Of a stretch of DNA of 64,000 nucleotides, positions 1-64,000 are shown piece by piece (positions within the stretch are counted from its first letter, which is position 1; each line of letters begins with the position of its first letter). Source of the stretch: Actinomycetaceae bacterium (lineage in GTDB: Bacteria; Actinomycetota; Actinomycetes; Actinomycetales; Actinomycetaceae); the NCBI GenBank assembly GCA_028724905.1, contig JAQYTG010000018.1, positions 347,878 through 411,877 of the forward strand, written 5' to 3'. Below the pieces are notes generated by a model. It did no database searches. It was given only the letters and a program-made list of their open reading frames with translations, and was not told where the DNA came from. The position numbers and the translations under genes were made by a program.

Positions 1-143
1 CCCATAGGTTTCATGCTACGCTCTCCGACTTGCACTGTGCGACTTTCTACCCACAGGAGCGGCAATAAATAGGTCAGACCAGCTGTATCAATGCGATGAA
101 CGCACACTCATAAAACTGGCCTGACCGATTTTATCGGAGTCCA

Positions 144-464
144 TCACCCATACCGATACTGAATGCCCGATAGCGGCCCTGGGTAATTCCACTTCTCAAG
201 AATGGTATCTTCAGCGACGATTCGACAGGTGCCACACTCGACACACCCCGCATAGTCAAAGCGCCGCTCCCCATCGGGATCTTGCTTGTATAAGGCAGCA
301 GGGCACACCCGTACAAGTTTGCCAAATTCCTCATCGCTCAACTCTCGGTAATCTTCACCTTTGAGCACGATATGAGGATTTTCCTCATCCACCTCATATT
401 TATTGACGCCAATATATTCCTCGACCCGCACTGTGATTGTTGGCAACGACATCTCTTTCTCCAT
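144..464 (-). CDS. fixX: Ferredoxin-like protein, FixX family
   Basis: 106 aa with CVECGTC cluster motif and ...EKWNYPGPLSGIQYRYG tail typical of FixX; directly downstream of fixC. Confidence 0.88.
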   Translation of the reverse strand: MEKEMSLPTITVRVEEYIGVNKYEVDEENPHIVLKGEDYRELSDEEFGKLVRVCPAALYKQDPDGERRFDYAGCVECGTCRIVAEDTILEKWNYPGPLSGIQYRYG

Positions 465-475
465 TTCTTCAGCGC

Positions 476-1804
476 CTACAGAGCCGATACTGCTTTTCGC
501 ACTTCGCTCAATAGCTTCGTGGGTTTCCGGCGTTTAATAATCGGCCAGATCCGTTTCATCAGCTTGGCTTGCGGCTTACCATCGACGACGAACATCGCAT
601 TGAAGATCTCAGCGACCATCGTCGGATACTCTTTGAACAGGCGCTCCCACTTTTCCATCACGTGCGGCCATTTCCTGAACGTCTTCAGATCTGCGAGGAC
701 GAACGATTCTTCGAGCTTGATGCGATAGTCGGCAAGCCCGCTAGCACCGACGTCACCGCGATCAATTGCATCGCAGGCAGCTTCTGCTGCGAATTGACCG
801 CTGGCGATGGCGAAATCCATGCCGCGCACCTGATACCCGAGATTCATCACCAGCCGCATCGTGTCGCCTGCTAGCAGAGCGCCGTCAAAAATGTACTGTG
901 GCACAGAGTCGAAACCGTCCTCAGGCACCAGATGCCCAGAGTGCTCCACAAGTTCAGCACCCCGAATAAGCGGCGCGACAGCTGGATGTTTCTCAAAATC
1001 ATCCAGCGCTTGATAGATCGTTGTATCGGCTTTTTCCAGCTCACTCACAGTGGCCACGAGCCCCACGCTAATCGTGTCGGTATTCGTGTAGACGAATCCG
1101 CCGCCGACCACTCCGTGAGTGCAGTCTCCCACGAAGAGCATCGCTGCGCCCTCACCCTCCGGCAACAAGAAACGATCCTCAATTTGTTCGGGAGACAACT
1201 CATAGATATGTTTGATACCCACTGCCACCTCATTCGGCTTCAGGCGTGGGATTCCTAGCTCTCGCTCAGCGAGTAAAGAGTTCGTCCCCTCAGCAAGGAT
1301 GACGACGTGCGCAGTGATTTCATCTTCACCGGCACGTACCCCGTAGACTGCTCCATCTTTGCGCAGCAGCGATTCGACAGGGATTCCGGAAATGATTTCT
1401 GCCCCCGCCGATTCGGCCAGATCAGCCAACCACTGATCAAAGCGAGAGCGCAAGACGCTATATGAATCATGGCCATCTTCGCCAAGTTCTTTGCTCGTGA
1501 AGTCAATAGCGAACTGAGAGCTAGCATCCATCAAAGCTATCCGCTCATGAGTAATTTTCCGCTCAAATGGAATATCTTCCCATGCAACGTCACCATCAGC
1601 ATAGGTATTGAGAAGTTTACGCAGCGAGTGGGCATACAGGCGACCACCAGTCATATTCTTTGCTCCTGGATGCTCACCACGCTCAACCAGTAAGACGCTT
1701 TTGCCTTTTTTGGCAGCCACGTATGCAGCAGCCGTTCCGGCGCAGCCCCCGCCAACGACGATAACGTCGAAATCTCGTTCTTCAAGTGCCACAATGGCCT
1801 CCAT
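476..1804 (-). CDS. fixC: FAD-dependent electron transfer flavoprotein-quinone oxidoreductase, FixC family
   Basis: N-terminal FDVIVVGGGCAGTAAAYVAAKKGKSVLLVERG dinucleotide-binding motif, GAKNMTGGRLYAHSL typical of FixC. Confidence 0.9.
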   Translation of the reverse strand: MEAIVALEERDFDVIVVGGGCAGTAAAYVAAKKGKSVLLVERGEHPGAKNMTGGRLYAHSLRKLLNTYADGDVAWEDIPFERKITHERIALMDASSQFAIDFTSKELGEDGHDSYSVLRSRFDQWLADLAESAGAEIISGIPVESLLRKDGAVYGVRAGEDEITAHVVILAEGTNSLLAERELGIPRLKPNEVAVGIKHIYELSPEQIEDRFLLPEGEGAAMLFVGDCTHGVVGGGFVYTNTDTISVGLVATVSELEKADTTIYQALDDFEKHPAVAPLIRGAELVEHSGHLVPEDGFDSVPQYIFDGALLAGDTMRLVMNLGYQVRGMDFAIASGQFAAEAACDAIDRGDVGASGLADYRIKLEESFVLADLKTFRKWPHVMEKWERLFKEYPTMVAEIFNAMFVVDGKPQAKLMKRIWPIIKRRKPTKLLSEVRKAVSAL

Positions 1805-2009
1805 AATGTAAGTGTTGTATGTACTAGTACGTTACCAGAGTTCAGCGATGACCACCGCCACACGGCGAAAACCACCGGTATTATCTAACCCTGCCTGAGA
1901 GCTTCCATACTCACATAGCCGCAATAGTTGATGGGGCACCGCCCATTGGCGCACGCATAAACCTCGCGCTCACCTCACCAACGTGCACGGCTCAGCTGAA
2001 CATTGCTCA

Positions 2010-2043
2010 GTTGAGGCGGGTCGCCCAGGCAACCCGCCTCAAC
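2010..2043. other. Perfect 12-bp stem hairpin between acyl-CoA dehydrogenase and fixC
   Basis: gttgaggcgggt-cgcccaggca-acccgcctcaac; intercistronic, no clear U-tract. Confidence 0.7.
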
Positions 2044-2123
2044 TTGACTCCAGCCAACTCTCAGAGCTCACACTCCCCCTCGGAGTGTTCAAGCCGCTTC
2101 CAAAAGCCCAGACCTAAAGAGGC

Positions 2124-3299
2124 TTAGATATCCGTCTTGTCAGCCTTGATGAAGTCGGCGATATTATCCATCAACGCTTCGCTCGCCTCACCGGCGATAT
2201 GGAGCATCTTCGCGTCTCGCCAATAGCGGTCGATGCCAGTCTCACTAATACATCCAAGACCACCGTAGACCTGCATACACTCAGCTGCGACTTCCATAGC
2301 AATCTTGGAACCGATCACTTTGAGCATCCGCCCCTGAGCCAGCTGGAACTTCCCTTTATCTTTCTGGTCAAAGACGTTGTAGCACGTGGCACGCAGCATC
2401 TCGATCTTTACCCACATCTCAGAGAACTTGTGAGCAATCACCTGGTAATTGTCTAGAAGATTCTTGCCGCGCTGGATACGCTGGCGCGCATACTCCAAAG
2501 TGACGTCGAAGCAATGCTCTGCCATACCCAAACACATCGGACCACAGGTCATAAACTCGTTGGTGGCTGAAATCATCATGCCAGCAGCGCCCTTGTCGCG
2601 CTCCCCTATGAGATCTTCTTTCGGCACCCGCACATTATTGAACGTCACGGTGGTAGATGCCGAACCGTGCATGGCAAACTTGTGCTCATGGTGTCCGATC
2701 GTCACGCCCTCAGCATGAGCATCTACCACAAAAGCGGAGATTCCAAAGCGCGTAGCTGGATCGACGGGCCGCGTCGTCACGGCCAACACGACGAACTTAT
2801 CTGCCAAACCGGCCTGAGAAATGAGCATCTTCGAGCCGTTGATCACGTAGCAATCGTCTTCTTCCGTGGCCGACACCTGCCACTCGGTGTGATTCAAAGC
2901 GCCGATAGGCTCAGTAGAGCAACACGCAAAAAGCGTCTTTCCACTTGCTAAATCAGGTAGATAGCGTTTCTTCAACTCATCGCTACCAAGCAGCATAATT
3001 AGTTCACCAGAGAGAATGGAATGCACTGAGATATTGAGCCCCATCACCGGAAGAGCCTTACCAATTTCCTCATTCACCATCGCCACAGTGGTGTAATCAG
3101 CACCAGTGCCGCCATATTCTTCGGGCACGGCAAGCCCGAGGATGCCCAGATCGCCGGCGCGATGATAGAGCGCTTTCATATCGACGCTCTCCGGATCTGT
3201 GTCTACCTGCTGTGCAATCGGCAGCAGTTCTTGCTCCACAAAGTCACGCGCGATATTGCGCATGAGGATGCGTTCTTCCGTCTCGTAAAAATACGTCAT
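2124..3299 (-). CDS. Acyl-CoA dehydrogenase family protein (CaiA-like context)
   Basis: Full-length 391 aa ACAD with typical motifs (LGILGLAVPEEYGGTGADY, QVYGGLGCISE); sits between fixB and fixC. Confidence 0.88.
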   Translation of the reverse strand: MTYFYETEERILMRNIARDFVEQELLPIAQQVDTDPESVDMKALYHRAGDLGILGLAVPEEYGGTGADYTTVAMVNEEIGKALPVMGLNISVHSILSGELIMLLGSDELKKRYLPDLASGKTLFACCSTEPIGALNHTEWQVSATEEDDCYVINGSKMLISQAGLADKFVVLAVTTRPVDPATRFGISAFVVDAHAEGVTIGHHEHKFAMHGSASTTVTFNNVRVPKEDLIGERDKGAAGMMISATNEFMTCGPMCLGMAEHCFDVTLEYARQRIQRGKNLLDNYQVIAHKFSEMWVKIEMLRATCYNVFDQKDKGKFQLAQGRMLKVIGSKIAMEVAAECMQVYGGLGCISETGIDRYWRDAKMLHIAGEASEALMDNIADFIKADKTDI

Positions 3300-3323
3300 A
3301 ATTCTTTACTCCTTTTTCATTAC

Positions 3324-4238
3324 TTATAGTTGCGCAATTTCTGCAGTGATAAGCGGGCCATACTCCCTCATATCGCCCACAATGTAGTAATCCGAGCCGC
3401 GAGTACAGATCAGTGCATTCTTATCAGTATTGATGGCGACGATCGTCTTAGCATCGCGCACCCCATACATATGCTGCACCTGCCCTGAAATACCCATAGC
3501 CAGATACAACTTCGGCTGAATCACATTTCCTGAAATGCCGATGTAGTTTTCCACTGGCAGCCAGTTTCGCTCTTCCGCCACGCCGCGCGAGCACGCCACA
3601 GCGCCTTGCATAGCATCGGCCATATCTCGGGCAATCTGAATATCCGCCTCGCTGGGGGTGCCCATTCCGACACTCACCACCCGTTCAGCTGATGCAATAT
3701 CTACGCCTTGAGTTGGAATGTCTTCACGCCCGATCAGACGAATTCGGCTATCAGCACTAACTTCGACTGCTTCAGTGGCGCTCACAGCTGCGTTCGCAGG
3801 AGCAAAGTTGCCGCGGCCAACCGTGACGACGCCATGCCCCTCAATTTTCTCCTCAGAGATAACGGTGCCGCCGTACAGACTGCGCTCATACGTGAGGACG
3901 CCATCGGCATAGGCCAGATTGGAGACGTCGGAACCGTAGCCCCATCCGAGACAACCAGCCAGTTGAGCCGCCAGATCGAGGCCGCGAGCCGTCGTTGCGA
4001 TCACAACGACGTCGCTGCCGCGACTCTTCACTAATTCAGCAATGGAGCGAGCGCATGATTCGGGTGCTGCCTCGCCGATGTCGGCAGTGAGCAAGGTCTG
4101 TGCGCCACACGAAGCTAACTCTTGCGCTTGCTGCGGCGAAAGAGCCAGCGCTTCCACGTCTGCACCGGATGCCTGTGCAAAAGTTACGAGCTCAGCTACG
4201 CGCGCGCTCATATCGCTATATACAAGAATACGTGCCAT
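3324..4238 (-). CDS. fixB: Electron transfer flavoprotein subunit alpha, FixB family
   Basis: C-terminal IGISGNVIQPKLYLAMGISGQVQHMYGVRDAKTIVAINTDKNA FAD-binding motif. Confidence 0.9.
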   Translation of the reverse strand: MARILVYSDMSARVAELVTFAQASGADVEALALSPQQAQELASCGAQTLLTADIGEAAPESCARSIAELVKSRGSDVVVIATTARGLDLAAQLAGCLGWGYGSDVSNLAYADGVLTYERSLYGGTVISEEKIEGHGVVTVGRGNFAPANAAVSATEAVEVSADSRIRLIGREDIPTQGVDIASAERVVSVGMGTPSEADIQIARDMADAMQGAVACSRGVAEERNWLPVENYIGISGNVIQPKLYLAMGISGQVQHMYGVRDAKTIVAINTDKNALICTRGSDYYIVGDMREYGPLITAEIAQL

Positions 4239-4999
4239 TAGAGTATGCCCTCCTTCTGTAGCGCAACGACCAGCGCGTGTGCCGTCGCTTCAGGGGTATC
4301 TTCCTGAATCTGGATTCCTTTCCGTTCGACAACCGCCCCTTTAGTAGCAGTGATGATCGCTGCTGGATCGCCTGGAGCGAGATCAGCAACGTCAAATTCA
4401 GTCGTGGGCTTCTTGCGCGCCGCCATCACCGCTTTAATGCCAGGGATAGGGGCTTCAGCGAATTCTGGACGCACCGCAATAACTGCCGGAAGCTCAACTT
4501 CCACAGTCTCTAGCGTATTGTCCACACGCCGCTTAGCGCTCAACGTCGTCCCATTCACAGACGCTTCGACGACGGAGCTCACGCATGGATACTCCAGATC
4601 TGCTGCGAGGCGCGGGCCTGTTTGCCGAGCGAAATCGTCAGCCGACCCTTCAGCGCATACCACCAGAGCAACGTCGTCAATTTTGCGTATAGCACCGGCA
4701 AGCACAGCCGCCGTGACGCTGCCATCAGCTGCGGCTGTATCTCCATGTGCCCAGTAGGCTTCTTCCAGTCCACGAGATAAGGCGTCTTTCAACGACGCCT
4801 GGGCGTCGTCGCCTCCGTAGGTCAAACCAACGGGAGTGCCACCACAGTCACCAGCTAGCTGCACAGCAGCCTGAATGGAGCCTTTTTCGTAATCACTGAT
4901 TTTGCCTTTTGCGCGGCTCATATCTACGCTCCCATCAGCGGAAACGCGGATGTCCACGTCGTCAAGTACCCACTTATAACACGCGACTACTCGAACCAT
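4238..4999 (-). CDS. fixA: Electron transfer flavoprotein subunit beta, FixA family
   Basis: MVRVVACYKWVLDDVDIRV start, ETF-beta domain; ORF track opens at 5014 but the internal Met at 4999 fits the family start. Confidence 0.88.
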   Translation of the reverse strand: MVRVVACYKWVLDDVDIRVSADGSVDMSRAKGKISDYEKGSIQAAVQLAGDCGGTPVGLTYGGDDAQASLKDALSRGLEEAYWAHGDTAAADGSVTAAVLAGAIRKIDDVALVVCAEGSADDFARQTGPRLAADLEYPCVSSVVEASVNGTTLSAKRRVDNTLETVEVELPAVIAVRPEFAEAPIPGIKAVMAARKKPTTEFDVADLAPGDPAAIITATKGAVVERKGIQIQEDTPEATAHALVVALQKEGIL

Positions 5000-5177
5000 G
5001 TATCCTCCTTGCACTTATCACATATAGCAATCTTCACTTCTCGCTGGCAGCAACTATTGCCGTCAGCGCAGCATATCGTTCACGCTCAGGGTTATGTGCC
5101 GATTTTTTAACCAGCCCCTGAGCGTTTTCCCGCCTTTGGGTAGTGTGCAGCCTATTAGCTCTTTAGCTATGCCTCAT

Positions 5178-6923
5178 TTACTCCTGCGCCTCTGAAAGCC
5201 GAGAAGCCATCCGCGGATCTCCTTCTCCCTGAGGGAGAAATTCTTCAATTTTGCGATGACGAGCAGCAAACTGGCTGCGGTGCTTTGGATGAGTCAGCAC
5301 GTACAACTGCCCCTCTTCCATAGCTTTGAATAAACGCGGAGCAATCGGATCCAATTCGGTGCCAGTAACGATAAGGTGCTCAAGATCTTTCGTCGCCCCC
5401 AGATAATAATCGGACGTGTAGTACGGATCATCCCCCATAGCAAAGCGCTCCGGACGATAGTCATCAGAATGATGCAGCTCGGTTTGCACGAAACCTGGAC
5501 AAAACACCGACATCTTAATAGTGTCAATCTTGTGTTCCTTGAGATACCAAGCAGCCGCCTCCACTAACGCTACGAGTGCGTGTTTAGTGGCCGCATACGT
5601 AGGCACCTTTGCGAAACCAGGAATAATTCCCGCAATTGAAGCAGTACTCATAATGTTGGCCGGCGTGCCCTGTTTGATCATAATCGGCAGCACTGCACGG
5701 TAGTAGTAGGCATGGCTGAGCAAGTTCGCGCTTGCCGCCCAGTCCCAATCACGCGGCCGTAGATGAGATTCATCGCCTTTGGTGGCCACACCTGCATTAG
5801 CAAACAGCACGTCAATGCGCCCGTAGCGTTCCATCGTCTGATCTACTGTAGCCTGGACGTCCTCAGGAAGGGAGACGTCTGCTGGAATCGCTACGACGTC
5901 AGCGCCCACTTCCTCCAACTCCTGCGCGAAAGCCTGTAGCTTATCGCGTTGAATATCCACCAAGGCGAGCTTCATACCACGGCGCAATGCCTCTTCAGCA
6001 AATGCTCTACCGAATCCGTTCGCAGCGCCGGTGATAAGCGCAACCTGCCCAGTGAAGTCACGATCAGTATCACTGCCTAAACCATCGTAGGCTTCACCGT
6101 CTTTTTCAATGTTGGCGTGACGATACTTGACCAGTGGAGTGTACTCCGGATGAGTGAAGATGTAGAGATCGTTCTTTTCAACACCCTCAAAGATACGAGA
6201 TCCTACTGTATCAATCGGGATACCTGTGCTGATATTGACGTTCGTATTGTTCAAACGGTTGCGGTAGGCCTCAGAGGAATACCACGGATCAGCATTATTT
6301 CTGAAACGCTCAGGGCGGTGGCGCATCGAGTGGTGGAGGTCCGTCTGCACGAAGCCAGGGCAATAGACGGTGACGCCAATATCGAGTTTATGTAGATCCA
6401 TATAGACACGCAGATCTTCAGCGAGAGCCACAGCGCCGTGTTTTGTTGCCGAGTAAGCAGGGTTCGTACCGAATCCTGGCATGACGCCCGCCGTTGAGGC
6501 CGTCACGACGATATGCCCTGGCGTAGCTTGCTTTTCCATAATCGGCAGCACTTCACGGTAGTAATATCCGTGGCTGACGAGGTTTGCCTGAACGGCCCAC
6601 TGCCAATCCAACACCGGCAGTTCCACAATATCTCCAGCAGGAGCGATGCCAGCGTTGTTAAAAAGGAGATCAATCTGGCCAAAGGCATTCATTGTAGCTT
6701 CAACGCTCTTTTTAACTTCATCATAATCGGTGACGTCTGCCTCAATCATCGCAACTTGTGCACCAAGCGCTTCGAGTACGGCTTGCGTGCCCACCAGATC
6801 CGGCCCATCAATATCAACGAGAGCAAGTTTCATACCGCGCTTTGCCGCTTCGATGGCAAACGCTTTACCAATACCGTTTGCCCCACCCGTAATCAGCGCC
6901 ACTTTATCCTTAAAATCCCTCAT
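5178..6923 (-). CDS. Tandem short-chain dehydrogenase/reductase fusion (two complete SDR domains)
   Basis: Two TGxxxGxG motifs (TGGANGIGKA, TGAANGFGRA) and two YxxxK motifs (YSATK, YAATK) in one 581-aa ORF. Confidence 0.9.
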   Translation of the reverse strand: MRDFKDKVALITGGANGIGKAFAIEAAKRGMKLALVDIDGPDLVGTQAVLEALGAQVAMIEADVTDYDEVKKSVEATMNAFGQIDLLFNNAGIAPAGDIVELPVLDWQWAVQANLVSHGYYYREVLPIMEKQATPGHIVVTASTAGVMPGFGTNPAYSATKHGAVALAEDLRVYMDLHKLDIGVTVYCPGFVQTDLHHSMRHRPERFRNNADPWYSSEAYRNRLNNTNVNISTGIPIDTVGSRIFEGVEKNDLYIFTHPEYTPLVKYRHANIEKDGEAYDGLGSDTDRDFTGQVALITGAANGFGRAFAEEALRRGMKLALVDIQRDKLQAFAQELEEVGADVVAIPADVSLPEDVQATVDQTMERYGRIDVLFANAGVATKGDESHLRPRDWDWAASANLLSHAYYYRAVLPIMIKQGTPANIMSTASIAGIIPGFAKVPTYAATKHALVALVEAAAWYLKEHKIDTIKMSVFCPGFVQTELHHSDDYRPERFAMGDDPYYTSDYYLGATKDLEHLIVTGTELDPIAPRLFKAMEEGQLYVLTHPKHRSQFAARHRKIEEFLPQGEGDPRMASRLSEAQE

Positions 6924-7103
6924 GCAGGATCACTCCTTTTCGGTGCGAGTACGCTTTTAGTCAAGCTATGCACCCGAGTCCACATTGCTATTTATTCGTT
7001 TGTCATGCGAACGCGTCTTTGCGTCCGTCCGGCCAGCACCATTGCTGCCATCATCACCTGCACAACTCTAGCAAATATGTGACGCATACTACAAAATGAC
7101 GGC

Positions 7104-7124
7104 GGGGTGTGAGCACTACACCCC
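7104..7124 (-). terminator. Hairpin downstream of acnA
   Basis: ggggtgt-gagcact-acacccc inverted repeat. Confidence 0.5.
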
Positions 7125-7234
7125 ACCTGAGGCGCAACGAAAATATCGGCCAGACAGTTGTATCAGCGCATATTAACGCCATTGACGCAACCGATCTGAC
7201 CGATATTCTCAGCCCTGTTTTCCTGCCCTTCACA

Positions 7235-9907
7235 TCAGGCAGCTAGCTGACGCAGCACATACTGCAAAATTCCACCGTTGCGGTAGTAGTCCGCCTCACC
7301 AGGAGTGTCGATACGCACAACGGCATCAAATTCGACAGTACTGCCGTCAGCCTTGTGCGCACTCACGTGAACAGTCTTCGGCGTCACGCCACTATTGAGC
7401 TCAGCAATGCCGGTGATATCGAAAATTTCACTACCATCCAAGCCAAGCGATTCGTGGCTCTCACCCGCAGGGAACTGCAATGGAAGCACTCCCATGCCGA
7501 TGAGATTGCTGCGGTGAATACGCTCAAAGCTCTCGGTTATCACTGCGCGCACGCCGAGCAAAGCCGTACCTTTGGCCGCCCAGTCGCGCGAGGAGCCGGT
7601 GCCATATTCCTTGCCGCCCAGCACCATCAACGGCACTCCAGCGTTGCGATACTCTTCAGCTGCATCAAAAATTGCCTGCTGCTCGCCAGTGAGGAAGTTC
7701 TTCGTATATCCCCCCTCTACCCCATCGAGCAACTGGTTCTTGATGCGGATATTGGCAAATGTGCCGCGAATCATCACCTCGTGATTGCCACGCCGCGAGC
7801 CGTAAGAATTAAAATCTTGCCGTTCAATACCACGCTCAGCTAGGTAACGTCCCGCCGGAGAATCCGGCTTAATCGCTCCCGCAGGTGAGATGTGATCGGT
7901 CGTCACAGAATCGCCGAGTTTGGCGAGCACCCGAGCGCCGTGAATATCAGCGACCGGATCTGGCGTCATCCCCATACCCTCAAAATACGGGGCTTTACGT
8001 ACGTACGTACTGCGCGGATCCCAAGAGAATTTTTCACCCTCGGGAGTATCCAATGAGCGCCAACGCTCATCGCCATCAAAGACGCGCGCGTAATTACGCC
8101 GATACATCTCAGAGTCGATAGCGCTCTCAATCGTGGCTTGCACTTGAGCGGGATCGGGCCAGATATCGCTCAAAAATACGTCATGCCCAGCTTGATCTTG
8201 GCCGAGCGGCTGCGTCTCAAAATCGAAATCCATCGTGCCGGCGAGTGCATAAGCAATCACCAGCGGCGGCGAGGCCAGGTAGTTCATCTTCACATCTGGG
8301 CTGATGCGCCCCTCAAAGTTACGGTTGCCAGAGAGCACCGCCGTCACCGTGAGATCGCCCGCTACCACCGCATCGTGTACCGGATCTGGGAGCGGCCCAG
8401 AGTTTCCAATGCAGGTGGTGCAGCCGTAGCCGACGAGATGATACCCAAGCTCTTCTAAGCTCGGCCAGAGCCCAGCTTTCTCATAGTAGTCTGTGACCAC
8501 TTTGGATCCCGGAGCCATCGAAGTCTTCACCCACGGTTTGGTCTTCAGGCCTTTCGCCACGGCATTTTTCGCCAGTAAGCCAGCCGCGATCATCACCGCC
8601 GGATTAGAGGTATTCGTGCAGCTCGTGATGGCAGCAATCACCACGTCGCCATGCGCCAAAGAAGTGTGCACCCCAGAATCCGTAGTCAATGGCACTGGCT
8701 CCTGCGCTGCGTCAGCAGCCAAATAATCGGGCAGCGCCTGCTCAAAATTCTTGCGCGCGGCTGACAGCTCAATGCGATCCTGCGGGCGTTTCGGGCCAGC
8801 GATCGACGGCACCACTGTACTCAGGTCGAGCTCCATATATTCCGAATAACGCGCCTCCCGAGCGGGATCGTGCCACAGGCCTTGTTCTTTGGCATAGGTC
8901 TCTACCAGCGCAATCTGCTCAGCGCTGCGGCCAGTGAGACGCAAGTAGTCGAGCGTCACCTCATCAATGGGGAAAATTGCAGCTGTGGAACCGAACTCGG
9001 GGCTCATATTGCCAATCGTGGCGCGATTGGCCAATGGCACTTGTGCCACGCCATCGCCGTAAAATTCTACAAACTTCCCCACCACTCCGTGCTCGCGCAG
9101 CATCTGAGTGATCGTCAGCACCACGTCGGTGGCGGTGGCAGCAGCGGGGATCTGACCGGTGAGCTTGAAACCTACCACGCGCGGAATCAGCATCGAGACG
9201 GGCTGGCCGAGCATCGCCGCTTCCGCTTCAATACCACCCACACCCCAACCGAGCACTCCAAGGCCATTGACCATAGTGGTGTGCGAATCAGTGCCAACAC
9301 ACGTGTCTGGATAAGCATAGGTGACGCCGTCTTCCTCTTTCGTCATCGTCACCCGCGCCAAATACTCAATGTTCACCTGGTGCACAATGCCAGTACCAGG
9401 CGGCACTACTTTGAAATTCTGGAAAGCACCTTGCCCCCAGCGCAAGAATTGGTAGCGTTCCCCGTTGCGCTGATACTCAATATCCATGTTGCGCTGCAAT
9501 GCGTCCGAGCTGCCAAACAGATCTACCTGCACTGAGTGGTCGATCACCATCTCAGCGGGGTTGAGCGGGTTGATCTTTTCAGGATTCCCACCGAGCTCTG
9601 CAACAGCTTCGCGCATCGTAGCCAGATCTACTACACAGGGGACTCCAGTGAAATCTTGCATGACGACGCGCGCCGGAGTGAACTGAATCTCCTGATCAGG
9701 CTGGGCATCTGGATCCCAGCTGGCGAGAGCGCGAATATGCCCTGCCATCACGTTTGCACCATCTTCTGTGCGCAAGAGGTTTTCGGCGAGCACTTTCAAG
9801 CTGTATGGGAGCTTCTCAAGCCCAGGCACGGCACTCAACTTAAAAATCTCGTAATTTTTATCTCCCACGCTCAAGGTGGTTCGCGCTTTGAAACTGTTGA
9901 TGCTCAT
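7235..9907 (-). CDS. acnA: Aconitate hydratase A
   Basis: [24 protein letters not shown] start; [36 protein letters not shown] motifs; the ORF extension to 10012 is probably not translated. Confidence 0.95.
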
Positions 9908-10129
9908 CGCTCTCCTTCGCACACCATTGGTTTTGCACGCCAGCAACTTTGAACGTGGTACGCCGAAGAGTTTGCATCTTCTCAGCCATCTCCCTGACGC
10001 ACGACGATTCAATGATCGAATTTTGCCGCCACCCGCATTTCAGCACATACGCCACGTGCCGTACCTCGATGTGTGCGACTCGATCTTGCTTGTACGCACT
10101 GACATAAGTGTACACGATACGTCTAGATT

Positions 10130-10147
10130 TATCTCTAGGTAGAGATA
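10130..10147. promoter_or_regulatory. Perfect palindrome upstream of acnA, candidate operator
   Basis: tatctctaggtagagata (8-2-8) about 220 bp upstream of the acnA start. Confidence 0.4.
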
Positions 10148-10377
10148 TTTGCGCAGGAGACGCGCGAACGGCGTAGCTGAAGAACTCAACGACAGACCAC
10201 GAAAACCCTCAACTGGTACAAACCAAGCGAGCGTATAATCGAACTAATCAACAACGACTGTTGCAACCACCACTAGAAACCACCCTGCTCCGCCACCGCC
10301 AGGCATCCGCCCCGATTGGCAACTACCCACCAACCAAGCAATCTCAATGGCCACCTACCACCAGGCAAGCGGCAGCA

Positions 10378-10440
10378 TCATCACGGCCTCACGGCATTAC
10401 CGTCTCGCGGCCTCACGGCCTCACAGCGTCACTGCCTCAC
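10378..10440. repeat. Degenerate GGCCTCAC-type short repeats
   Basis: tcacggcctcacggcattaccgtctcgcggcctcacggcctcacagcgtcactgcctcac. Confidence 0.6.
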
Positions 10441-10444
10441 TACT

Positions 10445-11314
10445 TTACTGAGCATTTTCATAGTGGGCAGCCTGCTTCACAAACGTGCCCTCTTGAATCT
10501 CTTGGAACGCCGTCACCAGCTCCTCATTGGTGTTCATCACGATAGGCCCATACCAGGCCACCGGCTCATGCAACGCAATCGAGCTCATCAGCAGAATCTC
10601 AATCGGCCCACGAGGAGCGGAGATCGTGACGGCATCGCCCTCCCCCAGTTTTGCAGCCGTCTTGGCGGCCACCGACGCTCCGCCCACCACGGCATCACCC
10701 TCCAAAGTAAAGACCATCGCCGAACGCTCACTCGCCACTGGCAGCGTGACGCTCGCGCCCTCGTTGAGGTGGATGTCGTAAAAATCAAGCGGTAAGTACT
10801 TCCCCTGAATCGCGCTGTGCACCACGCCGGCGGCATCCGTGTAACTCCCAGCCATGAGTCGCAACGTGCCACCATCGAGCGGGAGTTCCTCCACCGAATC
10901 TTTGAGCACCCCGTGATAGAACGGCTCGGCTTTCATCTTTTTGTCGGCAGGCAGGTTGAGCCACAGCTGAATACCCAGCAAACGCGGCATCTCTTGCGGC
11001 ATCTCCTCATGGAAAGCCCCCGAGCCAGCTGTGAGCCACTGGGCTTCGCCGTCGTGGATCATGCCGATAGTGCCAAGGTGGTCTTTATGCATGATGGAAC
11101 CACGGGACAGGAACGTGAACGTCTCAATGCCGCGGTGCGGATGCATGGGAAAGCCCTCGATATAATCGGCGGGATTGGTGGTGTCAAAAGCGTCGAGCAT
11201 TAAGAACGGATCAAAATCTTCCACCGTCTGATTGCCTAGCACCCGCACAAGGCTCACGCCAGCGCCGTCTCGTGTACGAAATCCCTGCACCTGTTTGGTG
11301 ATGTGTCGCTCCAT
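10445..11314 (-). CDS. Pirin family protein
   Basis: GIETFTFLSRGSIMHKDHLG and QLWLNLPADKKM motifs typical of pirins. Confidence 0.93.
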   Translation of the reverse strand: MERHITKQVQGFRTRDGAGVSLVRVLGNQTVEDFDPFLMLDAFDTTNPADYIEGFPMHPHRGIETFTFLSRGSIMHKDHLGTIGMIHDGEAQWLTAGSGAFHEEMPQEMPRLLGIQLWLNLPADKKMKAEPFYHGVLKDSVEELPLDGGTLRLMAGSYTDAAGVVHSAIQGKYLPLDFYDIHLNEGASVTLPVASERSAMVFTLEGDAVVGGASVAAKTAAKLGEGDAVTISAPRGPIEILLMSSIALHEPVAWYGPIVMNTNEELVTAFQEIQEGTFVKQAAHYENAQ

Positions 11315-11415
11315 GTGTATCTCTCTTTCCGCTCCTTGAGCTGCGCAGTTTTATCACGCCGTGACGCCACTATGTTGCGGGGCACTGCGGTGCGGTGACG
11401 CCACTATGCTGGGAC

Positions 11416-11511
11416 GGCACCGTCCAATATCGGCACAGTCCAATATCGGCACAGTGCAATGACGGCACTGCCCAATGTCGGCACCGTCCAATGACAGCAC
11501 TGTGCCGTGAC
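11416..11511. repeat. 16-bp tandem repeat, about 6 degenerate units
   Basis: ggcaccgtccaatatc / ggcacagtccaatatc / ggcacagtgcaatgac / ggcactgcccaatgtc / ggcaccgtccaatgac / agcactgtgccgtgac. Confidence 0.9.
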
Positions 11512-11654
11512 TGCCCTGCACCCGATGATGCATATAGCGTGACGCCACTGCCAAGGCACGTCATAGACCCACCATGATGGACGCCCCTAACGGCGTTTAT
11601 ATCTGCTGTAGCTATCATTAGTTGAGTTACCTAATCAACTCCCGTAGGCGCGTT

Positions 11655-13415
11655 TTATTCCCGCTCAGCCAGCTCTTCGGCCAGCAAATTCCGCGGCGGC
11701 GCGAGCGACCGCATCCGCCGGAGCAGCTCGAATGAACTGAAGAGCACCGCAATATAGGGCACCCCCGCATACCACGCCAGCGGCATCAACCAATAGAGCG
11801 CCACGAAGATTGCCACGCACGCGGCGATCACCAGCCAATTCACCGCTGGCGCTCCCCAGAGCCGGCGCTTGGCAATCGGCAGACCAGCGGCGCGGCGCGC
11901 CTTGCGGAACGCCAGATGAGTGGCCATGATGATACACCAGGTGATCAAAATGGCCACCGTGGTAGCGCCAAGCAGAAACATAAATGCTCCGCCAGGAGCC
12001 ACAGTCGAGAGCAGCGCTGCCGCGCCCACGCCGATGAGCGCAATCCCCACTGCCCCGCGCGGTGCCCCATTGGCAGCCACTCGCGCCGCCACCCTGGGCG
12101 CCTGCCCATCCACGGCGAGCGCATGAATCATGCGGGTGGCCGCATAGAGGCAGCCATTCGCGGCGGAGAGCGCCGCAACGATCAGCACCGCGTTCATCAC
12201 GTGCGCAGCCATATCCACACCCGAGAGTGCGAGTGCGCGCACAAATGGAGACTGTTCAATCGTCCCTCCGGTGGCGGCCGTCGCCTGCCACGGCTGGAGA
12301 GCTAAAACTACTGCAATAGCGGCGAGATAGAAAATTACGATGCGCCAAATCATGGCTGCGGCCGCCTGCGGAATATCGCGCTGCGGGTTTTCTGATTCGG
12401 CTGCCGTCGAAGAGACGTTTTCTATACCACCGAAAGAAAATACCGCCATACAAGCTGCGGCCAATACGCCCGTTATCCCCATTGGGAAAAATCCTCCATC
12501 TGCCGGAGCGAGATTTCCCCACCCTAAGGCCGGAACTCCAGGCACAGCTCCGAATACCAACGCCAGTCCGAGCGCAATGAACGCCACAGCGGCCACCACT
12601 TTAATCATCGAAAACCAGTATTCCGACGTCCCATACAGGTGCACTGAAAACACGTTAAAGGCCACAATCACGCCCGCACAGCACAGCGTCCCCACCCACA
12701 ACGGCAAGCTCGGAAACCAAAACTGAAGATACGTGGCCGTCGCCGTCACCTCTGCTCCCACCGCCACCAGGGATTGCACGGCAAAATTCCAGCGAGCCAC
12801 ATATCCCCCGCGCTGCCCCAGGTAGGCCGCAGCCACCGTGCCATGCCCACCAGCCACTGGATGCGTAGACACCATTTCTGCCAGCGCCCACACCACGGCG
12901 AGCGCAAAGGATCCAGCAATCACATACGAAATGATCGTCGCTGGCCCTGCGAGCGCAATCACTGATCCAGATCCAAGAAACAGCCCCGTGCCGAGAGCTC
13001 CAGAGAGGCCAATCATTGAGATCTGCCGATGCGTGAGTCGGCGTTGAAGTACTTGAGTATCATCGCTCAGGTGCGCTGTGGCATCATGCACTGTGGCACC
13101 ATGTGCCGTGACACCATGCGCTATAACGTCAGCCCCTGCTGCCGTCACGCCATCCTGCTGAGCTGCAACGCCGAGCGCATTTTGTGCCCTCCCATCGCCG
13201 GATTCAGGCGTGACGCCAAACGCTTCTGTCATCCCTGTATAGCTCGATTCAGGCGTGACTCCACCATTTTCTTGCTCACCGTGAGCGGCCTTGTGGCGGG
13301 TATGCACACCGCGAGTTCTGGCGTCGCGGCAATCATCAGTGCTCCGATTGGCCACGTGCGGGCCGCCAGCTAACCGGCGATCATCAAAGTTTGGAGTGAT
13401 ATCAGAAGTAGACAC
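11655..13415 (-). CDS. APC family amino acid permease with long low-complexity N-terminal extension
   Basis: LTHRQISMIGLSGALGTGLFLGSGSVIALAGPA APC signature; start codon within the N-terminal extension is uncertain. Confidence 0.85.
   Translation of the reverse strand: MSTSDITPNFDDRRLAGGPHVANRSTDDCRDARTRGVHTRHKAAHGEQENGGVTPESSYTGMTEAFGVTPESGDGRAQNALGVAAQQDGVTAAGADVIAHGVTAHGATVHDATAHLSDDTQVLQRRLTHRQISMIGLSGALGTGLFLGSGSVIALAGPATIISYVIAGSFALAVVWALAEMVSTHPVAGGHGTVAAAYLGQRGGYVARWNFAVQSLVAVGAEVTATATYLQFWFPSLPLWVGTLCCAGVIVAFNVFSVHLYGTSEYWFSMIKVVAAVAFIALGLALVFGAVPGVPALGWGNLAPADGGFFPMGITGVLAAACMAVFSFGGIENVSSTAAESENPQRDIPQAAAAMIWRIVIFYLAAIAVVLALQPWQATAATGGTIEQSPFVRALALSGVDMAAHVMNAVLIVAALSAANGCLYAATRMIHALAVDGQAPRVAARVAANGAPRGAVGIALIGVGAAALLSTVAPGGAFMFLLGATTVAILITWCIIMATHLAFRKARRAAGLPIAKRRLWGAPAVNWLVIAACVAIFVALYWLMPLAWYAGVPYIAVLFSSFELLRRMRSLAPPRNLLAEELAERE
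13077..13121. repeat. 15-bp in-frame tandem repeat in the APC N-terminus
   Basis: tgtggcatcatgcac / tgtggcaccatgtgc / cgtgacaccatgcgc. Confidence 0.75.
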
Positions 13416-13789
13416 AGATGCAAGACTAGGCTACCAGCGCATCAGAATGAAATAACCGCATATGTGAATGCCATAGAGGCCACCAGGCACTATCCGCGCG
13501 TCTGCCTATATTCTCCCCACACCGTATCCCGCCCATACCCCACACATCTACTCCGTCGCAGCCTCCTCACCGCCACGCTATCGCGCACTGCACCAACTAG
13601 TATCTGAGCAGCCCATAGGCAGCCCGTTCTCTACGCAGCCCATAGCCTGCGCTGCTCAGTCTCCGCACCACCTATAGTCTCTGTGCCGTCAATGCTCTGC
13701 GCGTACTCCTGCGCGCAGATCCAGGCTCGTCATTCAACGTATCTGCCAGCTAGCACTTCAACGCCGGTGTACTTCAACGCTGCTACGCA

Positions 13790-14650
13790 TCAATGCCGTT
13801 GGCAATGCGGGCAAAAATGCGTGTGTCTGCCCATGAAAGGCACTGCCTGAATCGGATGTCCACACTGCGGACACGCCTGGCCTGCACGGCCATAGACGGC
13901 CAACTCCCGCTCGAAGTATCCCGCCTCCCCATTGGCGTTGCGGTAGAGGCGATCAAAGGAGGTGCCGCCCGCTGCCAGCGCTTTGGCCAAGACTGCGCGC
14001 ACCGCCTCGGCTAGCCATGCGGCGCGGCGCTTTCCTAGCTGGCGGGCACGCGGATCAACGCCAGCGAGAAAAAGAGCTTCGTCGGCATAGATATTGCCAA
14101 TGCCAGAGACGACTTTCTGATCGAGAAGTACCCGTTTGATCTCGCGGCGCGCCCCTGCCAGCCGCTGCGCCAACTGCGCGGGGGTCATTTCTAAGGCATC
14201 GGGAGCGATATGAGCTAGCGAAGCCGGCACGCGCCGCCCATCTGCGCTCGCCACAAACGCCGAGAGTGCTAGAAAACCAAACGTGCGCTGGTCGATAAAA
14301 CGCAGCACGCCGTCACCATAATCAAACCGCGCCCGCTCGTGGCGCCTGCCCGCCGGATAGTACCGAGTGGCAGCATCGTAAGCGGCATCATTAATCAAGA
14401 GCTGGCCAGACATCCCCAGATGAATCACCAGCGCCTGCTCACTGCGAGCAAATTCGAGCCATATAAACTTGCCTCGCCGAGCCACCTCCTGCACCGTTTG
14501 GCCGGTGACGGCAGATGCCAACGCCGCAGAGCCGCCAGGTATAGCCCGCACCACCCGAGCATGGAACACCTCAACGCCGCGCACCCTCTGCCCCAGCACA
14601 GCTGCAGCCACTCCAGCTCGAATTGACTCCACTTCCGGCAACTCTGGCAC
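13790..14650 (-). CDS. mutM: Formamidopyrimidine-DNA glycosylase
   Basis: MPELPEVE N-terminus, C-terminal zinc finger CPQCGHPIQ...THFCPHCQ. Confidence 0.96.
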   Translation of the reverse strand: MPELPEVESIRAGVAAAVLGQRVRGVEVFHARVVRAIPGGSAALASAVTGQTVQEVARRGKFIWLEFARSEQALVIHLGMSGQLLINDAAYDAATRYYPAGRRHERARFDYGDGVLRFIDQRTFGFLALSAFVASADGRRVPASLAHIAPDALEMTPAQLAQRLAGARREIKRVLLDQKVVSGIGNIYADEALFLAGVDPRARQLGKRRAAWLAEAVRAVLAKALAAGGTSFDRLYRNANGEAGYFERELAVYGRAGQACPQCGHPIQAVPFMGRHTHFCPHCQRH

Positions 14651-14754
14651 GGCTCACTCCCTCCTGCGCAGCTCCAGCTCAGAATCCCACTCCACTATGA
14701 CGATCTATTGTGACGCTATGTCTCTTGTGACGCCATATACACGCCGAGCAGCCA

Positions 14755-14872
14755 CTCAGATCAGCGTGTGCTGATCAGTCCGCTCAGATTAGTTCCTGCA
14801 GATCAACTCGCGCAGAGCCAGTTCGCTCAGATCAGTTCGCGCATTCACTTCGACCCGTTCAGATCCGTTCTC
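14755..14872. repeat. Degenerate tandem repeats of CTCAGATCAGTTCGC
   Basis: ctcagatcagcgtgtg...ctgatcagtccgctcagattagttcctgcagatcaac...gctcagatcagttcgcg...gttcagatccgttc. Confidence 0.7.
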
Positions 14873-15515
14873 CGGTTTTGCGATTCCTCCAACTGATGCG
14901 ATAGCGCTCATCGTAACGCCAACGCGGCGTCGCCCCGCGGAGCTGAGCTGCTTCTCGCGCGCAGGCCACGCAGCTCGCCGGCACTTGCGGACGTCGATAG
15001 CGGGCAAACTGGTGGCCAGCGGCGCAACGTCCTTGCCACAGCGGGGGCAGGTGTGGCATACCGTTCAAGCTCGCGCGAGGCTGTGCCCCGATGGCCACGG
15101 CCATGCGCTTCCACGTGGCATCGTGATGATGCCCCGCACCCACCAGCGCGTGCGCAATCTCGTGCAGTATGACGCCGCGTACAGCTTCCTCCGAGTATAT
15201 GCGCATCAGCGGAGCGGAGAGTGTGATCTGCCGCTTGCTAAAGTTCGTCTGGCCAGCGCGCTTACGGGCGTGATCGAATCCGAATGCCCAGCTCTGCCCA
15301 TCGCCGGTACCGGCAGCGAATGCGGCACCTCTGCTAGCTTCACCCCCGCTAGCCGCGCCTCTGCCGTCACCGACGCTGCTAGCACCGCCTCCGTAAAATG
15401 CGTCGCCGTCACCGCTACTAGCTGCGTATCCGCCACCATTGTTAGCACTGCCGCCGAGCAAACCATGCTCGGCCATCAACTCCAGGGCTAGCTCTCGCAC
15501 ATCGTCAATATCCAT
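14859..15515 (-). CDS. SprT-like zinc metallopeptidase domain protein with Gly/Ala/Ser-rich insertion
   Basis: HEIAHALVGAGHHHDATWKRMA SprT-like HExxH motif; MDIDDVRELALELM start. Confidence 0.75.
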   Translation of the reverse strand: MDIDDVRELALELMAEHGLLGGSANNGGGYAASSGDGDAFYGGGASSVGDGRGAASGGEASRGAAFAAGTGDGQSWAFGFDHARKRAGQTNFSKRQITLSAPLMRIYSEEAVRGVILHEIAHALVGAGHHHDATWKRMAVAIGAQPRASLNGMPHLPPLWQGRCAAGHQFARYRRPQVPASCVACAREAAQLRGATPRWRYDERYRISWRNRKTGERI

Positions 15516-15946
15516 ACTGACACCATCCAACAGCACGACTCGCCTGAGCGCAAGCGCTGCTACCCACATCCACCATTGGCACACAGCAGCCACACAATAC
15601 AAGCACACAATGCAGCCGCACGGCATTCTCACACCGCCCACGGCGTCACAGTTGATACAGCGTCGGTGGCGTTTATTATTCAGCAGCTGTTGGGCAGCAA
15701 GGTACCGCCGCCCAAATGTGCTACGAGCAGCTTGCATTGCGGGAGAGACGTGCCATGTCAGGCTGCGTACTACCGCCTCTATGCGTATTACCATCTGGCC
15801 CACCGTTACCACTCAGGCAATACTATTTGGCTAGCCTGCTAGCTATTCTGGGTGACGTCATCAGTTGGGTATCACCACTGGCTGCTATCACTGGGCTAGC
15901 TGCTATCACAGGCTGGCCGCCATTGCGCCCTGATGACGTACAACGC

Positions 15947-15984
15947 AAAATTGGGGAGCCCCACAATCGAGACTCCCCAATTTT
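15947..15984 (-). terminator. Rho-independent-type hairpin downstream of the HU gene
   Basis: aaaattggggag ... ctccccaatttt, 12-bp perfect stem. Confidence 0.75.
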
Positions 15985-16072
15985 CGTTTCAACTGACGCG
16001 CCAATTTCAGCTGATGTATGAACGGCTCATGCGCTCAATTCAGCCTATTGACTACATTGCGCTTCACCTAAC

Positions 16073-16351
16073 TCAGGCCACAGCCTTCTTCAGAGTGGAG
16101 CCAGCGGAGATCTTCACGCCATAGCCAGCTGGGATATCAATCGGCTCGCCAGTGCGCGGGTTGCGGCCTTTACGAGCAGCGCGGTTGGTGCGCTCCACGC
16201 TCATAAGACCGGTAATTTTCACGGATTCGCCAGCTGCGAGTGAATCCACCAGCACGGTCTGCAGAGCCGAAAGAGCCTTCTCTGCATCCGTCTTGGTGAT
16301 GCCAGCCTCGTCAGCAATCTTCGCAATAAGTTCAGTACGGTTGAGGGACAT
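16073..16351 (-). CDS. HU-family DNA-binding protein
   Basis: MSLNRTELIAKIADEAGITKTDAEKAL...RKGRNPRTGEPIDIPAGYGVKISAGSTLKKAV. Confidence 0.96.
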   Translation of the reverse strand: MSLNRTELIAKIADEAGITKTDAEKALSALQTVLVDSLAAGESVKITGLMSVERTNRAARKGRNPRTGEPIDIPAGYGVKISAGSTLKKAVA

Positions 16352-16612
16352 AGAATTTCCTCTCATAGGTTTCTCATCATTTATCATTTTCAGGCTCATG
16401 CGAGCCACAATTTTGGGCTCGATTGAGCCACCACAAGAAATGTAGCGGAATTTCAAGGAAAAGCGTGAATCCCACCCGCGTGTTGTGAGATTTGACGCCT
16501 GTCGTCACTCACAAACGCTCAATTACGCTCATATTAGTAATCTGCATCACTCACACAACCAGCAGCTCAACGCTTCCCAAGGAGCTCCCCCACACAAGTC
16601 CTCCGAGACGGA

Positions 16613-17743
16613 CTACGCCTCCATGAGCGCCTGCCCCCAATACGTATCTGGCGACGTCCCTGGCGCAATCCAGTAGACTGCTGAACCAATGTGCGTACTG
16701 TACTCGTTGAGCAAATCAGACTTATCGAGACGCTTCTGGATCGCCGTAAACTGCTTATCAGGATTCTTTTGGAAAGCAATCCACACCAAGCCAGAGTTCG
16801 TCGATGAGTTGACGTGCGGGTTCAGCGTGTCGTCATAGGCGTAGGCACGCCGGCGCAGCGCATCGTTGGGCAAACCATCTTGCTCGCGGGAAAGAGCCAG
16901 ATGCGAATGGCGGTCAATCAGATAGTTCCCCTGCTCATCCACGGCATCCATGTCTTCTTCATCAAACTCACTAGCACCGCCAGAGAGCGGGGCTCCCGTG
17001 TGATAATCCCTCCCAATCACCTTACTGCGGCCAGCCTCATCGAGCTTTTCCCAAATATCCAAGTGCAGAGCAATGCGGCGAATCACCATAATGGATGAGT
17101 TATTGAGATAGGCCTGATCGGACTCAATCCATACCTGCTCCGCCCACTCTTCAGCTGAGTGCGGATTCACCGTGCCGTCGATTGACCCCATCGGATTACG
17201 TGGGGTAGCTCCGGCTGGAGCAGCGCCGAATGCATGGCCGAAGCCTTTCTGCATCCACTTCACATGAGCCACTGGAAGCGCCGTCTTGATCATCATGCGC
17301 GCCGTCATAAAAAGCGTGACGGGATCGTCGCAGCATATCTGAATCACCAGATCGCTCTGCCCCCACCTGGGCTGCAAATCGTCGCGCTCAAAAGCCGGAA
17401 TATCATGCAGACCTTCAGGCTTAAGGTCACTCTTGCCGATGAGATCAAAGATACGTTCACCAAAACCGGCTGTGACTGTCAGATTAGCCACCGCCTCCAC
17501 CATTTCCCGCCCGTAAAAACCAGGCACATCGGCGGCGCGCCCCTGGGTGAAATTGCGAGCGAGCGCCGTCCACTCTTTCAGCAAATTCACTAGCTCATCT
17601 TTGCCCACGCCGTCATTCAGATCAAAAGCCAGCACCTCCAGATGGGCTGGCCCCGCCTGCATAATGCCGCTCTGCACATCCCCATCAAAAGGCTGAATGG
17701 CGCTCACCAAAGGCAGATCATTAGCCACATTCATCACAGTCAT
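16613..17743 (-). CDS. Dyp-type peroxidase
   Basis: NPMGSIDGTVNP (GXXDG-type) motif and overall DyP architecture. Confidence 0.92.
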   Translation of the reverse strand: MTVMNVANDLPLVSAIQPFDGDVQSGIMQAGPAHLEVLAFDLNDGVGKDELVNLLKEWTALARNFTQGRAADVPGFYGREMVEAVANLTVTAGFGERIFDLIGKSDLKPEGLHDIPAFERDDLQPRWGQSDLVIQICCDDPVTLFMTARMMIKTALPVAHVKWMQKGFGHAFGAAPAGATPRNPMGSIDGTVNPHSAEEWAEQVWIESDQAYLNNSSIMVIRRIALHLDIWEKLDEAGRSKVIGRDYHTGAPLSGGASEFDEEDMDAVDEQGNYLIDRHSHLALSREQDGLPNDALRRRAYAYDDTLNPHVNSSTNSGLVWIAFQKNPDKQFTAIQKRLDKSDLLNEYSTHIGSAVYWIAPGTSPDTYWGQALMEA

Positions 17744-17961
17744 GGATTGTCCTTTCTCGCGTCTCTCGCGCCTATCACACTCACGTCGGCATCTCATAGA
17801 TCCTCGCATAGCTTCAAAAACTCCGCGGGGCTTTCGCAGCAGCGACGATGCAACGCCTTACTCACCCATCTTATGCCTATTTCTCCCCTCGGCGTTGAGA
17901 AAATCAGTTGAGCGATGCACGGCCTTGTGCTACCTCAGACTCGGTGCTGAAGCTAGCCTTG

Positions 17962-19179
17962 CTAGGCCAGGCTATGAATGAAAAGCCCCGAAGCGAGTTT
18001 GGGCTCAAACCAGGTGCTCTTGGGCGGCATGATCTCACCGGCGTCACTCACGGCCATAATATCGTGCACTGACGTGGGAAAAAGACTAAATGCGACGCCG
18101 CTGCTCCCTGCCGCTTCCTCCAGCGCGTGCGTGCCAGCCCCTCCGCCGATAAAACTGATGCGGGCATCAGTGCGTAGATCGTGGATGTTCAAGAGTGGCT
18201 CAAGCACTGTACGGGTGAGGATGGAAGTATCCAGATCTGCTACCACAGCGCCACTGAGCGCACCCACATAGCGCACGGCATACCACCGTCCACCTGTATA
18301 CACCCCAAATTCTGCGCGAGATAGCGGCTGGGCGGCATCCGCATCTGCCACTTCACGAACGTCGAAATCAGCGGCAGCTAGCGCCGCAATAAAATCCGCA
18401 CTCGAACGGCCAGCGAGATCAGCCACCACGCGGTTGTAAGCGAGCACTTTCAGATCGTCGGCAGGGAAAATCACTGCCATGATGGAAGCTCTCGGATCGT
18501 CCGCATCGAGGCCGCGCTCTCCAGCTACCTTGACGGCTGAGGCGGAGCGGTGGTGACCATCGGCAATGTACAGGAAATCGACAGGGGTAAAAGCGCTCAC
18601 CACAGCGTCGCTCACCTCGTGGCTGAGTGGCCACAGCTGATGGCGCACGCCGTCATCCGAAGTGAAGTCATAGCTGGGATCGGCTTGCTCCAACGCCCGC
18701 TCAACGAGCTCATCAATGCCACCGCTGCGGCGATACATAAGAAATACCGGCTCGGTCTGAGCATTTGTGGCTTGAAAATGGCGGATGCGATTTTGCTCTT
18801 TTGCCACCAAAGTGCGTTCGTGTTGTTTAATAATGCCATCGCGGTAGTCTGCCACCCGCACGCAGGCGACGATTCCCGTCTGCACGTGCCCACAACCATG
18901 CTGCCGATAGACGTAGAGGCGAGGATCGTTATCGTGTATGAGAGTGCCGGAGGCCTCAAAATTCTCCAGATTCGCGCGAGCTAAATCGTGAGCTTGCTGA
19001 TCGTCTTCATCTACCGTATCGGGCAAACCAATCTCCGGACGAATCACCGAGAGGAAGCGATGAGTGGGGGCGAGCGCAGCGGCTTCAGCGCGCGTGAGTA
19101 CATCGTAAGGCGGGCAGGCAAAGGTAGCAGCTTCACGCTCGGCAGGGCGCCATGCAGCAAATGGGATGATAGAAACCAT
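17962..19179 (-). CDS. DUF1015 family protein
   Basis: FACPPYDVLTRAEAAALA, LYIADGHHRSASA motifs of DUF1015. Confidence 0.88.
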   Translation of the reverse strand: MVSIIPFAAWRPAEREAATFACPPYDVLTRAEAAALAPTHRFLSVIRPEIGLPDTVDEDDQQAHDLARANLENFEASGTLIHDNDPRLYVYRQHGCGHVQTGIVACVRVADYRDGIIKQHERTLVAKEQNRIRHFQATNAQTEPVFLMYRRSGGIDELVERALEQADPSYDFTSDDGVRHQLWPLSHEVSDAVVSAFTPVDFLYIADGHHRSASAVKVAGERGLDADDPRASIMAVIFPADDLKVLAYNRVVADLAGRSSADFIAALAAADFDVREVADADAAQPLSRAEFGVYTGGRWYAVRYVGALSGAVVADLDTSILTRTVLEPLLNIHDLRTDARISFIGGGAGTHALEEAAGSSGVAFSLFPTSVHDIMAVSDAGEIMPPKSTWFEPKLASGLFIHSLA

Positions 19180-19577
19180 AACTAATCCTTTGATCGAGTG
19201 ACGATGATTGAGCAGTCTTGGTACGGCCTGGGCAGCGTGAGTGCGTGGCGCGACGTCGTTCCCATCAGCCCCTTATCCATCAAGCCTCCGGCACGACGCA
19301 GCTGACGCGCAGCAAACACCGATAGTCATTTTATATCGGCATCCCAGCCGCTGCCCTAGCGCATAAGCCCTAGATGCATGTGAGGCACCGGCTCATACCC
19401 ACGATCCGCGGGTGTATTCCGCGGGTGCATTCCAACGAGTCGGGCTAGACGCGCACTGAGCACCGCCGTCACGCCAGGTGAAGATATTAGTCTGATAGAT
19501 ATTTCCACTCGCGATTTGAAGGTTTATCAATACTGCTGAGAGATAAATCGCTATGATAGGTACTAAGAGAAAGGATT

Positions 19578-22500
19578 GTGATGAGTTCGGTTCTTCTTAA
19601 GATTGGCCGCTGGTGTGCGCGCCATTCTTGGAGGGTGCTCATTGCTTGGATACTCGCTCTTGGCGCTCTCGGATTTGGTTTCAGCTCCGTGGGGATGCAG
19701 CTATCGAACTCGTTTAATATCTCATCCACAGAATCCATGATAGGCGTGGATATTTTGCGCGAACGCCTGCCCCAAGCCAGCGGAGTATCTGAAACCGTGC
19801 TGATCTCTGTCTCAGATGAGGCTTCACCTGATGGGGCTGCATTTGAGGGCACCTCTCTATCTGATGCAGCCACTGCCAGCGCAGCCACCGCCGCAGACTC
19901 TGCCACATCTACTGCTGCCAATGAGCAGCCCACTTCTAGTGAGCAACCTGATGACGGCGGACAGCCTGGCGCTGGCGGGGATCTCGCCATCGACCAGCAC
20001 CGAGCTGCCATCGAAAAATTCGTGAGCAACGTCAATACAATTTCCGGCATCTCGATGGCCTCCGATCCTTTCGCTGAGCAAACGCGAGCCATCACCGCTG
20101 ACGGCAAACACGCCCTTATACAGGTGCAGACGGATTCCACTGTGGCTGCCTACTCTGCCAACGCCGACGGCAAGGCCAACACCGTCAAAAATCAGATTGC
20201 CAGCTACGCCCGCGAGCTCGAATCGTCAGACCCAGCACTCTCAGTGCTGATTGGCGGCAATATCGGCCAGACGGCCGGCGTCGAGCTCTCCATTATCGAA
20301 GCTCTCGGGGTGCTCGTAGCCGCCGCCGTCCTCTTCGTCACCTTCGGCAGTCTGCTCGCTGCCGGCATCCCGATTATTTCCGCCGTCGTCGGCGTGGGCG
20401 TGGGGATGCTCGGCATTTTGGTGGCCGCCAATTTCACAGATATCAACGCCGTCACCCCAGTGTTGGCAGTGATGATCGGCCTCGCCGTCGGCATTGACTA
20501 CGCGCTGTTTATTATGAGCCGCGCCCGCGAATATCTGGTACAGGGGATTTCCCCCGTTGAAGCTGCTGGGCGGGCGGTGGCTACTGCTGGATCGGCAGTG
20601 GTTTTCGCTGGCATCACCGTGATTATCGCGCTGTGTGGCCTCGCGGTGTGCCGGATTCCTTTCTTGACGGCGATGGGGGTCGCAGCTGCATTTATGGTAG
20701 CGGTAGCCGTGAGCGTCGCTCTCACAGCTATCCCCGCTTTCCTTGGACTACTAGGGAAACGCTTGATCCCCAAAAAGCCCAAGAAAGCTGCCCGTCTCTC
20801 ACCGGCGTCACCGGCAGCTCCGGCGTCTTCGGTATCACCAACGCCTCCAGCATCTCCGGCGTCACCTGCAACTCCTGCATCTCGGGCGTTTCCAACCTCG
20901 GCTACATCAGCTGCATCGCTTACTTCATCCACCGCATCGGCGGTGGTTGCCGCAACCGCATTGCCCGCAGCAGCCACCTCCTCTGGTTCCCGCCTAGCCA
21001 CTGGTGGTTCCCGCCTAGCCACTGGCTGGATTGATGCCGTCATGCGTAGACCGGCTCTGTTCGCCATAGCGGTGATTGCGCTGCTTGGCGCCGGATCGGT
21101 GCCTTTAGCTGGCCTGTCTCTCTCGCTCGTTGATAACGGATACGAGCAGCCTGGCACCCAAGTGCGCGAGACGTACGATGCCATCTCACGCACTTTCGGA
21201 GAGGGTTATAACTCCCCCATTATTGTGATTGCCGATATCGTACAGAGCACCGATCCGCTGGGGTTGGTGAGCGATCTCTCTGACGACCTGGCCGCTATCG
21301 ACGGCGTGGAGAAAGTGGCGATAGGGACGCCCAACCAAGACGCTTCCCTCGCTTTTATCGAGCTGATTCCCTCCACCGGCCAAGCCAATCCAGCCACTGA
21401 GCGAATCGTCAATGATATTCGCGCCGATGCTCCCGCTCTCGAACAGCGTTACGGCATTTCAAATCTGATGGTCACGGGTATCACGGCTGTCGCTGTAGAC
21501 ATTGCTGCGGTACTCAACGATGCACTACTCCCGTTTGGGATCGTCGTAGTGGGGCTGTCCATTATTTTGCTGATGATCGTCTTTCGCTCAATCGCGGTAC
21601 CGCTCACGGCCACTTTAGGCTACGTGCTCTCCCTCGGAACGGGGCTAGGGGCAGTTGGTGCAATTTTCGGCTGGGGCTGGCTCGCCGATCTCTTCCACGT
21701 GACCAAAGTCGGCTCCGTTATCTCGTTTTTGCCGGTAATCGTGATGGGTATTCTCTTCGGTCTAGCCATGGACTACGAGGTATTCCTCGTCTCCCGAATG
21801 CGCGAGACCTGGATCCACACATCCGACGCCCGCAGAGCTGTGCGTGAGGGGTTCATCGGCTCCGCTAAAGTAGTGACGGCAGCCGCCCTCATTATGACGT
21901 CCGTCTTCGCGTTCTTCATCCCTGACGGCAATAAGTACATTAAGCCTATTGCCGTGGCTCTCACCGTGGGCATCTTCGCCGATGCATTCTTGGTGCGCAT
22001 GACGTTCATTCCCGCCATCATGGCGCTGCTGGGTAGGCGCGCATGGTGGATTCCGGCCTGGCTAGAAAAACGGCTGCCTATGGTAGACGTCGAAGGCGAG
22101 GGCTTGGCTCGCACGCTCGAACATTCAGACTGGGTGGATCGTCACGGCGAAGCTGAAGTGCGGCTCGACTCTGTGAGCGTGGGTGACGCCAGTGGCGACG
22201 TCTTCTCCGAATTGTCGCTCATCGTGCGTCCACGTCAATTTGCTGTGGCGCGTCTCGACACGTTCCTTGCCCGCTCCACGCTCGCCGCACTGCTCGCTGG
22301 TCGAATCCAACCGCACGACGGCGTGAGCGTGATCTCTGGCCGTCCGCTGCCCGACGGTATGTCTGCCATTCAAGCCTCCACGTATATGCTTGACTATCCC
22401 GATGCTTCCCTAATTCCGTACATGACGCGGCTCGTGGTGTGTGCTGATCCGCCAATGCAAGCATGGGCAGCCCTAGAGCGAGCACATCAACGCGGGATCG

Positions 22501-22856
22501 CCGTGCTCGCTATCGTGGCTCCTGACTATGAGCTTCCCCTGTCGGTGCGTGCCATAGCCGCTGACGCCATAGCTCAAGCAGCGCAGGAGATAGCGGTGAT
22601 AACGGTGCCCAGCGCCGACGACCCTGACGATCTCGCTAGCCGCGACGCCGCCGGCACCCCCACTCCCCGCAACGCTTCTGGCTCGGGGCGGAGTTCTGGC
22701 TCTGCTACTCACCGCAGCGGAAAAATCGCACGCACCTCAGCTCGACTCACCTCGGCGGCTTTCACATCGGCGCGCCATGCTGCACATTCGGCGCTTTCTC
22801 GCCGCTCAGAGCACGCAGATTCGCCTCAGAGCAGTCAGCATAGGAGCCAGCCATGA
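19578..22856 (+). CDS. MMPL/RND-superfamily transporter with low-complexity insertion and C-terminal degenerate ABC-like domain
   Basis: Two blocks of MMPL transmembrane segments (e.g. GIDYALFIMSRAREYL; GLAMDYEVFLVSRMRETW); extra ~250 aa C-terminal region. Confidence 0.92.
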   Translation: MMSSVLLKIGRWCARHSWRVLIAWILALGALGFGFSSVGMQLSNSFNISSTESMIGVDILRERLPQASGVSETVLISVSDEASPDGAAFEGTSLSDAATASAATAADSATSTAANEQPTSSEQPDDGGQPGAGGDLAIDQHRAAIEKFVSNVNTISGISMASDPFAEQTRAITADGKHALIQVQTDSTVAAYSANADGKANTVKNQIASYARELESSDPALSVLIGGNIGQTAGVELSIIEALGVLVAAAVLFVTFGSLLAAGIPIISAVVGVGVGMLGILVAANFTDINAVTPVLAVMIGLAVGIDYALFIMSRAREYLVQGISPVEAAGRAVATAGSAVVFAGITVIIALCGLAVCRIPFLTAMGVAAAFMVAVAVSVALTAIPAFLGLLGKRLIPKKPKKAARLSPASPAAPASSVSPTPPASPASPATPASRAFPTSATSAASLTSSTASAVVAATALPAAATSSGSRLATGGSRLATGWIDAVMRRPALFAIAVIALLGAGSVPLAGLSLSLVDNGYEQPGTQVRETYDAISRTFGEGYNSPIIVIADIVQSTDPLGLVSDLSDDLAAIDGVEKVAIGTPNQDASLAFIELIPSTGQANPATERIVNDIRADAPALEQRYGISNLMVTGITAVAVDIAAVLNDALLPFGIVVVGLSIILLMIVFRSIAVPLTATLGYVLSLGTGLGAVGAIFGWGWLADLFHVTKVGSVISFLPVIVMGILFGLAMDYEVFLVSRMRETWIHTSDARRAVREGFIGSAKVVTAAALIMTSVFAFFIPDGNKYIKPIAVALTVGIFADAFLVRMTFIPAIMALLGRRAWWIPAWLEKRLPMVDVEGEGLARTLEHSDWVDRHGEAEVRLDSVSVGDASGDVFSELSLIVRPRQFAVARLDTFLARSTLAALLAGRIQPHDGVSVISGRPLPDGMSAIQASTYMLDYPDASLIPYMTRLVVCADPPMQAWAALERAHQRGIAVLAIVAPDYELPLSVRAIAADAIAQAAQEIAVITVPSADDPDDLASRDAAGTPTPRNASGSGRSSGSATHRSGKIARTSARLTSAAFTSARHAAHSALSRRSEHADSPQSSQHRSQP
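20984..21025 (+). repeat. 21-bp perfect tandem duplication inside the MMPL gene
   Basis: tggttcccgcctagccactgg x2, encodes GSRLATGGSRLATG. Confidence 0.95.
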
Positions 22857-25264
22857 AACGCACGAAGCACTATCGGCTCATGTTGAGCGTGGTCGTCATT
22901 TTGCCGATGTTCTTTTTCCTCGCGCTACTCGGCGCGAACACTGAGCAGCTAAGCACCTATGGTTCACCACAAGCGGCCATCGTAAATAATGATTCCCCCG
23001 TTACTCTCACCACCGGCCAGATATTACCCGCTGGTAGACAGGTGATTGCCACCCTCACCGATCCGAAGCGTGAAACTCGTTTCGAGTGGGCAGTGGTGAG
23101 CTCTGCATCTGCTGAAAATGGACTGAAAGACGGCACCTATGAGGCCGTCGTGGACATCCCACAGAATTTCTCTGCCTCCGTAGCTGGAATTTTGCAAAGC
23201 ACATCCACAACCCCTGGCACGCTCATTGTGCGTACCAATGGGACATCAGCTCTGCTGGCAGATCTCTCAAACGACATCGTCAGTGCAGCCGGAAAAGATC
23301 TCAGCACCTCGTTCACCGTCTCCTACCTCACCGAATCGCTCGCCGCTACCAGCCAGATTAAAGATGGATTCAGTCAGGCTGCTGATGGCGCCGGTCAGCT
23401 TGCTGATGGCGCTAGACAACTAGCGGATGGCAATGCCCAGCTTGCCGATGGCGCCGCTCAGGCTGCTGATGGCGCCGGTCAGCTTGCTGATGGCGCTAGA
23501 CAACTAGCGGATGGCAATGCCCAGCTTGCTGATGGCGCCGCTGAATTAGCCTCGGGAGTTAGCCAGCTCAGCGCTGGTACGCAGCCGCTGCACGCCGGAG
23601 CCTCAGCGCTTGCCAGCGGGTTGCGGCAATACGTGAACGGCGTCAATCAAGCTGCTGACGGCTCCATACCGCTCGCCGCCGGAGCGAAGGAGTTTGCTGG
23701 AGGCGTTGCCCAATACGTGAATGGCGTGCAGCAAATTTACGACGGCATCACCACCCCTCAGCCAGGTCAGAGCACATCTATGCTCGGTGGAGCGCAACAG
23801 CTGGCCGACGCACTCACAGCGGTGGCCAGCGGTATTCACAGCGTAGCCGACGAGATTGTGAAACTGCTTCCCGAGGGAATCACTGCCGCGTCGGCAAGCG
23901 CACAACTGCTCTCCGACGCCTTCGACGAGCTCACCACACTCATTGAACAATGCGGCGCCGGAGATCAAAATGCCTGTGCCCAAGCGACGCAGGGAACGGC
24001 TACCACCGCGCAAGAGCTAGCCAAGTTGGTGACGCAGCTGCAACAAGTGGCTGAGCTAGCCGAAGCTGGAAAAATTAACTTAGAAGAGCTGACAAAAATC
24101 ACGAATCCCGTCGATCAGCTAGCAGGCGGGGCACGCTCACTCGCCGATGGGCTTGGCACACTTTCCGAGCAGATGAAATCGAATATGCTCGGCGACAATG
24201 CGGCGGCTCTCACGGCAGGCGGCACCCAACTGGCCGATGGCGTGGCCGAACTCTCTGACGGGCTTGGGCAGCTCAAGGCTGGCGCACCTCAGCTACTCAA
24301 CGGCGCATCTGCGCTCTCCGGTGGCACATCTGAGTTAGCTGACGGCACATCGCAGCTGGCCGGAGGCGCTCAAGCATTGGCGAACGGCGCCCGCGAAGCT
24401 GCTGACGGAACAGCGCTATTTGCCAACGGCACTACTCAGGCTGCTGACGGTCTTGGGCAACTTGCCGACGGCGCTTCAGCGCTCACCGACGGTGGCCAAC
24501 AGCTGACGAGCGGATCACAGCAGCTAGCGAGTGAGCTGGATAAAGCGGCGCAACAAATTCCCACATACACGCGCACCGATGCTGAAAAAACAGCTCAGGC
24601 CTTGGGGACGCCCGTGAGCGTCTCTGCAAGCAGTGCTCTCGTCGATCCTCGCTCAGCTCTCGCTCCTGGAATTATTGCGCTCGCCCTCTGGCTAGGCTCA
24701 TTCGGAGTCATTATTTACCGCAGCTCCATGACGGACGACAAGCTCAGAGAACCATTCACCCCGCTGGCACTGATCACTCGATCTCTGGTCTCAGCTATCG
24801 GTATTGGGGCTGCACAGAGCCTGCTGGTGATGATCGGGCTTGCCGTCAGCCGCGTACCTATCGCACATCTGTTCTGGTTGATTATTGTGCTGCTACTATC
24901 TTCGTTCACGATGATAGCCTTGCACGTGGCGTTTACCGCCACACTAGGTATGAAAGGCGGAGGGGTTCTCTCTCTGGTGTTCCTCGGGCTGCAACTCGTG
25001 TCGCTCAGTACTCTCCTGCCCGTCGCTTCTCAATCCGCTCTAGTCAGTGCACTACACATATTTTTGCCAGTGCCACAAGCTCAAGATGCCCTAACTAGCG
25101 CGATCACAGGAGTTGGCTCCAGCTCGGTGGCAGTGTGGATGCTCATTTTCTGGTTCCTCGCCTCCGGTTTCATCTCCGTGGCAGCTGTGGCCAAGCGCCG
25201 CGCTGTGAGCGTGCCGTCACTGCGGGCGTTTGCTGCCCACTACTGGCCACTCATCCGACGCTGA
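22853..25264 (+). CDS. YhgE/Pip family membrane protein with repeated QLADGA motifs
   Basis: N-terminal TM + PQAAIVNNDSPV, VDIPQNFSASVAGI, repeated ADGAxQLADGA segments, C-terminal TM block; ATGA overlap with the MMPL gene. Confidence 0.92.
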   Translation: MKRTKHYRLMLSVVVILPMFFFLALLGANTEQLSTYGSPQAAIVNNDSPVTLTTGQILPAGRQVIATLTDPKRETRFEWAVVSSASAENGLKDGTYEAVVDIPQNFSASVAGILQSTSTTPGTLIVRTNGTSALLADLSNDIVSAAGKDLSTSFTVSYLTESLAATSQIKDGFSQAADGAGQLADGARQLADGNAQLADGAAQAADGAGQLADGARQLADGNAQLADGAAELASGVSQLSAGTQPLHAGASALASGLRQYVNGVNQAADGSIPLAAGAKEFAGGVAQYVNGVQQIYDGITTPQPGQSTSMLGGAQQLADALTAVASGIHSVADEIVKLLPEGITAASASAQLLSDAFDELTTLIEQCGAGDQNACAQATQGTATTAQELAKLVTQLQQVAELAEAGKINLEELTKITNPVDQLAGGARSLADGLGTLSEQMKSNMLGDNAAALTAGGTQLADGVAELSDGLGQLKAGAPQLLNGASALSGGTSELADGTSQLAGGAQALANGAREAADGTALFANGTTQAADGLGQLADGASALTDGGQQLTSGSQQLASELDKAAQQIPTYTRTDAEKTAQALGTPVSVSASSALVDPRSALAPGIIALALWLGSFGVIIYRSSMTDDKLREPFTPLALITRSLVSAIGIGAAQSLLVMIGLAVSRVPIAHLFWLIIVLLLSSFTMIALHVAFTATLGMKGGGVLSLVFLGLQLVSLSTLLPVASQSALVSALHIFLPVPQAQDALTSAITGVGSSSVAVWMLIFWFLASGFISVAAVAKRRAVSVPSLRAFAAHYWPLIRR
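23375..23542 (+). repeat. 84-bp near-perfect in-frame tandem duplication
   Basis: Two copies encoding QAADGAGQLADGARQLADGNAQLADGAA. Confidence 0.95.
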
Positions 25265-25623
25265 TAAAGCCGCACCACGCACCTCCCGAGGGATCGTGGG
25301 ACAGTTGCTGCCAAGGATTCGGTTGATATATCTATCGCCAGTCTTAGCTATCGAGCTTGATAACCTCGGGCGGCATTTTAGCCGGTGGCATTGTAGCCGT
25401 CAGTATTTTAGCCGGCGGCAACGCCAAACCTGCCCGATATAATCACCTTGATAGCATCAAGCCCGATAGTGAAAATTGCTAGCCACTCGGATATGTAGCC
25501 CCGATCTGCCGATGCCCCGCAAGGCTTTGCCAATTCTCTACTAATGCCCGCAAGGCTCTGCAAGACCTACCAATGCTCAGACCATCTGCCAAGGCTGAGA
25601 CGCTCATTGCTCAAGGTCGAGCT

Positions 25624-26604
25624 TCACCGCCGCGCACTGCCGTGATCATTGCGGCTCGCCGCACGCTGGAGCCGAATGGCAGTATCGCGGTCGATAATCA
25701 GGTGAGTGATCACTCCTGCGCGCAGTGCCGCCAAAACTGCCGGCACCCTCCCTGCTCCCGCCACCACGGCGACGCGGGTGGGAATTTTCCGCAACATATC
25801 AGGGGTTGGCCCAGAGGCGCGGGCATTGAGGGCAAGATCTTTCCACGTACCATCCCCGCGCAGCAAGACGGTACACACGTCTCCCACCACGTGTTCACGG
25901 CGGATCGTCTCCATATCGCTCGGGTGGAGATATCCGCCCGAATACACCATGGAGGGAATGGCTGAATCCAATGATCCGACGCCAAAAACTGCCATATTAG
26001 CTCGCTGCTGCACGGCACGGATCGAACTCACAGCAGTCTCTTTCCACAGTGCATCGCGGGTGCTAGCGCGATCAAAAAATGCCGGCACCGGAAAAGTGAC
26101 GATCTGGGCACCAAATGCCGCCGCAATCGTCTGAATGAGCGCACCAGCATAAGGTATCCCTCGACCAGCCACCCCCACTGCACCGTTGAGTTGCACCACT
26201 GTCAGGCCGGAAACAGCCCGTGGCTGCAGGTGCCCAGCAACTCTCGATATCGTATTGCCCCACGCCACACCAATCACGTCACCAGGCTTGACCATTTCGC
26301 TAAACACCGAGGCCGCCATAGCGCTCACGCTATCGAGCCGCTGATACTCACTAGCCCCAAAAGGCACCGGTACGATTGTAGCTTTGACTCGAAAACTACT
26401 CGCTAACCATTGCACGAGTTGTGAGGATTCCTCGTCCACCGGCTGCACTGAAATACGCACATAGCCGCGTTCGCGTGCTTCCTTGAGTAGGCGGGAAATC
26501 GTGGAGCGGGAGACGCCCATCGTACGGGCGATTGCTTCCATCGTCTGCCCCTCGATGTAGTGCATCACCGCCACGTCATAGAGCACATCCGTTTCACGCC
26601 CCAT
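25624..26604 (-). CDS. SorC/DeoR-family transcriptional regulator (sugar-binding)
   Basis: HTH YIEGQTMEAIARTMGVSRSTISRLLKEARERGYVRI; VIGVAWGNTISRVA of the SorC effector domain; divergent to glpABC. Confidence 0.92.
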   Translation of the reverse strand: MGRETDVLYDVAVMHYIEGQTMEAIARTMGVSRSTISRLLKEARERGYVRISVQPVDEESSQLVQWLASSFRVKATIVPVPFGASEYQRLDSVSAMAASVFSEMVKPGDVIGVAWGNTISRVAGHLQPRAVSGLTVVQLNGAVGVAGRGIPYAGALIQTIAAAFGAQIVTFPVPAFFDRASTRDALWKETAVSSIRAVQQRANMAVFGVGSLDSAIPSMVYSGGYLHPSDMETIRREHVVGDVCTVLLRGDGTWKDLALNARASGPTPDMLRKIPTRVAVVAGAGRVPAVLAALRAGVITHLIIDRDTAIRLQRAASRNDHGSARR

Positions 26605-26861
26605 CAGTCTCCTCCCTTTCTACGATCATTGCCTCGTTGTATGGCCGCGCTTATTGCTGGGTGACGCCAGTGGGCTGCGCTGCCCTATACATCTGCCTCA
26701 TACACCTACCTCATGCATCCGCCGTCACTCATCAGCCCCACGCGCCGTTTTATCGAGCGTCGCTCACCCATCCCAGGCGCCCGTCTCACGCGCCACCACA
26801 TACCATGCACCAAGCGTCATTCATCCGCCCAGGTACCAGCGTCACAGGGTGGTGACGGCAC

Positions 26862-26936
26862 CGGCGTCACACATCACTCAGGTATCTGCATCACGCATCC
26901 ACCCCCAGGCAGCGGCGTCACACATCACTCAGGTAT
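26862..26936. repeat. Direct repeat, period 51 bp, in the regulator-glpA spacer
   Basis: cggcgtcacacatcactcaggtat at 26862 and 26913. Confidence 0.9.
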
Positions 26937-26987
26937 TGGCGTCACGCCGCATCACCGCGATGCTCTGACAGCTGAGTTTAGCAGCTT

Positions 26988-27001
26988 TGCACATTTGTGC
27001 A
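26988..27001. promoter_or_regulatory. Candidate operator palindrome upstream of glpA
   Basis: tgcacatttgtgca (6-2-6) with a further gtgcaca half-site about 20 bp downstream. Confidence 0.5.
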
Positions 27002-27272
27002 CACATGACGTGACGATAGTGCACAGATTCTTGAGATGTATCTTTTCATAGCACAATGCTTCACTTCAGCTGGTCAAAGTATTAGCGTTTCTCTGAGAAG
27101 GGTGCCGCGAGTAGTGCCAGCGATATGCGTTAAGCAACTAGCAGCGAAGCCACATACACAGGCGGCTTCACTGGCTGTCAGCAGACTACGGCCACGCACA
27201 GCAGGTGAGCCTCGCAGCGCGTGTGCTCACAACAAGACACAGCAAGTATTCGATCGACGCAAAGTAGGAAAG

Positions 27273-29045
27273 ATGACCTCACTGACAACGGATGTCGTGG
27301 TGATTGGCGGAGGAGCTACCGGCACGGGAGTTCTGCGCGATCTAGCGATGCGTGGTTTCAGCGCCCTACTGCTGGAGCGCGCAGACCTCGCTCAGGGAAC
27401 CACGGGGCGTTTCCACGGCCTGCTTCATTCCGGTGGCCGCTACGTCGTCTCCGACCCCGAATCGGCTACGGAGTGCGCCCAGGAAAACGAGATTGTGCGG
27501 CGGATACATTCCGATGCCGTGGAAGAGACCGGCGGCCTGTTCGTCGTCACTCCCAACGATTCTGAGGAGTATGCAGATAGCTTTCTGGCCGCAGCCGCCG
27601 CCGCCCGAGTGCCGGCACGCGAGATATCAGTAGCCGAAGCACTCCGCCGCGAGCCACGTCTTCACCCGAAGATGAAGCGCGCTTTTGAGGTGCGTGACGC
27701 CGTGATCGACGGTTGGCGCATGGTATGGGGCACGGTTGCCTCAGCGCAAGAGTACGGAGCCCGCACACTCACCTATCATCGGGTGACGTCCATACACACT
27801 GATCAGGGAAACATCAGCGGCGTGAGCGCTATCGACGAAAAAACCGGCGAGAAAATAACTATCAGCTGCCGAGCCGTCATCAACGCGGGCGGCCCATGGG
27901 CGGGAAAAATTGCGGCACTCGCGGGGGCACACGGCGTGGACGTGGTGCCTGGGCGCGGCATTATGGTGGCGATGAACCATCGGCTCGTCAATACCGTTAT
28001 CAACCGCTGCGTCTATCCGGCTGATGGCGATATTCTGGTGCCTGACCACACCGTATGCATCATCGGCACGACCGATCAACACGCCTCTGATCCGGATTTT
28101 CTGGAAATTAGCACCAGCGAAGTACAGCAGATGCTCGATGCTGGCGAGGCCATGATCCCAGGATTCCGCCAGGCGCGAGCGATACACGTATGGGCTGGGG
28201 CACGTCCGCTGGTGCGCGATCAGCGCGTGAGCACCTCCGATACCCGACACATGAGCCGCGGCATGAGCATTATCGACCACCACAAGCGAGACGGCATAGC
28301 GGGGTTTTTCTCCATCGCTGGCGGCAAACTCACCACATACCGACTCATGGCGAAAAACGTGGTAGATGCGCTGTGCGAGCAGCTCGGTGAAAACCGCCCC
28401 TGCCGCACAGCTGAGGAAAACACCCCTGGAGCCACGCCACGCAATCACGCCATCACTGATCGGCTGGCCCACGCCGAGAGCGTGCGCCAGAGCGAACAGC
28501 TCATCTGCGAGTGCGAACTCGTGACCCGCTCGATGATCGAGCAGGCTCTGGCCGATCAGCCCCATGCAAACTTCGACGATCTACGCCGGCAGTTACGCAT
28601 CGGTATGGGGCCATGCCAAGGCACATTTTGCGCGCCGCGCCTCGCAGGGATTGTGCACGCTTGGAAAACATCACAGCTGCCCAGCCACAGCGTACAAGCT
28701 GCCCGCAATCATGCACGGGATATCCGAGACGTTCACAGTGTGCAAGCCCTTACTCGCTGCCCCGCCCCCTCAGCCACCCACCAGGCCGACGTCACGACGA
28801 CGCAGCTCAGGCTCTTTGCACGCAACCGCGAGAGCGGGATTACTCCACTGCTGTTCAACCAGCAGCTGCGAGAAGCCGCACTCAACCGTTGGGTGATGCA
28901 CAGCACGCTGGGGATAGAGCATCTTCCTCAACCAAGCCAAGAGGCCATTCTCGCCACCGGCGATCTTGCGTTGCTCTATGGCACGCACACATCTGCGCCA
29001 TCCTTAGCCGCCAATGCCAACCAGTGGAAGGAGCAGCACGCATGA
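27273..29045 (+). CDS. glpA: Anaerobic glycerol-3-phosphate dehydrogenase subunit A
   Basis: DVVVIGGGATGTGVLRDLAMRGFSALLLERADLAQGTTGRFHGLLHSGGRYVVSD; C-terminal CECELVTRSMIE...GPCQGTFC. Confidence 0.95.
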   Translation: MTSLTTDVVVIGGGATGTGVLRDLAMRGFSALLLERADLAQGTTGRFHGLLHSGGRYVVSDPESATECAQENEIVRRIHSDAVEETGGLFVVTPNDSEEYADSFLAAAAAARVPAREISVAEALRREPRLHPKMKRAFEVRDAVIDGWRMVWGTVASAQEYGARTLTYHRVTSIHTDQGNISGVSAIDEKTGEKITISCRAVINAGGPWAGKIAALAGAHGVDVVPGRGIMVAMNHRLVNTVINRCVYPADGDILVPDHTVCIIGTTDQHASDPDFLEISTSEVQQMLDAGEAMIPGFRQARAIHVWAGARPLVRDQRVSTSDTRHMSRGMSIIDHHKRDGIAGFFSIAGGKLTTYRLMAKNVVDALCEQLGENRPCRTAEENTPGATPRNHAITDRLAHAESVRQSEQLICECELVTRSMIEQALADQPHANFDDLRRQLRIGMGPCQGTFCAPRLAGIVHAWKTSQLPSHSVQAARNHARDIRDVHSVQALTRCPAPSATHQADVTTTQLRLFARNRESGITPLLFNQQLREAALNRWVMHSTLGIEHLPQPSQEAILATGDLALLYGTHTSAPSLAANANQWKEQHA

Positions 29046-30772
29046 GCAACGTCGTGGTGATTGGAGCGGGATTAGCTGGCCTTGCCAGCGCCCTGATGCT
29101 CGCCGACAACGGCCATCGCGTGAGGATCGTCGCTCGTGGATGGGGAGGCCTACTTCTGAGCAAAGGAACCATCGACATTCTAGGATGGAGCGGTGACGGC
29201 AGTGCTACCCGTGACGGCAGTGCTACCGGTGACGGCAGCTTCAGCAGCGATACCATCGGTGACGGCAACCTCAGTACCGCAGCTATGAGCGGCAGGAGTA
29301 GTGAGCGTGATCAGCCTGTTCACGCCCTAGCTCCGGCACTCGCAGATTTTATCGCCGCACATCCCGAGCATCCGTATGCGGCTATCGGCGCCGAACGAGT
29401 GCTGGCAGGAGCGCAGTGGCTCACGGGCAGGCTCCCATTTTTCTCCTCAGTTTCGCGCTCTTTCGCTTCAGTTCTACCCCTCCCCTCCTCAGCTCCGTCC
29501 TCCCCCTCCTCGGCTCCGTCCTCCCCCTCCTCAGCTCCACTCTCAGCGATTGCAGGGGAAGACGCCAGCCGCGCCCCCTCAAAGGAGATGGCGACATCCG
29601 CCACTCTCACAAATAAACTGCTCCCCACAGCGATAGGATCCGTGCAACCTTCAGCGTTTGTGCCTGATTCCATGCTGGCGAGCGCTTTGACAGCAGGCGA
29701 GCACTACCTCATTGTGGGCATCAGCAATCTCAAAGATTTTCATCCGCAACTCGTGGCAGACAACCTTGCCGCTTCCCCGTATGTGCCGGTGCACACCCGC
29801 GCGGTATCTATTACGTTGCCCATACAGAGCGATCACAGCGGCTACAACGTGGATGCCACCGGCACCGCCATCGCCCGCTGCCTCGACAGCACTAACGCTT
29901 GTAACTCGCTATCTGGCAATTCTGGCAGCAGCTATGCCGGCTCCGCCCACTGCAGCGAGAACGACGGCATACGTGACGGCGAATGCACGACCAGGAGCCG
30001 CAGCAACGATAGCTTCACCGCACGCAGCCCTGAGTTTATATCGCTCGCACAGCAGCTCAAAGATGCCGTCCACCCAGGAGAGATAGTCCTCGTGCCAGCC
30101 GTGCTCGGTCTAAACTCTCAGACGTACACCGCACTCAGCAAGGAAATCGGCGTACCGGTGGGTGAAATTCCACTGCCTCCGCCCTCAATTCCAGGCCGGC
30201 GTCTTCATGATTATCTGGTGCATGAGTGCCGCGAGCGCCGCATCGACATCATGCTCAATGCCGAAGCCGTAGGCGTGACGCCAGATGCCCACCTCAGCGC
30301 TCAGAGCAACTCTGCGATCCCCGTTGCGGCCAGCTCAGAGCCGAGCACTGCCGATCTTCCACAGATTCGCTCGGTAGCAGTGCGGGTAGCCGGAGGGGTG
30401 AAACAGCTGCGCGCGGATGCCGTCGTCTACGCTGGCGGGGGCTTTGAATCTGGCGCATTAGAGCGAGATTCGTTCGGACGGGTGCGAGATACACTCTGTT
30501 CCTTGGCTGTATGGAGCCCTGACGGCGAAATTTTCGGCTCCGGTGTGCGCGTTGATCGCTCGATGCGTCCGCTCGCGCTCCGCTCCGATGGCTCCCCCAG
30601 TAGCGCGATTTTTGCCAACCTCTACTGCGTGGGATCAATTCTCGGCGGAGCGCTGCCCTGGGATGAGGGTTCTGGTGAGGGAATCGCATTAGGAAGCGCT
30701 TTCGCTGCCGCTGAGGCAATCGGGCAGCAGAGCAACCAGCACAGTAACCAGCAGAGCAAGGAGAACTACTGA
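29042..30772 (+). CDS. glpB: Anaerobic glycerol-3-phosphate dehydrogenase subunit B with low-complexity insertions
   Basis: MSNVVVIGAGLAGLASALMLADNGHRVRIVARGWGGLLLSKGTIDILGW; located between glpA and glpC with ATGA overlaps. Confidence 0.93.
   Translation: MSNVVVIGAGLAGLASALMLADNGHRVRIVARGWGGLLLSKGTIDILGWSGDGSATRDGSATGDGSFSSDTIGDGNLSTAAMSGRSSERDQPVHALAPALADFIAAHPEHPYAAIGAERVLAGAQWLTGRLPFFSSVSRSFASVLPLPSSAPSSPSSAPSSPSSAPLSAIAGEDASRAPSKEMATSATLTNKLLPTAIGSVQPSAFVPDSMLASALTAGEHYLIVGISNLKDFHPQLVADNLAASPYVPVHTRAVSITLPIQSDHSGYNVDATGTAIARCLDSTNACNSLSGNSGSSYAGSAHCSENDGIRDGECTTRSRSNDSFTARSPEFISLAQQLKDAVHPGEIVLVPAVLGLNSQTYTALSKEIGVPVGEIPLPPPSIPGRRLHDYLVHECRERRIDIMLNAEAVGVTPDAHLSAQSNSAIPVAASSEPSTADLPQIRSVAVRVAGGVKQLRADAVVYAGGGFESGALERDSFGRVRDTLCSLAVWSPDGEIFGSGVRVDRSMRPLALRSDGSPSSAIFANLYCVGSILGGALPWDEGSGEGIALGSAFAAAEAIGQQSNQHSNQQSKENY
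29192..29245 (+). repeat. 18-bp in-frame tandem repeat in glpB
   Basis: ggtgacggcagtgctacc / cgtgacggcagtgctacc / ggtgacggcagc... Confidence 0.85.
29485..29540 (+). repeat. 21-bp in-frame tandem repeat in glpB
   Basis: tcctcagctccgtcctccccc-type unit; agctcc/ggctcc/agctcc at 29491, 29512, 29533. Confidence 0.85.
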
Positions 30773-32124
30773 TGGCCGCCCACTCCTCTCACATCTCGGA
30801 TCCTCTTGATTTTGCCAAAGCCTCTCTCGCTCGCGCTTCTCTCGATGCGTGCGTCAAATGCACTATCTGCGAAAGTCAATGCCCCGTGATGCGCTCGACT
30901 GACCTCTTTTCGGGGCCGAAATACGTAGGGCCGCAAGCGGAACGTTTTCGTCACGGAGCCTCCGTAGATCACTCTCTCGACTACTGCTCGGGTTGTTCCA
31001 TCTGCACCACGAGCTGCCCGCAAGGAGTGAAAATCGCTGAAATCAACGCCCAGGCACGTGCCGTTATGAAAGCGGATCGTATGCCGCTGCGAGATCGGCT
31101 TATCACGCAAACTGAGCTGGAAGGTAAACTGCTGACGCCATTCGCCGCTATCGCTAATGCAGCGCTGCACGCTAAGCCGATTCGCACAATCATGCAAGGT
31201 GTCGTCGGCGTACACAAGGATGCCCCGATGCCCACGGCACAAAAGTACTCATTCCCCGCTTGGTGGAAGCATCACACACGCCGCCCAGCCAGTGAACGCC
31301 GCGTGCACGCGGGGCTGAAAGCTGGCGAACACGGATCGATTGTCTTTTTCCACGGTTGCGCTGGCGGATATTTTGAAGTGGCCACTTCGATTGCCACCGT
31401 GGAAGTGCTGGAATATCTCGGCTACGACGTGATTGTGCCGGAGCAAGGATGCTGCGGCCTCGCCCAGCAGTCGAATGGACTCTTCCGCCAAGCCTCCCGC
31501 AAAGTACGCACGCTGTGTGAACAACTGCGCGCAGCCGGGCAAGATCTGGTGATTGTGAGTTCTAGCGGTTCGTGCGCGGGAATGCTGCGTCATGAAGCCC
31601 GCGAGATTATGGGGCTGGAGGATCCGGAGCTCATCGACGTTGGCTCGCGGATGGTGGAAACCTCGGAGTTCCTCCTGGAACTGATGGATAAGGGCAAATT
31701 TCCGCTTGAAGATCTACACCCGTGTGAGCTCACGATCCCCTACCATCAGCCGTGCCAAGTGAAATCTCAGGGTATTGGCAAACCAGCTATCCGCATGATG
31801 GAGGCTATCCCAGGGGTGAGAGTGGTCGAATCCGAGCAGGCGTGCTGCGGAATTGCCGGTACCTACGGGCTGAAAAAAGAAAAGTTTGAGGTGGCTCAGC
31901 GCGTGGGCGCTCCGCTCTTTGCGATGGTACGCGAGACGAACCCGCAGCTCGCCGCCTGTGAGACGGAGACGTGCCGTTGGCAAATTCGCGCCGGCACTGA
32001 GGCCGAGGTGATTCATCCGGTACAGCTCATCCACCATGCTCTCGGCCTGGCTGGCACCGGAAAGTTGCGAGGGATGGCGTGGAACAAGCTACCGAAGAAA
32101 GGAGAACATCTGGGCACGCAGTAG
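30772..32124 (+). CDS. glpC: Anaerobic glycerol-3-phosphate dehydrogenase subunit C
   Basis: CVKCTICESQCPV and CSGCSICTTSCPQGVK 4Fe-4S motifs, CCG-type motifs (GCCGLAQQSNG; CCGIAGTYGLK). Confidence 0.95.
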   Translation: MAAHSSHISDPLDFAKASLARASLDACVKCTICESQCPVMRSTDLFSGPKYVGPQAERFRHGASVDHSLDYCSGCSICTTSCPQGVKIAEINAQARAVMKADRMPLRDRLITQTELEGKLLTPFAAIANAALHAKPIRTIMQGVVGVHKDAPMPTAQKYSFPAWWKHHTRRPASERRVHAGLKAGEHGSIVFFHGCAGGYFEVATSIATVEVLEYLGYDVIVPEQGCCGLAQQSNGLFRQASRKVRTLCEQLRAAGQDLVIVSSSGSCAGMLRHEAREIMGLEDPELIDVGSRMVETSEFLLELMDKGKFPLEDLHPCELTIPYHQPCQVKSQGIGKPAIRMMEAIPGVRVVESEQACCGIAGTYGLKKEKFEVAQRVGAPLFAMVRETNPQLAACETETCRWQIRAGTEAEVIHPVQLIHHALGLAGTGKLRGMAWNKLPKKGEHLGTQ

Positions 32125-32187
32125 CGATACGATGTGCAGTAACGAGCTATAGACTCTAGAAGCATCAGCAGTTGCGCTCTCTCGCTC

Positions 32188-32226
32188 ATTCGTGACGCCA
32201 ATTCGTGACGCTCATTCGTGACGCCA
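32188..32226. repeat. 13-bp tandem repeat x3
   Basis: attcgtgacgcca / attcgtgacgctc / attcgtgacgcca. Confidence 0.9.
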
Positions 32227-32378
32227 AGCGCAGCGCAGAGCGTGACGCCCGTTGCAGCCTCACCACAATCAGCTCACCACATGAACTCACACATGGGCGT
32301 GCAGCGCAGGGCACCGCAGCCCCAAAACATCTCCAGCGCTTGTCGTCACTCATATTGCAGCTATGAAAAGGAAAACCG

Positions 32379-33911
32379 ATGGCCGAGGAAAAGCCCAGCA
32401 AGAAAACCGAAAAGAAATACGTACTCGCTATCGACCAGGGCACCACATCTACCCGAGCAATTCTGTTTGATCACAGCGGCACGATCGTCTCCACTGGACA
32501 GCTTGAACACCGGCAAATTTTCCCGCACGCGGGATGGGTAGAACACGATGCCATCGAAATTTGGGAAAACACCCGCAAAGTCATTGGCGAGGCGCTCTCC
32601 ACCGCTGAGACGAACCACCACCAGATTGCCGCCGTGGGCATCACCAACCAGCGAGAGACCACGATCGTCTGGGATCGGCGCACCGGCATACCTATCTACA
32701 ACGCAATTGTGTGGCAAGATACCCGCTCGCAAGATATCGCCGATAGGCTTGCCCGTGAAGGAGGAGACGACCGTTTCCGTTTTATCGTGGGCGAGAGGCT
32801 CTCCACCTATGCTTCCATCACCAAGCTGATGTGGATCCTGGAGAACGTTCCTGGAGCGCGCGAAAAAGCACAGGCGGGCGAGCTGCTCTTCGGCAACCCC
32901 GATACCTGGGTCATCTGGAATCTCACCGGCGGCTCTAACGGCGGCATTCACGTGACGGACGTGACCAATGCTTCGCGTACCATGCTGATGGATCTGCGTA
33001 CGCTCAGCTGGCGCGCAGATATTTGCGATATCGCCGGTATTCCCATGAGTATGCTCCCCGAGATTAAGAGTTCCGCCGAGGTGTATGGATATGGCCGTCA
33101 AAGTGGGCTGCTCCCTGGCGTTCCTATCGCCGGCGATCTCGGAGACCAGCAAGCTGCCACATTCGGGCAGGCGTGTTTCGAGCCGGGAATGGCAAAAAAT
33201 ACTTATGGTACCGGCTGCTTTATGCTGATGAATACCGGCGAAGAGCCGCAGTTTTCCAACAACGGCCTGATCACCACGGTCTGCTATCAAATCGGCCGGC
33301 GCAAACCCGTATACGCGCTGGAGGGATCAATCGCCGTCACTGGTTCGCTCATCCAGTGGCTACGCGACAACTTACAGATCATTACCAGCTCCGCCGAGGT
33401 GGAGGCGCTCGCTGCATCCGTGACGGACAACGGCGGAGTTTATTTTGTCCCAGCATTTTCCGGCCTCTTCGCTCCCTATTGGCGAGGTGACGCCCGCGGG
33501 GCAATCGTCGGCATGACGCGCTACAACACGAAAGCCCACATCGCTCGCGCCGCCCTTGAAGCCACCGCTTTTCAGACCCGCGAAGTGCTTGACGCTATGG
33601 AAGCTGACGCCGGCATGAAGCTCGGGGAGTTGCGCGTCGATGGGGGGATGACGGCAAATCACCTACTCATGCAGTTCCAGAGTGATATTCTCGACACTGC
33701 CGTCGTGCTACCTAAAGTGGCTGAAACGACGGCTCTCGGGGCGGCCTATGCGGCGGGAATTGCCGTAGGATTCTGGCGCGGTGAAGAAGATGTGGTTGCA
33801 GGCTGGCAAGAGGCGAGCCGGTGGACGCCCACTATGGAGGCTGCTGATCGTGAGCACTACCTCAACCAGTGGAAGAAAGCCGTGAGACGCACATTTGATT
33901 GGGCGGATTAA
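32379..33911 (+). CDS. glpK: Glycerol kinase
   Basis: [22 protein letters not shown]...; full-length 510 aa. Confidence 0.97.
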
Positions 33912-34111
33912 TCGGTTTGCTTGGGTGGAGTTAATCAGGTTTTCTGGCGGATTAATCGGCATCTAGCCCACGCAGCTAACTCACGCCCGCCGACGTCGAG
34001 GCACCCGCCTGATCCGCACGCGACTAGCCGAGCTGGCCAATCAATTGCCGAGAGATTTCAAAGTTCACCTGGGCGAGAGGCATAATAGTGGCGTTCATCA
34101 GCGGTTTTCTC

Positions 34112-34134
34112 CATTGAGATGAGAGATCTCAATG
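34112..34134. promoter_or_regulatory. Inverted repeat upstream of the OPT transporter
   Basis: cattgaga-tgagaga-tctcaatg, 8-7-8, 32 bp before the ATG. Confidence 0.4.
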
Positions 34135-34165
34135 CACATCCGCATTCACTGGAAAGAACAAAAGC

Positions 34166-36151
34166 ATGACGCAACAGACAACAACGCGCTCTGCCGTCAA
34201 AGAATTGACGATTCGGGCGGTCATTATTGGCGGCATCATCACTTTGGTGTTCACCGCAGCTAACGCATACTTGGGTTTGAAAGTTGGCCTCACGTTTGCC
34301 ACGTCCATTCCCGCCGCCGTCATTTCGATGGCGGCCTTGCGCAAGTTTGCCGACCACACCGTAGTAGAAAACAATATCGTACAGACGATCGCTTCTGCTG
34401 CGGGCACTCTCTCAGCCATTATTTTCGTCCTCCCTGGCCTGGTGATGGTGGGCTACTGGAGCGGATTCGACTTTTGGGAGACCACCGCCGTCACTCTCAT
34501 CGGAGGTATTCTCGGCGTCACGTATTCCATCCCGCTCCGGCGTGCGCTGGTGACTGGCTCCGACCTGCCCTACCCTGAGGGCGTGGCCGCTGCTGAAGTG
34601 TTGAAAGTGGGCGATACTCACGGTTCGGCGGAAGAAAATCGCCGCGGTCTACTTATCATCGTCTGGGGAGGTATCGCGTCTGCTGGATACAGCTTGCTGG
34701 CGGCGCTCAAAGCCGTGGCCGGTTCACTTTCGTTCCCATTCCGTGTGGGCGCTGGCGCCACAATGGTAGGGGGTTCGCTCTCCTTGGCTCTGGTGGGCGT
34801 AGGGCACTTAGTCGGTCCAGCTGTCGGCATCGCTATGACTGTCGGTTTCGTGACGGCATACGGAGTGTTGCTGCCGGTGCTCACCGTCTCGAAGCTAGCA
34901 GCTGGTAGCGGCGAGCTCGGAGATATCGTCTCAAGCGTCTTCGGCCAAGATGTGCGCATGATCGGCGCTGGGGCGATGGCCGTGGCCGCTGTGTGGACGC
35001 TCCTAAAAATCATCGGCCCTATTATCACCGGCATTAAGGAATCACTCGCTTCCTCCCGCAAGCGCGAAGCTGGCGAGCAGCTGCCCGTCACCGAACAAGA
35101 CATTCCGTTCAAGTACGTGGCTGCTATTACGGTGATCTCAATGGTGCCGATCGGACTCTTGCTCTGGCAGTTCTTACAAACATCCCCGATCTCGCACCAC
35201 ACCGGCACACTGATTATGCTCAGTATTCTTTTTGTGCTCCTCATCGGCCTAATTGTGGCGTCAATCTGTGGCTATATGGCGGGGCTCATCGGCGCTTCCA
35301 ACTCCCCTATTTCCGGAGTTGGCATCATCGTGGTGGTGGCAGCAGCTCTCCTGATTCTGCTGATCACCGGCAATGAGGCACAAACCCATCCTACGGAGCT
35401 GACGGCATATACGCTCTTTACAACCGCTATCGTATTTGGGATTGCAACGATCTCAAACGACAACTTACAAGACCTCAAAACCGGCCAACTCGTGGGAGCT
35501 ACCCCCTGGAAACAGCAGGTGGCCTTGATCATCGGTGTGGTCTTTGGCTCCATCGTGATTCCGCCGGTGCTGCAGCTGCTGATGAACAGCTTCGGTTTCC
35601 TTGACGTCACTGGCAACCTGATCGGCCCAGCTTCCGGCAACCCCGATGCCGCTTTGCAAGCTCCGCAAGCCACCTTGCTTGCCACCATTTCAAGCGGTAT
35701 CTTCGGCGGCTCGATGCAGTGGAACCTCTTCGGCATTGGCGCCGCTATTGGCATCGGCGTGGTGATTATTGACGAAATTCTCGGCAAGACCACTAGATTC
35801 CGCCTAGCACCGCTGGCTGTGGGCATGGGGATGTACCTGAACATCTCTACCACACTGATGGTGGCCATCGGGGCGTTTATCGGCTACGGGTATGATCGTT
35901 GGGCTGCTCGACAAGCCAACCCCGAGCGCTCGAAGCGCTATGGCATCTTGCTCGCCACCGGTTTGATCGTTGGCGATTCGCTCTTCGGTATTTTGAACGC
36001 CGCCCTCATCGGTGCCAGCGGAAACGCCGATTTCTTGGGAATTGTGCCCGACGCTTTCGCAAACCCGAGTAAGCTGCTCGGCATCGCCGTCTTCGCCGTT
36101 ATTATCGTGGTGAGCTACCGGTGGGTGATGACTAAATCGCGCGAGAGCTGA
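34166..36151 (+). CDS. OPT family oligopeptide transporter
   Basis: RAVIIGGIITLVFTAANAYLGLKVGLTFATSIPAAVISMA; polytopic. Confidence 0.93.
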   Translation: MTQQTTTRSAVKELTIRAVIIGGIITLVFTAANAYLGLKVGLTFATSIPAAVISMAALRKFADHTVVENNIVQTIASAAGTLSAIIFVLPGLVMVGYWSGFDFWETTAVTLIGGILGVTYSIPLRRALVTGSDLPYPEGVAAAEVLKVGDTHGSAEENRRGLLIIVWGGIASAGYSLLAALKAVAGSLSFPFRVGAGATMVGGSLSLALVGVGHLVGPAVGIAMTVGFVTAYGVLLPVLTVSKLAAGSGELGDIVSSVFGQDVRMIGAGAMAVAAVWTLLKIIGPIITGIKESLASSRKREAGEQLPVTEQDIPFKYVAAITVISMVPIGLLLWQFLQTSPISHHTGTLIMLSILFVLLIGLIVASICGYMAGLIGASNSPISGVGIIVVVAAALLILLITGNEAQTHPTELTAYTLFTTAIVFGIATISNDNLQDLKTGQLVGATPWKQQVALIIGVVFGSIVIPPVLQLLMNSFGFLDVTGNLIGPASGNPDAALQAPQATLLATISSGIFGGSMQWNLFGIGAAIGIGVVIIDEILGKTTRFRLAPLAVGMGMYLNISTTLMVAIGAFIGYGYDRWAARQANPERSKRYGILLATGLIVGDSLFGILNAALIGASGNADFLGIVPDAFANPSKLLGIAVFAVIIVVSYRWVMTKSRES

Positions 36152-37601
36152 TGAGCTCTTTCACGGCCTGCACGCTATTTGGCAGGTCTAGCACCCGAGT
36201 GCCGCCGCTTTCCACCTGCGCGAAACGCGGCGGCACGTGCGGTATCTGGCCAATAGCCTCGGCGATCGTGCTGGCAAATTTCACGGGCAGCGCCGTCTCC
36301 AACACCACGATCGGGGTATCCACAGAGCTAGCGTAACGGCTAGCTACGTGTACGCCATCCGCGGTGTGCGGATCAATGAGGACGCCATAGCGTTCGCACA
36401 GATCCCGAATATGCCAAATCCGATCAGCGTGCGTGGACGAGCCGGAGAGGAAGCCATAGTTGCTTGAAATTCTGGCAAATTCTGGGGTATCAGCGAGCGA
36501 AAATTCTCCGGTCTCGCTCAGCTGCGAACCAAACAGTTCAGCCACTCGTGTGCCGTCACGGTCTAAGAGATCAAAAATGAAACGCTCAAAGTTGGAGGCT
36601 TTTGCAATGTCCATTGATGGACTCGACGTCTTGGCGACTTCAGCGGAGCTACGCACGCGGTAGACGCCCGTACGGAAAAACTGATCGAGCACGTCGTTTT
36701 CATTCGTGGCTAGGATCAGCTTGTCAATGGGGAGGCCCATCGAGCGGGCAATGTGGCCGGCACAGATATTCCCGAAGTTACCACTGGGCACGGCAAAGCT
36801 CACGCGCTCGGCGTTGCTGGTAGTGAGCTGAATCCAGAAAGCGATGTAATAGATGATCTGAGCCATCAAGCGAGCCCAGTTAATCGAATTGACGGCTCCG
36901 ATGTGGTAACGCTCTTTGAAAGCCGCATCGGCATTGACTGCTTTCACGAGCTCTTGGCAGTCGTCAAAGACTCCATCCACCGCCACATTGACGATATTGG
37001 CATCCATCAGAGAAAACATCTGCGCCCGCTGGAAAGCAGTCATCCGTCCCGCTGGAGTGAGCATGAAAACCGCGAGTGAATCGCGCCCTCGCAGCGCATA
37101 CTCGGCTGCCGATCCAGTGTCTCCACTGGTGGCACCTAAGATATTCAAAGTAGCTGAACGGCGCGCCAACTCATACTCAAAGAGCTCCCCCAGCAGCTGC
37201 ATCGCCATATCTTTGAATGCAGCAGTAGGGCCATTCGAGGTGTGCCCAAGCCACAAGCCGCTCTGCCCTAGTTGCGAGACCGGCGTCACCACCTCTGATC
37301 CGAATTTTTCGGCAGTGTAGGCACGCGCCGTCAGCTCCTTGATATCTGCAAGCGGTATATCGTCTGCGAAGAGAGCAACCACCTCTGCCGCCAGCGCCGC
37401 ATATCCGTGCTCTCGAAACGTCCGGCGTAAATCGGTGAGGATACTATCTGTGAGCTGGGGGTACGTCTGCGGCACGTACAGCCCGCCATCTGCGGCCAAG
37501 CCCTCAAGCAGAATATCGCAGAAGCGCTCACCTGCGGCATCGCTGGAGCTGAGGCCGGCTTCGTAAACAGATTGAGCCGATCGAGTGGAAATATATCGCA
37601 T
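36132..37601 (-). CDS. thrC: Threonine synthase
   Basis: MRYISTRSAQSVYEAGLSS...FKDMAMQLLGELFEYEL...LGATSGDTGSAAEYALRG. Confidence 0.96.
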   Translation of the reverse strand: MRYISTRSAQSVYEAGLSSSDAAGERFCDILLEGLAADGGLYVPQTYPQLTDSILTDLRRTFREHGYAALAAEVVALFADDIPLADIKELTARAYTAEKFGSEVVTPVSQLGQSGLWLGHTSNGPTAAFKDMAMQLLGELFEYELARRSATLNILGATSGDTGSAAEYALRGRDSLAVFMLTPAGRMTAFQRAQMFSLMDANIVNVAVDGVFDDCQELVKAVNADAAFKERYHIGAVNSINWARLMAQIIYYIAFWIQLTTSNAERVSFAVPSGNFGNICAGHIARSMGLPIDKLILATNENDVLDQFFRTGVYRVRSSAEVAKTSSPSMDIAKASNFERFIFDLLDRDGTRVAELFGSQLSETGEFSLADTPEFARISSNYGFLSGSSTHADRIWHIRDLCERYGVLIDPHTADGVHVASRYASSVDTPIVVLETALPVKFASTIAEAIGQIPHVPPRFAQVESGGTRVLDLPNSVQAVKELISSRAI

Positions 37602-37725
37602 GGCGCCATTTTCGCATATACCGCGCCCGTGTGCCCACCGCCGCTCATAACCACGTGCCGTCACCAGCCTCCAGCACAATCGGTCAGACTAATTTGATCA
37701 ACCTGCGCTGCGCGCTAGTGGTAGC

Positions 37726-38817
37726 GTGTTGTCTATGCTAAACGAATTGAGGATTTCTGGCTCGCACCCCACGACGGTGCGCTACTACGAATGGACGCCA
37801 CAATCACTGCACCTGCCGCATCCACCGCACGCGAATAACGCGCCTGTTGAGCCATCACAAATACCACAACCACCGCACCCGCATAGCATACCCACCGGCA
37901 GCTCCCCAGATGCTGCAGGCACCCCCGACGTTCAACCGCGCAAACCAGATGCCGCCCTGCACGCCGAAACTCCTGCACGTCCGCGCGCCGTCATACAACT
38001 CGTGCACGGAATGGTTGAGCACCTCGGGCGCTACGCTCCGCTTGCCGAGTACCTCACCGAGCATGGATATGTGGTGGTAGGAGCCGATCACCGCGGCCAC
38101 GGCCTGAGCGCCAACACTCGCAACCCGCTGGGATATTTCGGAGATGGCGTGGAGTGGGAAGATCTCGTGGAAGACATTCACGCCGTACGCCTGCACGCTT
38201 CTGAACGCTATCCTGACCTCCCTTATGTGATTTTTGGGCATTCGATGGGATCGTTCATGCTGCGCACATACCTCATGCGTCACTCTCAAGGCCTAGCTGG
38301 CGCCGCCATCGTGGGCACGGGACTGTGGCCTGGAACTATAGCCACCGTAGGTCTCGCTCTCGCCCGTGCATTCAGCGCTTTGCACCCACGCAGCCAAGCC
38401 ACCATCCTCAATGCGATTGCTTTTGGCCCGTACAACAAAGGCTTTGAACACCGAACTCTTTTCGACTGGCTCTCGCGCGACCAAGCAAATATAGACGACT
38501 ACATCGCCGATCCGCTCTCTGGATTCGTCCCCAGCAATGCTTTCTTCGTCCAGCTCCTGCGAGGCATCCAGATAGCAAATGCCGAACCCGCCTTCCACCT
38601 CCCGCCTGAGCTGCCGCTCTACATCGTCTCTGGGGAGCTCGATCCCGTTGGCGGAGCACAGGCCGTACGCACCGTTGCCGCTCACTATGCGAATGCCGGC
38701 AGCCGTGACGTCACAGCCCGCATTTTCGCCCGCGATCGGCACGAGGTGTTCAACGAGACCAACAAAAAACAGGTGTGGGACGACTTTGCACAGTGGCTAT
38801 ATCGCGTGACGGCATGA
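37726..38817 (+). CDS. Alpha/beta hydrolase (monoacylglycerol lipase-like) with Pro/His-rich insertion
   Basis: VHGMVEHLGRYAPLAEYLTEHGYVVVGADHRGHGLSA, GHSMGS nucleophile elbow. Confidence 0.92.
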   Translation: MLSMLNELRISGSHPTTVRYYEWTPQSLHLPHPPHANNAPVEPSQIPQPPHPHSIPTGSSPDAAGTPDVQPRKPDAALHAETPARPRAVIQLVHGMVEHLGRYAPLAEYLTEHGYVVVGADHRGHGLSANTRNPLGYFGDGVEWEDLVEDIHAVRLHASERYPDLPYVIFGHSMGSFMLRTYLMRHSQGLAGAAIVGTGLWPGTIATVGLALARAFSALHPRSQATILNAIAFGPYNKGFEHRTLFDWLSRDQANIDDYIADPLSGFVPSNAFFVQLLRGIQIANAEPAFHLPPELPLYIVSGELDPVGGAQAVRTVAAHYANAGSRDVTARIFARDRHEVFNETNKKQVWDDFAQWLYRVTA

Positions 38818-38892
38818 GATGCGTGACGCCAGCAGCGCACACTCATCTCGCACGCAGATCCACACGTCACAGAACAATTCAAAGGAGCAACA

Positions 38893-39699
38893 ATGTTCAT
38901 CACCCAGACAAGTGATGCAGTATTTGACGCCGAGCGCAATCTTGCAGCCGACATCTACGAGCCCAACGAACCAAACGGCGCAGCCATCATACTGATTCAC
39001 GGTGGCGGTTGGGCTGGCGGCGACAAATCAGCAGACGCAGATCTGGCCACTTTTTACGCTGAGGCCGGATACCTCACCGTCGTCCCGAATTATTCACTCA
39101 CGCCCACCGCTTATTTTCCGCAGCCAAATGAAGACATAGCCCACGCTATCGAATGGTTGAAAGCCAGCTCGTACGAGTTTGCCCGTGATCGGATTGCCGC
39201 GGTGGGATATTCGGTGGGAGGCACGATGGCGGCCGAAATGGCTATTCGCTTAGGCATACCGGCAATCTCACTTTCAGGTATGTTTGCGAACGACATCTGG
39301 CTCGCCACCCATCCAGATCTGGAAGCCAAACCGCTGGCAGAAGTGGCTAAAGTCCACCCAGACGTCGTGGGGCCAGCTGGCCCCGTTGGGCCTGTCGATC
39401 AGTTTTACAAGTGGTTCTTGCTCAACTATTTCAATGGAGATGCCAGCAAGGCCGAAAGCTCCTCTCCCGTCTATCGGGTGAACGAAAAAACCGGCTCCAT
39501 GCTGCTCGTCAATTCTTATCACGAGCTCACCCCCGTCAGTGAGGTGACTGCAATGCAGCAAGCTCTCGCCGATCACCACGTGCCTGTGTGGGTGCGGCTC
39601 ATATCTGGCACACGCCACGCAAAAGCCTACTTCGAGGATGTAAAAGCCGATACTCTGAGATTCTTGGCCGACGTCCTTGACGTGGCCGAAGCACTCTGA
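38893..39699 (+). CDS. Alpha/beta hydrolase (esterase-like)
   Basis: IILIHGGGWAGGDK oxyanion motif, GYSVGG nucleophile elbow. Confidence 0.9.
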   Translation: MFITQTSDAVFDAERNLAADIYEPNEPNGAAIILIHGGGWAGGDKSADADLATFYAEAGYLTVVPNYSLTPTAYFPQPNEDIAHAIEWLKASSYEFARDRIAAVGYSVGGTMAAEMAIRLGIPAISLSGMFANDIWLATHPDLEAKPLAEVAKVHPDVVGPAGPVGPVDQFYKWFLLNYFNGDASKAESSSPVYRVNEKTGSMLLVNSYHELTPVSEVTAMQQALADHHVPVWVRLISGTRHAKAYFEDVKADTLRFLADVLDVAEAL

Positions 39700-40008
39700 G
39701 TGCGAAACCGTCAGAGAGTGCGAAACCTCAGATATATTTCCCTTCTTGGCGCCTCCTGTACGGGCGCAGGCTTATGCGGGCGCGGGATACTGCTGGATAT
39801 ACAGGATGCTGGGTCTAAAGGCGCAGGCCGTAAGCGCGGATCTATACAGGAGCGGGGCGATAGCGTGGGCTTATATGGGCGCGTTATAAAGGAGCAGCCT
39901 ATACAGCCAGCCACGGGCAATTACCGCTAGGCTGTGCAATCGAGAGATGCAATCACACAGCGCCATCACATAGCACAATCACGGCAATCACGCGGCGCAC
40001 TCATGGCA

Positions 40009-40060
40009 GTGGCCAGTTTCATCAATACGGACGTGAGTCTGAGTCGATGAAACTGGCCAC
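40009..40060. terminator. 15-bp perfect-stem hairpin between convergent genes
   Basis: gtggccagtttcatc ... gatgaaactggccac. Confidence 0.65.
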
Positions 40061-40264
40061 GTATGCTATTTACCGCGTCACCTCTCACCTTTTTACTGGC
40101 GCACTGATACTCTAGCGCCGTTGTTACTAGCGTGCGTTACTGGTTGCTGTTAGCGTGAACGCACAACGCTGCCGTACTGGCACGTGATGCCACCTGTACG
40201 CTGCTATTAGCACTGCGCCACTGAGGCCTCTATGAGGAGACCGCTCTTCATGCGCGCCGCACAT

Positions 40265-40720
40265 TCAGGCAGCTGCCTCTTCGGAGTCGGATGCATCAAT
40301 CACTTTCTGCACTCCAGCGTGAGAAACGGCAACCTTGCGCGGTTTGGATTCTTCAGCCACCGGAATGGTGAGGGTGAGCACACCGTCGGTGTAGTCAGCC
40401 GTGATCTTTCCGGTGTCCAGCCCATAGCCTAAGTTGAGCTGCCGAGCAAATGTACCCACAAAGCGCTCGCGCGACAGCCACTTAATGCTGTCACTTTTCT
40501 CCGATTCACGCGACGCACGAACCGTCAGCGTATTTTGATCAATATCAATATCTATAGATTCCGGATCCACTCCAGGCATATCAAATTTCGCTACAAAATT
40601 GTCGTCTGTGCGATACAAATCCATGCCCATGCTAGAACCTGTGGAAGCGGCGCGCATTGCCTCATTCATCGCGTGCTCAATACCGCGGAACGGGTCATTC
40701 ATAAACATTGCCATAGTCAT
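40265..40720 (-). CDS. Hsp20/alpha-crystallin family small heat shock protein
   Basis: DNFVAKFDMPGVDPESIDIDIDQNTLTVRASRE...ERFVGTFARQLNLGYGLDTGKITADYTDGVLTLTIPVAEESKPRKV. Confidence 0.95.
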   Translation of the reverse strand: MTMAMFMNDPFRGIEHAMNEAMRAASTGSSMGMDLYRTDDNFVAKFDMPGVDPESIDIDIDQNTLTVRASRESEKSDSIKWLSRERFVGTFARQLNLGYGLDTGKITADYTDGVLTLTIPVAEESKPRKVAVSHAGVQKVIDASDSEEAAA

Positions 40721-40828
40721 CACTCCATTCATAACTGCGGGGCTGGCGAGTTTGACGATTCCAGCTCGCCGGTTTCCCGATCTGCTTACAACAACGCAAG
40801 AGTTGAGTTTTTATTCCACATATTTTAT

Positions 40829-40849
40829 TGAGTCTTATACACTCAATTT
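40829..40849. promoter_or_regulatory. HAIR-like (HspR-type) inverted repeat upstream of hsp20
   Basis: attgagt-cttatac-actcaat, close to the HAIR consensus CTTGAGT-N7-ACTCAAG. Confidence 0.7.
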
Positions 40850-41203
40850 TTCCGCCTTACAAAATACTTCGCGCAATAACGAAGCTACCTAGAAAACACA
40901 GCACACTAAAGCAAGCGACACAATTCGCCAGCTCAGTTGCATCAATCCACTAACGGAGTGCATCCCTATCCCAGCAAATTCTCCTCAGCGCTCCAGCAGT
41001 ACTTCCCTCGCACGCCTGCAGCGTACATCTCTACCCCACGCACATTTTTCCCGCACACATCTTTACGTCTACAAACTTGCTATGTCCGCAAACTCGCCCC
41101 TCAGCGCACACCACGTTGGATGTGCGAGCAGGCAGCGAACCCTTATACCCGCCCAACCATATCTCAACGCGCATCTAGCCAGAAAGACCAATAGAATGGC
41201 CAC

Positions 41204-41695
41204 ATGAACACGATGCACTTACCACAACCACACTTTGAGCATGAGCACTCTGAGAATGGACGCGCTGGTCATAGACGCTCGGAGCACGAGTACTCTGAGC
41301 ACGAGTACAGCTCTCAGATGACCGCGCATAATCAAGCCAACACACATCCCGTCGTCGTCGCCGTCAATCTTATGGGTGACGCTGTGGGCGCTGGATTAGG
41401 GCGCGCTCATTGGATGGGGATAGCTACGGTAGCAAATGACGTCATCACCAGTTGGGACGAGTACGAAGTAGCCTGGGATATCTGGCACGATCAAGGCCCT
41501 GAGGGAAGCCACCATGCGCGCATCGTGAGATTTCTGCGCGAGCACGGGGTACAAGCCGTCGTCACCGGCCATGCAGGCCCACCAATGGTCAATACCATGC
41601 TCAAACTCGGCGTCTTGCCACTGCTAGGAGCCTCCGGCTCTGCCCGAGACGCCGCACGTGCCGGCGCTCACGAATGGCTCAAGCAGCAAGGCTAA
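41204..41695 (+). CDS. NifX/NifB-type dinitrogenase iron-molybdenum cofactor domain protein with His/Glu-rich N-terminus
   Basis: VVVAVNLMGDAVGAGLGRAHWMGIATV...VQAVVTGHAGPPMVNTMLKLGV. Confidence 0.8.
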   Translation: MNTMHLPQPHFEHEHSENGRAGHRRSEHEYSEHEYSSQMTAHNQANTHPVVVAVNLMGDAVGAGLGRAHWMGIATVANDVITSWDEYEVAWDIWHDQGPEGSHHARIVRFLREHGVQAVVTGHAGPPMVNTMLKLGVLPLLGASGSARDAARAGAHEWLKQQG

Positions 41696-42179
41696 AGAAG
41701 ATAATGACGATCACGTTTGCTCTTTTAGAGCGATAGTGCCAGTGAGCTAATTTTAACCACTGGGCGATAATTTCTAGTCAGTCACTTTAGCTACTGGGGT
41801 GATAGTGCTCGGTCAGACCGACATTATCTCCCTCCCCATAAGCCAACCCATAAGCCAAAACAGCAAGAGCCAGCCAACATCACATCTGAATTCGTAAGGA
41901 GATCAGTTTTCTGGAGCCCATGCTTCGCATCCAATTATGCGCCGCAATCAAGCCGATAATTTTTCTCCTTATCCGCTTCCTCTCGTCACCCCAGAAGGCC
42001 CAAAATACGATAGTCACGAACACTTATTTTTTGAGTCACGATGATCGAAAACTTGTGATACGAATACACACATTGAACGCTTCTAAATATACGACCCCTG
42101 AGCATGGCTAGCTCTGTTTGAGCCAAACATTCTTTGTCTAACTTCCTCCTATCTTCCCACAATTCAATGTCGCTATTTG

Positions 42180-42274
42180 TAAGCCCACTTCGGCCCTTCA
42201 ATGAGCACTGCGCCTTTTGCATTCAACCTATCTTTGAGTAGACTATCTGCAATCCTAGGTAAATACCTCGCCAT
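42180..42274 (-). pseudogene. N-terminal remnant of a P-loop (AAA/DUF4143-type) ATPase
   Basis: Reads MARYLPRIADSLLKDRLNAKGAVLIEGPKWAYK*; truncated where Walker A (GPKWxGKTT) is expected. Confidence 0.55.
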
Positions 42275-42340
42275 TTCCCCCTCCAACAAATAACGCTTCA
42301 ATAGGCTCTATTATCAGTAGAATCAAGCATTTTCGCGATT

Positions 42341-42455
42341 TCATTCAAGTGATTGGCGGGTTTTCATTCAAGTATTTGGCGGGTTTTCATTCAAGTATTT
42401 GGCGCAACTTCGTTCAAGTAATTGGAGATTTTTCGCTCAAGTTTGTGGCATTTTT
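42341..42455. repeat. 23-bp direct repeats, 5 contiguous degenerate units (iteron-like or multi-copy IS end)
   Basis: tcattcaagtgattggcgggttt / tcattcaagtatttggcgggttt / tcattcaagtatttggcgcaact / tcgttcaagtaattggagatttt / tcgctcaagtttgtggcattttt. Confidence 0.92.
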
Positions 42456-42751
42456 ATTCTTTATGCTTTTTCTGTGCATCCAGACTGAATCCATCAACCT
42501 GCATGGCAGTTGAAACACGAGTATAGACGTATGCCTTTGCTCTTGGTTTCTCGCTCATTTCTTTTTCCCACCTTGGTGTTGTTGTTAATCATCGTGAGTA
42601 TAGTACAACTCCAGAATGTGAACATTTCAAGGTTTCTGGGAAAGATGTCGGCCATTTTTAAAAATTTCTGCATACCTTTTTTGAGCTTTCCGACCTGCAT
42701 TACAGTACAACAACAAAATAATCGCTGTATCACTAAAATGTCAAAAAGTTT

Positions 42752-42863
42752 CTGTATATAATATCAGTAATTTACTGTATATAATATCGTTTGGACATTG
42801 TATGAACAAATACACAAATGCGATTCCGCTGTGCTGTTTCCGCGTTATTGATATTATATACAG
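42752..42863. repeat. 14-mer CTGTATATAATATC: two direct copies and one inverted copy
   Basis: 42752-42765 and 42775-42788 direct, 42850-42863 inverted (gatattatatacag). Confidence 0.9.
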
Positions 42864-42923
42864 AAAAAGATATGAGCAAATTTTTATATTCACTGAGTGC
42901 CGGCAGGTACCAGGAAGCAAAAA

Positions 42924-42945
42924 AGCAGGACCCGCAGGTCCTGCT
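42924..42945. terminator. Hairpin agcaggacc-cgca-ggtcctgct downstream of the acetyltransferase remnant
   Basis: 9-bp perfect stem; loop and stem nearly identical to the hairpin at 44063. Confidence 0.7.
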
Positions 42946-42998
42946 CTAGATTCTAATCTGTTCGAGTAAATTGGAATTTATAAGATATGTGATAAACC

Positions 42999-43560
42999 TC
43001 ATTCTTCCACCTTATGTGGGATGATTCTTGCTGGTACACCAACAGCCGTACAATTTGATGGAATATCATTGACAACTACGGCATTTGCACCTATTTTCAC
43101 ATTGTCGCCTATCGTAACACTACCAATTATTTTAGCACCTGCGCCAATAAATACATTATCACCTATGGTTGCAGATTTATTGTTCTCACCTTGCGCTATT
43201 GTAACCTGTTGATGAATAGTGCAGTTTTTGCCAATTTTTGCATAGTGAGATATAATAATTCCATTTAGATGGTGCGGCAAATTTGGTTTTGAAGCAAATT
43301 GCGCACCGCTGTTCAAGTTTGTGCCCATTGATGCATTGGCAAAGGCATCGGAACGTTTTATCCTAAATAAATACCAAAGACGAACAAGTGTGCTTTTTTT
43401 TTGAATTGGGATTTACAACTTCTTCTCGCATTTTCCAGTAACCTTTGCCATTATAATGCTGAATTAGACCCAACATAAACGAATAAAAATTGAACCCATC
43501 TTTCTTTTCTTGTATTCGCCCTAAAGGTGTCTTTTTCATTTTACTCCTCCACATACATAT
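42999..43560 (-). pseudogene. Serine acetyltransferase-like (hexapeptide-repeat) gene split by a frameshift at a 9-nt homopolymer
   Basis: ORFs 43363..43605 (MKKTPLGRIQEKKDG...) and 42999..43328 (hexapeptide repeats TIGDNVFIGAGAKIIG) join in another frame as ...KSTLVRLWYLFRIKRSDAFANASMGTNLNSG. Confidence 0.75.
43396..43404. repeat. Homopolymer T9 (A9 on coding strand) at the frameshift site
   Basis: tgtgcttttttttt-gaattggg. Confidence 0.95.
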
Positions 43561-43635
43561 GTATTTGTTCAATAATTCATGGTTTATCGAACTGTTTACA
43601 CACATACTTTTCCAGTATCATTGTACCATAAGGGG

Positions 43636-44036
43636 GAAGTATCAGACATCTATATTCAAAAAGATGTGTCCAGCCAGAACTTCTGGAAATCTGGCTGAGC
43701 GACATCCTCACAGTATTGGGTATTATTTCAAACAGTAAGCAATTAGATGTTGTTTTGTATGTCATGGCACACATCAAACAGAGCGATAATACATTTGTCG
43801 GTTCTTATGACAAGATTGCAAGAGAATGTGGAGTGTCAAAAAGAACGGTTATCACAACAATGAAAAGTTGTTAGAGGTTGATTTTATCAGAAGAGTACAA
43901 AACGGTTATTACCAAATAAACCCAAAGTATATTCTCAAGGGGCAATGAGAATAAATGTAGGATGGTTATTGACTATTACAACACACTTGATTCTTACCCT
44001 AAGAATGATGGAAAGAAAGACCCAAACGAAAATTGA
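43636..44036 (+). pseudogene. Decayed RepL-type plasmid replication protein gene (multiple frameshifts)
   Basis: Concatenated frames read EVSDIYIQKDVSSQNFW..EIWLSDILTVLGIISNSKQLDVVLYVMAHIKQSDNTFVGSYDKIARECGVSKRTVITTMK..KLLEVDFIRRVQNGYYQINPKYILKG..NENKCRMVIDYYNTLDSYPKNDGKKDPNEN*. Confidence 0.7.
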
Positions 44037-44062
44037 TATGAGAGAATTTATAAAAACAGTGA

Positions 44063-44086
44063 AGGCAGGACCCGCAGGTTCTGCCT
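44063..44086. terminator. Hairpin aggcaggacc-cgca-ggttctgcct followed by a T-rich tract
   Basis: Stem-loop followed by tttcgttttt on the plus strand, between the RepL remnant and the convergent methyltransferase. Confidence 0.75.
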
Positions 44087-44093
44087 TTCGTTT

Positions 44094-45986
44094 TTAATCT
44101 CTCAGCATTCCAAAGTGTCTGAATGCATCCATGATTGCTGCCTCTTTTTCGGGTGGGCAAATGAGTTCTTTGCTCTTACCCTCACCGATGTTGTAATTGT
44201 CTCGTTTCTCAAAACCGCACTTGTCCTTAATCTGGGCAATGTACAGGGAGGAGACCTTCAGACCGTATTTCTCCAAGATGTATGCCTTTATCTCGGAATA
44301 GGTGGCAGTGGATGATGCTCTGCCTTGCAGGTCCTCAACATTCACATCAAACTTGATTCGCTCGTAGACATCTTTCCGGCTTAAAAGGATTACAGTCTCC
44401 ACATGGTGTGTATGCGGGAAGAGATCGAGCACCTCGAAGCTCTCTATACTCCATCCGGCTGCCGCAAACACCCCCACATCACGAGCCATCGCTGCCGGAT
44501 CACAGCTGACTAACATCACTCGCTGCACGCCCCGATCTTGTGCAATCACCTGGGCGGTGGCTATGCCTAAACCAGCTCTCGGGGGATCGGCAATCACTAG
44601 TTCAGGGTGCACCTGCTCAAGCGCGTGGCGTACTGCCTGCGCATCTATCCAGCTCTGGTGAGCGTGTGCCCACGGATAATGGGCGAGGTTGCCCACAGCA
44701 TCTGCTACCGCCGACTCAGATCCCTCTAAGGTGAGCAACTGCCCGCTCTTTCCAATAGCTCGCGCCACTGGCAGCGAAAACAGCCCCGCCCCTGCGAAGA
44801 GCTCCAACACGCGCTCTCCCCCAGCCAACTCAGCGGCGCGCATCACCCGTGAAAGCAGCGCGCTCGGAGCCGACGAATGAACCTGCCAAAACCCCGACGG
44901 GGAGAGATCGTACTCGTAGAGCGTATGCCCATCCGAAGCACGCTCACGGAGCCGATATGGCTTCTCCGTCGCTGCCAGATCTATCCGCTCTGGCAGCGCT
45001 GCCAGCTCTGACACCCCCGATAAAGTATCGAGCTGTGACGAGCATGATGGGCGTGACGGGAGCACCCACACCGCCTCGCGGCGAGACTTATTGACGCGCG
45101 CACGAGCTCCTTTCGGAGCCCTAGCCAGCGCTACTACCACATTTGCCCCACTGGCGGGAGCCACCACGTGAAGCCGTGTACCTGGCGTAATGATTCGATC
45201 CCACAGGTTGCCAAAGAGATCGAGCGATTCTAACTCCCGCACAGCCAGCGGCATATCCGCCAGTGGTATTAGTTCATGGCTATGCTCACGGTACATCCCC
45301 ACGCCAGTTTCCATTTTCACCACGTCGAAGCGGGTACGAGTATGCCAGCCTGCCCCAGCAGGGCGAGCGCTATCCTCATCAAGGTCAGCACAATCCCCGT
45401 CAAGGCGAGCATAGCCTCCGTCGAGGTGAGCACGCTCCCGTGCTATGCCGAGATACTCCTGTGTACCGCGCCCCTCAACCGTGCCGCTCTTCTCAGCTGT
45501 ACTGCCATCCCCACCGGCGCAATCATCGGGCACCTGGGCACCTCCATCACCATCGGGCTCAATGGAGCGAGCACTCATATCACGCCCTGCAAGCTGCTGG
45601 GCCAGAGCGTCTCCGCCGATACGCTCCACCTGCGTAGCCACCACTCTCCCTTTGAGCTCGCGTTGAAAATCCAAGGATATATGCCCAAAATCCGCAGCCC
45701 CACTGGCACCAGCTGCACCGGCTGGCCACAAGTGCTCTCGGCGATGCGGTGAGGCTTCCAGTACGTTTTCCACCACGGCTAAACGGAAGCGTTTTTTGCG
45801 CTCAGTGATGCGCACCCGCACGTATTCTCCAGGAATGCCTCCGCGCACAAATACCACCTGGCCGTCGCTCTGACGCCCGACGCATAGCCCTCCATGCGCA
45901 ATATCATTAAGTCGCAGATCTACAAGCTGCCCCTCGTGGATACGCCGCCCCTCAGATTCGCCGTTGTCTTTGCCGTCACTCACCAT
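44094..45986 (-). CDS. TRAM-domain class I SAM-dependent RNA methyltransferase (RlmD/TrmA-like) with foreign-looking 93-aa C-terminal extension
   Basis: GFWQVHSSAPSALLSRVM, ELFAGAGLFSLPVA, VIADPPRAGLG, VSCDPAAMARD motifs; tail KDVYERIKFDVNVEDLQGRASSTATYSEIKAYILEKYGLKVSSLYIAQIKDKCGFEKRDNYN. Confidence 0.9.
   Translation of the reverse strand: MVSDGKDNGESEGRRIHEGQLVDLRLNDIAHGGLCVGRQSDGQVVFVRGGIPGEYVRVRITERKKRFRLAVVENVLEASPHRREHLWPAGAAGASGAADFGHISLDFQRELKGRVVATQVERIGGDALAQQLAGRDMSARSIEPDGDGGAQVPDDCAGGDGSTAEKSGTVEGRGTQEYLGIARERAHLDGGYARLDGDCADLDEDSARPAGAGWHTRTRFDVVKMETGVGMYREHSHELIPLADMPLAVRELESLDLFGNLWDRIITPGTRLHVVAPASGANVVVALARAPKGARARVNKSRREAVWVLPSRPSCSSQLDTLSGVSELAALPERIDLAATEKPYRLRERASDGHTLYEYDLSPSGFWQVHSSAPSALLSRVMRAAELAGGERVLELFAGAGLFSLPVARAIGKSGQLLTLEGSESAVADAVGNLAHYPWAHAHQSWIDAQAVRHALEQVHPELVIADPPRAGLGIATAQVIAQDRGVQRVMLVSCDPAAMARDVGVFAAAGWSIESFEVLDLFPHTHHVETVILLSRKDVYERIKFDVNVEDLQGRASSTATYSEIKAYILEKYGLKVSSLYIAQIKDKCGFEKRDNYNIGEGKSKELICPPEKEAAIMDAFRHFGMLRD
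45360..45443 (-). repeat. 21-bp in-frame tandem repeat (4 degenerate units) in the methyltransferase gene
   Basis: agggcgagcgctatcctcatc / aaggtcagcacaatccccgtc / aaggcgagcatagcctccgtc / gaggtgagcacgctcccgtgc. Confidence 0.85.
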
Positions 45987-46188
45987 AGTTCCTTAACCCT
46001 ACTGCTAGATCTGCCACCACCTACGCCACCGTCAGCCTCTACATCTGCCGTTACTCACCATTTTTCCAGTCTCTGCGAGCGTCCCTCCATCTGTGCAGCT
46101 CCACCACACCCTGGCAGCATCCCCAGTATCCCCGATGGCCAGGCAGAGCTCTGCGTACCGTCAGCTCCACTGCAGGCGTCAGCATCGC

Positions 46189-48081
46189 CTAGCCAGCAGC
46201 AGTTAGTTCCTGATTCTCGTTGGTTTCGTTGGCCTCTGCGTCAGCCTCATTTTCGGCGTCGTCACGCGCTGATTCAATCCGGTAAGGAACCTCCGTCACC
46301 ATCACCCCTGATTCCAGTTCCAGTTGGGACACAATCGAGGGAGTTGTGTGCCGCACGAAGAAGCGCTCCCACGATCCAGTAGAGATGACTTTCGGAATGT
46401 ACACCATAACGACGTCTCTCGGGTGCATCGCCCGAAAAGCTCGTATAAATTCAATCACCGGCCCTCGCACTGCCCCTGCTGGCGTGCCCACTACGGTGAG
46501 TGCCACCGGTATTTTACGGGCGATCCACTCTTTGCGCAGCGCGCGAGTACGCTCTGGATCGACGTCTACGCACAACGCCTGCAGCGGCGAACCCCGATTA
46601 GCCCGCGCCCAGTCGAGCGTCTTCAAGGTGGGCAAATCGAGATGATCGACGAGCACAAAAGAATACACCCTCGTGGGGATCACGCGCCCTATTGCCCCCT
46701 CTTCGTCTGCGAGCACCTCATTGATTTTCCCTAAGCCCTTTCGGTGTACGACTAGGAAAAGTACCGGCACGACGAGGCTCAAAACGGCCGCCCCAAACCA
46801 CCAAGGCTGAACGATCACGACGCATATCAACCCAGCTAGCAAAAACAAACCATAGCCACGGTATGCCCACAGGGCTTTTCTGGCAGCACTGCGCTCCAGG
46901 GCGTCGACAGAATCGTTGAGAATAGATCGGGAACGCTCCACCATCGCACCGCTCATCGTGAACCCGAAGAAAAATGCAATCACGATAAAAATCATGGCCA
47001 GCGATCGAGTGGAATCCAGAAACCACGAAATCACCGCAGCTAAAAGAGCAACGATCAAAACGATCAGACGCCGAGGAGTCACGGAATCTTGGGCAGCTAG
47101 CCGCCGTGGCAGCAGCCCGTCAATAGCCAATTCCCGCAAAACTCGCGGCAATTGCCGATAGGCAGCTACAGCTACTGAAATACCCGTCAGCATGAATAAA
47201 ACAGCCATCACGGTGCGGCCAGGAGTGCCGAGCAACGCATACGTTATGGAAAGAGCCGGCAGGCCAAGCCGCCGCCCAGGCAATTGCAGTTCCACCACAA
47301 AATAGAGCGTGACGGCGATGAGCACCAGCATCGGAACCAGCACCGTGAGCATTCGCTTCGTCGGCACCCGCCGCCGCGAGGGAACTGCCATCACTCGCTC
47401 GCTGACGGCATAGATCACAGCTGCTGGGAAACACCCCCCTAGCGCAGATTCCAGATAGGGAAAATATCTACCTGAGACGGCGTCTGCTTTGAACGCATCT
47501 TCGCGGGCAAGCAGAATATCGGCGAAATTTACAGCTCCGCGAAACTCTTGAATGAGCCCCCATGCCAACACCACTGATAGCCCTAGAATGCCCAGAAACG
47601 CCAAAACTCTCGGCCAGCGAAGCCCTTGGCCGGTTTTGCCCAGAATTGTAGGAATAGCCAGAACTAATACCAGCACCACCGCCAGCGGATTCGCCCAATG
47701 CCCAAGCCGTACGATCGTATTGAGCGCCGTCACCACTAATTCCACTCCAAGCAAGACGAGCAAGCCGTGAAGCAAAATTTTTGCGGCACCTGCCAGTACT
47801 CCCGCCCATGCCCCGATATAGCGGGTGGCAAGTTGGTGCGTGCTACGCCTCGGAGTGAACGCCGTGACGCCATTCACCGCCAAGCAGGTGAGCGCAAAGG
47901 CCACCAGCCCCACGGCCATCGTCAGGAAGAGCACGCTATTTGCCCGCCCCACTGAAAATGCCCGCAGAATAACTTGCGGCGTAATCAACGTAGCGAGTGC
48001 AATCGCCGTGAGGCTCGCCGTCACCGACACTGATCGTGGTACCCGTGAGGTGCTGTACTGCCGTGTTTTTTTCAACATCAA
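46189..48081 (-). CDS. APC family permease / amino acid transporter-like protein
   Basis: 630-aa polytopic protein with cytosolic C-terminal domain, typical neighbour of trkA pairs in actinobacteria. Confidence 0.85.
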   Translation of the reverse strand: MMLKKTRQYSTSRVPRSVSVTASLTAIALATLITPQVILRAFSVGRANSVLFLTMAVGLVAFALTCLAVNGVTAFTPRRSTHQLATRYIGAWAGVLAGAAKILLHGLLVLLGVELVVTALNTIVRLGHWANPLAVVLVLVLAIPTILGKTGQGLRWPRVLAFLGILGLSVVLAWGLIQEFRGAVNFADILLAREDAFKADAVSGRYFPYLESALGGCFPAAVIYAVSERVMAVPSRRRVPTKRMLTVLVPMLVLIAVTLYFVVELQLPGRRLGLPALSITYALLGTPGRTVMAVLFMLTGISVAVAAYRQLPRVLRELAIDGLLPRRLAAQDSVTPRRLIVLIVALLAAVISWFLDSTRSLAMIFIVIAFFFGFTMSGAMVERSRSILNDSVDALERSAARKALWAYRGYGLFLLAGLICVVIVQPWWFGAAVLSLVVPVLFLVVHRKGLGKINEVLADEEGAIGRVIPTRVYSFVLVDHLDLPTLKTLDWARANRGSPLQALCVDVDPERTRALRKEWIARKIPVALTVVGTPAGAVRGPVIEFIRAFRAMHPRDVVMVYIPKVISTGSWERFFVRHTTPSIVSQLELESGVMVTEVPYRIESARDDAENEADAEANETNENQELTAAG

Positions 48082-48124
48082 GAATAGGTTACGCTTTTCA
48101 GCCGTTTAAGGTAACGTCGATTGC

Positions 48125-48793
48125 GTGCATTTTGTAATTATGGGCTGTGGCCGAGTGGGATCCTCACTCGCCGTCAATCTTGTAGATCGCGGCCACTCGG
48201 TAGCAATTATTGACTCTGACGCCGACGCTTTTCGGCGCCTACCTGAAGATTTTCCAGGGCAGCAAGTCACTGGCATGGGATTCGACCGCGATGCCCTCAC
48301 TCAGGCAGGCATTGAGCAGGCGGCTGGATTTGCGGCGGTTTCTTCTGGTGACAACTCCAATATCATCGCCGCGCGCGTGGTGCGCGACACGTTCGGAGTG
48401 CGGAACGTCGTCACTCGAATTTACGATTCCTCTCGCGCAGGAGTGTACGAGCGCCTGGGTATCGCTACTGTGGCTACGGTGGCCTGGACGGCAGATCGGA
48501 TGATGCGTAAGCTCATTGCCCTTGGCGCGCACGTGCAATATGTGGATTCTGCTTTCAAGACGGCGCTCATAACTGCCGATCTCGATGCCTCGTGGTATGG
48601 CCACACCGTAGCAGATATTGAACACGCCACCAATGCCCGCGTAGCCTACATTGGGCGACAGGCTCAGCCGGTGATTCCCAGCGGATCTTTGATTGTGCAA
48701 GACGGCGATGAGATTCATCTGTGCACTGCTTCTGAGCGCGTGATGGCCGTTGGACGCATTCTGAGCAATCCGGTGAAGGAGGACAGCCTGTGA
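48125..48793 (+). CDS. TrkA-family potassium uptake regulator (first of pair)
   Basis: MHFVIMGCGRVGSSLAVNLVDRGHSVAIIDSDADAFRRL (GTG start). Confidence 0.93.
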   Translation: MHFVIMGCGRVGSSLAVNLVDRGHSVAIIDSDADAFRRLPEDFPGQQVTGMGFDRDALTQAGIEQAAGFAAVSSGDNSNIIAARVVRDTFGVRNVVTRIYDSSRAGVYERLGIATVATVAWTADRMMRKLIALGAHVQYVDSAFKTALITADLDASWYGHTVADIEHATNARVAYIGRQAQPVIPSGSLIVQDGDEIHLCTASERVMAVGRILSNPVKEDSL

Positions 48794-49536
48794 AAGTTAT
48801 GATTGCCGGAGCCGGATCGGTAGGTCGCTCTATCGCCAAAGAACTAACGGCGAGAGAACACGACGTGACTATCGTTGATTCCGATCCGCAAGCTATGCGG
48901 GTGGCGCGAGTGCCGCAGGCTAATTGGGTCTTGGCGGACGCCTGTGAACTATCCACCCTCACCGATATTGATCTTTCGACGTGCGACGTGGTGGTGGCTG
49001 CCACCGGAGACGACAAAGCGAATTTAGTGCTTTCGCTGCTAGCCAAGACGGAATTTGGGGTGCCACGTGTGGTAGCACGAGTGAATAACCCAGCTAATGA
49101 GTGGCTCTTTGATGAGCAGTGGGGCGTGGATTATCCCGTGAGCACTCCGCGCATGATGACCATGATTATTGAGGGCGCAGTCTCGTCTGGAGAACTCGTG
49201 CGCCGGCTGGATTTCTATGAATCAGGAGCGGGGCTCTATCAGGTGACGGTACCACGAGGAGCTGTGGCTGATGGTGCCACTATCGCTTCGTTGCTACTTC
49301 CTCAAGGGACGCTACTCACCACGGTACTGCGTGACGGCGTTCCCTTTGCCCCCGAGCAAGATCTCACCATTACAGCAGGCGACCAATTACTGTTTGTGGT
49401 GTCTCAAGAGAGCGAAGAAGATATTTCACTGGTGCAAGCGCTCGTCTCTCCGCCCGAGAAGCCCAACGGTACTGCACCTAGTAGCAACGCCAGCGACGAT
49501 GACTCTGATGACTCTGAGGGAACGTCACCCGCCTAA
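48790..49536 (+). CDS. TrkA-family potassium uptake regulator (second of pair)
   Basis: MKVMIAGAGSVGRSIAKELTAREHDVTIVDSD; RCK-C C-terminus. Confidence 0.93.
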   Translation: MKVMIAGAGSVGRSIAKELTAREHDVTIVDSDPQAMRVARVPQANWVLADACELSTLTDIDLSTCDVVVAATGDDKANLVLSLLAKTEFGVPRVVARVNNPANEWLFDEQWGVDYPVSTPRMMTMIIEGAVSSGELVRRLDFYESGAGLYQVTVPRGAVADGATIASLLLPQGTLLTTVLRDGVPFAPEQDLTITAGDQLLFVVSQESEEDISLVQALVSPPEKPNGTAPSSNASDDDSDDSEGTSPA

Positions 49537-49660
49537 GTCACCACCTGCCTAAAGCATAGCTTGCCCACATCACGCTCTCGCCGAGGCCTCCACCTTCCAC
49601 GGATTGCTCTAACGGCGTTGATATCTGCTGTAGCTAGCCGATATCACACCCTAGCCGAGA

Positions 49661-49770
49661 CTCTCCCTCTAGCTACGGCCTCCCTCTGCTGGAGACCTCC
49701 CTCTAGCTACGGTGACTGACTCTAGCTAAGACTTCCCCTCTAGCTGAAATGACCAACTCTAGCTACGGGA
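49661..49770. repeat. Degenerate repeats of CTCTAGCTACGG
   Basis: ctctagctacgg at 49667, 49701, 49757 plus variants ctctagctaag, ctctagctgaa. Confidence 0.85.
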
Positions 49771-49903
49771 GGGGGTTGGGCAGACGTTGCGCAATCAAGA
49801 CTTTTTAGCGTGAGCGGGCTTTGGCTCCCGTCAGCGGCGTGAGCGTGAGCGGGCGTTAGCGACGCTCACCCTATCAGCATGGCCACCCTCACGATCAGCG
49901 TGA

Positions 49904-50656
49904 TCAGCATTTGCCAACCGGACCGGTATGTGCCGGCAGATCGGCGCTTGTAGGCGAAACAGCATTTGCAACAGAGGCAGAGTTTGCAGCAGAAGCAGAG
50001 CTTGCGGGCGGCACGAGCATCCAACTAAACCATGCAGCCAGAGCAAACAGCGGCAGACCGAGAACCAGCTTTGCCACACCCAGGGCCTCCGTGAGCTGCG
50101 CATAATACAGTGGCAGTTGCACGGCAAGCCGGATGGCAAAGAGCCCCACCCAAATCCAGGTGATCCGATAGTAGCGAGCTCTCACATGGCTCAGCTCAGG
50201 TTCTGTACGCCAGCTCATGCCCTCAGAGCGGAAGAGTGCAATCGCAACCCCCAGCAGCGGCCAGCGTGCCAGAATCGACACACACAGCACAGCACCATAA
50301 GCCACATTCGTGAGGATTCCCCAAAGGAAAACATTAGCTGCTTCTCCGGTGCGCCAGGCTAGAAAAGCAGATACCCCCATAGCTAGCAGCCCTCCCAGCG
50401 CTGGAGTTATCGGCACTCTCTGCAGAGCGCGCACCAGGATAGCTAGCACCGCGAGCGCAAGGGCTATGAGCACGGCCATCATCGTGGCGTGAGTGATCAC
50501 GTAGATCACCAAAAACACCACCGTCGGGAGCACCGACTCCACAATTCCTCGCCAGCCACCCACAGCTTCGAGTGCATCAAAATCCTCACTGACCACTGTG
50601 GCAGCCAGCCCTCCGGCCTTATCGTTGTTTGCAAGCATATTATGTATGTCCTTCAA
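49904..50656 (-). CDS. DUF3159 family membrane protein
   Basis: VGGWRGIVESVLPTVVFLVIYVIT...; conserved actinobacterial neighbourhood. Confidence 0.88.
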   Translation of the reverse strand: MKDIHNMLANNDKAGGLAATVVSEDFDALEAVGGWRGIVESVLPTVVFLVIYVITHATMMAVLIALALAVLAILVRALQRVPITPALGGLLAMGVSAFLAWRTGEAANVFLWGILTNVAYGAVLCVSILARWPLLGVAIALFRSEGMSWRTEPELSHVRARYYRITWIWVGLFAIRLAVQLPLYYAQLTEALGVAKLVLGLPLFALAAWFSWMLVPPASSASAANSASVANAVSPTSADLPAHTGPVGKC

Positions 50657-50888
50657 TGGTATAGCGAGGGTTAAAGATCGTCGGCATACCGTGCGCCGTC
50701 ACCACATTGCCTTGGGCTTTCACCCACTGCCCAATCTCAAGTGCTTCCAAAGTAGTGCGCGACTGAAAGACCAATACTAGCAGCCCGTCATCGCGCTGGA
50801 TATTCACGCGCACCATCGGCACTTCTTCGGATCCAGGGTAGGTGATGGAGATAACCCTGCCCTCAACAGTGAGAAACCGAGAGCCCAT
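50640..50888 (-). CDS. OB-fold nucleic acid binding domain protein
   Basis: 82-aa OB-fold-like protein between DUF3159 and DUF3710 genes. Confidence 0.75.
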   Translation of the reverse strand: MGSRFLTVEGRVISITYPGSEEVPMVRVNIQRDDGLLVLVFQSRTTLEALEIGQWVKAQGNVVTAHGMPTIFNPRYTIEGHT

Positions 50889-51261
50889 ATTCTCTCCTCA
50901 CTCCTCCTGCATCATTCCTCATATTTGCGGTGCCACTATATCCGCTATACCCACTGTGTGCGTCGCATCCACCATATCGCAACGCCGCAACACTGCAGAT
51001 GCTGGAGCATCAGATCCGGCTACCTCCCCAGCAGGTAACGTCGTACATTCCAGTGGCATCCCAGCACATCGCCTCGTATCCGCTTGCACATCGCATTGAC
51101 CGCATCACATTGCGCACACCCCACAGGCCTCAGCCTACCCGCAGGTGTTCAGACTCAAATGCCAGCCTACACCTTACGGTACACACCGTTCTGTCAGCCC
51201 ACCCTGTAGGTTTTCAGACTTCAACGCCAGCTGACGCTCAGGCCACGACATTAGCCGACGC

Positions 51262-51948
51262 TCAGGCCGAGACGTCAGCAGGATTTTTCCCTGCCGGCAG
51301 GCGCAATGGAAGAAACTCCTGCGGTGGATGCGGCTCACTGCCACGATGCACCACGACGGCGCGAATGATCTCATACAGCGACTGCGCGAGTGCTGGATCT
51401 GTGGCGGCATCTCCGGTGATCGTGGCTTTGAGGAACCAGCGCGGCCCGTCAATGCCGACGAAAAGCTGCTTGACGAAACCTCCATCCTCGCCTGTGGAAA
51501 CTTGAGAGAGTAGCGCCGTACCAAAGGGACTCTCCACCTCTTCAGACATACCACCGGCATTCGCTAAGGCTTCGCGCAAATCTCGCCGCAGCGAATCCCA
51601 GATGCCATGCGAGCGCGGAGCAGCGTACGCCTGCAACTGCACCGCTCCCTGTGGCGTGATATAGAAAGCCGCCAGCACCCGATGAGTGACGTTATCAATG
51701 CCAAACTGCAAGAGCGCCGTCTGCGAGAGCGGAAGCCACAGAGAGCCGGCATCCACCAAATCACCAATGTCCCCATAGTCTCGGGAGTCAAAAGGCCCTG
51801 ACGGCGCTGCCCCATTCACGTCCGAAGCAGCGGTTCCGCCCACACCTTCCGGCACAGCGCTTTCTGGTGTAGCTTCTTCTGGCGGGGCGCTCAGCTCTGC
51901 CGCGGGGTCGGCGCCCGCTGCTGATGTATCTGCTCGCTTACTGAACAT
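51262..51948 (-). CDS. DUF3710 family protein
   Basis: FDSRDYGDIGDLVDAGSLWLPL...GIDGPRWFLKATITGDAATDP. Confidence 0.9.
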   Translation of the reverse strand: MFSKRADTSAAGADPAAELSAPPEEATPESAVPEGVGGTAASDVNGAAPSGPFDSRDYGDIGDLVDAGSLWLPLSQTALLQFGIDNVTHRVLAAFYITPQGAVQLQAYAAPRSHGIWDSLRRDLREALANAGGMSEEVESPFGTALLSQVSTGEDGGFVKQLFVGIDGPRWFLKATITGDAATDPALAQSLYEIIRAVVVHRGSEPHPPQEFLPLRLPAGKNPADVSA

Positions 51949-51950
51949 CG

Positions 51951-52250
51951 TCACGCCGCGCAATCTACGCACACCGGAAGACCATCCTCTTCATACGCCA
52001 GCTGAGAACGGTGGTGCACCAGGAAACACTGCGAGCAAGTAAATTCATCATCTTGGGCGGGGATCACGTCCACGGAGAGCTCCACGCTGGAAAGATCTGC
52101 TCCTGGTAGCATAAAATCTTCTGCCGCTTCCGTCTCGTCTTGATCGACAGAGCCAGAAGACTGATCTGATCGACGAGACTTCAATTCATCTAAAGAGTCC
52201 GTTTTCAGCTCTTCATCTTGTTCGCGGGGTGCATCATAATCAATGGCCAT
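51951..52250 (-). CDS. DUF4193 family protein
   Basis: MAIDYDAPR start, C-terminal zinc motif FTCSQCFLVHHRSQLA...VCVDCAA. Confidence 0.9.
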   Translation of the reverse strand: MAIDYDAPREQDEELKTDSLDELKSRRSDQSSGSVDQDETEAAEDFMLPGADLSSVELSVDVIPAQDDEFTCSQCFLVHHRSQLAYEEDGLPVCVDCAA

Positions 52251-52620
52251 GGGAGTTATCTTCCAATCGTTGTCGTCACGCGGGCGCATACCCTTGTTTC
52301 GCAGCCTTTCTACCAAAGCTATACGTTTTTGGCAAGAGGTGTTCATTATGCTGCAAATGAACACCGAATAACTGGCTTTACCTGACCATAAAACTGGCAT
52401 CATAAAACTGGTGTCGGCTGAGCGTCACACGAAGCAGCAGCATCCACAATCGAGCAACAGCTTCCTGGCCAGCAGCACGACCACCGGCCACGACAGCATC
52501 ACCACCCGCGAAACAACTCCGCACTTGATAAAATTGGTCTGACGAACGTTATCAACACGCCAGCGTGTAATTTCCCATAGCCTGCTTTGCATGGCACCCT
52601 TACTAATAAGGAGGAATGCG

Positions 52621-53985
52621 ATGATCGAGCTGGAACTTTTAGGGGTAGAGCCGAGCGGGGAGAAACTGACTCTCAACGACGAGCATGGCAACCGCTATTC
52701 GCTTGCCATCACCAACCAGCTGCGCGCCGCACTCCGCCAAGATGTGCCTCGCCCAAGCACCGATGCCAAACCGATGACTCCGCGTGACGTTCAAGCACTT
52801 TTCAGAGCGGGAAAATCCGTAGACGACGTCACCGAACTTTCAGCTCTGCCAGCTACTCAGCTCCTCGCTCTAGAGCGGCCGATACTGGCCGAACGGCTCT
52901 ACACGGCCAAACAGGCGCGCTCCTATCGCCAAGCGCACGAACTGGGCGGACTGACGATTGAAGAACTCGTCGTCTCACGGCTCCTCGATCGTGGCGTAGC
53001 GGCCGAGGGCATCACGTGGGATGCCTACCGCGAAGCAGGCGAGCCTTGGAATCTCACAGCTACCTATACCGTCAATGATTTACAGCACACAGCGCTGTGG
53101 CGTATCAACACCAAAGCTCAAGCTGTGACAGCGCTCAACGACGAAGCTGCATGGCTCACCGAAACCCAGGTGCCGGCTCCAGCCTCTCCTTGGAGAGCAC
53201 ACAACACTCCTCGGGTAGATCTACAGAGTTTGCGGGGGGCGCGCCGCCCTGGAAGTCTCAGTAATCCTGGACGTGACGAATCACCAATGACGCCAGTTGC
53301 GCACATCAGCTCGCCAGAGACGCCAGGACATCAGCAACCGCAGGAAGAAACACAACCATTTGGCATTTCCCCACTTTCCGCTCTCTCTGATGTGAAAGAA
53401 GCACAGCCTACCGCATACTCCCCCTCCGCTTCACTGCCCCCTGAGGGGGAAGACGCCGACGATATTGACATCGACTTGGTTCTCGCCTCGCTCGATTCGC
53501 AGCGTGGGAAATCCCGCCCGATGCCCGACGACGGTTTTTCAGACGATGACGACGAATGTGCCGACGCCTTGCACGATTCGGCTGGAGAAACTGACGCAGA
53601 TACTGATTCAGATAGCGGCGACAATTATCAGGGAGCGACAGTCCTGGCTTTCCCGCGCCAACAGCAGCTTGCCGTCATAGATGATGTGGATGGTGCCGAG
53701 CTACCATCAGCCGAGCCATTATCGACAGATCCGTCATCTCAGCCACCATCTCGGCAATTATCGGCCGATGCGTCGGCCAATTCAGAGAACGAGGATGGCG
53801 CTATTGGCTCTGCTGACGATTCCACAGAGCAACCCACCACCGGCACCACTGCCTCGAAGAAAGCCACCGGTACTGCGAAACAAACTTCCAAACAAACCTC
53901 GAAACAAAAACGGCGACGTGACCGCCCCACCATGCCCTCATGGGACGAGATCGTCTTCGGCTACGCTAAGAAAGACGACGAGTAG
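52621..53985 (+). CDS. sepH: Septation protein SepH
   Basis: MIELELLGVEPSGEKLTLNDEHGNRYSLAITNQLRAALRQD; PREVQALFRAGKSVDDV-type HTH region; variable acidic linker; basic C-terminus. Confidence 0.9.
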   Translation: MIELELLGVEPSGEKLTLNDEHGNRYSLAITNQLRAALRQDVPRPSTDAKPMTPRDVQALFRAGKSVDDVTELSALPATQLLALERPILAERLYTAKQARSYRQAHELGGLTIEELVVSRLLDRGVAAEGITWDAYREAGEPWNLTATYTVNDLQHTALWRINTKAQAVTALNDEAAWLTETQVPAPASPWRAHNTPRVDLQSLRGARRPGSLSNPGRDESPMTPVAHISSPETPGHQQPQEETQPFGISPLSALSDVKEAQPTAYSPSASLPPEGEDADDIDIDLVLASLDSQRGKSRPMPDDGFSDDDDECADALHDSAGETDADTDSDSGDNYQGATVLAFPRQQQLAVIDDVDGAELPSAEPLSTDPSSQPPSRQLSADASANSENEDGAIGSADDSTEQPTTGTTASKKATGTAKQTSKQTSKQKRRRDRPTMPSWDEIVFGYAKKDDE

Positions 53986-54164
53986 GTCTTTACGGGTAGG
54001 CTTTTGAAGGCAAAGTAGGCCTTTTAACAATGTAGGTTTTAACAATAGAGCGTGCTGCGTACCTGGCTCCCGATGGCGTCTCACACCACCGATAGCGTCT
54101 AACTCCTCGTCTCACACTACAATAGCGTCTCTCCCGTTGATGACGTCTCAGCAGTGGTGGCATC

Positions 54165-55331
54165 TCAGTTCAACGCTAAAATCCACGGAATATGCATTTC
54201 CTCTGGCGTGAGCGATCCATGTACTCCTTTGATAGCGAGCGCCCCCGATGAAAGTACCCGAGAATCCACAAACCCAGTGTGAGCCCGCGCAAAAATGACG
54301 ACATCTCCGAGGGCTTCAGCAGCTCGGCTCCCAAGCTCCCCGAGCAGACCGGTAGCTTGAATATCTGCGCGCGTGAGCACCCACGCCCGCTGCTCAAGCA
54401 CCTCCCGCCAACGCTGTGCCACTCCTTGCGGATTCGAGGTGTAAAGATGGAAAGCGCGCTCTTCCCCCGCTATGGCATCGACGTCTTGATCGAGATGCGG
54501 CTCGTGAGCCAGATCAATTTTTTCGCTATCTTCCACCATGCCGTGATCGCCAGTGAGCACAATAAGGGTATCGGGAGGCACTGCTTTTGCCAATCGCCCT
54601 ACTTCTGCATCCACCATCTCTAATTGCGCCAGCCATCGCGGCGAATTCACCCCATAGCGATGCCCCTGATGATCGAGATTCCCCCAGTAGAGGTACACCA
54701 GTTTTTTCCCTGCTCGCAGCTGTTCTAGAGCCATATCTACCCGTTCAGGAAAAGTTTTGGCATACACAGCTGGAGCTCCTCTCCACGCCGCTAACGTAAG
54801 CCCCGAATTGTGATATTTGGGATCTTCTACTAGTGCCACCTCCTGCGCCTGCTCTCCGAGCAATTCAAAAATCGTGGGTTTGCTTTGCCAGATCTGAGGC
54901 AGTACAGGAGAGTTTTTGAACGTGATGAGATCCGTGAGCTGACGCTGAGCACCAAGCCTCACCGAGTAGCTCACCATTCCGGTTTCGCCTGGGAGTCTGC
55001 CCGTAGCGAGCGAGGTGAGGGCGGCCGCCGTCGTACTTGGAGCCACCGTGGTTATGCCCTCCCACTGGTCAAAAGAGCGAATCGTCGGCGTGTGTCCGCT
55101 ACGCGCCCTGAGCTGGTGCAACCCCAGACCATCGACAAAGACGATACACACCCGAGTCGCCGTCGGCAGTCCCATGATTTTTCGTGCCTGCCCAGGAGGC
55201 ATCACCCCAGCATCGCTACCGATCTCAAACCCCACTGAGCCACAGGCGCCCAGCATTGCATGATGCAAGCCACGCTCACTAGGGAGTACTGCACCCTCAT
55301 ACAGGCACTGATCTACTGCTTGTGACGTCAC
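54165..55331 (-). CDS. Alkaline phosphatase family / nucleotide pyrophosphatase-like protein
   Basis: [45 protein letters not shown] motifs. Confidence 0.9.
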
Positions 55332-55385
55332 AATCTCATAGTACGTGTTGACCGTCGCTATCTCACACTGCGGCTTTTCTCACCT

Positions 55386-57872
55386 GTGCCATTCTCGCGT
55401 TTACTTCGAAAATTCGGCCATAATTGCGAGGTGACTAAAACAGCATCGAGTGCAGATTCCGCGCATGAACACGTGGTGAATATCGACGTCTCTCAAGAGA
55501 TGCGCACCAGCTTTCTCGAATACTCATACTCTGTGATCTACGCCCGAGCGCTTCCCGATGCTCGCGACGGACTTAAGCCAGTACAGCGCCGTATCCTGTT
55601 TCAAATGGATCAGATGGGGCTACGCCCTGATAAAGGTCACGTCAAGTCCTCGCGTGTGGTGGGTGACGTCATGGGACGACTCCACCCTCATGGCGATTCT
55701 GCCATCTACGACGCTATGGTGCGTCTCGCACAGCCTTTTACGATGCGTTTGCCGATGGTGGATGGGCACGGAAATTTCGGCTCTCTCGACGACGGCCCTG
55801 CAGCTCCCAGGTACACAGAAGTACGCCTCGCCCCCGCTGCTCTAGCTATGACGGAGAGTTTGGATGAAGACGTCGTCGATATGGTGCCAAACTACGACAA
55901 CACCCTCGAACAGCCCGAGGTGCTTCCAGCTGCCATTCCCAACTTACTCGTAAACGGTTCCAGCGGCATCGCCGTCGGTATGGCCACGAATATGCCGCCG
56001 CACAACCTCGGCGAAGTGATCGCCGGAGCTCGTCACCTCCTCGCCCATCCTGATGCTAGCTTGGAGGAGATTATCACCTATATTCCTGGCCCTGATCTAC
56101 CTGAGGGTGGAAAGATCGTTGGGCTAGATGGCGTTCACCAGGCATACAAAACCGGCCGCGGCATTTTCAAAACTCGCGCACTCGCCCACATCGAAAGTAT
56201 CTCCGCACGCAAAAAAGGCATTGTCTTCACGGAGCTCCCCTACATGGTCGGCCCTGAAAAGGTGATTGAAAAAATTAAAGAGGGTGTGCAGAATAAAAAG
56301 CTCCAAGGAATTTCTGGCGTGCAAAACCTCACGGATCGACACCACGGAATGCGGCTCGTAGTGGAGGTGAAGAATGCTTTTAACCCAGAAGCTGTACTCG
56401 CCGCGCTCTATCAGCACACCCCGCTGGAAGAGTCCTTCGGGATCAACAATGTGGCGCTCGTGGACGGGCAGCCGCGCACACTCGGACTGCTCGAATTGCT
56501 GCGTGTCTACGTTGATCACCGCATATCCGTCACCCGTAGGCGCAGCGCTTTCCGCTTGCGCAAAGCCCAAGATCGGCTACACCTGGTGGAGGGACTCCTC
56601 ACTGCGATTCTCGATATTGACGAAGTGATCTCCGTGATTCGTTCGTCAGACGATTCTGCCATCGCGCAGCGTCGCCTCATGGCCGGTTTCGACCTGAGCG
56701 AAGCGCAGGCGTCCTATATCTTGGAGCTGCGGCTGCGCCGCCTGACCAAGTTTTCCCAGATTGAGTTGGAATCAGAGCGCGATGAACTCCAATGCACGAT
56801 TAGCTATCTGATGGAGATTCTGGCTTCCGATGAGAAACTACGCGAACTAGTTAGCAGTGAAATGGGAGAAATTGCCAAGCGCTACGGCACTCCTCGACGC
56901 ACCACGCTATTGGCCAGCGAGGCGCTCCCCACCGCCGTCAGCGGCAAACCCCTCAGCATGAAAGTGCAAGATGACCCCTGTTGGGTACTGCTCTCCAGCA
57001 CCGGCCTCGTCGCCCGTATTGTGAGTGACGCCGAACTCCCCCACGGCGGCTCACGCACAGCTCACGACGCCATTCGTGCCGCTGTGCACACCACCAACAG
57101 GTCTGAGATCGGCGTGCTCACCACCTATGGCAACGTGTACCGGCTGCTGGCTCTCGACGTACCGGCGATACCACTCACGCAGTCTTCTCCAAGCCTCGCC
57201 GGAGGCGCCCGCGCAACGGATATGCTGACGCTGGAAAAGGGAGAGCATATCCTGACTTTGATTGAACTTAACGCCGATGCCCCCACACTGGTGCTCGCCA
57301 GTGCCCACGGCAAAATTAAACGGGTGCATTCGGCAGATATACCGGCAAAATCTCCCTTTGACGTGATGACTTTAGCCGAGGGAGATACGCTCATTGGCGC
57401 GGGCAGAGCTGCCGACGACGCCACGTTGGTACTCATCACCTCGAATGCTCAGCTGCTGCGCTTTCCCGCTGCCAGCGTGCGCCCACAAGGTCGAAGTGGC
57501 CAAGGGATCGCCGGCATCAACCTCACTGAGGACGCCCGCGTGATCGCACTCGGGATTGTGCCCGCGGACGAGCTAGATCAAACCACCGTCGTGACTCTCG
57601 CTTCCGCCTCTAGCTCACTCCCTGGCACCGCTGCCGGCTCTGTGAAAAGCACTCCGCTGCAGCTCTATCCCCCCAAAGGACGAGCGACCGGAGGGGTGCG
57701 TGCACAGCGCTTTCTACGCGGAGAAGATCAACTTCAATTGGCGTGGGTAGGGCCAGAGCCAGCGCACGCCGTGAGTTCCACAGGCACCCCGATTGAACTC
57801 CCGCCGAGCATCGACAAGCGCGACGCCTCCGGCACAAAGATGACCGCCGTCATCTCCAGTATCGGCTATTGA
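55386..57872 (+). CDS. DNA gyrase/topoisomerase IV subunit A (ParC-type paralog)
   Basis: [41 protein letters not shown] active-site Tyr; start codon uncertain (a GTG near 55431 is plausible). Confidence 0.93.
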
Positions 57873-58072
57873 GGCTGCTCGCTGCGAACTACTCCTGGTG
57901 CTCACTGCTCCTATAGCTCCGCAACAGCTGCCCAGGCAGCGCCACCACGCTAGTGGAACCGCCACCTTGAGAGGTGATATCTACCTCGGCTGCATCGGAG
58001 CTAGCTACGCCGTAGCCAGCCGCGTTGAGAGTGGTGCACTACGCTGCAGGTACCACGTGAGCGGCACTTCTC

Positions 58073-59785
58073 TCAGCGCGCCTCGATATTCCCACCAATC
58101 AGCAAATCTCCACCGGGGATAGAGTCGATGAGGTTGCGGGTGTAGTCCGTGCGTGGATGAGCAAAAATATCGTCTGCAGCACCCGTCTCCACTACTTTGC
58201 CCTCTTGCATCACCACGACGTCATCTGCGATCTGACGCACCACGGCCAGATCGTGAGTGATAAAGAGATAACTCAAACGCATCTGCGCCTGAATATCGTT
58301 GAGCAAATGCAGAATCTGATTCTGTACCAGCACATCGAGAGCGCTCACAGCCTCATCGAGCACTAACACCTCAGGGCGCAACGCCAGCGCGCGAGCAATC
58401 GCGACCCGCTGGCGTTGGCCACCGGACAGCTCATTCGGATAGCGCCGCATCGCTGAGCGCGGAAGTGCCACAATATCCAGTAGCTGTGCTACGCGTTCCT
58501 TGCGTTCTTTGCGGGTGCCAATTTTATGCACCCGCAGCGGCTCCTCGATCACGGAGAACACCGAGAACATCGGATCGAGAGAACCATACGGATTTTGAAA
58601 GACCACTTGCAGTTTTCGGCGAATGTCAAAGCGCTGCTTGTCTCCCAACGCCGTCACGTCTTGCCCATCAAAAATCACGCGGCTCTCCCCAGGATCAGGA
58701 TCAAGCAAGCCAAGCATGATATTTGCAGCCGTAGATTTTCCGGATCCGCTCTCTCCTACAACGGCGAGTGTGGTTCCTTTGCGCACTTTGAACGAGACGT
58801 CGTCCAGAGCTTTAAAAACGGCGCCGCGCCCACCACGTACCTTAAACGTCTTGCTCAGATGCTGCACTTCAACGGCGATCTCATCGCTCTTAGCACTTTG
58901 CCCTGCCCCCAGAAGCTCATCCTCGGTCACGTTGATTCCACGCTTGTGAGCCGATTCGATACGAGCAGATGCGAGTGACGGCGCCGCCGCCACCAGACGC
59001 TGCGTATATGGATGCTTAGGCTCACGCAAAATGCGTAGCGCTGGGCCGGATTCCACTACTCGACCACGGTGCATCACTACCAAGTGTGAAGCGCGCTCTG
59101 CCGCCAGACCGAGATCGTGGGTAATGAACAACACCGACGTGCCCAGCTTCTGCGTGAGGTTGTCGAGATGATCGAGAATACGCCGCTGTACCGTCACGTC
59201 CAGAGCAGATGTCGGCTCGTCTGCAATCAGCAACTTTGGATTAGCTGCCAGCCCGATAGCGATCAGAGCACGCTGACGCATCCCTCCAGAGAACTCGTGT
59301 GGATACTGTTTCGCCACCCGATCTACATCTGGTAAGCCAGCATCGGCGAGAAGTTTATTCACCAACTCTTTACGTTCGCTCTTCGCCCCCACACCGTTCG
59401 CATCGAGTGCTTCTTTCACCTGAAATCCGATTTTCCACACCGGATTGAGGTTACTCATCGGATCTTGTGGAATGAGCCCGATCTGTGAGCCACGGATCGA
59501 CTCCATTTGGGTGCGATTCTTTCCGACAAGCTCCTCGCCATCAAGTTTGATAGAGCCGCCGACGACTTTACCGGTGCCAGGGAGCAGGCCAATAATCGCG
59601 TTGGCCACCGTCGATTTGCCTGAGCCGGATTCTCCCACGATGGCAACGCTTTGCCCTGGATAGATGCTCAGATTAGCCTTACGCACGGCTGGTACCATAC
59701 CAGTCGAACTCTGAAAGGCCACCTCAAGATCCGTGACCTCAAGGAGGGGACGCGCGTGATCATTCATCTGTTTGTGATCATTCAT
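58073..59785 (-). CDS. Peptide ABC transporter ATP-binding protein, DppD-DppF fusion
   Basis: Two Walker A (GESGSGKST), two LSGGQ/FSGGMRQR signatures in one polypeptide. Confidence 0.95.
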   Translation of the reverse strand: MNDHKQMNDHARPLLEVTDLEVAFQSSTGMVPAVRKANLSIYPGQSVAIVGESGSGKSTVANAIIGLLPGTGKVVGGSIKLDGEELVGKNRTQMESIRGSQIGLIPQDPMSNLNPVWKIGFQVKEALDANGVGAKSERKELVNKLLADAGLPDVDRVAKQYPHEFSGGMRQRALIAIGLAANPKLLIADEPTSALDVTVQRRILDHLDNLTQKLGTSVLFITHDLGLAAERASHLVVMHRGRVVESGPALRILREPKHPYTQRLVAAAPSLASARIESAHKRGINVTEDELLGAGQSAKSDEIAVEVQHLSKTFKVRGGRGAVFKALDDVSFKVRKGTTLAVVGESGSGKSTAANIMLGLLDPDPGESRVIFDGQDVTALGDKQRFDIRRKLQVVFQNPYGSLDPMFSVFSVIEEPLRVHKIGTRKERKERVAQLLDIVALPRSAMRRYPNELSGGQRQRVAIARALALRPEVLVLDEAVSALDVLVQNQILHLLNDIQAQMRLSYLFITHDLAVVRQIADDVVVMQEGKVVETGAADDIFAHPRTDYTRNLIDSIPGGDLLIGGNIEAR

Positions 59786-59799
59786 GTGGTGCACTCTCC

Positions 59800-60780
59800 T
59801 CACTTCTTCCTTTGCGTTGGATCTAAGGCATCCCGTACCACGTCGCCCATCATAATGAAGCTCAGTACCGTTAAAGCGAGCGCTCCCGCAGGATAAAATA
59901 GCACTGATGGCTGGACACGCAACGACACTTGTGCACGGGCAATGTCGCCGCCCCACGAGACCACATCAGATGGCAAACCCACCCCCAGGAATGACAGCGT
60001 AGCCTCTGAGACGATAAACGTGCCCAGCGCCACCGTGGCATACACAATAATGGGAGCTGCAGCATTGGGGAGGATGTGGCGCACAATAATGCGCAACCGG
60101 CTCTCCCCCAAAGCTCGCGCTGCCGTCACGAATTCTTCATGTTTGGTCTGCATCACAGCGCCTCGCGTAATACGTGCAATCTGCGGCCAGCCAAACACGG
60201 CGAGCACAATCACCACGGTGATAATCGTTCGATTCTCGCGGAACATTTGCATCACGACGATGCCAGCGAGCAGGAATGGCACGGCAAAGATAATATCCGT
60301 CACCCGCGAGAGCACAGCATCGAGCCAACCCCCGAAATATCCTGCGAGCGTGCCAAACAGACCGCCGATGATCACCACGACGATCGTTGTGAGCACACCT
60401 ACCACTACTGAGGCACGGGCACCGTAGACGGTTCGTGCAAAAATATCGCAGCCCTGGCGGTCAAAACCAAAAGGATGCCCACTCTCCGGTAAGCCCATCG
60501 AGCGCGAAAGCTCACAGAATTTAGGATCGGTAGCTGTGAACAGTTGCGGGAACGCCGCCAACGCTAGCGCCAGCAAAATAATTGTGGCAGCCACCCAAAA
60601 TAGCACTCGTTTGCGCAGATATTTCCACGCCTCGCCCCACATTGAGGACGGAGCAGAATCATCGGCCACCGCATCCACCGCGCCGAGGCCGCTCTCATCG
60701 ACGTCACTGACGTAATGTTGTTGGCTCGGATAGAGCGGCAGAGTATTTCCGTTATCAACGTTCATCTCATCAACACTCAT
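59800..60780 (-). CDS. Peptide ABC transporter permease, DppC/OppC type
   Basis: EAA-loop region TAARALGESRLRIIVRHILPNAAAPIIV. Confidence 0.94.
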   Translation of the reverse strand: MSVDEMNVDNGNTLPLYPSQQHYVSDVDESGLGAVDAVADDSAPSSMWGEAWKYLRKRVLFWVAATIILLALALAAFPQLFTATDPKFCELSRSMGLPESGHPFGFDRQGCDIFARTVYGARASVVVGVLTTIVVVIIGGLFGTLAGYFGGWLDAVLSRVTDIIFAVPFLLAGIVVMQMFRENRTIITVVIVLAVFGWPQIARITRGAVMQTKHEEFVTAARALGESRLRIIVRHILPNAAAPIIVYATVALGTFIVSEATLSFLGVGLPSDVVSWGGDIARAQVSLRVQPSVLFYPAGALALTVLSFIMMGDVVRDALDPTQRKK

Positions 60781-60793
60781 GTGGCTCCTCCTC

Positions 60794-61720
60794 TCACTCA
60801 TATCTGATTCGTGGGTCAAGCAGGGCATAAAGCAGATCGACTAACAAGTTGGCAAGGATGTAGACCATCACGAGCACCGTCGTAAAAGAGACCACAGTGG
60901 CAGGCTCACCTTTGATAATGGCTTGATAGATATTACCGCCCACGCCGTTGATGGCGAAGATACCCTCGGTGACGATGGCGCCACCCATCAGAGCTCCTAG
61001 ATCTGCTCCGAGGAAAGTGACCACAGGAATGAGCGAATTACGCAAGACGTGATGTGTCATAACTTTTCCGCGCGGCAGGCCTTTAGCATAGGCGGTACGC
61101 ACATGATCAGCTCCGATCGTCTCCGAGACGCTCTGGCGAGTGAGCCGCAGTACGTACGCAAACGACACCGCCCCGAGCACCACGGCAGGCATGAGCAAGC
61201 TCTGCAGCGACGTATTAGACCCTACCGTGGTCGGTAGCCACCCGAGCTTCACCCCTATGATGAACTGCAATACGAAACCGATCACGAATGTGGGCACGGC
61301 AATCACAAATAGCGATACCAACAGCACTGTGGCGTCAAAAATTCCGCCGCGCTTCAGACCAGCAATAGCACCAAAAGTAATGCCGAAAATAGCTTCAAAG
61401 GCAAGCGCCATCAGTGCGAGTTTAATAGTGACGGGAAATGCGGAGGCCATGACATCCGTGACTTCACGTCCAGAAAAGGTGAGCCCAAAATCGAATGTGA
61501 GCGCCCCTTTGAGATAGAGAAGATACTGAATAATAAAAGGCTTATCTAAGTTGTAGCGTTCACGGATAGCAGCAGCGGCTGATTCCGACAGCCCCTTATC
61601 CCCACCGAGGGCTTGCACAGCATCCCCTGGCATGAAAAAAACCATTGCGTATATGAGCAGCGTTGCCCCAATGAGCACTGGAATCACTTGCAGGAGCCGT
61701 CGCCCAATATATCGCAGCAT
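60794..61720 (-). CDS. Peptide ABC transporter permease, DppB/OppB type
   Basis: MLRYIGRRLLQVIPVLIGATLLIYAMVFFMPGD; RTAYAKGLPRGKVMTHHVLRNSLIP. Confidence 0.95.
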   Translation of the reverse strand: MLRYIGRRLLQVIPVLIGATLLIYAMVFFMPGDAVQALGGDKGLSESAAAAIRERYNLDKPFIIQYLLYLKGALTFDFGLTFSGREVTDVMASAFPVTIKLALMALAFEAIFGITFGAIAGLKRGGIFDATVLLVSLFVIAVPTFVIGFVLQFIIGVKLGWLPTTVGSNTSLQSLLMPAVVLGAVSFAYVLRLTRQSVSETIGADHVRTAYAKGLPRGKVMTHHVLRNSLIPVVTFLGADLGALMGGAIVTEGIFAINGVGGNIYQAIIKGEPATVVSFTTVLVMVYILANLLVDLLYALLDPRIRYE

Positions 61721-61796
61721 TACGACCTCCGTGAGTTAAAAAATGAATGTGTAGCTTTAGCTTTTAGCGGTGACGTCGCGTCGTCACCTCACAAGA

Positions 61797-61839
61797 AGAT
61801 CGTGGCTCGCACGCTTGCTCGGCCTGCGAGCCACGATCT
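61797..61839 (-). other. 15-bp perfect-stem hairpin between substrate-binding protein and permease genes
   Basis: agatcgtggctcgca ... tgcgagccacgatct. Confidence 0.85.
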
Positions 61840-61933
61840 CATGTGTTCTGAATGCGCACAGCAAGTAGTGCAGCTCAGCAACATTGAGAGCTGTAGGTTT
61901 TCTGCTCACGCAATATATGTTGAGTTAGTGCGA

Positions 61934-63532
61934 TTACTTCGTGACGTTGTACAGAAGCGGTTTGGTATTCCAGCCGAATACGACGTCTTTTACACCCTCA
62001 GCACTGCCACCAGTGAGATTTGAATACCACAGCGGAATGCAGGGGAGCTCCTTGAGCAGCAGCTCTTGAGCCTGGGCGTAGATCTTGTTCGCTTCCTCAA
62101 CGCTCGATTGCGACGCTGCTTTCTTCAAGAGCGCATCAAACTCAGCGTTGGAGTAATCGCCGTCATTCGCTGAAGCCTTCGTCATGTAGACCGGCTCTAG
62201 GAAGTTAGACACACCCGGATAATCGCCTTGCCATCCGGTACGGAAAGCAGAGGTGACGGTGCGGTTGTTGATCTCGGTGCGCAGGCTCTTGAAATCTGCG
62301 TACGGAGCACCCTTGGCGTTGATGCCGAGAGTGTTCTTAATCGAGTTCATCGTGGCATCCACCCATGCTTGATGTCCACCATCGGAGTTGTAGGCAAGTT
62401 CCAGATCGCCCGTCCATGGCTCAATCGCATCTGCCTGCTTCCACAGTTCTTTCGCCTTGTCTGGGTTGTACTTGAGCACCTCAGCACCTGCGAGCGAGTC
62501 GGAATGCCCTGGGATCACAGGAGCTACGAAATCAGTAGCAGGCTGGCGCGTCCCCTGGAAAATTGTCTTGGTAATTTCTTCGCGGTTGATGGCCATCGAA
62601 ATAGCCTGCATCCGGAGTTTCCCTGCTTCACCCTTGAAACGGGTGTCTTTCTTGGGGAATGTGAAGCTCTGGAAAATTGCCCCTGGCTGATTGACAGCGC
62701 GATCGCCGAGCTCTTTTTCATAGGTGCCAAAGGCCGAATCTGGCACTGCATCTAGCACGTCAAGCTGGCCAGAGAGCAAGTCATTGTAGGCTGCATCCTG
62801 AGAGGAATAGAATTTGAACGTAATGCCACCATTCTTGGCAGCAATTGGGCCTTTGTATTCAGGATTGGGGAGAAGTTCAATTTTCTCTTTGTGAGCCCAC
62901 GATCCTTTCTTCACCATGTACGGGCCGTTGCCGATAGGATTCTCGCCAAACGCAGCGAGAGCTTCGGCGTCACCAATCCCCGCCTCCGGAAGTGGATAGA
63001 ATGCGCTGTAGCCCAAACGGATGGGGAAGTCAGCAGTCGGCGTGGTGAGTTCAACAGTGAACGTCGTATCATCGACGATCTTCAAGCCCTCAAGATCGGT
63101 GGGATTCTCTTCGTTGTATCCCTTGATAATGCTAAACCACGACTCATTGAGCTGATGCTGTTTCACTGCCTGATTCCAGGCATTCACAAACGATGCCGAA
63201 GTGACGGGCGATCCGTCAGAGAACTTTTGATCTTTCTTGATCTTAATAGTGAAAGTCACCGAATCTTTGGTATCCACAGACTCAGCCATATGCGGCTGGG
63301 GATTGCCGTCCTTATCGTAGTAGTACAGGCCAGCATAGATCAGATCAATGATGGATCCACCGCCCACCTCATTTGTGTTGGCAGGAATGAGGAGATTTTC
63401 AGGTTCGGTATTGTTAGCAACGATAATGGCAGCCCCATCAGCTCCACCCGCGGCAGTCCCCCCCGCATTTGAGCAGGCCGTCAGTGCTAGCGGCAAAGCG
63501 AGCACAACAGCAAGAGCACGAAGTTTCTTCAC
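61934..63532 (-). CDS. Peptide ABC transporter substrate-binding lipoprotein (DppA/OppA type)
   Basis: Lipobox LALTACSNAGG; SBP_bac_5-like sequence. Confidence 0.95.
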   Translation of the reverse strand: MKKLRALAVVLALPLALTACSNAGGTAAGGADGAAIIVANNTEPENLLIPANTNEVGGGSIIDLIYAGLYYYDKDGNPQPHMAESVDTKDSVTFTIKIKKDQKFSDGSPVTSASFVNAWNQAVKQHQLNESWFSIIKGYNEENPTDLEGLKIVDDTTFTVELTTPTADFPIRLGYSAFYPLPEAGIGDAEALAAFGENPIGNGPYMVKKGSWAHKEKIELLPNPEYKGPIAAKNGGITFKFYSSQDAAYNDLLSGQLDVLDAVPDSAFGTYEKELGDRAVNQPGAIFQSFTFPKKDTRFKGEAGKLRMQAISMAINREEITKTIFQGTRQPATDFVAPVIPGHSDSLAGAEVLKYNPDKAKELWKQADAIEPWTGDLELAYNSDGGHQAWVDATMNSIKNTLGINAKGAPYADFKSLRTEINNRTVTSAFRTGWQGDYPGVSNFLEPVYMTKASANDGDYSNAEFDALLKKAASQSSVEEANKIYAQAQELLLKELPCIPLWYSNLTGGSAEGVKDVVFGWNTKPLLYNVTK

Positions 63533-63573
63533 GATCTCTCCTTAATTTACATATACGAACGTGGGCGCATAGC

Positions 63574-63603
63574 AGTGCACAGTCTGAACAGACACTATGC
63601 ACT
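63574..63603. promoter_or_regulatory. Nested inverted repeats upstream of the dpp operon
   Basis: agtgca..gtctg-aa-cagac..tgcact. Confidence 0.4.
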
Positions 63604-63877
63604 CCCTCCCCACTATGAATATCTCAGTGTAGAGACTATTAAGATCATTTTATGCCATAACAGTAGCTGTAGGGAAAACAGCAGCTCATCGGGATTATAA
63701 TCGCCATGATCGAGTGACGGCATTCCGCCGCTCCCACTCACGACAACGCGTGGCCGCGGTTCCGGTCATGTGGTCATCGAGTGTCGGCATTGCGCTCCCC
63801 ACTCACTACAACCCGACCCGAAAATCACTACAGGCACTTCCTACTCGCTATAACCCGCTTCGAAACGCGCGATCAGG

Positions 63878-64000
63878 GATGGTGAGGTGGTCGAGCTCGT
63901 TCGCCAGATCCACGCCGAAAACTACGGGGTCTACGGGGTGGGGAAAATGTGGCACGCCCTGAGACGTCAAGGAGTGAACATTGGCCGAGAGCAGACCAGA
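63878..64000 (+). mobile_element. IS3-family transposase OrfB fragment, cut by window end
   Basis: Frame reads DGEVVELVRQIHAENYGVYGVGKMWHALRRQGVNIGREQTR; no OrfA recognisable upstream. Confidence 0.8.

Follow-up and report, generated by a model that had tools for sequence, protein, structure and literature searches.

The window analyzed here is a 64,000-nucleotide stretch of contig JAQYTG010000018.1 from an Actinomycetaceae bacterium. It carries a gene for an MMPL transporter whose end overlaps the start of a gene for a YhgE/Pip-family protein. The features of this locus, in window coordinates, are:

19578-22856, + strand: MMPL open reading frame of 1,092 aa (PF03176, E = 1.4e-66)
19578-22082, + strand: MMPL (RND-type) transporter body, residues 1-835 (PF03176, E = 1.4e-66)
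22083-22145, + strand: linker helix with conserved D-V-E-G-E-G-L...W (D837, E839, G840, and W852 invariant in 17 orthologues)
22113-22592, + strand: predicted degenerate ABC nucleotide-binding domain (NBD) core, or pseudo-NBD, tail residues 11-170 (AlphaFold, Foldseek, and profile against the PDB)
22254-22277, + strand: lost Walker A position, LDTFLARS, residues 893-900 (alignment with GPEGSGKT of L081 and with others)
22299-22304, + strand: G908-R909, a pair conserved family-wide and retained despite loss of the P-loop
22431-22448, + strand: Walker-B-like strand LVVCAD (alignments; strand E117-121 in the AlphaFold model)
22602-22853, + strand: C-terminal extension, residues 1009-1092, predicted disordered and fast-evolving (mostly pLDDT 39-56; dN/dS)
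22853-22856, + strand: ATGA overlap of the MMPL stop and the YhgE start, read directly from the sequence
22853-25264, + strand: YhgE/Pip-family protein, ABC-2-type membrane parts flanking a long helical stalk (PF12698, E = 4.7e-13; matches to TIGR03061, TIGR03062, and TIGR03929)
23339-24556, + strand: extracytoplasmic helical stalk of YhgE with xxxLxxG heptads (TIGR03057, E = 2.7e-50; model helices 163-300 and 448-568)
24647-25258, + strand: C-terminal transmembrane block of YhgE, ABC-2/ABCG-H like (profile and Foldseek)

The MMPL body scored 225 bits in a Pfam search, above the PF03176 cut-off of 20.5. Its Asp-Tyr pairs D307-Y308 and D732-Y733, which we take by analogy with MmpL3 to be the proton-relay positions, are invariant or nearly so in 17 orthologues. 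A Ser/Pro/Ala low-complexity linker (20802-21025) joins the two MMPL halves and includes an exact 21-base tandem duplication at 20984-21025. The tail (residues 836-1092; 22083-22853) lies C-terminal to the last MMPL transmembrane block; a preliminary description, made from the letters alone, had placed its start at 22084, one base after its reading frame begins. The DVEG start of the linker helix is common to tail-less MMPLs, which terminate soon after it. Elsewhere in the window, a low-GC stretch (40-44 kb, GC 0.449) contains an array of a 23-base unit (TTTCATTCAAGTAATTGGCGGGT, 3.8 copies) at 42339-42449.

The tail alone gave no Pfam match at E ≤ 10 and matched, among NCBIfam models, weak ABC models only (CydD, E = 0.028). 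An alignable tail is present in sixteen relatives of the window MMPL, and a profile of all 17 orthologous tails (A1, 17 rows) was compared with the PDB. It matched 203 chains at E < 1, with ABC NBDs in the lead (MlaF, 2.8e-5; IrtB, 3.7e-5), and the matches to ABC NBDs cover the N-terminal half of the tail. An AlphaFold2 model built with the A1 alignment reached pLDDT 93-98 across most of tail residues 11-170 and was low beyond about 175. Foldseek returned 710 PDB matches to this model at E ≤ 0.001, again with ABC NBDs on top (for example, FtsE 6z63, E = 1.2e-7, probability 1.00); the TM-scores are moderate (about 0.4), computed over the whole 257-residue query. Because profile, predicted fold, and structural matches all point to it, we assign the first ~170 residues of the tail to a degenerate ABC NBD. 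The preliminary description had read such a domain into ~250 aa after the last MMPL block. The sequence it quoted is exact and the domain order it recognized goes beyond chance, though only the first ~170 residues form the domain and residues 1009-1092 are modeled with low confidence or as disordered. The AlphaFold and Foldseek comparison it proposed could have refuted it, either by finding no P-loop NBD similarity or by predicting disorder throughout; neither occurred. A disordered or unrelated tail is ruled out up to residue about 1005 by the model and its matches, and holds for the last ~85 residues. Two weak matches that resembled further homologues (L016 and L018, identical to L036 and L037) turned out to be ordinary two-domain ABC ATPases with generic ABC similarity.

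Alignment reveals several losses within the domain. First, the Walker A motif GxxGxGK[ST] is absent from the window protein: LDTFLARS is aligned to GPEGSGKT of a fused relative (L081), in agreement with the earlier reading that the Walker A glycines and lysine are missing. Second, the stretch between Q-loop and signature, with the helical subdomain, is not present, and the Walker-B-like LVVCAD follows straight on; the LSGGQ that the same reading had failed to see is indeed not there. Third, the catalytic Glu is missing (LVVCAD is followed by P), as is the H-loop His, at whose position AIVAPD is found. From these lost motifs we infer that the pseudo-NBD is inactive and has lost catalysis; what we say of ATP binding and hydrolysis is likewise inferred.

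Other features of the domain are retained. G908, R909, G915, and P925 are conserved in decayed domains and in NBDs encoded by separate genes, and R909 is present in 100% of 54 decayed and 18 separate domains, at a position that is mostly L in canonical ABCs. The core gave pN 0.15 and pS 0.74 between the window and L020, and two further comparisons of close relatives yielded dN/dS of 0.18 and 0.21 for it. Evolution is much faster in the last ~85 residues (dN/dS 0.24-0.63 where defined). Synonymous sites are close to saturation in these comparisons. As judged from substitution patterns, the core is under purifying selection.

We searched for the tail across Actinobacteria. The A1 profile matched 167 of 396 genomes of the order at E ≤ 1e-8; most of the matches listed were frames of MMPL size, with a smaller number of ordinary or separate ABC proteins. 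A wider profile, A3, matched 158 of 395 genomes of the class, many of the matches being separate NBDs or ordinary ABC proteins. PF00005 was matched by only 9 of 56 family members at E ≤ 0.01. Carriers include Microbacterium, Nocardioides, Tessaracoccus, Brachybacterium, and Leucobacter, as well as Cutibacterium avidum, Bifidobacterium panos, Dermabacter hominis, Peptidiphaga, and Bowdeniella. These order- and class-wide matches and named carriers rule out a quirk of a single genome.

Presence of the tail coincides with presence of YhgE. As in the window itself, the fused MMPL-NBD was directly followed by YhgE in 59/59 fetched loci, a count that leaves aside one frame-broken locus (L091), and the distance from the MMPL stop to the YhgE domain ranged from -46 to +111 nt. 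None of 18 tail-less related MMPLs in this first set had YhgE nearby. A second set of 80 loci, retrieved independently and with a few genomes common to both sets, initially comprised 59 loci with both tail and YhgE, 20 with neither, and 1 at a contig end. L220, counted among those with neither, proved to have both past a frame break; its reassignment gave 60 with both and 19 with neither (YhgE beside 0/19 tail-less MMPLs). The joining of MMPL and pseudo-NBD is a trait of the family that is widespread, under selection, and linked to YhgE.

Three further observations concern these loci. L091 (404-5242, G287) was considered as an MMPL beside a separate NBD; the two lie in different frames, and it was therefore treated as a frame-broken fusion, the break being either a sequencing error or real. 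At L187:1229-3654 (G013), the MMPL is split across two frames and has neither pseudo-NBD tail nor YhgE, whereas a sister of that genus, Peptidiphaga gingivicola (G047), has kept MMPL, tail, and YhgE; in this pair, loss of the tail and of the YhgE partner go together. Lastly, a divergent TetR-type regulator with the motif GFTRGAFYSNF lies ~200-400 bases upstream of the MMPL (L207-L286). A motif search found it at 32/61 tailed versus 0/19 tail-less loci, and no TetR-type gene with this motif occurs in the window.

The YhgE protein of the window matched PF12698 (ABC2_membrane_3) above the cut-off (4.7e-13). The N-terminal YhgE model TIGR03061 (E = 1e-23; 84 bits versus a cut-off of 96) and the C-terminal model TIGR03062 (E = 1e-17; 64 versus 102 bits) fell below theirs, and similarity to EsaA was weak (NCBIfam). 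A profile of residues 612-786 matched ABCH at E = 0.002, and Foldseek placed the transmembrane block beside ABCH-9C and ABCG5/G8 (rmsd 3.7-3.8 Å over about 195 columns). The model has a pLDDT of 74, and its Foldseek E values are weak because long helices dominate. On this profile and model evidence, the last transmembrane block of YhgE resembles ABCG/ABCH permeases. Within the stalk, two 84-base repeats (23374-23542) are 98% identical, likely a recent expansion of the heptad region.

Versions with a P-loop, which the preliminary description had proposed to survey, exist both fused to MMPL and as separate genes adjoining YhgE. A separate NBD-like gene lies directly upstream of YhgE, without an MMPL, in f37 (Streptomyces-sized genomes), f35, f38, f22, f14, f13, and f8. 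These separate NBDs mostly have a Walker A with Lys or Arg, have no LSGGQ or H-loop His, and mostly carry Asp at the position of the catalytic Glu. Fusions with an intact GK[ST] occur in f45, f35, f57, f17, and f15 (L148, L149, L153, L154, L151, L081, and L078) and in two named loci (L244 and L276), and three fusions (L035, L089, and L091) have no P-loop yet have the helical region. Two f35 loci (L142 and L145) carry two NBD-YhgE pairs in tandem, which suggests duplication of the two-gene unit.

In a YhgE tree, the separate-NBD rows form one side of a branch with support 99. The GK-bearing fusions require three changes on this tree, so repeated loss of the P-loop is more plausible than repeated gain. 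When the NBD tree is rooted with canonical ABCs, the separate genes take the basal position, and the fusions form a nested group (98) that also takes in a few separate genes; support at the basal node is 56, and the alignment is short. Since the separate genes are basal, we infer that a separate NBD-YhgE unit apparently came first, was fused to MMPL, and that the ATPase then decayed repeatedly. The constant adjacency of YhgE to the hybrid suggests that two pump types merged and that the ATP engine decayed later. Because the separate NBDs also lack LSGGQ, the catalytic Glu, and the H-loop, it is possible that the ancestor was an inefficient ATPase from the start.

Given that the MMPL keeps its Asp-Tyr pairs while the NBD has no catalytic motifs, the most economical reading is that MMPL and YhgE form a proton-driven export complex and that the pseudo-NBD acts there as a coupling or assembly domain. 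We regard it as probable, although complex, export, and cargo are all inferred. The MMPL gene would encode a proton-driven exporter with the decayed remains of an ABC NBD attached, a domain that in other genomes has its own gene upstream of YhgE; YhgE itself would be a permease of the ABC-2 type bearing a large extracytoplasmic stalk. Together they would form one export complex, for which there are no contact data. Proton motive force acting through the MMPL would substitute for ATP hydrolysis, and the pseudo-NBD would be the cytoplasmic piece linking MMPL and YhgE. The preliminary description had proposed that the MMPL exporter carries an attached, inactive ABC fold and is encoded together with YhgE, the two genes overlapping at ATGA; profile, AlphaFold, Foldseek, and the locus survey bear this out, with function still inferred. 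The helical subdomain and the core of an NBD normally form the groove for the permease coupling helix. The putative coupling loop of YhgE showed an identity of 0.28 in decayed lineages versus 0.38, at equal background, in pairs that are not independent; a specific loss of this loop was not borne out, merely a modest trend. With the helical subdomain missing and the loop seemingly less constrained, docking would have to be non-canonical.

The pseudo-NBD might instead regulate or assemble the MMPL itself, through nucleotide sensing, localization, or oligomerization, with YhgE a functionally separate operon neighbor. Cytoplasmic C-terminal regions do occur in other MMPLs, the few fusions that retain Walker A might bind nucleotide, and the coupling loop appears relaxed in decayed lineages. 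We nevertheless consider this unlikely, though it cannot be set aside lightly: neither sample contains an exception to the pairing of tail and YhgE, tail-less MMPLs have no YhgE, and separate NBDs adjoin YhgE even where there is no MMPL. It is harder still to credit that a canonical ATPase from elsewhere pairs with the pseudo-NBD in an asymmetric dimer and that ATP still powers YhgE. Such pairs of a degenerate and an active NBD are well known from heterodimeric ABC exporters, and YhgE is ABC-2 like; however, no NBD gene adjoins the fusion in the window, and the domain here has neither the helical subdomain nor the signature that a normal NBD sandwich requires. That the tail is a slowly decaying, non-functional relic, as P-loop loss in many fusions and the fast-evolving far C-terminus might hint, we judge very improbable, given a well-predicted fold, purifying selection on the core, residues conserved across families, and retention of the domain in all YhgE-linked MMPL copies examined.

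For the proton-driven complex, the cargo would probably be a lipid or other hydrophobic compound bound for or crossing the cell envelope. In Saccharopolyspora hirsuta, YhgE and MMPL genes with neighboring locus tags are induced 3.82x and 3.33x by cholesterol (PMC9782250); this fits a shared lipid-related role, although a tail in that MMPL has not been established. More tentatively, the family may represent a hybrid class in which an ABC-2 permease swapped its energy source: its ATPase would have been fused to an MMPL, lost catalysis several times independently, and persisted as a non-catalytic coupling domain.

A literature search restricted to open-licence papers found no description of the MMPL-pseudo-NBD-YhgE architecture. 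Each part belongs to a known family; what is new, relative to the sources searched, is how they are combined, together with the decay series. RND and ABC transporters are assigned to distinct classes, each with an energy source of its own, and here a widespread family joins both. Its surviving stages, from a separate NBD gene through a P-loop-bearing fusion to a dead domain, would reveal how one form of energy coupling can be exchanged for another, and their gradation makes that question directly testable. The YhgE/Pip proteins, which are poorly understood, would also gain a partner and a role.

Compared with known systems, the window MMPL shares its transporter body and the Asp-Tyr pairs of the two transmembrane repeats with MMPL/RND proteins (MmpL3 and relatives; PF03176). 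Described members have no ABC-like domain, whereas the window MMPL has one, and it scored 167 of 1400 bits against the NCBIfam MmpL3 model, far below the cut-off. The tail shares its predicted fold and N-terminal sequence pattern with ABC NBDs (PF00005; MlaF, FtsE, and IrtB) but differs from them in being fused to an MMPL and in lacking Walker A, the helical subdomain, LSGGQ, the catalytic Glu, and the H-loop. Like YhgE/Pip/EsaA proteins and ABC-2 permeases (ABCG and ABCH), the window YhgE combines ABC-2 parts with a stalk of xxxLxxG heptads; unlike them, it has no intact ATPase partner within the window, and the energy source has apparently changed. The MmpS5L5 pump, too, joins an MMPL transporter to a long helical structure outside the cytoplasm, a coiled-coil tube; MmpL5 itself contributes the coiled coil there (PMC12501195), whereas in the window system the long stalk comes from YhgE. 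That the YhgE stalk is functionally equivalent to the MmpL5 coiled coil is, by this analogy, only a suggestion.
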